From positions 1 through 29,240 of the forward strand of contig JAJRWM010000072.1 of the NCBI GenBank assembly GCA_024276815.1: a DNA stretch of 29,240 nucleotides, given 5' to 3'. The translations under genes were made by a program, and so were the position numbers. Under the pieces are notes generated by a model. That model had not been told where the DNA came from. It searched no databases and saw only the letters and a list, made by a program, of their open reading frames with translations. This document shows positions 1-29,240 of the stretch, in pieces. The stretch's first letter is position 1; the number at the start of each line of letters is the position of its first letter. The stretch comes from a bacterium. Lineage in GTDB: Bacteria > JACRDZ01 > JAJRWM01.

Positions 1-47
1 AAAAACGGCTCCGCTTCTTCTGTCGTCGCGAAAACCAGCCCGATCAA
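1..47 (-). CDS. Start of an MqnB-like futalosine hydrolase (partial, runs off the window)
   Basis: Only the first 15 codons are present. Read from a TTG at 47-45 they give LIGLVFATTEEAEPF, which looks like the N-terminus of nucleoside-phosphorylase-fold hydrolases such as futalosine hydrolase (a hydrophobic strand, then a T-x-x-E-A-x-P-F pattern). The TTG overlaps the mqnD stop codon as TTGA, the usual sign of translational coupling. Futalosine hydrolase (MqnB) removes hypoxanthine from futalosine two steps before MqnD acts, so the position fits the pathway. With so few residues another member of the same fold (for example a methylthioadenosine nucleosidase) cannot be excluded. Confidence 0.5.
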   Translation of the reverse strand, partial: MIGLVFATTEEAEPF

Positions 48-850
48 TTGATAATCCCGGCGGCCAGCGCCATTTCTTCAAGCTTAGCGACAGCGGCCCG
101 GCCAACCGCGCCCAGGTCCAGGCTGAAATCGTTAACGTAAGTGTCAACGTGTTTTCGTAAGACCCCTTCATCCACTTCCTGGGCGTGTTCTTTCATGTAT
201 TCAATCAGGCCCTCCGGGTTCCTGCGCGCGCTTTTTATGCTGGCCAGCAGCCCCTCTTCGAATCTTTCAATCAGCAGGGCGGGCAGTTGTTTGCGGACGG
301 CGATACAGCCCAGGGGAATCGGCAGGCCGGTTTTTTCTTCCCACCAGGCGCCGAGGTCGGCAATTAAACAGAACCCGGCTTGTTCATAGGTAAACCGGCT
401 CTCGTGAATGATAACACCACAGTCGGCCCGACCGGTTTCAATCATTTCAAATATTTTGTCATAAGTCACGAATATTTTTTCTCTTGGCTGTTCAGGCGAC
501 CAGAGCTGAAATAAGAGATGGGCGGTAGTCAACCCTCCTGGTAAAGCGACCCGACAGTGTTTAATGTCATTCAGGCTTAGCGCTTTTTTAGAGATTACCA
601 GCGGCCCGCAGCCAAATCCCAGGGCGGCTCCGACGGGCAGTATTTGGTAGTATTTCTGAACTTTCAGCCAGGCGTGAAAGGATATTTTCGTAACATCGAA
701 TTCCCTGTCCAACGCGCGGTGGTTAAGCGTTTCGACATCGTCAAGATATACCGTTATACCGATATCGGGCAGATGCAGTTTACCCGAGGCGATGGCGTAA
801 AACATATACGTGTCGTTTGGACATGGGGTATAGGCCAGACTGAGTTCCAA
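44..850 (-). CDS. mqnD: 1,4-dihydroxy-6-naphthoate synthase MqnD
   Basis: The 268-residue protein belongs to the MqnA/MqnD periplasmic-binding-protein-like family. It converts cyclic de-hypoxanthinyl futalosine to 1,4-dihydroxy-6-naphthoate in the futalosine route to menaquinone, in the cytoplasm. Seen in the sequence: the N-terminal motif YTPCPNDTYMFYAIASG near residues 7-23, typical of MqnD (S/T-P-C-P-N-D-T), a central substrate-loop segment LPGGLTTAHLL, and GVIIHESRFTYEQAG, also typical of the family. Length is normal. The start is a TTG with GGAG eleven bases upstream; the first ATG lies 15 codons in and would cut off the conserved motif. The next gene overlaps its stop codon and looks like MqnB, supporting a menaquinone operon. 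The MenG-like methyltransferase at 26,985 would act at the end of the same pathway. Confidence 0.93.
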   Translation of the reverse strand: MELSLAYTPCPNDTYMFYAIASGKLHLPDIGITVYLDDVETLNHRALDREFDVTKISFHAWLKVQKYYQILPVGAALGFGCGPLVISKKALSLNDIKHCRVALPGGLTTAHLLFQLWSPEQPREKIFVTYDKIFEMIETGRADCGVIIHESRFTYEQAGFCLIADLGAWWEEKTGLPIPLGCIAVRKQLPALLIERFEEGLLASIKSARRNPEGLIEYMKEHAQEVDEGVLRKHVDTYVNDFSLDLGAVGRAAVAKLEEMALAAGIIN

Positions 851-974
851 CTGTGATTTATCTCCATAAAATAAAAGACGAGGGTATCATAAATGGCCGT
901 AAATTTCAAATCGAGTTTGCCGGGTTTTCAACAAACTTACAGTTGGCGGAGTGAGACCTCCAGGTCCACCGGCC

Positions 975-1994
975 TTACCCTCTATCCAATAATCTTTCTT
1001 TTAAATAATCGTATATTCGGGGCAGGCCCCGGCCATCGACGAGTTTCATGCCCAGTTCGCTCATGTTTTGTCTTTGAGCCTGGTTTTTGGCCAAGTCGGC
1101 ATATTGGGCGGTTATTTCTTCTTTGGAGACGTTCTGGCCCAACCCCGGGTACATAATCGCCTTTTTGGCGGCGAAGCGTTTGGCGATCACGTTCTGGTGC
1201 TCAACCTGGGCGAGCACGATGGCCGGCGTTCCGGCGCACATTGCTTCGTATAGCGTTATCCCCCCGGCGATGACGGCGATGTCGGCGTTAATTAGGAGTG
1301 GCGCTAAAGTTTCCAGGTTGCGGTAGAAGGTGAAATTACCCTGTAACTTGTTACTTAGTCTTCTCAGTTCATCGATATGGGGATAGGCCGGTCCGATAAC
1401 CACGTCAAAATGTTCAGGTCTGTCCCTGAGCGCCTCGACCACTTTTATGGTCAGGTTCAGCGGGTCGCCGCCGCCCATTGAGATTAATGTGTTACGCACG
1501 TTTTGCGGAGCGGTTTTTCCCGGGTCAGCTAAGTTGTTATACAGAGGATGCAGCACGATATAATCCGGGCCGCAAAGTGTAACTGGTCCCTCAGGCGCTC
1601 TTTTTTCATCGAGGTTGGCGTCGATCAGGACATCGCAGTATGAGCGTCCTGAGCCAAGGTCATCGAAGTTAACCAGTAACGTGTTGCCGGAGCGTATTTG
1701 TTTCATATACGACATTCTGGTGTTTTGACAGTCGGTGATAATCATATCTGGTTTTAAGCTTTTGAAGTGGTTATCAAGATAGAATCCTTCCTCATCGGCG
1801 TTTAGCTCCGCTGGAATAAGATTTATGGTGTGTTTACCACAAATAACGTTTGCTTCATGGAAGTCTTTGGTAAAGAAAATAATTTCGGCCGCCAGTCGCT
1901 CGGCAAACAGGTCGGCGAAATTGTTACAGCGCACCAGGTGCCCCAAGCCAATTTCTGAATTACCATCGACTCTGAAGATTACTTTATAACTCAA
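975..1994 (-). CDS. pseG: PseG-like UDP-2,4-diacetamido-2,4,6-trideoxy-beta-L-altropyranose hydrolase
   Basis: This is a GT-B-fold nucleotide-sugar hydrolase of about 339 residues. PseG releases UDP from the 2,4-diacetamido sugar in pseudaminic acid synthesis; the SpsG/NeuC-like relatives act in similar nonulosonate pathways. The N-terminus reads FRVDGNSEIGLGHLVRC, the PseG signature (R-x-D-x-x-x-x-I-G-x-G-H-x-x-R-C) with the general-base His. The C-terminal half has MSMGGGDP-like and AGGITLYEAMCAGTPAIV segments that bind the nucleotide. I start it at TTG 1994, eight bases after a GGAG; the longer frame up to 2039 has no ribosome site and adds unrelated residues. It lies 362 bp downstream of the flagellin genes on the same strand. 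Flagellin glycosylation is the best-known use of pseudaminic acid, but no other pse gene is in the window, so the exact sugar is an inference. Confidence 0.8.
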   Translation of the reverse strand: MSYKVIFRVDGNSEIGLGHLVRCNNFADLFAERLAAEIIFFTKDFHEANVICGKHTINLIPAELNADEEGFYLDNHFKSLKPDMIITDCQNTRMSYMKQIRSGNTLLVNFDDLGSGRSYCDVLIDANLDEKRAPEGPVTLCGPDYIVLHPLYNNLADPGKTAPQNVRNTLISMGGGDPLNLTIKVVEALRDRPEHFDVVIGPAYPHIDELRRLSNKLQGNFTFYRNLETLAPLLINADIAVIAGGITLYEAMCAGTPAIVLAQVEHQNVIAKRFAAKKAIMYPGLGQNVSKEEITAQYADLAKNQAQRQNMSELGMKLVDGRGLPRIYDYLKERLLDRG

Positions 1995-2050
1995 AATTAT
2001 CACTCCATAATAATTTGTAATAGAACAAAGTGCAATCAAGTATAAAGTTC

Positions 2051-2259
2051 TTAGGGGGAACTTTTTTAGACTTCGCTAAAAATCAGCTCGTCGATAGATA
2101 TAGATAAAAACCGCTCCCCCTAAAACCCCCACACAAAAACTTTAGTTGGTCTATAGCAAATATATTTGATTTGATAGTAACATGCTGTAGGTAAGCGAGC
2201 AACTCTTTGCGAGTGAGATTATAAGTGCCGAAGGCATCTATCCTCAAACCGTCGGTTTG
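2051..2259 (+). repeat. Dispersed hairpin repeat, copy R1
   Basis: This copy starts with a large stem, TTAGGGGG (2051-2058) pairing with CCCCCTAA (2116-2123), enclosing a second stem TTTTTAG/CTAAAAA (2063-2069/2076-2082). It then has the three-hairpin core: H1 GCAACTCTTTGC (2199-2210), H2 TGCCGAAGGCA (2226-2236) and H3 CAAACCGTCGGTTTG (2245-2259). The core is shared with copies at about 14,951, 20,648 (opposite strand) and 26,691. The H3 stem is perfect and differs in sequence from the other copies while staying paired. Confidence 0.75.
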
Positions 2260-2261
2260 TG

Positions 2262-2298
2262 AAAAAATTACCCGCCTGATTTTCCAGACGGGTAATTT
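2262..2298 (-). terminator. Rho-independent terminator of the small flagellin gene
   Basis: AAATTACCCG (2265-2274) pairs perfectly with CGGGTAATTT (2289-2298), ten base pairs around a 14-base loop. On the minus strand the stem is followed by a run of T. It lies 58 bp past the flagellin stop codon, so it would end the flagellin transcript before pseG. Confidence 0.85.
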
Positions 2299-2356
2299 CT
2301 GACAGCAAAGAACATCAAGCTTTAATCTGGGCAAATTACGAGCTTTATCTCAACGC

Positions 2357-3091
2357 CTATTCCAAAAGCTTCAAAATTGTCGACTGCTGCATATTAAACT
2401 GAGCTAACATCGCAACGCCGGAACGCTCTTTTATTTGAGTCTGGACCAGGTTCATCATGGATTCAGCGAAGTCGGCGTCTCGTATCCGGGACTCGGCGGC
2501 CATGGTGTTTTCCGCGGCGACAGCCAGGTTGTTAATCCGGCCTTCCATGGAATTAATCTGGGCGCCGATTCCCGATCTTATTGACGCCACATTTGAGCCT
2601 GCTTCTCTTGCCGAGGTAATGGCTCCGGCAGGGTCGGCGACGACGTCGATTCCGGCTGTGCCAATTGCGTCCGGGGCCAGATTGGTAGCGATTGGTTGCT
2701 CGTTAAAAGTTGTCTTGGAAGCGTCGGCGATAAATTCATTCAGCGAATCAATTTCCTGTTGAATAGCCATCCTGTCTTCTGAAGTCAGGGTCGCGTTAGC
2801 GGACTGGACCGCCAGTTCATCGATGCGGCCAACGGCATCCTGAACGCTCGCGGCTGTACCTTCCGCTGTTTGAGCCAGGGATATCTCGTCCTGGATATTG
2901 GCCAGATCTTTCAGGTAGCCGGAGATCTGCGCTCTCATTTTTTCCGAGACAACGAGGGCGGCCGGATCATCGCTGGCGTCATTTACTTTCTGGCCGGTTG
3001 TCAGTTCTTCCAGGAATTTCTTCACCTGCTTATGGGTGTTATTAAGCTGGTTAGTGATTCCCATACCGCTACTTTTGTTGATACCAACCAT
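2357..3091 (-). CDS. Flagellin, minimal form (244 aa)
   Basis: This is a flagellar filament protein exported through the flagellar type III apparatus. The N-terminal D0/D1 helices (SSGMGITNQLNN, then ELTTGQKVNDASDDPAALVVSEKMRAQ-type heptads) and the C-terminal D1/D0 helices (ESRIRDADFAESMMN, then AMLAQFNMQQSTILKLLE) match the flagellin N and C domains. Only about 60 residues separate the two, so the variable D2/D3 domain is absent and the protein is near the smallest size for a filament flagellin. It starts at ATG 3091 behind an AGGAGGTG ribosome site with ideal spacing, suggesting strong expression. A sigma-28 promoter (3130-3157) sits just upstream and a strong terminator just downstream, so it can be transcribed alone. 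It lies 63 bp after the larger flagellin. Confidence 0.95.
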   Translation of the reverse strand: MVGINKSSGMGITNQLNNTHKQVKKFLEELTTGQKVNDASDDPAALVVSEKMRAQISGYLKDLANIQDEISLAQTAEGTAASVQDAVGRIDELAVQSANATLTSEDRMAIQQEIDSLNEFIADASKTTFNEQPIATNLAPDAIGTAGIDVVADPAGAITSAREAGSNVASIRSGIGAQINSMEGRINNLAVAAENTMAAESRIRDADFAESMMNLVQTQIKERSGVAMLAQFNMQQSTILKLLE

Positions 3092-3129
3092 TGATATGCA
3101 CCTCCTTTACTCACAACTACACATAATCC

Positions 3130-3157
3130 CTATCGGGCTTTAACCGACAATGCTTTA
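3130..3157 (-). promoter_or_regulatory. Sigma-28 (FliA/SigD) promoter of the small flagellin
   Basis: On the minus strand, TAAA (3157-3154), a 16-base spacer and CCCGATAG (3137-3130) match the sigma-28 consensus TAAA-N15/16-GCCGATAA. The -35 TAAA overlaps the TAA stop codon of the upstream flagellin. Transcription would start near 3123, giving a leader of about 30 bases before ATG 3091. Confidence 0.75.
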
Positions 3158-4716
3158 TCCCTTAAACAATAAATCCCAGATCGCGTTGGGCATCATATTA
3201 GCCTGGGTTATCATTGAGGCCGATGTTTCAGTAAGTAATTGGCTCATGGTGAAGTTAATCATTTCCTGGGCCATATCGGTATCGCGAATCTGGCTTTCAG
3301 CCTGTTCCGTATTCAACTTTATACTGTCAAGGCGGCTCATGGTGCGGGTGAATTCATTTTCGAAAGCTCCCAGGGAGGACCGCTCGCGGCTTATTTTGTT
3401 GATCGCGTCCTGGGTAATCGTTACCGCCCGGCCCGCCTTGTCTTCTCCGACTACATCAATCTTGTACACGCCCAGAGACTGGCTGTCCAGGTCATTGATG
3501 CGTTTAACGTCAAACCCCTCGTTGCCGGTCGTTACCTGGAATTTCAGGGGCTTGGGGTTGACTGACAGAGCGAAAGTCTCAGGGCTGGAAGCCAGGGCGA
3601 TACTCGGCCGGGCGTCACTGTTTGGTTGTATCGCCAGGTCAATAGTAGGATCGATGACCACGTCGATGCCGGGAACCAGGTTAAAGGCGCGGTCGCCTTT
3701 TATTGACTGGGTGTAGGTCTGGTTGGAGCTGATCTCGGTAGCGCTGATGGAAAAAGTCGGCTCTTCGGCGCTGACGACTTCGGAAATCCGAAAGCCGTCA
3801 GGATGTCCTGGTCACCGCTAAAGGTGATTTCACCCAGCATACCCGGTATTCCGGAAGCGATCTCAACGCTGCCGCTGCTCGCTCCGCTGGTAATGACCCG
3901 GGCCAGGTTAGGCAGGCTGCCGGCTTGCAACGCGCCTTCCATATCAAGATCAGTTGTTCCGCTGCTGTCGGCGATAGCCAGGGAAAATTTCCCCATCGCT
4001 TCATCCAGAGTATCCGAACCGTAAAGGTAAATGGTGGCTGATTGTCCATTACCCCAGAGGGTGATTGGCTGGGCGGAGCCAAGCAGGCCGCTGAAGCTGG
4101 AGATTGAATTGAGCAGGGTGGAGGTCGTGGCTGTGGTTGAACCATCGGTGGTGAAGATTGACGAGCGTTGTACCTGCAAGGCCCCGGCGGCGGTCGCGCC
4201 GATTGTAATGGAAAAAACCCCGCCGTTACCGGTATCGCCGACGGCCATGGCGGAAATAGCGGTTGGATTATTGGTGCTGACAATCGCGTTGGCGGTTCCG
4301 TCCAGCAGTTTTTTCAGGTTGAAGGTGGTTGTTTCGGCGATGCGGTCGACTTCGGAGATCAGTGTGTTGATCTCATTTTGGATTTCGACCCGGTCAGAGT
4401 TGGTCAGATCGCCATTCGCGGCTTCGAGCGCCAACTCGTTCATGCGGCTCAAGGCTGAAGCTGTGGAGTCCAGTGCTTCATCCGCGGTTTGAAAGAGGGA
4501 GATACCGTTTTGGGCGTTGCTGTTAGCCTGAGCCATCGCCTCAATCTGGGCTTTTAATTTTTCCGCCAGGGTAAGGCCGCTGGGATCGTCGCCGGCCCGG
4601 TTTATTCGTTTGCCGGTAGATAATCTTTCAATGGATTGGGCTAATTTGTTAGTGTTTTCGAGAAGCGCCTGGCTACTGTTAATCGCCGAGAGATTGGTGT
4701 TAAATCGTAAAAACAT
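3155..4716 (-). pseudogene. Large flagellin (about 520 aa) with a one-base frameshift
   Basis: The N-terminal part (4716 to about 3785) holds a complete D0/D1 domain (MFLRFNTNLSAINSSQALL, SIERLSTGKRINRAGDDPSGL) and a variable D2/D3 region. The C-terminal part (about 3780 to 3155) continues in another frame with VVSAEEPTFSIS, RSSLGAFENEF and ESQIRDTDMAQEM up to the stop. Restoring one base near 3779-3786 joins them as ...LTAFGFPEVVSAEEPTF... without a gap, the usual end of the flagellin variable domain, so the two are one gene. Without it the first frame ends at 3700. The start is ATG 4716, nine bases after AAAGGAG; the TTG at 4725 touches the ribosome site. The break lies in a small palindrome, TTCGGA-TT-TCCGAA. 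It may be a real pseudogene, a slipped-strand variant or a sequencing error. Confidence 0.85.
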
Positions 4717-4819
4717 AATTTTCAACTCCTTTTGAAAAGTTATTCTTCATTCCTTTGAAGAACAGGAATCGCAGAATGGTACTGCTCAGCCATCCCTCCT
4801 TTCCGAGTTAAAATATTAT

Positions 4820-4912
4820 GAATTCAGCGCTTACACCCTCCCTTGAAAAAAAAACTAAAGAAATTAACTCAAGTCCCCGATAACAAAACTGGTGGGGTAG
4901 ACCGCTGAATTC
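4820..4912. repeat. 10-bp inverted repeats flanking a 73-bp segment upstream of the flagellin
   Basis: GAATTCAGCG at 4820-4829 is the exact reverse complement of CGCTGAATTC at 4903-4912. The enclosed segment holds the rightward sigma-28 promoter. In the leftward transcript from the sigma-70-like promoter the repeats would instead close a long stem with smaller paired segments inside (CTTGA/TCAAG). A 10-bp repeat at this distance can occur by chance, so the function is open. Confidence 0.6.
4856..4883 (+). promoter_or_regulatory. Sigma-28 type promoter pointing away from the flagellin gene
   Basis: TAAA (4856-4859), a 16-base spacer and CCCGATAA (4876-4883) match the sigma-28 consensus. It has the same spacing and the same CCCGATA core as the promoter of the small flagellin at 3130-3157. 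It reads rightward, where no gene lies on that strand before the terminator near 5,095. Confidence 0.6.
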
Positions 4913-4926
4913 TAACCGTCAATTAG

Positions 4927-4956
4927 AGTTTATCCATAAGGGGACTATCTTGTCAA
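4927..4956 (-). promoter_or_regulatory. Sigma-70-like promoter reading toward the large flagellin
   Basis: On the minus strand a perfect TTGACA (4956-4951) is followed after 18 bases by TAAACT (4932-4927), four of six matches to TATAAT. The start would be near 4920, giving a leader of about 200 bases before ATG 4716 that includes the inverted repeat. Confidence 0.5.
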
Positions 4957-5050
4957 CCTTTTTTTAAGGGAAAGCCCCACCTAACCATTGTTTCCCGCTT
5001 CTTTTCAGGCGTCCGGTTGTTTTCAATAGATAATAATATCAAAAACAAAA

Positions 5051-5095
5051 AACGGTGTTTTCCCCGTCGTTGCTGGTAAAACCGGCGTTTTTTTT
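5051..5095. terminator. Bidirectional terminator between helicase and flagellin genes
   Basis: Stem pieces AACG/CGTT and GTTTT/AAAAC around a loop near 5066-5074 are followed by eight T on the plus strand. On the minus strand the stem is followed by T6-G-T5. It can end the helicase transcript coming from the right and any transcript from the rightward sigma-28 promoter. Confidence 0.6.
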
Positions 5096-5181
5096 CAGTT
5101 TCGCGTAGTGTTTGAGGCCTGTGTCAAGTTTTTTTTGCGATTTGTTGTAACGCGTCAGTCTTCCGGGGAAAAGACCTTATT

Positions 5182-5236
5182 TGTCATTCCCGTGCCAACG
5201 GGAATCCACTAGATTCCTGCATACGCTGGCATGACA
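5182..5236. repeat. 55-bp palindromic element of the TGTCATTCCCG type
   Basis: It begins TGTCAT (5182-5187) and ends ATGACA (5231-5236), an exact 6-bp terminal inverted repeat. It contains a perfect 8-bp hairpin, ATTCCCGT-GCCA-ACGGGAAT (5186-5205). Short elements starting TGTCATTCCCG with a GGGAATCCA arm are widespread non-autonomous repeats in several bacterial phyla, so I read this as a MITE- or REP-like copy with no coding capacity. Confidence 0.65.
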
Positions 5237-5308
5237 TTACTGGTTCCCCCACTTCACTGACGGGTTACGGATTTGTTATTAAAAATAAATTTCCCGCCCT
5301 GGTTCGCT

Positions 5309-7948
5309 TTAATCCGAAGAATGGTTGTAGGTTGTAATCAACTCCCTGATACTTTCATGAGGATGGTCAGAGAACTGTTGCTGGTCGAAGATCAGGTTCT
5401 GAGGCGGTAGCGAAAGGCGCAGGCTGCCAAACTGGTCGCTTTCAATAATTAGTTTGGGGCTTTTGTGCAGGTACGGCTTGAGCAGGTTTCTCAGTCTGGT
5501 GACCTGGCTCAGCCTTTCGTCACAGATCGCCTCATCCAGCTTGTGTACCCAGCCGCTGTTGGCTTTCTTTTCCAGGGCTAAACGGAGGATGATCTCAAAT
5601 AACCGCCTGGTTAACTTGACGTTTTGACCGTTAACGCTGATAAAATAATGCCGTCCCCGGTACTGATTGGTGATTTCGATAATATCGGCGGTGAAAGTCT
5701 CTTCAGGCTGGGCCGGTTGCGATTGCCGAAGCGCAAGATTGTTTTGCCGGGCCATATCCTCCAGTATTTTTTGGGCAATCCTGGGTTTAAGGAGTCGTTC
5801 CAGGTGTTTTGGATCGACCGCACGCAATCCTTCGAGATTATCAATCCCCTCCCTGACCAGCTTTTGACAGTTTTCTCTTCCCAGGGAGGGAATCCGCAAT
5901 CTGGCCAGTTCCAGGCTTTCCTTGTTGACGCCGAAAATCAATCTCTCTTTGAGGGTGTTTAACCGCTCATACATCCGGTTATCGTGACGGATATCCCGGC
6001 AGATCAAAGCGGCGGCGCCAACGATCCAGGCGAAATGTTTGCCCAGGTTGGTTAACTCCCCGGCGTAACAGTTGGTCGCGTTTTCAATGCTCAAAGTAGA
6101 CTGGGAGCCGAGCCATAATTCCAGAACGACCGGTATTTTTACTTCCTTTAACTGGAAAAACATATTAGTGGTTGTTTCGCCGAACGCGTACTTGATGATC
6201 TCTTTCGCGTCCTGAGATAAATGATTTTCCAGGTAATCGAAATAATATTTCTTTTGTTGCGGCTGGTTTTCAACTGAGAGGTGGAAATCGTGGCCATTTT
6301 CGGTTAACGCCGCCGCGTAAAATATTTCCAGATCGGCAACATAGCGATTGGTTGTAGTGTTTAGCCAGTCGTTTAACTGAATCGCTGTATCAGTGGAGAT
6401 ACCTTTGGCCGCGGCGAGCTTGGCCAGCGGCGAGGGGATTATTTTGCCTTTGGAATTGACATAAATCAGTTTGTTGGCGGCCAGTTCTTTAATCGTTTTT
6501 TCTATTGCCTCCTGCCAGTCAGGTTCTTGTTTCCGCTCCCGGGCGTAAAAATGGGTGTAGGTTGTTTGAAAAAAACTGAGCAAGTCGCTTTTTTTTTGAG
6601 TTTTACCGCAGGTCAGCCAGAGAATTATCGGCGCTATGCGGTTTAAGGCCAGGCTGGGTTTTGTGTGCCGGGCTTTCTTTTCCACGTAAGTATTCCAATA
6701 GGTATCGAATTCCTTGCGGGAACTGGCCGGGATCACCATGCGCCCAAAAGAGGTCTGCGAGCCAAAACGTCCGGCTCTTCCCGCCTCGTTCTCTTTCTCG
6801 TTTTTGGTAAGAATGTCCAGGTAGGGACGTTTGCAGATCGGGTCGTAGCGCCAGATATGCGGATCGATAAAAACGTTTTTAGAGGGCAGGTTGACTCCCA
6901 TGGCCAGGGTCGTGGTAGCCGTAACCAGGCGGATTTGCCCCTTTTTGAAGTAATTTTCGATAATCCGGCGTTCAGCACAGGTCAAATCGGCGTTATGAAA
7001 AGCGATACCGGCTCTCAGCGTCACCTGGAGCTGTAAGGTTGTTATCGTTTGTTCCAGAAGTTGCAATTCTGCGACAGCCTCTCGAGCCTCGGGCAGGTTG
7101 CTTTCCCGGGCCAGGGTCAAAGCGTGCATCCTGGTACTTTGTTTGTCAGGCAGGAATATGATGGATTGCTCGCCCCGTTCAGCCATGTCCAGCGCGATAT
7201 TCCAGGTGTTTGGCAGTCCGTTGTCGGGATTGTTTCTAATCAGGGTTTCTTTGCCTTTTTTCCCGCTGTTGTACTCCTGGTAATAGAAGACGTTATCGAG
7301 AAGAATACCTTCTTTTAACTCGTTGGGTCTCTCCAAAGAGTTGTAAAGAATCGCGTTCAGCCATTTGATCAGAGGATCGTTCGTGGGAATTACGGCTGAA
7401 AGACCAAGAATTTTTATCTGGCGGTATTCTTTCAGCAGGCAGATAATATACTCGAGAATAACGCCCCGGTTATCCTGACCGATATTTTGCAGTTCATCAA
7501 TTATCACCAGCCCGAGCAGGTTTAAAAGGGTCGGCTGAATGGTCAGAAACGAGAGTACTTTTTCGTAGACTATAACCGCGAGGTCGAACTTCCCCGAAAC
7601 TATATCATGGTCGTGTTCAGATCTTTCGCCTGTGGAGATAAGGACTTTCAGCCCGTAGTCGTGATATTTGTCGTGGAATTCCCGGTATTTTTCCTCAGCC
7701 AGAGAACGTAACGGCGCCAGGTAGAGGACCTGGCGGTTGCTTAAAATAGTGTTGATCGCCGCCATTTCCGCCAGGAATGTTTTACCGCTCGCGGTTGGCG
7801 ATGATATTACCAGGTTTTGCTGATTGAACAAGGCGTCTTCGCTCAGTACTTTTGCCTGTAAAGGAAAAAGCTCTTCTATGCCGCATTGCCGCCAGGTTTT
7901 GATAAAATATTCCGGGAAGCCCAAATCAGTCAGTTTTTCTATCTTCAT
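5309..7948 (-). CDS. Ski2/Hel308-like superfamily 2 helicase
   Basis: The 879-residue protein is an ATP-dependent helicase of the Ski2-like group. Motifs in order: LFPLQ (Q motif, residues 28-31), PTASGKT (motif I, 51-57), LAPLRSLAEEK (Ia, 78-88), DELQ (II, 151-154), LSAVIPT (III), GIAFHNADL (313-321, typical of Ski2 proteins), ATTTLAMGVNLPS (V, 343-355) and NEAGRAGRFG (VI). Residues 670-730 (FGVNKESLELARLRIPSLGR) look like the winged-helix and helix-hairpin-helix part of Hel308. About 150 residues of unrecognised sequence follow. I prefer ATG 7948; the TTG at 8005 has no ribosome site. It stands alone, with a terminator downstream. Hel308-type enzymes act on stalled replication forks in archaea; the bacterial role here is not known to me. 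Confidence 0.85.
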   Translation of the reverse strand: MKIEKLTDLGFPEYFIKTWRQCGIEELFPLQAKVLSEDALFNQQNLVISSPTASGKTFLAEMAAINTILSNRQVLYLAPLRSLAEEKYREFHDKYHDYGLKVLISTGERSEHDHDIVSGKFDLAVIVYEKVLSFLTIQPTLLNLLGLVIIDELQNIGQDNRGVILEYIICLLKEYRQIKILGLSAVIPTNDPLIKWLNAILYNSLERPNELKEGILLDNVFYYQEYNSGKKGKETLIRNNPDNGLPNTWNIALDMAERGEQSIIFLPDKQSTRMHALTLARESNLPEAREAVAELQLLEQTITTLQLQVTLRAGIAFHNADLTCAERRIIENYFKKGQIRLVTATTTLAMGVNLPSKNVFIDPHIWRYDPICKRPYLDILTKNEKENEAGRAGRFGSQTSFGRMVIPASSRKEFDTYWNTYVEKKARHTKPSLALNRIAPIILWLTCGKTQKKSDLLSFFQTTYTHFYARERKQEPDWQEAIEKTIKELAANKLIYVNSKGKIIPSPLAKLAAAKGISTDTAIQLNDWLNTTTNRYVADLEIFYAAALTENGHDFHLSVENQPQQKKYYFDYLENHLSQDAKEIIKYAFGETTTNMFFQLKEVKIPVVLELWLGSQSTLSIENATNCYAGELTNLGKHFAWIVGAAALICRDIRHDNRMYERLNTLKERLIFGVNKESLELARLRIPSLGRENCQKLVREGIDNLEGLRAVDPKHLERLLKPRIAQKILEDMARQNNLALRQSQPAQPEETFTADIIEITNQYRGRHYFISVNGQNVKLTRRLFEIILRLALEKKANSGWVHKLDEAICDERLSQVTRLRNLLKPYLHKSPKLIIESDQFGSLRLSLPPQNLIFDQQQFSDHPHESIRELITTYNHSSD

Positions 7949-8265
7949 GCAAATTCCCAATCTCTTGAAATAGTCTGTTTCGGTGTAATTGACGGCAGTT
8001 ACCAATAGTCACATGAATGTCACAAAAGGTGGCGGCGAGTAATAAAGTGTAACAAACTAATACCATATATATTTCGAACGTTTTAGAAGATTATTTTAAT
8101 TTAAAATTAATCAGTTGCTGCTATTATAGCTTAAGGTAAAAGATAATAAGGGCTTAGCGAAAGATAAAAGTGTCCGGGCGCTGTTGGCCGGATCCACCGA
8201 ATAACAAAATGAACCTGCCTCCCGCAGCAAGCTAACGAGGTATTCCGGCAGCGGAATAAACCGGT
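7949..8265. other. 317-bp intergenic region with hairpins
   Basis: It is AT-rich near the helicase start and holds its promoter region, although I could not fix a clear -10/-35 pair. At the left of the protease stop it carries two hairpins (8214-8258, listed separately). No coding frame looks real. Confidence 0.6.
8214..8258. repeat. Two adjacent REP-like hairpins after the protease gene
   Basis: TATTCCG-GCAG-CGGAATA (8241-8258) is a perfect 7-bp stem. Beside it CCTCCCGCAGC-AA-GCTAACGAGG (8216-8239) forms an imperfect stem (CCTC/GAGG and AGC/GCT). They lie within 10-50 bases of the protease stop codon. There is no T tract, so they look more like REP-type elements or transcript-end stabilisers than a standard terminator. 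Confidence 0.5.
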
Positions 8266-11200
8266 CTAGGAATGGATACGTTTTGCCCGTCTTCGCCTTC
8301 TGGCCATGAAAATAGTCATGAAAAGGAATAAAATCGTGAAGAACGCGGATGTCTCAGGATATAAAACGCCAAAGACTAACGGTGTCAGCAAAAACCTGGT
8401 GAGTGCTCTCAGCGTATCATGTCTATGGATATAATCGGCGATGGGCGGGGAATATTTATAGTAGTTAGCGACAAATATCCGGCCCCAGTAATTAGTTAAC
8501 AGATATTGATCCCTGAATTTTCGCAGAGCTTTAACATGGGGGTGCAGATAAGAGCCGTAAGCCGCCGTGGCGATGAAACAAAACTTCTTGCTGTCGTTAC
8601 CGCCGCCGCTGTTGGTGGCGCTTGGTTCGCCGCTGGCCTCGTTGATAATAATCGGCGGGGGCGCCGAGTCGGATGTACCAGTAAGGATAATCGGGCCGCT
8701 GTCCGAAAGACAGGAGTTATTGCTCTCGTCCACTTCGGGCGTCGTTTCATTATTGTCCACGACAGCGCCGAGATAATAGGTACCCGGATTCAGGAAGGAA
8801 GGCAGCGATACTTCCGCCGTCGCGATAGTGGTGGATGCGCCGGCGGCCAGCGAGGCAATTTCCACCGAAGGGGCGAGTTGAAGGTCGTAAATGTTAATTA
8901 CCGGATCAGATGACAGGTAATAGGCGAAATTAAAAGGCTTGTCGGCGTTTTTCACGCCCTGGTTGGTTATTTCGATGGCCGGGATGACCACTGTTTCATC
9001 TATGACGCCGGAGGTCGGTCCGGATAACGCGGAAACGATAAAATCAGGCGCGTTTAACTTGATATGAACGATTAAATTATCCGATGATGCGGTAAGCTCC
9101 TTATGGATTGCGCATCTGGTCTGAATGTTTAAATTGTAAGTGCCTTTATGGTTCCAGTTGTGGGGCGCGGATGGGGATGCGGACCATTCCGAGTAAATTC
9201 CGTCGCTTCCCATAAAACGGTATTCTATCGGGTGGTTCAGATTGGACGTGACGCTTGCGCATGAGTAAACGTAGGCGATATCGGTATAACCGTCAACCTT
9301 TCCGCTGGGCGTCTCCGGAGCGCTGATAGTCTCAACCAGGATGTTGACATTTAACCCGGAGGAAACGGCGGTCGCGTTAAAGTGAAGATTACAGCGCGCT
9401 TCCGCTTTAACTGAATAAACTCCCTCAGCCGACCAGGTATGGCTTTTTGTGGTGGAAGTTGACCAGTCTGAATAGCTGCCGTCCCCCCAGTCAAAACGAT
9501 ATTCCAACTCGTGATTATTACTGGAGCCGGCATTGGCGGAGGTGAAGGTATAGCTGATCCCGGCGATTCCCTCACTCACTCCGGCCGGGGGATCCGGTTC
9601 GGTAATGGGTTCATAGGGAGGAGTGGCCTTCAGGCTGACGTTATCAATTCTGAAGGTTGTGGTGTTGATATTATCGGTCGCTCCTTGAAAGAAGATGCGG
9701 ATGGTCTGCCGGTCCAGGTACGAGGTCAGATCAAATGTTTCTGTGCCGTAACTGGAAAACGCCAGTTTTTCGGTGTTTGCGTAAGAAGCGACGGTTCCCA
9801 GATAGTTGCCGGTAGAGTCCTGAACGAATATATCAAGGCTGTCATGTTGGTATAACAGGCTGTCATGGGAATCAATGTTCAGGTTAAACGAGAGAGTCAG
9901 CGTTTCCGCGTTGTCGGGAAGCTGCGCGGTTTGATACATCGAGCCGGAAAGGTTATCGCCCTCGCTCCCGTCAGGTAAAGAAAGATGAGCATTGAAAAGC
10001 CGGTGTCCGGAACGCTCCCATCACTGATATAGAAGTCGCCCGCCAGCGTCCAGGGAGTTGTCCCTGCTTCAAACGTACCATTCTCTAACAGTTCCACCCC
10101 AACCGAATTTCTGAATTGGGCGATTGTCAGGAAGGTATTGCCAATTGACTTGGAGTTATCCGCCTCGTTATACTGACCTTCGGGTATTCCCATCGGGTGA
10201 CCGTCATAGTTAAGATCAGGATTGGAAAAATACCCCACCCGGGGCTTCATATAACTCATAATGGTCGCGAAAGATCCGCTGACATCATAGCCGTATGAGT
10301 AGGGGAAAGCTCCTGGGCCCGGGGAATTGGCCCGGTCGTGAGCGCAGCCCATGTTATGTCCGAGTTCATGGATGAAAGTATACTCGGAACAATATCGTCC
10401 GGTACTGTCATCACCCTCCTGAACGACGGAAAAAGCGGATGATTCGAAGGCTGGGTCCACATTCTGCATTAACCAGGCTCTGCCGCACCAGGAATTACTG
10501 GTGTTGAATTTGCGTAGCAAGAGAACAAAGTCAGCTCCATACTGATCCCGCATCGCGGCCACCTCGGAAAAAGCGCCGCTTCCGTTTGTTAACGCTTCCA
10601 GCGCTGTCGCGGTTGTGGTCGCGTCAGAGTAATTAATTTGCTGGGCGGCGGCCAGGTTCAGCTGGGTGGGGATCAGGCTGTTGGTAAAGGCCTGATTGGA
10701 GAGATCGATAAAATGGTTTATTTTGGTGATTATCTGGCTCCCGGGATATTCCGTAGCCATGCCATCGGTGTATAAAACAAGGATATCGAGATAGGAGCCG
10801 TCATCGACAGCGGCGTCGTCGCCGGCAAGTCTCTCCCGGTTGGGGTCGGCATAATCCGCCGGTAGCGCGCCATCGTCCGGGGGCGCCATATTTGAGGGGT
10901 TCTGGACAATAATCTGATGATAATTGCCATCGCCGACTGGCTCGATGTTATAGATTGCGTCGGCGGTTTCAATTCTGCCGAACATGATTTTGCGTCCAAC
11001 CGTCAAGACTACGTTGCTGAGAGGGTCACCCCTGACTTTGCCGAACCAGGTGTAAGCGGTGGTGTTTCTTGAGACGATTCGTTTATTCTCAACATTGTAG
11101 ACTTTCTCAAAGAGGTTCAAAGTTAATTCTTTGGTGAATATTTCATCTTTTTTCAGCACATCGAAGTTAACCTTGACCATTTTTCGTCTCAGGGCGGCCT

Positions 11201-11384
11201 GGTTTTGTTCCAGGCGGGAGGTTAGCTCGGCGCCCACCGGCCGCAGGAGCTGTTGATCGGAACCGGCCTGGGCAAGCCAGGGATTGAGCAGAAAGATAAT
11301 CAGGAAAAGAACGGTTCGGGACTTTTTAAACTTATCAGATGTCCGGTAACAAAATCCATTAAACATCATATTAAAATATACCAA
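8266..11384 (-). pseudogene. Secreted reprolysin-like metalloprotease with PKD, CARDB and CFI-box C-terminus, one-base frameshift
   Basis: Once one missing base near 9993-9998 is restored, this is a single protein of about 1,035 residues. Order: signal peptide (hydrophobic VLFLIIFLLNPWLAQA), a propeptide-like region, a zinc protease domain with HELGHNMGCAHD (HExxHxxGxxHD, about residues 339-350) and Met-turn TIMSYM, and a jelly-roll-like domain. Then come two PKD-like domains (each with a GxDG-type core such as FDWGDG), a CARDB domain (near 9050-8720) and a C-terminus with CFIATAAYG near 8,580. That last motif is followed by YYKYSPPIADYI, hydrophobic segments and an RRRRRAKR tail. CFI-box tails are known as C-terminal sorting regions, so surface anchoring is inferred. 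The first frame runs 11384-9897 and the second continues to 8266 as NAHLSLPDGSEGDNLSGSMYQT. The break cuts the jelly-roll domain, so both halves belong together. Start is TTG 11384 or the ATG pair at 11369/11366; none has a good ribosome site. Confidence 0.85.
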
Positions 11385-11442
11385 AAAAAGCGATTTGAGT
11401 CAACTGATCAGCACTTTGAGGTCCAGTAAAAGTAAAAATATC

Positions 11443-11472
11443 TTGACGTATTTTCGGCATTAGTGATAGGAT
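11443..11472 (+). promoter_or_regulatory. Sigma-70-like promoter of the HEAT-rrf2-larE-mnmA operon
   Basis: TTGACG (11443-11448), an 18-base spacer and TAGGAT (11467-11472) form a fair housekeeping promoter. The leader to the expected start near 11565 is about 85 bases and contains small stems: GGAA/TTCC near 11514-11524 and GGCCA/TGGTC near 11525-11546. Confidence 0.5.
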
Positions 11473-11564
11473 TAGTTTAATATTGAACCTGTGAAACCCT
11501 GTTGTTTGGTAGGGAATAGTTTCCGGCCAAGATTAAAAAGCTGGTCGGGGAAGGAGTCGGGATA

Positions 11565-12395
11565 ATTAAAAAATGTAGTTATCGTATTTTGTCGGTGTTG
11601 TGTTTTTCCATGTTGCTCTGTTTAGGTAATTCTGTCTTCGCTTTGGATAACGCGGAGCATGGTTTTCAGTTCATGGTCGCCCAGGCCCCCATGAAGATGA
11701 ACAATAAACGGTTCAGGGAGTGGCGTAAGCAGGATTTTAAAAGATATATCAGGCAGTTGGGCTCAAAAGATAAATTTACGCGTTCCCGGGCGGTAAAAAC
11801 GATTATTCGTGATTACAAGGATTTTGTGCCCAAGGATATTGCCCCGTTGCTGGGAAGCAAGAATCCGATAGAGCGTCATTCCGCCGTGGCGATAGTCAGT
11901 ACGTATCCTGATGAGCGTTATAAACCGGCTTTGCTTAAGATCGTTAGGAGTGATTCTCAAAAGACGATCAGGAAAGCCGCCATAAAGGCGCTTGGTTCCT
12001 ATCGCGCTCCTGATGTCGGGAACGCTTTGATCGAGGTCTACGGCGAACGCTCCGCCGAGGAAAAAAAGATGATCCTCGGGATTTTCGGGAAGAATCGTTT
12101 TGAGCCGGCCCTGCCGTTAATTGAAAAAGCCCTGGAGGATGAGCAGTGGTTTGTGCGCGAGGCGGCGGTTTTTGCTTTATCCAGGTTCAAGCAGCCGAAG
12201 TATCTTGATGTTTTTGTCCGCATGTATGATGACGCCGACAAGCATGTCAGGTACATGGTTTTAAAGGCTATCCAGAAATACAACATACCAAGCAACCAAA
12301 AGTTGATTAATCTGTTGAATCGCGCCGCGAAAGATAAAGATATCAGAGTAAGCCAATTGGCTGCCAAGATGCTCAGGTTTGACAGGATGCACTAA
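11565..12395 (+). CDS. Secreted HEAT-repeat protein
   Basis: After a signal peptide, the protein is built of helical HEAT-like repeats: RSRAVKTIIRDY, ERHSAVAIVSTY, IRKAAIKALGSY, VREAAVFALSRF, VRYMVLKAIQKY and VSQLAAKMLRF recur about every 30-37 residues. Such repeats bind partner proteins; no catalytic motif is seen. The start is unusual. A good ribosome site AAGGAG (11551-11556) is followed eight bases later by ATT AAA AAA, reading (M)KKCSYRILSVLCFSMLLCLGNSVFA, a textbook signal peptide with a charged N-region. The only canonical start nearby, TTG 11589, is 32 bases from the ribosome site and would lose all positive charges. ATA at 11562 is also possible. The gene leads the operon with rrf2, larE and mnmA; its link to sulfur metabolism is unknown. 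Confidence 0.8.
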   Translation: MKKCSYRILSVLCFSMLLCLGNSVFALDNAEHGFQFMVAQAPMKMNNKRFREWRKQDFKRYIRQLGSKDKFTRSRAVKTIIRDYKDFVPKDIAPLLGSKNPIERHSAVAIVSTYPDERYKPALLKIVRSDSQKTIRKAAIKALGSYRAPDVGNALIEVYGERSAEEKKMILGIFGKNRFEPALPLIEKALEDEQWFVREAAVFALSRFKQPKYLDVFVRMYDDADKHVRYMVLKAIQKYNIPSNQKLINLLNRAAKDKDIRVSQLAAKMLRFDRMH

Positions 12396-12421
12396 ATCTG
12401 TTTGTTATGGAGAGGTAAAAC

Positions 12422-12889
12422 ATGAATTTAACAACTAAAGGACGTTATGGTGTCCGGGCGATGGTTGATCTGGCGTTTCGTTATCAGCAGGGGTTTGTGC
12501 CGGTTAAACAATTATGTTCCCGCCAGGAGATATCTGTCTACTATCTTGAGCAGTTGTTCAGCAAATTGCGGCACGCGGGCCTGGTTGAGAGTCTCAGGGG
12601 GCCCAAGGGCGGTTACCGGCTCTCGCGGGACCCCAAAGAAATTACGGCGGGCGCGATCATCCGGGTTCTGGAGGATTCGTTTGCTCCGGTGGAATGTGTC
12701 GATGAAGAGTCAGACGCTGAAAAAGGCCACCGGATAAATATCTGCGTTACCCGTCTTTTATGGAAAGACATTAAGGACAAGATTGGCGAAGTCCTGGATA
12801 ACACTACCCTGGAAGACCTTTGTCAGCGGGTAAATGAATTGCCTGATTACAACAAGACGATGAACCACCATTATATGTATCACATCTAG
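12422..12889 (+). CDS. Rrf2-family transcriptional regulator
   Basis: The 155-residue protein has the Rrf2 winged helix from residue 1: TTKGRYGVRAMVDLA, then YLEQLFSKLRHAGLVESLRGPKGGYRLSR, the hallmark recognition helix and wing. IscR-type members bind a [2Fe-2S] cluster with three Cys in residues 92-106. Here only Cys92 and Cys108 are found in that stretch (others at 32 and 134), so classical IscR ligation is incomplete and CymR-like cysteine sensing or a changed cluster site is possible. ATG 12422 follows a GGAGAGG site. It lies 26 bp after the HEAT gene and 17 bp before the proposed larE start, so it probably regulates this sulfur-transfer operon, itself included. Confidence 0.9.
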   Translation: MNLTTKGRYGVRAMVDLAFRYQQGFVPVKQLCSRQEISVYYLEQLFSKLRHAGLVESLRGPKGGYRLSRDPKEITAGAIIRVLEDSFAPVECVDEESDAEKGHRINICVTRLLWKDIKDKIGEVLDNTTLEDLCQRVNELPDYNKTMNHHYMYHI

Positions 12890-12906
12890 AATCGTTAACT
12901 AATCCT

Positions 12907-13710
12907 ATTAACAAAACAGTTGAACTTGAACCATACCTGAAAAGTTTAGGCAGCGTTGTTGTCGCTTTCTCAGGCGGTGTTGACAGCACGTATTTACTTG
13001 CCGTCGCTGTCAAGGTATTGAAAGACAAGGTGTTGGCGGTGACAGCCCGTTCCTCGACCTACCCCGCCTCGGAGCTGGAGCAGGCCTGTTCCCTGGCGGC
13101 TGATTTGGGCGCGGAACATTTGGTAATCGACTCCGAAGAGCTTGACATCGAAGGCTTCAGCAATAATCCGCCGGACCGTTGTTATTATTGCAAACATGAA
13201 TTATTCGGTAAGCTGGCGGAAATAGCGCGCGCCCGCAATTACCGGTTTGTCATCGACGGCAGCAATCTTGATGATGACAGTGATTATCGTCCCGGCGGCC
13301 GGGCGGCCGCTGAACTTGGTGTGAAGAGTCCCTTGAGGGAAGCTGGTTTTACCAAGGAAATGATTCGTGAATTCAGCCGGTCGATGGGCTTAGCCACCGC
13401 TGACAAGCCGGCTTATGCCTGTTTGGCTTCCCGTTTTCCCTATCACCATAAAATTGACGCCCGTCGCCTGAAAATGGTGGGGGCGGCGGAAGAGTTCTTA
13501 AAAAAGGAAGGCTTGAGTGGTTTCCGGGTTCGCTGTCATGATAATCTGGCGCGGCTGGAGGTAAGGGAAGATGATCGGGGATATTTTTCTCAGGGCGCGA
13601 ATCGGGATAAGGTCGCGGCATATTTTAAATCGATTGGTTTCCATTATGTTGTGCTGGACCTGGAAGCTTACCGCTCCGGCCGTATGAATGAGGAACTTGA
13701 TTTATCATGA
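12907..13710 (+). CDS. larE: LarE-like ATP-dependent sulfur transferase, probably [4Fe-4S] type
   Basis: This is a PP-loop ATPase that activates a substrate carboxylate and inserts sulfur; LarE makes the nickel-pincer nucleotide of lactate racemase. The PP-loop SGGVDS lies at residues 22-27 (12970-12987), and DGSNLDDDSDYRPG is the LarE signature. CYYC (Cys92, Cys95) and ACLASR (Cys172) are present. LarE proteins with three such Cys, as in Thermotoga, bind a [4Fe-4S] cluster, whereas the Lactobacillus type sacrifices one Cys; the cluster type is therefore predicted. No ATG, GTG or TTG occurs in frame from the stop at 12844 to TTG 13018, and a start there would delete the PP-loop. The best start by length is ATT 12907; CTG 12937 is an alternative. 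The last four bases overlap mnmA (ATGA). No larB or larC is in the window, so its real substrate may differ. Confidence 0.85.
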   Translation: MNKTVELEPYLKSLGSVVVAFSGGVDSTYLLAVAVKVLKDKVLAVTARSSTYPASELEQACSLAADLGAEHLVIDSEELDIEGFSNNPPDRCYYCKHELFGKLAEIARARNYRFVIDGSNLDDDSDYRPGGRAAAELGVKSPLREAGFTKEMIREFSRSMGLATADKPAYACLASRFPYHHKIDARRLKMVGAAEEFLKKEGLSGFRVRCHDNLARLEVREDDRGYFSQGANRDKVAAYFKSIGFHYVVLDLEAYRSGRMNEELDLS

Positions 13711-14771
13711 AAGGGTCTGTTTTGGTCGCTATGAGCGGGGGGGTGGACTCGGCGGCGACCGCCTACCTTTTGCAACAGGCCGGTTATGAGGTCAGCGGCG
13801 CTCATATCAAAGTAATTAATGAAAAAATCGTCGGTTCGGCCGGGTCTAAGAGTTGCTGTTCTTTGTCCGACCAGGTCGCGGCGAGACAGACCTGCGCTCA
13901 GTTGGGTATTTTGTTCCATGTCTTTAACTGGGAGAATGAATTCAGGGAAAAAGTTTATAATTACTTTATTGCCGAGTATTTAAAGGGCCGAACCCCCAAT
14001 CCTTGTATCCTTTGCAACCAGGAGATAAAGTTCGGTCTTTTACTGGCGAGGGCCAGGGAGATGGGGTTTGACTGGATCGCGACCGGTCATTATGTGCGGA
14101 AAGAAGTGTTGCCGGACGGTTCCTGGCGGCTGTTACGGGGGGTCGATCCGGTCAAGGATCAGAGTTACGTGCTTTCCTGTCTGAACGCGGAACAACTTTC
14201 AGCGGCGCTATTCCCGGTTGGCGGCTATACGAAACCTGAAATACGCCAGTTGATGGCCAAAGCCGGTTTAATCGTCGCGGAAAAGCCGGAAAGCCAGGAA
14301 ATATGCTTCATTCCTGATAATGATTATCGGGGTTTTTTAAAACGGGAGGCGCCGCGGGTGGTCGCTCCCGGTCCGATTAAGGATACCTCGGGAAAAATTC
14401 TGGGCCGGCATAACGGCGTCGCTTTTTATACCATCGGGCAGCGGAAGGGGCTGAATATAGCGGTTGGCCATCCTTTATACGTTAAGCGGATTGACATGGC
14501 TACTCGTAGTGTCATAGTCGCCCGGGATGAAGAAGTTTTCTCCTCTGTTTTATCGGCTCATGATCCCTTGTGGCTTATAGACTTGAAGGATAATGAAATG
14601 GATGTTAAAGTACAGATTCGGCACCGTCACCAGGCGGCCGCGGCGAAGCTCAGGATTTTGCCGGCCGGCGTCGAAGTAGAGTTCGAACGGGCGCAGAGGG
14701 GGGTGACTCCTGGTCAGAGAGTGGCGTTTTACCGGGAGGAACAGTTAATTGGCGGAGCCTGGATTGATTAA
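13707..14771 (+). CDS. mnmA: tRNA-specific 2-thiouridylase MnmA
   Basis: MnmA thiolates uridine 34 of Lys, Glu and Gln tRNAs using ATP and persulfide sulfur. The 354-residue protein has the PP-loop MSGGVDSAATAY (residues 9-20), the catalytic pair Cys100 in TPNPCILCNQEIKF and Cys200 in SQEICFIPD, GHYVR, and the C-terminal barrel starting YTIGQRKGL. Length is normal. A CC pair at residues 50-51 is extra. It overlaps larE by ATGA, so translation is coupled. The usual cysteine desulfurase partner is not next to it, which makes LarE the nearest sulfur-chemistry partner. Confidence 0.96.
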   Translation: MKGSVLVAMSGGVDSAATAYLLQQAGYEVSGAHIKVINEKIVGSAGSKSCCSLSDQVAARQTCAQLGILFHVFNWENEFREKVYNYFIAEYLKGRTPNPCILCNQEIKFGLLLARAREMGFDWIATGHYVRKEVLPDGSWRLLRGVDPVKDQSYVLSCLNAEQLSAALFPVGGYTKPEIRQLMAKAGLIVAEKPESQEICFIPDNDYRGFLKREAPRVVAPGPIKDTSGKILGRHNGVAFYTIGQRKGLNIAVGHPLYVKRIDMATRSVIVARDEEVFSSVLSAHDPLWLIDLKDNEMDVKVQIRHRHQAAAAKLRILPAGVEVEFERAQRGVTPGQRVAFYREEQLIGGAWID

Positions 14772-15091
14772 GGTGTGTTACGATTCAAACCTAAGGCTTC
14801 TCCAAGTTAAAGTTTTAGTTCTTTAATTACAGACGAAACAACATCGTCGATAAATATCGCAACGATAGATATGGGGGAAGGTGCCGGAAAGAAGCATGAT
14901 GCTTCACCCAATTCGCCTTCGCGGGCCGGTGGGCCTGTTTAATATCGCTTAGCGAGAGAACTGTTTCTCGAGTGAATACTAAAGAGCCGAAGGCAAGAAT
15001 CCTCAAACTGTAAGTTTGAAAAAGGGGTTCCCGAGGTTCTTGTTTTGCCGGATCATTTGAACGTTAAGTGCTTTAGAAAGGATACTGTGTT
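14772..15091. other. 320-bp intergenic region filled by repeat copy R2
   Basis: It separates mnmA from the ferredoxin gene. Apart from the repeat described separately it holds a GAAGCA-TGA-TGCTTC hairpin (near 14891-14905) and the ribosome site AAAGGA of the next gene. I see no obvious T-tract terminator and no firm promoter. Confidence 0.6.
14809..15048 (+). repeat. Dispersed hairpin repeat, copy R2
   Basis: The left part has TTAAAGTTTTAG and GGGGGAAGG (near 14873). The core follows: H1 GAGAA-CTGT-TTCTC (14956-14969), H2 GCCGAAGGC (14986-14994) and H3 CAAACTGTAAGTTTG (15004-15018). The right end GGGGTTCCCGAGG plus TTCTTGTTTTGC (15024-15048) matches copy R5 (26908-26932) at 23 of 25 positions. 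Relative to R1, both H1 and H3 stems have changed on both sides so that pairing is kept. Confidence 0.8.
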
Positions 15092-15496
15092 GTGAAGAAA
15101 AGACTGGTCTTGAAATTCTCGCCGGATATTGTTGAGACTCCGTTAACCTATCACCTGGTAAAAGATTACGATTTGATTGTCAATATTTTAAAGGCCCGGG
15201 TTGCTCCTAACGAGGTCGGGGTGCTGGCGATTGCCGTGGAGGGTACGGAAGAAAATATAGCCGGGAGCGAGCGTTTCCTGAAAGAAAGCGGCGTTGAGGT
15301 GAAGCTGTGGCGGGAGATGATTGTTCGCGATGAGGATCGCTGTACCCATTGCGGAGCCTGTACGGCGGTTTGCAGCGCCAAGGCGTTATATCTGGACAGG
15401 AAAACCTGGCGGGTGGAATTTGACGAGGGAAAATGTATCGCCTGTGAATTTTGCGTAAGCGGCTGCCCGTCGCGGGCGATCAAGGTTTTAATCTAG
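15092..15496 (+). CDS. NIL-domain ferredoxin with two [4Fe-4S] clusters
   Basis: Residues 1-78 form a NIL domain, the small ACT-like ligand-binding fold first seen at the C-terminus of MetN methionine transporters. Residues 84-134 hold two cluster motifs, CTHCGACTAVC and CIACEFCVSGCP, each CxxCxxCxxxC. NIL-ferredoxins are common in anaerobes and are often found near methionine or homocysteine-forming genes, so a role in sulfur amino acid chemistry is possible but not shown here. It starts at GTG 15092 with AAAGGA nine bases upstream and is followed after 12 bases by signal peptidase I, probably cotranscribed. Confidence 0.88.
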   Translation: MKKRLVLKFSPDIVETPLTYHLVKDYDLIVNILKARVAPNEVGVLAIAVEGTEENIAGSERFLKESGVEVKLWREMIVRDEDRCTHCGACTAVCSAKALYLDRKTWRVEFDEGKCIACEFCVSGCPSRAIKVLI

Positions 15497-15508
15497 GAGT
15501 TGAGTATC

Positions 15509-16114
15509 GTGAATGGGTTGTTTGCGCCAGCAAGTCTGATAATAGCGGTAATAGTGATAGCTTCACTGGTTTACGCGATAAAATTATATAGAGAAGGCCG
15601 CTTGCTTCAGGAGACGGTTGAAATGCTCAAGACCATTGTTTTAGCGGCGATCCTGGCGTTAATTATCCGCTCACACATTGTTGAGGCCTACCAGATACCG
15701 TCTTCCTCGATGGTGCCGACCCTGAAGATCGGCGACCGGCTGATTGTCAACAAGTTTATCTATCAGTTTAAAGAGCCGAAGAATTTCGATATTGTGGTTT
15801 TTCAGCCGCCTCCCGAAGTTTCTGACGACAAGATATTTATTAAGAGGCTGATTGGTTTGCCGGGCGATATTGTTGAGGTTCGGAATTCTAAATTATATTT
15901 AAACGGCAAGTTGATAAACGAGAGTTATCTGAATGGTCCGATGAATTATACCATGCCGCCGATAAGGGTTCCGAAGGACAAGCTCTTTGTCATGGGCGAC
16001 AATCGTAACCGTAGCTTTGACAGTCATCTCTGGGGGATGCTTCCGGAAAGGAACCTGTTGGGCAAGGCTGTAATGCGTTACTATCCTTTTAATCATGTCG
16101 GCATATTAAAATAA
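15509..16114 (+). CDS. lepB: Signal peptidase I
   Basis: This membrane serine protease removes signal peptides from exported proteins. The protein is 201 residues from GTG 15509, nine bases after AGGAG; the TTG at 15500 abuts the ribosome site. Two hydrophobic segments (about 8-25 and 41-55) precede the catalytic domain. Box B is PSSSMVPTL with the nucleophile Ser67, box D is FIKRLIGLPGD with general base Lys112, and box E is GDNRNRSFDSHLWG. All match the family. It sits between the NIL ferredoxin and a permease with short gaps, an arrangement that does not suggest a special substrate. Confidence 0.95.
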   Translation: MNGLFAPASLIIAVIVIASLVYAIKLYREGRLLQETVEMLKTIVLAAILALIIRSHIVEAYQIPSSSMVPTLKIGDRLIVNKFIYQFKEPKNFDIVVFQPPPEVSDDKIFIKRLIGLPGDIVEVRNSKLYLNGKLINESYLNGPMNYTMPPIRVPKDKLFVMGDNRNRSFDSHLWGMLPERNLLGKAVMRYYPFNHVGILK

Positions 16115-16128
16115 CAAGGCGGCGTTAT

Positions 16129-17205
16129 GTGATGGTAGCGGCTTTATTGGGTATCTCAAGGGAAACGCTTCGCTTTTTTATCATATCCAGTCCCTACCTG
16201 TTGTTTGGTTTTTTGGTAGCCGGTATCTTGTACGTTTGTTTTTCCCGGGACAGGGTTTTCAGGCATCTGGGCGGAAACAACTGGGTGAGCGTGCTGAAGG
16301 CGGCTGTCTTCGGTATCCCTTTACCCCTTTGTTCGTGCGGAGTTATCCCCACGGCGCTTTCCATGCGGCGGCAGGGAGCTTCGATAGGGGCGACGCTGTC
16401 CTTTCTGATCTCGACCCCGGAAACGGGCGTTGATTCCATCTCGATAACCTACGCTTTGATGGATCCCATTTTTACGATATTCAGACCGCTTTCAGCGTTT
16501 ATAACCGCTGTTCTCACCGGCGGATTGGCGAATCTGGTTCACGAGCGGTCTGACTACCAGATTGGCGAGAACAACTGTAATATCTGCGGTCTTTTTCTTG
16601 AGGATGGTCATAAGCATACTTTGGGCGAGAAAATAACCAAAGCGTTCAGCTACGCTTACGGGGAGTTTTTAGGAGATATTGCCAAATGGTTGTTAGTTGG
16701 TTTTATCCTGGCCGGGGTATTATCGTATTATATCCCTGATAATTTTTTCCAGGAGTATCTGGGAGCGGGATTTTTCTCGATGATAGTGATGTTGGCGGTT
16801 GGTATTCCCCTTTATATCTGCGCGACCTCAACCACGCCCATCGCGGCGACCTTGCTCTTGAAAGGGTTGAACCCGGGCGCGGTGCTGGTTTTCATGCTGA
16901 GCGGCCCCGCGACCAATATCGCGACAATTACCATGGTTTTCAAATATCTGGGTCACAAAGCCGCCGTCATCTACTTGTGCAGTATCGCTTTTATTTCGAT
17001 TTTAATGGGGTATGCCCTCAATTATTTGTACCGGGTTCTGGATATTACGCCGTTGGCTTCTATTGGTCAGGTTCCGGAATTTTTCCCTGAGATTGTTTTA
17101 AATATCTCAGCGATAATCTTGGGCCTGCTAATATTATACGCGTTATACCGTGGCTACACTCATAAGCTGGAATGTGCTCATGACAAAACATGTTCCTGTC
17201 GATAA
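16129..17205 (+). CDS. Permease of the ArsP/SO_0444 (DUF318) family
   Basis: The 358-residue protein has about eight to ten membrane segments. The motif GIPLPLCSCGVIPTALS near residues 62-78 and the second-half repeat GIPLYICATSTTPIAATLLLKG are diagnostic of the DUF318 permeases, which export organoarsenicals (ArsP) or copper/zinc (SO_0444). A soluble loop has CNICGLFLEDGHKHT, and the C-terminus HKLECAHDKTCSCR is Cys/His-rich, so soft-metal binding is likely. There is no ArsR-type regulator or arsenic gene nearby, so the substrate is undecided. Start is GTG 16129 or the adjacent ATG 16132. Confidence 0.88.
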   Translation: MMVAALLGISRETLRFFIISSPYLLFGFLVAGILYVCFSRDRVFRHLGGNNWVSVLKAAVFGIPLPLCSCGVIPTALSMRRQGASIGATLSFLISTPETGVDSISITYALMDPIFTIFRPLSAFITAVLTGGLANLVHERSDYQIGENNCNICGLFLEDGHKHTLGEKITKAFSYAYGEFLGDIAKWLLVGFILAGVLSYYIPDNFFQEYLGAGFFSMIVMLAVGIPLYICATSTTPIAATLLLKGLNPGAVLVFMLSGPATNIATITMVFKYLGHKAAVIYLCSIAFISILMGYALNYLYRVLDITPLASIGQVPEFFPEIVLNISAIILGLLILYALYRGYTHKLECAHDKTCSCR

Positions 17206-17227
17206 TGTCTGGAAGGTGACTAATTGG

Positions 17228-17257
17228 TTTACTTTAACCGTAAATTTGTGATATTAT
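17228..17257 (+). promoter_or_regulatory. Candidate sigma-70 promoter of the lytic transglycosylase
   Basis: TTTACT (17228-17233), an 18-base spacer and TATTAT (17252-17257, five of six matches to TATAAT) lie about 45 bases before the mltD start. The 94-base gap after the permease is long enough for an independent promoter. Confidence 0.4.
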
Positions 17258-17299
17258 CACGCAGGTGGGCGGTCAATAAATGTTAGGTAATTGGGGCGA

Positions 17300-18850
17300 A
17301 TGAAACTAATTAAATCAAGTAATTTTGTTTTTATATTTTGGGTGTTGTTTTTAGTAGTTGGTTTGCGGATCCTGGTTGCGGCTGATTCCCGGGGCGCTGT
17401 ACAGCCTGATTCATCTCTGGATCAATTCGAGGATCTGGACAAGGATGTGAAAAAGCCCGACCTGGACGTGCTCGCTTTGGCCAAGCAGCGTTACCTGACC
17501 GCTCTTGAATATTATGAGGACGGTAATTCTGTTAAGGCCGAGGAAGAATTTAACAAGGTTTTATGGTATCTGACTCAGGCCCGGCTGGACGTCAAGGATC
17601 ATTATAAGCTTTCTCTGATTTACCGAAGTCTGTTCAAAAAAATCAAGCCGCGGGTTATCGACCAAACCGCTCTAAGGCAAATCATTCCCCCGATTGATAC
17701 GGATATAAATATTATCATTACGCCGGAAGTGAACGAAATGATAAAAGTCTATCGGACGAAAAGGTCGGCTGAGATGAGAGGCGGATTATCCCGTTCCAAA
17801 AAGTATCTCCCGATGATCCGGAAAATATTCAGGGAAGAGAAAATACCCACGGATCTGGCCTATATGGCTTTAATTGAGAGCACCTTTCGTCCCAAGATTG
17901 CCTCCCGTGCCGGGGCGCAGGGGATGTGGCAGTTTATGCGGGCCACCGGTAAGGTCTATGGTTTGAGGGTCGACAAGTGGGTTGACGAGCGCAACGATCC
18001 GGAAAAATCCACCCGGGCGGCGGCGAAATACGTCAAGAGTCTGTATGAAATGCTGGGTTCCTGGTTGCTGGTTCAGGCCGGTTACAATGGCGGCGAGTAC
18101 CGGGTTCAGCGGGCCATCACCAAAGCCCGTTCCCGTGATTTCTGGGAACTGGCCAAGAAGCGTTATTTGCCTTACGAGACACGTTATTACGTTTATAGCT
18201 TTATGGCGGCCGTGATTATCGCCAAGAATCCGGAAATGTATGGTTTTAACGATATCGAATATGAGCCTGAGGTGAAGACGGAGAGAGTTAATGTGAAGGA
18301 TTGTATTGACCTGAACGTGCTTGCCAAGGCAGCGGGGCTTACTTTTGACGAATTAAAAAAACTGAATCCGGCCTTGAAATCATGGTGTACTCCGCCCAAT
18401 TATCCTGAATTCGAGTTGGTCCTTCCGGCTGGAACCAAAGAAGAGTTTTTAGCCAAGCTGGAAAAAATACCGGCGAGTGAGCGCCTAAGATGGCGCACGC
18501 ATCGAGTCAGGAAAGGGGAGACCCTTTCGGTAATCGCTCAGAGATATAACGCCACTGTCCGTTCGATCATGAAGGCCAGCCGTCTGCGTAACGCTCATAG
18601 GTTGAGTATTGGCCAGGTTTTAAACATTCCCATTGGCCCGGAAGGATATGTCCCGACCGGGGCTTATCCGTCAGGCGGCGGTGGAAACGGCAAACGAAAA
18701 GTATCATACCGGGTCAGGAAGGGTGATACTTTAAGCCGGATCGCCAGGATCTACGGTGTTCTGGTTAACGATGTCCGCCGTTGGAACAACATGTCCGCGT
18801 CCCGCTATATTTATCCTGGTGAATCGTTAACGATTTACGCGACAAATTAA
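17300..18850 (+). CDS. mltD: MltD-like membrane-bound lytic murein transglycosylase
   Basis: It cleaves peptidoglycan between MurNAc and GlcNAc with 1,6-anhydro product, in the periplasm. The 516 residues comprise a signal or anchor segment (about 9-27) and a charged helical linker. The family 1D SLT domain (about 165-310) has catalytic Glu193 in MALIESTFRP, GAQGMWQFM and AGYNGGEYRVQRA. A degenerate LysM-like stretch (329-376) and two good LysM repeats (401-444 and 470-513, RVRKGETLS and RVRKGDTLS) bind glycan. There is no lipobox Cys. ATG 17300 is preferred; TTG 17291 adds three residues. The methyltransferase and MazG genes follow with small gaps. Confidence 0.93.
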   Translation: MKLIKSSNFVFIFWVLFLVVGLRILVAADSRGAVQPDSSLDQFEDLDKDVKKPDLDVLALAKQRYLTALEYYEDGNSVKAEEEFNKVLWYLTQARLDVKDHYKLSLIYRSLFKKIKPRVIDQTALRQIIPPIDTDINIIITPEVNEMIKVYRTKRSAEMRGGLSRSKKYLPMIRKIFREEKIPTDLAYMALIESTFRPKIASRAGAQGMWQFMRATGKVYGLRVDKWVDERNDPEKSTRAAAKYVKSLYEMLGSWLLVQAGYNGGEYRVQRAITKARSRDFWELAKKRYLPYETRYYVYSFMAAVIIAKNPEMYGFNDIEYEPEVKTERVNVKDCIDLNVLAKAAGLTFDELKKLNPALKSWCTPPNYPEFELVLPAGTKEEFLAKLEKIPASERLRWRTHRVRKGETLSVIAQRYNATVRSIMKASRLRNAHRLSIGQVLNIPIGPEGYVPTGAYPSGGGGNGKRKVSYRVRKGDTLSRIARIYGVLVNDVRRWNNMSASRYIYPGESLTIYATN

Positions 18851-18867
18851 ACCCTCAGGTCAGGAAT

Positions 18868-19800
18868 ATGTCTCAAAGCAGTGACGATGTCAGGAAACGC
18901 ATTGGTCGGGCTTGGGATAAAGAATTGCTCGCTGAAAAGCCAAAGAGAGTCCGTTGGTGGGAAAGTCCCTTGATTATGGAACATGTCAATCGGCTTACTT
19001 CCGGCGAGCCTGGCCAGAAAGAAATCGGTCGGGGTTTGGCGGAGTTAGTTAAGCGCAGGGTTGCTGGCCGGGTTTTCCAAAAAGGCGTTTCTGTTGGTTG
19101 CGGAGTTGGCTTCAAGGAAATGCGTTTTATCAGGGACGGTATTGTCGAGTCCTTCGAACTTTTCGAGTTTTCCGAAGAGCGGATAAGAAAAGGGCGAGAG
19201 ATAGCGAGAAGTTTGGGCGTTGCTGATTCTGTCAATTTTCGCAACGAAGACGCTTTCGAGGCGATCAAAGAGTCCTCGGTGGATTTCGTTCACTGGAACA
19301 ATTCTCTTCATCACATGCTGGATATTGATTCAGCGCTTCAGTGGAGCCGCAAGGTTCTGAAAAAAGGCGGTTTGTTTTACCTTGATGATTTTGTCGGGCC
19401 GTCGCGTTTTCAGTGGTCGGATGAGAGTTTGGCTTTAGCGACCAGGATTCGTTCGCTTTTGCCGGAAAAATATCTTCGTAGTCCCTATAATCCCAAGCAG
19501 TTCCTGGATAGAATTGTCGAGCGGCCTGATCCGCGGGAGATAGCCAAATCAGATCCGTCGGAAGCCGCTCAGTCCTCGCTCATCCTGGAGTGTGTCCGCC
19601 GCTATTTTCCGCAGGCGGAAATAACTTTGTGCGGTGGGACAGTGTATCACCTGACCCTGACGGATGTTTTGTTCAACCTGGACGAGGATAATGAATACGA
19701 CCGGGCGTTGTTGGAATTATTACTTTTAATTGACGAGTTAACCATAAAAGTTTCGCAATATGATAACCACTACGCCAGCGCGCTGGCCTGGAAAGATTAA
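18868..19800 (+). CDS. Class I SAM-dependent methyltransferase, substrate unknown
   Basis: The protein is 310 residues. Motif I is VSVGCGVGFKEM (about residues 74-85), followed by an acidic strand end (ELFEFSEE), EDAFEAI and FVHWNNSLHHM, the order of a class I methyltransferase of the Methyltransf_11/23 type. The post-motif region KVLKKGGLFYLDDFVGPSRFQW continues the fold. An N-terminal segment RVRWWESPLIMEHVNRL is typical of methyltransferases found in surface-polysaccharide clusters. It lies 17 bp after mltD, with AGGA before ATG 18868. Since a GT-C glycosyltransferase lies downstream, a glycan substrate is a guess only. Confidence 0.8.
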   Translation: MSQSSDDVRKRIGRAWDKELLAEKPKRVRWWESPLIMEHVNRLTSGEPGQKEIGRGLAELVKRRVAGRVFQKGVSVGCGVGFKEMRFIRDGIVESFELFEFSEERIRKGREIARSLGVADSVNFRNEDAFEAIKESSVDFVHWNNSLHHMLDIDSALQWSRKVLKKGGLFYLDDFVGPSRFQWSDESLALATRIRSLLPEKYLRSPYNPKQFLDRIVERPDPREIAKSDPSEAAQSSLILECVRRYFPQAEITLCGGTVYHLTLTDVLFNLDEDNEYDRALLELLLLIDELTIKVSQYDNHYASALAWKD

Positions 19801-19847
19801 TAATTTTAGGAGAGGTTGGCCGAACCGATTGGCTCAAAAAATGGAAT

Positions 19848-20663
19848 ATGTTAAATTTTAAGGAACAGGATTACGCGGAAGCCGGCCGGCTGTTTTGCGA
19901 GTTATTACATATTATGTCCCGGTTGCGGGGCGAGCAGGGCTGTCCCTGGGATCAAAAACAGGATCATCGTTCAATCAAGCCCTGTCTTATTGAGGAAACC
20001 TATGAGGTTGTCGAGGCGATAGAAGAGGGGAGCGCTGTCAAGCTGACGGAAGAATTGGGCGATGTTTTGCTACAGGTGGTTTTTCACGCTCAGATCGGCA
20101 AGGATGAGCAGACCTTTCAAATTACCGATGTCATAAAGACTCTGAACGAAAAGCTGGTTCGCCGTCATCCTCATGTTTTCGCTGACGTTCAGCTTGACAC
20201 GGCGGAGGCAGTCTTGGCCAACTGGGAAGCGATCAAGAAAAAGGAAAAGGGCGAGCAGCAAGACAGCTCTCTTTTACAGGGTATTCCCAAAAACATACCC
20301 GGTTTGCTCAGGGCGCACCGGATTCAGGAGAGGGTGGCCCGGGTTGGTTTTGACTGGGAGCGTATTGACGGGCTGTTCGCCAAGATTGATGAGGAACTGG
20401 AAGAGTTTAAGGCGGCTTACCGGGAGGGTGGCGAAGAGGAAATCAATGATGAACTGGGAGATTTGTTTTTTATGTTGGTCAATCTGGCCCGTTTTGTGGA
20501 AAAAGACCCGGAGAGCGCTCTGCACAGTACCATAAACAAATTTGTCAAACGATTTAATTATATCGAGCGGGCGTTGCTGGAAAAGGGCGTGGGACTGGAA
20601 GAGGCTTCACTGGAAGTAATGGAAGAACTGTGGCAAGAGGCCAAAGGCAGGCTTACAGCCTGA
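19848..20663 (+). CDS. mazG: Nucleoside triphosphate pyrophosphohydrolase MazG
   Basis: MazG hydrolyses (d)NTPs to monophosphates and pyrophosphate. The 271-residue protein has the two tandem all-alpha domains of full-length MazG. The first has CPWDQKQDHRSIKPCLIEE and EETYEVVEA...EELGDVLLQ; the second has EELEEFKAAY...NDELGDLFFM, the Mg-binding E-E-x-x-E and E/D-L-G-D motifs. ATG 19848 is used; the good AGGAGAGG lies 33 bases upstream, in front of a 12-codon TTG frame that ends just inside the mazG start. The last codons (GGC AGG CTT ACA GCC TGA) are part of repeat copy R3, so the C-terminus RLTA is repeat-encoded. Confidence 0.94.
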   Translation: MLNFKEQDYAEAGRLFCELLHIMSRLRGEQGCPWDQKQDHRSIKPCLIEETYEVVEAIEEGSAVKLTEELGDVLLQVVFHAQIGKDEQTFQITDVIKTLNEKLVRRHPHVFADVQLDTAEAVLANWEAIKKKEKGEQQDSSLLQGIPKNIPGLLRAHRIQERVARVGFDWERIDGLFAKIDEELEEFKAAYREGGEEEINDELGDLFFMLVNLARFVEKDPESALHSTINKFVKRFNYIERALLEKGVGLEEASLEVMEELWQEAKGRLTA

Positions 20664-20816
20664 AGATGCTTGCCTTCGGCACATCAAAACCGCTCGCAAG
20701 CTGTGTTGCTCTCTTGCGTATTGGTTAGATTATCGCTTTTTTCATCGCATAAAGATAGCACCTACTAAAAACTTTATCCTTGGTTTTGGTTGCACTTCGG
20801 GTTACAGGTAATTTGT
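20648..20816 (-). repeat. Dispersed hairpin repeat, copy R3 (opposite orientation)
   Basis: Read on the minus strand it has AAAGTTTTTAG (about 20776-20766), H1 GCAA-CACAGC-TTGC (20709-20696), H2 TGCCGAAGGCA (20681-20671) and H3 CAGGCTGTAAGCCTG (20662-20648). The H3 stem differs from R1 and R2 at three paired positions, all still complementary. H3 overlaps the end of mazG. The orientation is opposite to the surrounding genes, unlike R2 and R5. Confidence 0.75.
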
Positions 20817-22535
20817 ATGGCAAACAATCAATCAGGTTCCTTCAGTTTCAGGACCTATCAAGCCTGGGTCGGCTGGGTTATCTTCGCGCTTGCCGCGATT
20901 TACGGCGTTTACCGGGCGATTTCCCTGGGCTGGATATCTGATGACGCTTACATATCTTCCCGATATGCCAGAAACCTGATACAGGGCCATGGTTTAGTCT
21001 TTAACGTGGGCGAACGGGTTGAAGGTTATACCAATTTCCTGTGGACCATGCTTATGGCCTTGGGGATGATTTTAAAGATCACGCCGGAGCTTTTCTCCAG
21101 GATTTTGAGTATTGCCTCATATTTAGCGACCGTGTTGATCTTTCTCATGCTCTCCCGGAAACTTTATGTCCGTGATGACCTCGCAAACAGCCGGCTGTTT
21201 ATCCCTCTTACAGCGATCGCTCTTTTACTGCATCAGGAGCACCAGGTTTACGATACCAGCGGTCTGGAGACTTCCCTTTATACCATGCTGCTCTCAGCCG
21301 GTTTTGTCCTGCTTCTCTTCGCGGAGGGAAACAGGTTTTTCTTCCGGGCCGGGCTGGTCTTTGTTTTAGCGATGCTGACCAGGCCCGACGGTTTAATCTT
21401 CTATGTCATGTCGTTAGGTTACATCTTTTTAACGGAGAGAGCGGACTGGAAAAAGTATTTATACTTTCTCATACCGTTACTGGTAATTTATCTTCCCTAC
21501 TGGATCGCCCGTTATCTTTATTACGGCTATCCTTTCCCCAACACCTACTACGCCAAGTCCGGCAACCTGGCCTATTATAAGCAGGGGCTTAGTTACGCCA
21601 AGCTATATTTCGCCACCTATTATGTTCTGGCTGCCAGCCCGTTTATCGCGCTCCTCTTACTGCCCCGGGTACTGAAAAACTATTGGCGGGGGGGATTCCG
21701 TTTAGCCCGGGAGCATCGTCCTTTTACTTTAAGCGTAATGTTCATGATTCCCTACATCTTTTACGTGGTCAGAGTGGGGGGGGACTTCATGTTCGCCCGT
21801 TTTTTTATTCCCATAACGCCCTTCTGTTATTTTTTCCTTGAATCCGGTTCCCGCGCTTTTTTCAGGGATAAGGGAGTGCTGTTGCTGGTCTTTTTTCTGA
21901 TAATCTTCGGTTCTTTTTTCCATTGGGATATCTATCGGGCTTATGGCGAAGATATTCTTAACGGCATAGCTTATGAGCCTCGCTGGTATACCAGGGAAAA
22001 AAACGATATTATGGTGGAAAACGGTAAATTAATCGGGAAGTATTTAAACGATCCGAGAATTAAAATTGCTTTTTTTGGCACCCAGGCGATGCTGGTTTAT
22101 TACTCTGATCTTCAGGTGGCGATTGAGAGTTCAGCCGGTCTGACCGACGAATACATCGCTCATTTACCCTTAAAAAAGAGAGGGCGTCCCGGTCATGAAA
22201 AGAAAGCGCCGCCTGGTTACTGGTTCAAGAGAAAAGTTAATTTTGCCATGCGTGAGACCCTGACCAAGCTGGAATATCGGAAAATATTTTTTGAGGGCTA
22301 TGAGGCCGCGATTCTGATATACGACAAAGAGGTAATGGATGATCTGAAAAAATACAAAGAGGTAATCTTCATCGATTTTCCCTCATATCTGGACGATTAT
22401 ATCAAAAACATGGCTTCTTACCCTGATGAAAAGATCAGGACGGATTACGCTGATTTCAAACTTTTTTATTTTAATTACAACAATGACGAGAGACGGCAAG
22501 GTAAATTTATCGAGCGGCTTGCTGGCGGCGTTTGA
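20817..22535 (+). CDS. GT-C type integral membrane glycosyltransferase
   Basis: The protein is about 572 residues with some ten membrane segments in the first 370 residues, followed by a soluble C-terminal part of about 190 residues. The first loop carries ISDDAYISSRYARNLIQGHG and NVGERVEGYTNFLW, typical of GT-C enzymes that use polyprenyl-phosphate sugars (the arrangement resembles mycobacterial arabinofuranosyltransferase-like proteins). The DD pair in that loop is the expected catalytic acid site. It acts at the outer face of the inner membrane on a surface glycan or protein; the acceptor is unknown. ATG 20817 is chosen over an upstream TTG at 20790. Repeat copies R3 and R4 flank the gene on both sides. 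Confidence 0.82.
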   Translation: MANNQSGSFSFRTYQAWVGWVIFALAAIYGVYRAISLGWISDDAYISSRYARNLIQGHGLVFNVGERVEGYTNFLWTMLMALGMILKITPELFSRILSIASYLATVLIFLMLSRKLYVRDDLANSRLFIPLTAIALLLHQEHQVYDTSGLETSLYTMLLSAGFVLLLFAEGNRFFFRAGLVFVLAMLTRPDGLIFYVMSLGYIFLTERADWKKYLYFLIPLLVIYLPYWIARYLYYGYPFPNTYYAKSGNLAYYKQGLSYAKLYFATYYVLAASPFIALLLLPRVLKNYWRGGFRLAREHRPFTLSVMFMIPYIFYVVRVGGDFMFARFFIPITPFCYFFLESGSRAFFRDKGVLLLVFFLIIFGSFFHWDIYRAYGEDILNGIAYEPRWYTREKNDIMVENGKLIGKYLNDPRIKIAFFGTQAMLVYYSDLQVAIESSAGLTDEYIAHLPLKKRGRPGHEKKAPPGYWFKRKVNFAMRETLTKLEYRKIFFEGYEAAILIYDKEVMDDLKKYKEVIFIDFPSYLDDYIKNMASYPDEKIRTDYADFKLFYFNYNNDERRQGKFIERLAGGV

Positions 22536-22577
22536 GTGTTTTTTGCGTTAAAAGTGGCTAATGGGTAATTATGTTGA

Positions 22578-22709
22578 TGCACAACAAACATTATAAAACG
22601 GATGTTAGGGCGGGTTCCAGGCTTGTGCAAAGTTTTTGCCGAAGGCAAGTTTATATTTTTTGGAGGGGGTGTGGGGGAACTCTTTTTTGGAATAAAAAGG
22701 TTCCCCCAC
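22578..22709 (+). repeat. Partial relative of the dispersed repeat, copy R4
   Basis: It contains AAAGTTTTTGCCGAAGGCAA, where H2 has a 5-bp stem TTGCC/GGCAA (22636-22648), and a strong hairpin GTGGGGGAAC (22671-22680) with GTTCCCCCAC (22700-22709). Inside that stem CTTTTT pairs with AAAAAG. The G-rich stem matches the AGGGGGAACTTTTTTAG part of R1. TGCACAA/TTGTGCA (near 22578-22629) pair across the left part. H1 and H3 are not recognisable, so this is a shortened or diverged copy. The hairpin could also act as a terminator after the glycosyltransferase gene. Confidence 0.55.
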
Positions 22710-22760
22710 ATCGTCTTACATAAGATGTTAATTTGTTCTGAAGCTACGGCGGGGTGTTAA

Positions 22761-23381
22761 ATGATCGGAATATTGGGCGGCTCATTCAATCCAATTCACC
22801 TAGGCCATTTGATTCTCGCTGAAGAACTCTTCAAATTATGCGGTCTGGAAAAAGTTATCTTTATCCCGGCGCTGTTCCCGCCGCATAAGAACCCGCGGGA
22901 GTTGCTCAGCGCGGAACATCGCTTAAACATGGTTAAGCTGGCCGTAGCCGATAACCATAATTTTGAATATTCCGATATCGAGTTGTTGACTCCGGGCATC
23001 TCGTATAGTGTTGATACGATTAATATGTTATTATCAGCTAATCCCGGTTCTGAATACGCTCTGATAATCGGGGCGGATTCTTTGCCGGAACTGCATACCT
23101 GGGAGCGGATCGAGGAGTTGTTAACCCGCTGCCGGATAATCGCGACCAACAGACCGGGTTTTAATTTTAATAAAGGTAATTATACCGAGGCGTTAGCGGG
23201 CCTCGCAAGCATACTAAAAGACAAGAGTCTGCTGGAAAAAATTGAATTTCATGAGACCACTTTGATTGATATCTCATCGACTCAAATCCGCCGCCGTTGT
23301 CGTGATCGTAATAGCGTCAGGTATTTACTACCTGTCGGCGTTGCGGAATACATCGAGAGGCACCAGTTATACCGGGAGTAA
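22761..23381 (+). CDS. nadD: Nicotinate-nucleotide adenylyltransferase NadD
   Basis: NadD joins nicotinate mononucleotide and ATP to deamido-NAD in NAD synthesis. The 206-residue protein has the nucleotidyltransferase motif GGSFNPIHLGHL (residues 6-17, with H-x-G-H), PPHKNP, IGADSLPELHTWERIEELL and ISSTQIRRR near the C-terminus, all characteristic. ATG 22761 follows CGGGGTG. It is one base from the next gene, so the two are probably cotranscribed. In many bacteria nadD lies near obgE, proA or rsfS, which are not seen here. Confidence 0.96.
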   Translation: MIGILGGSFNPIHLGHLILAEELFKLCGLEKVIFIPALFPPHKNPRELLSAEHRLNMVKLAVADNHNFEYSDIELLTPGISYSVDTINMLLSANPGSEYALIIGADSLPELHTWERIEELLTRCRIIATNRPGFNFNKGNYTEALAGLASILKDKSLLEKIEFHETTLIDISSTQIRRRCRDRNSVRYLLPVGVAEYIERHQLYRE

Positions 23382-23382
23382 A

Positions 23383-24015
23383 ATGTACCTTAAAACTTTC
23401 GCGGTCGGTCCTTTGGCGACCAATTGTTACCTGATCGCTGATGAAAACACTCATGAGGCGGCGATCATCGATCCCGGCGGAGACATGGAAGCGGTTATCG
23501 AGTCGATTGAAGCGGGTTCGCTCAAGCCGGTTTATTTGTTGCTAACCCATGGTCACGCCGACCATCTGCTGGGAGTCAACGAGCTTCTGGAGCGTTATGA
23601 CCTGGAGCTTTGTATTCATGAAAAGGACGCCGGAAAGTTGACTGACCCGGAAAAGAATATTTCCGCTTTTATCGGTTACGGGGTTGTTGTTCCGGAAGCG
23701 GACAGACTGCTCAAAAACAACGATATCCTGAAGCTGGGCGAGATGGCGATCAAGGTTTTATCTACCCCGGGCCATACCAAGGGCGGAGTCAGCTACTATG
23801 TTGAGAGTGAAGGAGTGGTATTTACCGGCGACACTTTGTTTTGCCAGTCAATTGGACGCGCGGACTTTCCTGACAGCTCTTTTCCCGATTTATCGTCTTC
23901 GATCAGAGCCCGGTTGTATTCATTACCGAAGGAAACCGAGGTCTATCCCGGGCACGGACCTTCTACCGTAATCGGTTATGAGCGCGAAAACAATCCTTTT
24001 GTGCCGGGAAAATAA
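23383..24015 (+). CDS. Metallo-beta-lactamase-fold hydrolase, glyoxalase II-like (YcbL type)
   Basis: The 210-residue protein has the zinc motifs THGHADH (HxHxDH), PGHTKGG, FTGDTLF and YPGHGP. It is the short single-domain glyoxalase II-like type that hydrolyses thioesters such as S-lactoylglutathione analogues, but the true substrate varies. The start is ATG 23383, one base after the nadD stop, with GGGAG just upstream; a longer frame from 23266 would overlap nadD by over 100 bases and lacks support. The tRNA nucleotidyltransferase gene starts five bases after its stop. Confidence 0.9.
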   Translation: MYLKTFAVGPLATNCYLIADENTHEAAIIDPGGDMEAVIESIEAGSLKPVYLLLTHGHADHLLGVNELLERYDLELCIHEKDAGKLTDPEKNISAFIGYGVVVPEADRLLKNNDILKLGEMAIKVLSTPGHTKGGVSYYVESEGVVFTGDTLFCQSIGRADFPDSSFPDLSSSIRARLYSLPKETEVYPGHGPSTVIGYERENNPFVPGK

Positions 24016-24020
24016 TTTTT

Positions 24021-26660
24021 ATGGAAGTTATAGTTTCCCACCAAAACACTGACTTCGACTCCCTGGCGAGTATGGTCGCGGCTCAGAAACTGTATCCGAA
24101 GGCGCCTATCGTTTTTTCCGGTTCCAAAGAAAAAAATGTCCGGGAGTTTCTCGATCTGCATCCCTCTTTTTTCCATGTCCGCCGCTTAAAGGAGCTTGAT
24201 CTGTCTAATCTGGAGCGGTTAATTATCGTTGACACCAGGCAGCGTGACCGGATCGGGCAGCTTTCTCATATCGTAGCTGAACGGCAAAACGTTGAACTCC
24301 ATATTTTTGACCATCATCCGGTTCATGAGAGTGATTTAAGCGGTAAAATTAATGAGATCAGGGATATTGGGGCGACGACAACCATCATGCTGGCCCACAT
24401 CAAATCCCGGAAACTTGAGATATCGCCGCAGGAAGCGACTTTGTTTGCCTTGGGAATTTATGAAGACACCGGGTGCTTGACCTATCCCAGCACCAGGCCT
24501 GAAGATGTCGAAGCGGTAGCCTACTTGTTGAAAAATGGTGCGAACCTGGACACCGTAACGAATTTCATCAACCGGGAACTGACTTCGGAGCAGTTGGCGA
24601 TTCTTAACGAATTGATGTCGTCTTCTGAAAACTATGACATAAACGGGGTCAGAGTCGTGATTGCCAAAGCTTCCTATGACAAATATGTCGCCGATTTAGC
24701 GGTCTTGACCCACAAACTCAGAGATATGGGTAACCTGGAAGTTATTTTTACGCTCGTTCAGATGCATGAACGGATTCACCTGGTCGGGCGTAGCAAGGTC
24801 GAATCAGTCGATGTTGGTTCCTTGGCCGAGTATTTTGGCGGCGGGGGCCATACCACCGCGGCCAGCGCCATGATCCGCAATTCAACCCTGGAAGAAATCG
24901 AGGAGATACTGCTTTCTCTCCTGGATAAATACATCAAACCGGTTATCAAGGCTAAAGATATCATGAGTTCTCCGGTCATAACCATAAATTACAATTCGAC
25001 GGTCGAGGAAGCCCGGCGCAAAGTCCTGAGCCATAATCACACGGGGTTTCCGGTTGTAAAAAACGATAAACTGGTTGGTTTGATAACCCATAAGGATATT
25101 TACAAAACGATCAATCATGGGCTGGGCGGGGATAAAGTTATCGGTTACATGCATCCCGACGTAACTGTGCTTAACCCGTCGGTCGGGCTGAATGAAGTCC
25201 AGAAAATAATGATTGAAAGTCATATCAAATACCTTCCGGTGGTGGACAATGACAAGCTGGTGGGAATTTTGACCTACACGGATGTTTTAAAATCGCATCA
25301 CTCCCGGAACAAGGTTCGCGTTCCGCGGAACGCGGACGCTGATTTCCGTTATCACACCAAGAATGTTACCTCTCTGCTGGAGAACCGCCTGACGCCTGAT
25401 ATTTTGCGTTTAATAAAAAAAATGGGTAAAATCGCTGATGAAATGCGTTACAACGCTTTTTTGGTCGGCGGTCTGGTTCGTGATTTATTAATCGGTGTGG
25501 ACAATCTGGATATTGATATTGTGGTCGAGGGGCTTGGCGTGCAGTTTGCCAGGGAACTGGTGAAAAAACTGGGCGGGCGTTATATTGCCCACAAGAAGTT
25601 CGCCACGGCGATTGTTGTTTTGCCCAACGGTTTTAAAATTGACATTGCCACGGCTCGTACTGAGTATTACGAGTTTCCCACGGCGTTGCCGACGGTTGAG
25701 CTGAGTTCGATCCGCTATGATTTATACCGCCGTGATTTTACCATAAACGCCTTGGCCGTCAATATCAACCCTTCAGAGTTTGGCGCTCTGGTTGACTTCT
25801 TCCAGGGGCGTCAGGATATCAAGCGCGGTATCATCAAAGTTTTGCATAACCTGAGTTTTGTCGATGATCCGACGCGTATTTTCCGGGCGGTTCGTTTTGA
25901 GAGCCGTTTTGGCTTCAAGATTGACAAGCAAACGGAGCATTTCATTGACAACGCGCTCCAGTTGGGTGTTTTGGAAAAGATCAACAATCAGCGTATTCGC
26001 GAGGAGATCATTCTTCTGTTGAGCGAAGGCGACCCTTGGGTCGGCATCGCCCGGTTGGGCGCTCTCAACGTCTTAAAGAAAATCCATCCAAAAATGAAAG
26101 CTGATTTGAAGGCTCGTCATCTTTTCGAGCAGGTGAAGGAAGTTCTCGCCTGGTTTAACCTTTTGTATCTCAAGGATAAAGTGCATAGATGGTTAATATA
26201 CTTCATGGCGCTTACCAACCGCCTGGACGCGGCGGAATTGAATGATTTTGCCCGGGAAATCAGGTTGAACAAAAAACATTTCCAGGTTTTACAGACCTTG
26301 CATGAGAAAAAAGTAATGATTCATCAGAAGCTGAACGCCCGGCAAGCCCTCAGGGATAGCGAAATATATCAGACTCTGAGTCATATTCCTCTTGAAATTT
26401 TATTGTTTATCATGAGCGATACAAAAAATGAAAACATTAAAAAGAGGATTTCAAGATATATCACTGATTTGAGAAAAGTCAGGATCAGCCTGACGGGGAG
26501 AGACTTGGCTCAAATCGGTATTCCTCAGGGGCCTCAGTACAGCGCGCTGCTTGAAACTGTGATCCTTGGTAAACTTGACGGCGAAATAAAATCAAAGGAT
26601 GATGAAATAGCTATGGTCAAAAGTTATTATGCCGGAAGAAAAAAGACTTCTATCTCGTAA
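24021..26660 (+). CDS. DHH-CBS-tRNA nucleotidyltransferase fusion (CCA-end synthesis, likely A-adding)
   Basis: This is an 879-residue multidomain protein. Residues 1-150 form a DHH phosphoesterase-like domain (SHQNTDFDSLASMVAA, VDTRQRDR, FDHHPVHESD) and about 230-300 a DHHA1 domain with GGGGHTTAASA. Residues 315-430 hold two CBS domains (AKDIMSSPVITIN, IGYMHPDVTVLNP). From about 475 it has a class II tRNA nucleotidyltransferase head with FLVGGLVRDLLIGVDNLDIDIVVEG (metal-binding DxD) and RRDFTINALAV, then the helical tRNA-binding region with DDPTRIFRAVRFE. Proteins of this architecture in Aquifex and relatives are A-adding enzymes that work with a separate CC-adding enzyme. It is the third gene of the nadD operon. 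The DHH domain's substrate is unknown. Confidence 0.9.
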   Translation: MEVIVSHQNTDFDSLASMVAAQKLYPKAPIVFSGSKEKNVREFLDLHPSFFHVRRLKELDLSNLERLIIVDTRQRDRIGQLSHIVAERQNVELHIFDHHPVHESDLSGKINEIRDIGATTTIMLAHIKSRKLEISPQEATLFALGIYEDTGCLTYPSTRPEDVEAVAYLLKNGANLDTVTNFINRELTSEQLAILNELMSSSENYDINGVRVVIAKASYDKYVADLAVLTHKLRDMGNLEVIFTLVQMHERIHLVGRSKVESVDVGSLAEYFGGGGHTTAASAMIRNSTLEEIEEILLSLLDKYIKPVIKAKDIMSSPVITINYNSTVEEARRKVLSHNHTGFPVVKNDKLVGLITHKDIYKTINHGLGGDKVIGYMHPDVTVLNPSVGLNEVQKIMIESHIKYLPVVDNDKLVGILTYTDVLKSHHSRNKVRVPRNADADFRYHTKNVTSLLENRLTPDILRLIKKMGKIADEMRYNAFLVGGLVRDLLIGVDNLDIDIVVEGLGVQFARELVKKLGGRYIAHKKFATAIVVLPNGFKIDIATARTEYYEFPTALPTVELSSIRYDLYRRDFTINALAVNINPSEFGALVDFFQGRQDIKRGIIKVLHNLSFVDDPTRIFRAVRFESRFGFKIDKQTEHFIDNALQLGVLEKINNQRIREEIILLLSEGDPWVGIARLGALNVLKKIHPKMKADLKARHLFEQVKEVLAWFNLLYLKDKVHRWLIYFMALTNRLDAAELNDFAREIRLNKKHFQVLQTLHEKKVMIHQKLNARQALRDSEIYQTLSHIPLEILLFIMSDTKNENIKKRISRYITDLRKVRISLTGRDLAQIGIPQGPQYSALLETVILGKLDGEIKSKDDEIAMVKSYYAGRKKTSIS

Positions 26661-26984
26661 AAGCACTCGGCTATGTATCAGGCATTATATAGCGAGCAAC
26701 TCTTTGTGAGCGATTCGGAGGAGTCGAAGGCAAGCATGGTAAATTCGCAGACTTGAAACTGTAAGTTTGTGTTGACAGTTTGGCGTAATTTTGATAAGTT
26801 TTACTCTCTCTGTCGGAGAATACTAGAGTGTTTAACGATCTTACCTGAGGACTCTTCCTGTTAAAGTTTTTGGGGGAAGGTTTGGAAACCACGTTTTTAC
26901 TAAAACGGGGGTTCCAAAGGTTCTTGTTTTGCTTTATATGTGTTTGTAAAACGCTTTATAATCACTAAAACGGGTTGATGGATA
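26661..26984. other. 324-bp intergenic region containing repeat copy R5
   Basis: It separates the tRNA nucleotidyltransferase gene from menG. Besides the repeat, TTGACA at 26773-26778 within GTTTGTGTTGACAGTTTGG could be a -35 box, but I found no convincing -10. No coding frame is credible. Confidence 0.55.
26691..26932 (+). repeat. Dispersed hairpin repeat, copy R5
   Basis: The core has H1 GCAA-CTCT-TTGT (26696-26707, with a G-T pair), H2 GTCGAAGGC (26723-26731, with a T-G pair) and H3 AAACT-GTA-AGTTT (26756-26768). Then come TTAAAGTTTTTGGGGGAAGG and a long hairpin in which TTTGGAA pairs with TTCCAAA and CGTTTT pairs with AAAACG (about 26881-26918). The end AGGTTCTTGTTTTGC (26918-26932) is identical to R2. 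Confidence 0.8.
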
Positions 26985-27740
26985 ATGGTCAAAACCAGGA
27001 TACAGGAAAAAGTCGAACATTTAAACAAGCGGGAAAACAAGCGGGAAAAAGCGGCCTATGTCCGCAAGATGTTTAATGAGATCGCTGGTCGTTATGACAT
27101 AATGAACCGTCTGATCAGCGGCGGCATCGATCCGCTCTGGCGGGAGTTCGCCATTACTGAAATCAAGCTGGCTGACGGGGCGAAGGTTCTGGATGTCTGC
27201 ACCGGCACTTGCGATTTGGCTATCACTGCGGCCAAACGGACCGGCGCCGGCGGTGAGGTTTTTGGCGTTGATTTAAGCGAAGGCATGTTGCGGGTAGGGC
27301 TGGGAAAAATTAAAAATGTCAAGAATAGCCCGGTTATGGCTTTAAGCCAGGGGCGGGCGGAGGACTTGCCGTTCAGGAGCGATTATTTTGATGTCGCCAT
27401 GGCCAGTTGCGGTATTCGCAACACCACTGATATTCCCAAGTCCTTCAGCGAGATGATGCGGGTGGTCAAACCGGGCGGTGTTGTTTTCAATCTTGACCTG
27501 GGCCATCCCAAGAATAAAATATTCGACAAACTGTATCGTTTTTACTTTTTTAATATTGTGCCTATCGTAGGCAAATTATTCTCTCACAGCGAGGCTTACA
27601 GCTACCTGCCTAACTCTTTGCTGACCTTTCCCGACCAGGAAACGATAAAAAAGATATTTGAAGATATCGGGTTAAAGCGGGTTCGTTACCATAATTTACT
27701 GGGCGGGGCGATGGCTCTGCATATCGGTTATAAGGAATAA
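26985..27740 (+). CDS. menG: Demethylmenaquinone methyltransferase (MenG/UbiE family)
   Basis: It methylates demethylmenaquinone with SAM, the last step of menaquinone synthesis. The 251-residue protein has the UbiE features MFNEIAGRYDIMNRLISGGIDPLWR-type N-terminal region, motif I VLDVCTGTCDLA (about 68-79), RAEDLPFRSDYFDV, ASCGIRNTTDIPKSF, PGGVVFNLDLGHP and a C-terminal HIGYKE-type end. Without a ubiquinone pathway in view and with mqnD at the other end of the window, the menaquinone role is preferred. The first 25 residues (HLNKRENKREKAAYV) are a charged extension. The sugar dehydratase gene starts two bases after its stop. Confidence 0.92.
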   Translation: MVKTRIQEKVEHLNKRENKREKAAYVRKMFNEIAGRYDIMNRLISGGIDPLWREFAITEIKLADGAKVLDVCTGTCDLAITAAKRTGAGGEVFGVDLSEGMLRVGLGKIKNVKNSPVMALSQGRAEDLPFRSDYFDVAMASCGIRNTTDIPKSFSEMMRVVKPGGVVFNLDLGHPKNKIFDKLYRFYFFNIVPIVGKLFSHSEAYSYLPNSLLTFPDQETIKKIFEDIGLKRVRYHNLLGGAMALHIGYKE

Positions 27741-27742
27741 AC

Positions 27743-29188
27743 GTGACAAACAAGGCTACTCGGGTTCTGGTTATTGGAGCGGGTGTAGCGGGTCAGATGG
27801 TCGTTGAAGAAATTCGCCGCCATCCGGAAACAAATTATCAGCCCATAGCGTTTATTGACGATGATCCACTTAAAAACGGGCTGACCATAGCCGGCTTGCC
27901 GGTAGTTGGCGGCTGTAATGATATTCTGCCCGCCGTAAAGAAAGGTCAGATCGACGAGATCCTGATCGCTATTCCCTCCGCCACCGGCCGGGTTATCCGC
28001 TCAATCATTGATCACTGTGAAAAGACCAGCGTCAGGTTCAGGATTGTTCCCGGCATTTATAAAATAATCAAAGGCGATGTGCAGATTGAAAATATTCGCG
28101 AGGTGCATCCGGCGGACTTGCTGGGTCGGGAAACTGTCCGTCTGAACACCGGGGGAATAGCGGCCTATCTCAAAGACAAGACGATTTTGATAACCGGCGG
28201 CGGTGGCTCAATCGGTTCCGAGATCGCCCGTCAGGCGGCGTTGTTCGCTCCGAAGCGTCTGCTCTTGTTTTGTCGTGGCGAAAACTCCCTTTTTGAGATT
28301 GAAAACGAGTTGCGGGAAAATCATCCTGAGTTGGATCTGGTTCCGATAATCGGTGATATTTTGGACCGGTCCCGGGTAAACCATATCTTTCAGAAATTTC
28401 AGCCCCGGGTGCTTTTCCACGCGGCGGCCCATAAACATGTTGTCATCATGGAAGAAAATCCGACTGAGGCGGTAAAAAACAATGTTCTGGGCACGCAGGT
28501 GTTAGCCGAGGCCGCGGTTTTGCATGGGGTTGAGCGTTTCATCATGCTTTCAACCGACAAGGCGGTTAACCCGGTAAGCGTAATGGGGGCGAGCAAGCGG
28601 ATCGCCGAGTTTTTTATCCAGGGATTAAGCCGGGAGCAGGAGATCTGCCGTTTTATGACTGTTCGGTTTGGCAATGTTCTGGGGAGCCGTGGCAGTGTTG
28701 TGCCTCGTTTTCTCGCTCAGATCAAAAAACGCAAACCGTTGACCATCACTGATCCTGAAGCGGTTCGTTATTTCATGACCATCGCCGAAGCGGCGCGTTT
28801 GGTGTTGCAGGCCGGGGCTATCGGCGAGGGCGGCGAGATATTTGTTCTGGATATGGGCGAGCCGATAAAGATTGGCCGGTTGGCCCGACAGTTGATTATC
28901 TTGTCCGGTTTGAGACCGGATGAGGATATCTCGATCAAGACGATTGGTTTACGCCAAGGCGAGAAGTTGCGTGAGGAGTTGCTGACCTCCAGGGAGGAGT
29001 TGGACGCGACCAGGCATCAGAATATTTTAAGGGCGCGTCCCGACCGGTTTGACGGACAGTTTTTGTCTGAGCAACTGGCGTCGTTAGCTGACTTAGCGGA
29101 AAAAAATGATGATAATGGAGTTTTGGCGGTAATTGGTAACCTTCTGCCTTGTTTTTCGGAGGTGAATGGCCGAAAACGCTTGACATGA
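27743..29188 (+). CDS. PglF/WbpM-type nucleotide-sugar 4,6-dehydratase (no membrane segments)
   Basis: The protein is 481 residues. Residues 1-140 are a Rossmann domain (RVLVIGAGVAGQMVVEEI, FIDDDPLKNG) like the cytosolic N-part of FlaA1/CapD proteins. Residues 145-440 are an extended SDR domain with NAD motif TGGGGSIGSEIARQ, HAAAHKHVVIMEENP, LSTDKAVNPVSVMGASK, and FGNVLGSRGSVVP. The usual catalytic Tyr of YxxxK is Met here (MGASK), as is known for PglF/WbpM enzymes, which convert UDP-GlcNAc to the 4-keto-6-deoxy sugar. The four N-terminal membrane helices of full-length WbpM are absent, so it should be soluble. It would feed synthesis of bacillosamine, QuiNAc or FucNAc type sugars. GTG 27743 follows AAGGAA; its only visible partner is menG. 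Confidence 0.9.
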   Translation: MTNKATRVLVIGAGVAGQMVVEEIRRHPETNYQPIAFIDDDPLKNGLTIAGLPVVGGCNDILPAVKKGQIDEILIAIPSATGRVIRSIIDHCEKTSVRFRIVPGIYKIIKGDVQIENIREVHPADLLGRETVRLNTGGIAAYLKDKTILITGGGGSIGSEIARQAALFAPKRLLLFCRGENSLFEIENELRENHPELDLVPIIGDILDRSRVNHIFQKFQPRVLFHAAAHKHVVIMEENPTEAVKNNVLGTQVLAEAAVLHGVERFIMLSTDKAVNPVSVMGASKRIAEFFIQGLSREQEICRFMTVRFGNVLGSRGSVVPRFLAQIKKRKPLTITDPEAVRYFMTIAEAARLVLQAGAIGEGGEIFVLDMGEPIKIGRLARQLIILSGLRPDEDISIKTIGLRQGEKLREELLTSREELDATRHQNILRARPDRFDGQFLSEQLASLADLAEKNDDNGVLAVIGNLLPCFSEVNGRKRLT

Positions 29189-29240
29189 ACGTAGTTATCG
29201 GTTATTCTGATTCTAATTGCGTATAAATATCCTGCAAAGG
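29189..29240. other. Window end, no gene recognised
   Basis: An ATG at 29185 overlaps the stop of the dehydratase (ATGA) but its frame closes after 13 codons. Nothing else can be supported in these 52 bases. Confidence 0.5.

Follow-up and report, generated by a model that had tools for sequence, protein, structure and literature searches.

The window, the whole 29,240-nucleotide stretch of bacterial DNA that was analysed (contig C238), carries four copies of a repeat made of small hairpins, R1 to R4. R1 is a half-element on the forward strand (2194–2259) composed of the hairpins H1, H2 and H3. Its H3, CAAACC-GTC-GGTTTG, faces the 3′ end of a flagellin gene (2357–3091, reverse strand) at a distance of 97 nt. 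R2 (14922–15018, forward strand) represents a sub-family marked by an extra upstream hairpin with a 4-nt loop (14922–14937, CGGGCC-GGTG-GGCCTG), and also contains a CGCTTAGCG hairpin, H1, H2 (14986–14994) and H3 (15004–15018, CAAACT-GTA-AGTTTG). R3, a second half-element, lies on the reverse strand (20648–20709) and abuts mazG. The R3 H3 (20648–20662, CAGGCT-GTA-AGCCTG) closes the mazG reading frame, and the TGA stop codon (20661–20663, forward strand) is formed by the last H3 bases and the first base of the linker. R4 (26653–26768, forward strand) retains the asymmetric centre CTCGTAAAAGCACTCGGCTATGTATCAGG and H1. Its H2 is the variant GTCGAAGGC, and of its two H3 words one is decayed. It is degenerate, the decayed word being an extra one inserted between the linker and H3. 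R4 also contains the TAA stop (26658–26660) of a DHH-CBS-PolyA gene. This gene (24021–26660) encodes a fusion protein with DHH, DHHA1, CBS and PolyA-polymerase domains and ends within R4.

H2 at the window sites is GCCGAAGGC. The four sites, which an earlier note had picked out from the sequence alone, lie where that note placed them, with H2 and H3 as it read them and R4 in degenerate form. Compared with shuffled DNA, R1, R2 and R3 fold slightly better (z −1.7 to −1.9), while the predicted fold of R4 is no better than the shuffles (z 0.16). No Rfam covariance model matches the window sites up to E 5, which agrees with the earlier note's statement that the family was not one it recognised. The Rfam matches in the window are to microRNA models only and were dismissed as chance. 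By themselves, the four window sites are suggestive only, and it is the genome-wide copies that settle the existence of a family.

A second dispersed repeat was seen in the same DNA. It consists of G-rich, terminator-like inverted repeats (TTTTTTGGAGGGGGTGTGGGGGAACTCTTTTTT ... AAAGGTTCCCCCAC) at window positions 2054–2075, 22638–22710 and 26862–26935, and elsewhere at C30:12211, C69:3754, C131:5962 and C245:2045. H3 words are often nested directly after its T-run.

A lineage-specific family of modular hairpins, as far as visible

The genome that contains the window (2.39 Mb in 246 contigs, 91% complete) holds approximately 65–80 scattered copies of this modular repeat. With at most three mismatches allowed, a 33-nt pattern matches the genome at 14 places, and its reversed control at none. 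A covariance model of 48 positions, built from 15 copies, has 107 matches at E ≤ 1 in the same genome. When the model was searched over 41 genomes, 87 matches at E ≤ 0.01 were found in the home genome, confirming the family, with further copies outside the window. The 40 other genomes gave two weak, chance-level matches, one each in two genomes. Only three of the relatives searched belong to the phylum of the home genome, and by the same model the repeat is absent from all three. An exact degenerate pattern had 0 matches in 84,980 GTDB species genomes, a set from which the home genome may have been left out, and 0 in IMG/VR. Phage and plasmid records held no similar DNA. With no pattern, phage or plasmid match and no convincing covariance match outside the home genome, the family appears to be lineage-specific, as far as is visible. 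All copy counts derive from one genome in a fragmented assembly, some of the 79 anchored sites are chance matches, and the copies are kin, so that counts are not independent events.

Anatomy and word counts were read from 208 kb around the copies. The full element is ~150–200 bp long and has two oppositely oriented ends that flank an asymmetric centre of ~75 bp. Each end is composed of one or more exchangeable H3–linker–H2 modules. Read in one direction, the first part of the full element is H3 word (CA....TAC....TG), AGGATGCTT, H2 (GCCTTCGGC) and then ACATCAAAATCGCTCGCAAAGAGTTGCTCGCTTGAGTATTACCTGATACATAGCCGAGTACTTTTACGAGGCGGAATTAAAAGT, and it continues with H2 (GCCGAAGGC or CGCGAAGCG), ATCTATCCT and an H3 word with a GTA loop. 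For the 27 clusters with at least two words, the median span is 170 bp. Tandem arrangements also occur: 52-bp units form runs of five on C137 and of three on C223, and ~127-bp units form a run of three on C15. Different H3 words are found together within single arrays.

The H3 stem is 6 bp long and draws on a vocabulary of about ten: CAGGTC, CAGGCT, CAAACT, CAAACC, CAAGCG, CAGGCC, CAAGTC, CAGGAC, CAAGCT and CAAGCC. Perfect hairpin words of the form CA....TG, with any stem, number 103 in the 208 kb, and 97 of the 103 use only the ten stems. The control counts were 4 for the sequence reversed and 22 for arms in direct repeat. The inner side of the H3 word is flanked by AGGAT, ACCAT or TTTTAA, and the outer side is variable. 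CAAGCG is mostly paired with the linker ACCAT, and words with a 4-nt loop mostly with TTTTAA.

To examine the pairing, 52 copies (47 distinct) were picked on H2 and the linker only, which avoids selecting copies by H3 pairing. In this set, the inner H3 pairs take the first four places among all column pairs by G-statistic. For three of the four, E is at most about 0.04 when tested against a null in which the same substitutions are placed anew on the tree. H3 thus truly covaries, and the compensatory changes described for H3 from the window copies are significant at the level of the genome. H2 alternates between GCC/GGC and CGC/GCG. Its best pair, in an H3-anchored set, ranks sixth with E of about 0.2, indicating that H2 covariation is partial and suggestive only. 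H3 mismatches in the H2-anchored set, which includes some non-homologous rows, are few and comprise 4 G-T versus 7 A-C. In these few cases G-T does not exceed A-C, so that tolerance of G-U on an RNA strand is not apparent, and the mismatch counts lend no support to RNA-level selection on one strand.

The earlier note took compensatory change to mean that the fold is kept and not the sequence. The covariation of H3 is compatible with this, but a vocabulary of about ten words would also permit module exchange or correction by template switching, and G-T mismatches are not in excess of A-C ones. The perfect stems may have come from mutation rather than selection, with template switching at quasi-palindromes copying one arm onto the other, together with module exchange. 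Both arms do change together, one-sided intermediates are rare and lack a wobble bias, the few stem words are partly tied to linkers, and different words coexist within one array. Homogenisation of inverted-repeat arms by template switching is documented (PMC8604942, PMC7202029). However, such a process leaves the stop adjacency, the polarity and the dispersal to 65 loci unexplained. As a full account we regard it as a real but minority possibility. It can also act jointly with the spread of REP-like elements that we favour below.

Position and polarity at gene ends

Genes were called with a home-made codon-usage ORF scorer, whose calls in the window match the genes backed by Pfam. None of the 65 clusters lies inside a gene. 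In 12 cases the H3 word follows a stop codon at exactly 0 nt, and in 7 more at a distance of 1–3 nt. An in-frame group (n = 12), which includes uvrB and mazG, has its TGA stop supplied by the H3 end and the next base. Counted by element, and considering only those for which both spacers could be measured, 11 lie within 0–3 nt of a stop compared to 0.92 expected, and a simulation that slid elements randomly in their own spacers reached a maximum of 5 in 5000 runs. The element-level count contains no distances of 4–10 nt from a stop codon. The nearest gene start is never closer than 16 nt.

Protein family models indicate where the in-frame copies begin. The MazG model TIGR00444 is complete (248/248) and stops at residue 266 of 271, where the element begins, and the UvrB model TIGR00631 is likewise complete (658/658) and stops at 388 of 392, again where the element begins. 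The model for the Thermus-type branching enzyme stops at 488 of 491. Since the family models finish where the element starts, the in-frame copies sit at natural gene ends, to which they add tails (RLTA or KSTT, for example). On C110, and on C133 at 7519, a single element connects the two stops of a convergent gene pair. At two loci, C232:819–850 (L070) and C65:4097–4130 (L076), the stop falls within a decayed H3 word and a fresh H3 follows 0 or 2 nt further on, an arrangement that suggests repeated arrival at the same gene end. Among the neighboring genes, one for a PEP-CTERM-like secreted protein (L063, C60:13100–14270) lies between two repeat copies, and a second PEP-CTERM gene ends in a repeat copy on C110.

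Between codirectional genes, elements with a retained centre are strictly oriented, the same end facing the 3′ end of the upstream gene in 12 of 12 cases. This count derives from 11 loci, as C97 holds two elements, and applies to codirectional neighbors only. Half-elements without the centre, such as R1 and R3, occur in both orientations. The mixed orientation relative to genes proposed in the earlier note therefore describes the half-elements, but not the 12:0 polarity of the centre-keeping ones.

Targeted insertion, selection for a hairpin close to the stop and deletion of the spacer up to the stop are three possible origins of the stop adjacency. The empty class of 4–10 nt makes a simple deletion gradient less likely. 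A generic TAA, TAG or TGA trinucleotide was considered as an insertion target and rejected, as the outer flanks away from gene ends lack these triplets. A placement mechanism might recognize gene ends themselves, inserting elements at stops in one orientation and taking over the stop codon, without a RAYT, integron integrase or reverse transcriptase. We put this forward as a speculative proposal that is rather doubtful.

Position and polarity also bear on the idea that the repeat is primarily a functional mRNA structure, an intercistronic or 3′-UTR RNA under selection in the transcript, with mobility incidental or ancient. Full-length copies strictly polar to transcription, adjacency to stops and the covariation of H3 would all be expected of such an RNA. 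However, G-U pairs are not in excess over A-C mismatches, half-elements stand in both orientations and the element is missing from the searched relatives, where a conserved regulatory RNA would usually be expected. We consider this account unlikely.

Candidate enzymes and insertion traces

The earlier note likened the sites to REP elements moved by RAYT transposases and proposed a search for a RAYT or Y1-type transposase, which uncovered only a remnant and one poor match. No RAYT was found in the 91%-complete assembly, an absence that is not final. The sole match to PF01797 (Y1_Tnp) above cut-off is a truncated IS200/IS605-type TnpA (L015:1255–1434; C210:1282–1434), which runs for 58 codons to a TAG stop. 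The sole match to the RAYT model NF047646 is a 153-aa protein (L106:1399–1860, on C90) that scores 16 bits against a cut-off of 80. It also matches Y1_Tnp weakly, lacks the HUH motif, having no His-hydrophobic-His, and is possibly a derived, inactive RAYT-like protein. The genome holds no integron integrase (TIGR02249) above cut-off, the best match reaching 76 bits where the cut-off is 265, and such sub-cut-off matches also occur in 14 of 14 control genomes. Nor is there a reverse transcriptase above cut-off. Target-site duplications were not found, direct flank matches being at chance level in 27 elements, and no pair of empty and filled sites was seen. The lack of target-site duplications does not speak for a DDE transposon and would fit a process of Y1 type or one based on replication. 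Neither a GTAG nor a CGTC tag adjoins the H3 words in the linkers.

These results weigh on a classical REP or REPIN family, mobilized by a RAYT (TnpA-REP) or another Y1 HUH transposase that cuts single-stranded DNA hairpins. Inverted-pair hairpin arrays, an intergenic 3′ location and the lack of target-site duplications fit the Y1 mechanism, the truncated TnpA and the 16-bit match are present, and in an assembly that is 91% complete the transposase gene may be missing. The C90 protein, however, has no HUH motif and lies far below the cut-off, and C90, the contig of this candidate gene, has no match to the repeat. The hairpins also lack an adjoining GTAG tag, a feature reported to be of crucial importance to several TnpA-REP enzymes (PMC8266576). 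A family of this kind is improbable here. Still less probable is a MITE with terminal inverted repeats recognized in trans by a DDE transposase. A multicopy, intergenic element of ~150–200 bp with inverted terminal modules resembles one, but its ends use about ten different stem words, which sets them apart from terminal repeats of specific sequence, and the flanks match only at chance, with no target-site duplication. The stop adjacency and fixed polarity also recall attC sites, but a dispersed set of attC-like recombination sites belonging to an integron-type system is very improbable, as the copies are scattered at 65 loci with no cassette array, half-elements point both ways and integron integrase is not above cut-off.

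Probable REP-like spread and comparison with known systems

With a probability of about 0.6, we favour REP/BIME-like, lineage-specific, non-autonomous palindromic elements that spread through intergenic DNA and came to lie at gene 3′ ends as stop-proximal mRNA hairpins. This reading starts from the observed dispersion, modular anatomy, H3 covariation, stop adjacency and polarity, and adds mobility and a function. As no mobilizing enzyme, no empty and filled pair and no target-site duplication was found, we infer mobility from dispersal beside unrelated genes, from nesting and from tandem arrays. Copies would have spread through intergenic DNA, probably as single-stranded DNA hairpins acted on by an enzyme, and modules may have been gained, lost and swapped at the hairpins. 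Copies would then have settled at gene 3′ ends, with H3 often directly after the stop or supplying it. In mRNA, the stop-proximal hairpins probably affect translation termination or mRNA stability, as suggested by E. coli REPs. For REPs located within 15 nt of a stop codon in that species, ribosome stalling and lower translation are reported in one source, which cites earlier work (PMC12306157).

If this reading is right, a REP-like family is added from a deep, little-sampled bacterial lineage, and such repeats would be able to lie precisely at a stop codon, or provide it, with a single polarity. The family would also test how REP-like repeats spread without a RAYT, and whether stop-proximal hairpins come from an insertion mechanism or from selection.

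Several known systems share some of these features. The attC sites of integrons are stop-adjacent and polar, and their structure is conserved more strongly than their sequence; they differ from the present family, which is dispersed, forms no array and comes with no integron integrase above cut-off. BOX elements of Streptococcus pneumoniae are modular, with sub-units in variable number, and the present repeat is likewise assembled from sub-units but is unrelated in sequence. We know of no stop-codon adjacency as a feature of BOX elements. Similar to REPINs, two inverted palindromic units are dispersed as one unit, but the present elements far exceed REPINs in length, carry several hairpins in each arm, have an asymmetric centre and lack a RAYT. 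CGTC-tagged REPs, the second REP super-family, including Rickettsia RPE-4 and RPE-6 and Neisseria dRS3, are described in PMC3733652 as palindromic, dispersed and without a dedicated transposase. The present repeats resemble them in these respects but have no CGTC tag, a stem of 6 bp rather than 8–9 bp and a composite structure of ~150–200 bp.

The closest likeness is to the REP/BIME elements of enterobacteria and pseudomonads, many of which lie downstream of genes, a sizeable share near stop codons, according to two sources (PMC3733652, PMC12306157). Both are high-copy, short intergenic palindromes that occur downstream of genes as inverted pairs, mosaics and tandem arrays. In the wide sense of REP, the present family shows many intergenic palindromic copies, dimers and arrays, located downstream of genes and often near the stop. 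Unlike GTAG-tagged REP/BIME elements, it has no GTAG tag, no RAYT that was found and an unrelated sequence. It further differs in its ten interchangeable stem words, in an H3 placed exactly at the stop or supplying it, and in its asymmetric centre and strict polarity. The likeness to REP elements seen in the earlier note thus holds, but not the mobilizing RAYT or Y1 transposase, for which there is only the remnant and the match without HUH. As neither the GTAG tag nor a RAYT was found, we file the family under dispersed intergenic palindromic repeats, outside any named family.
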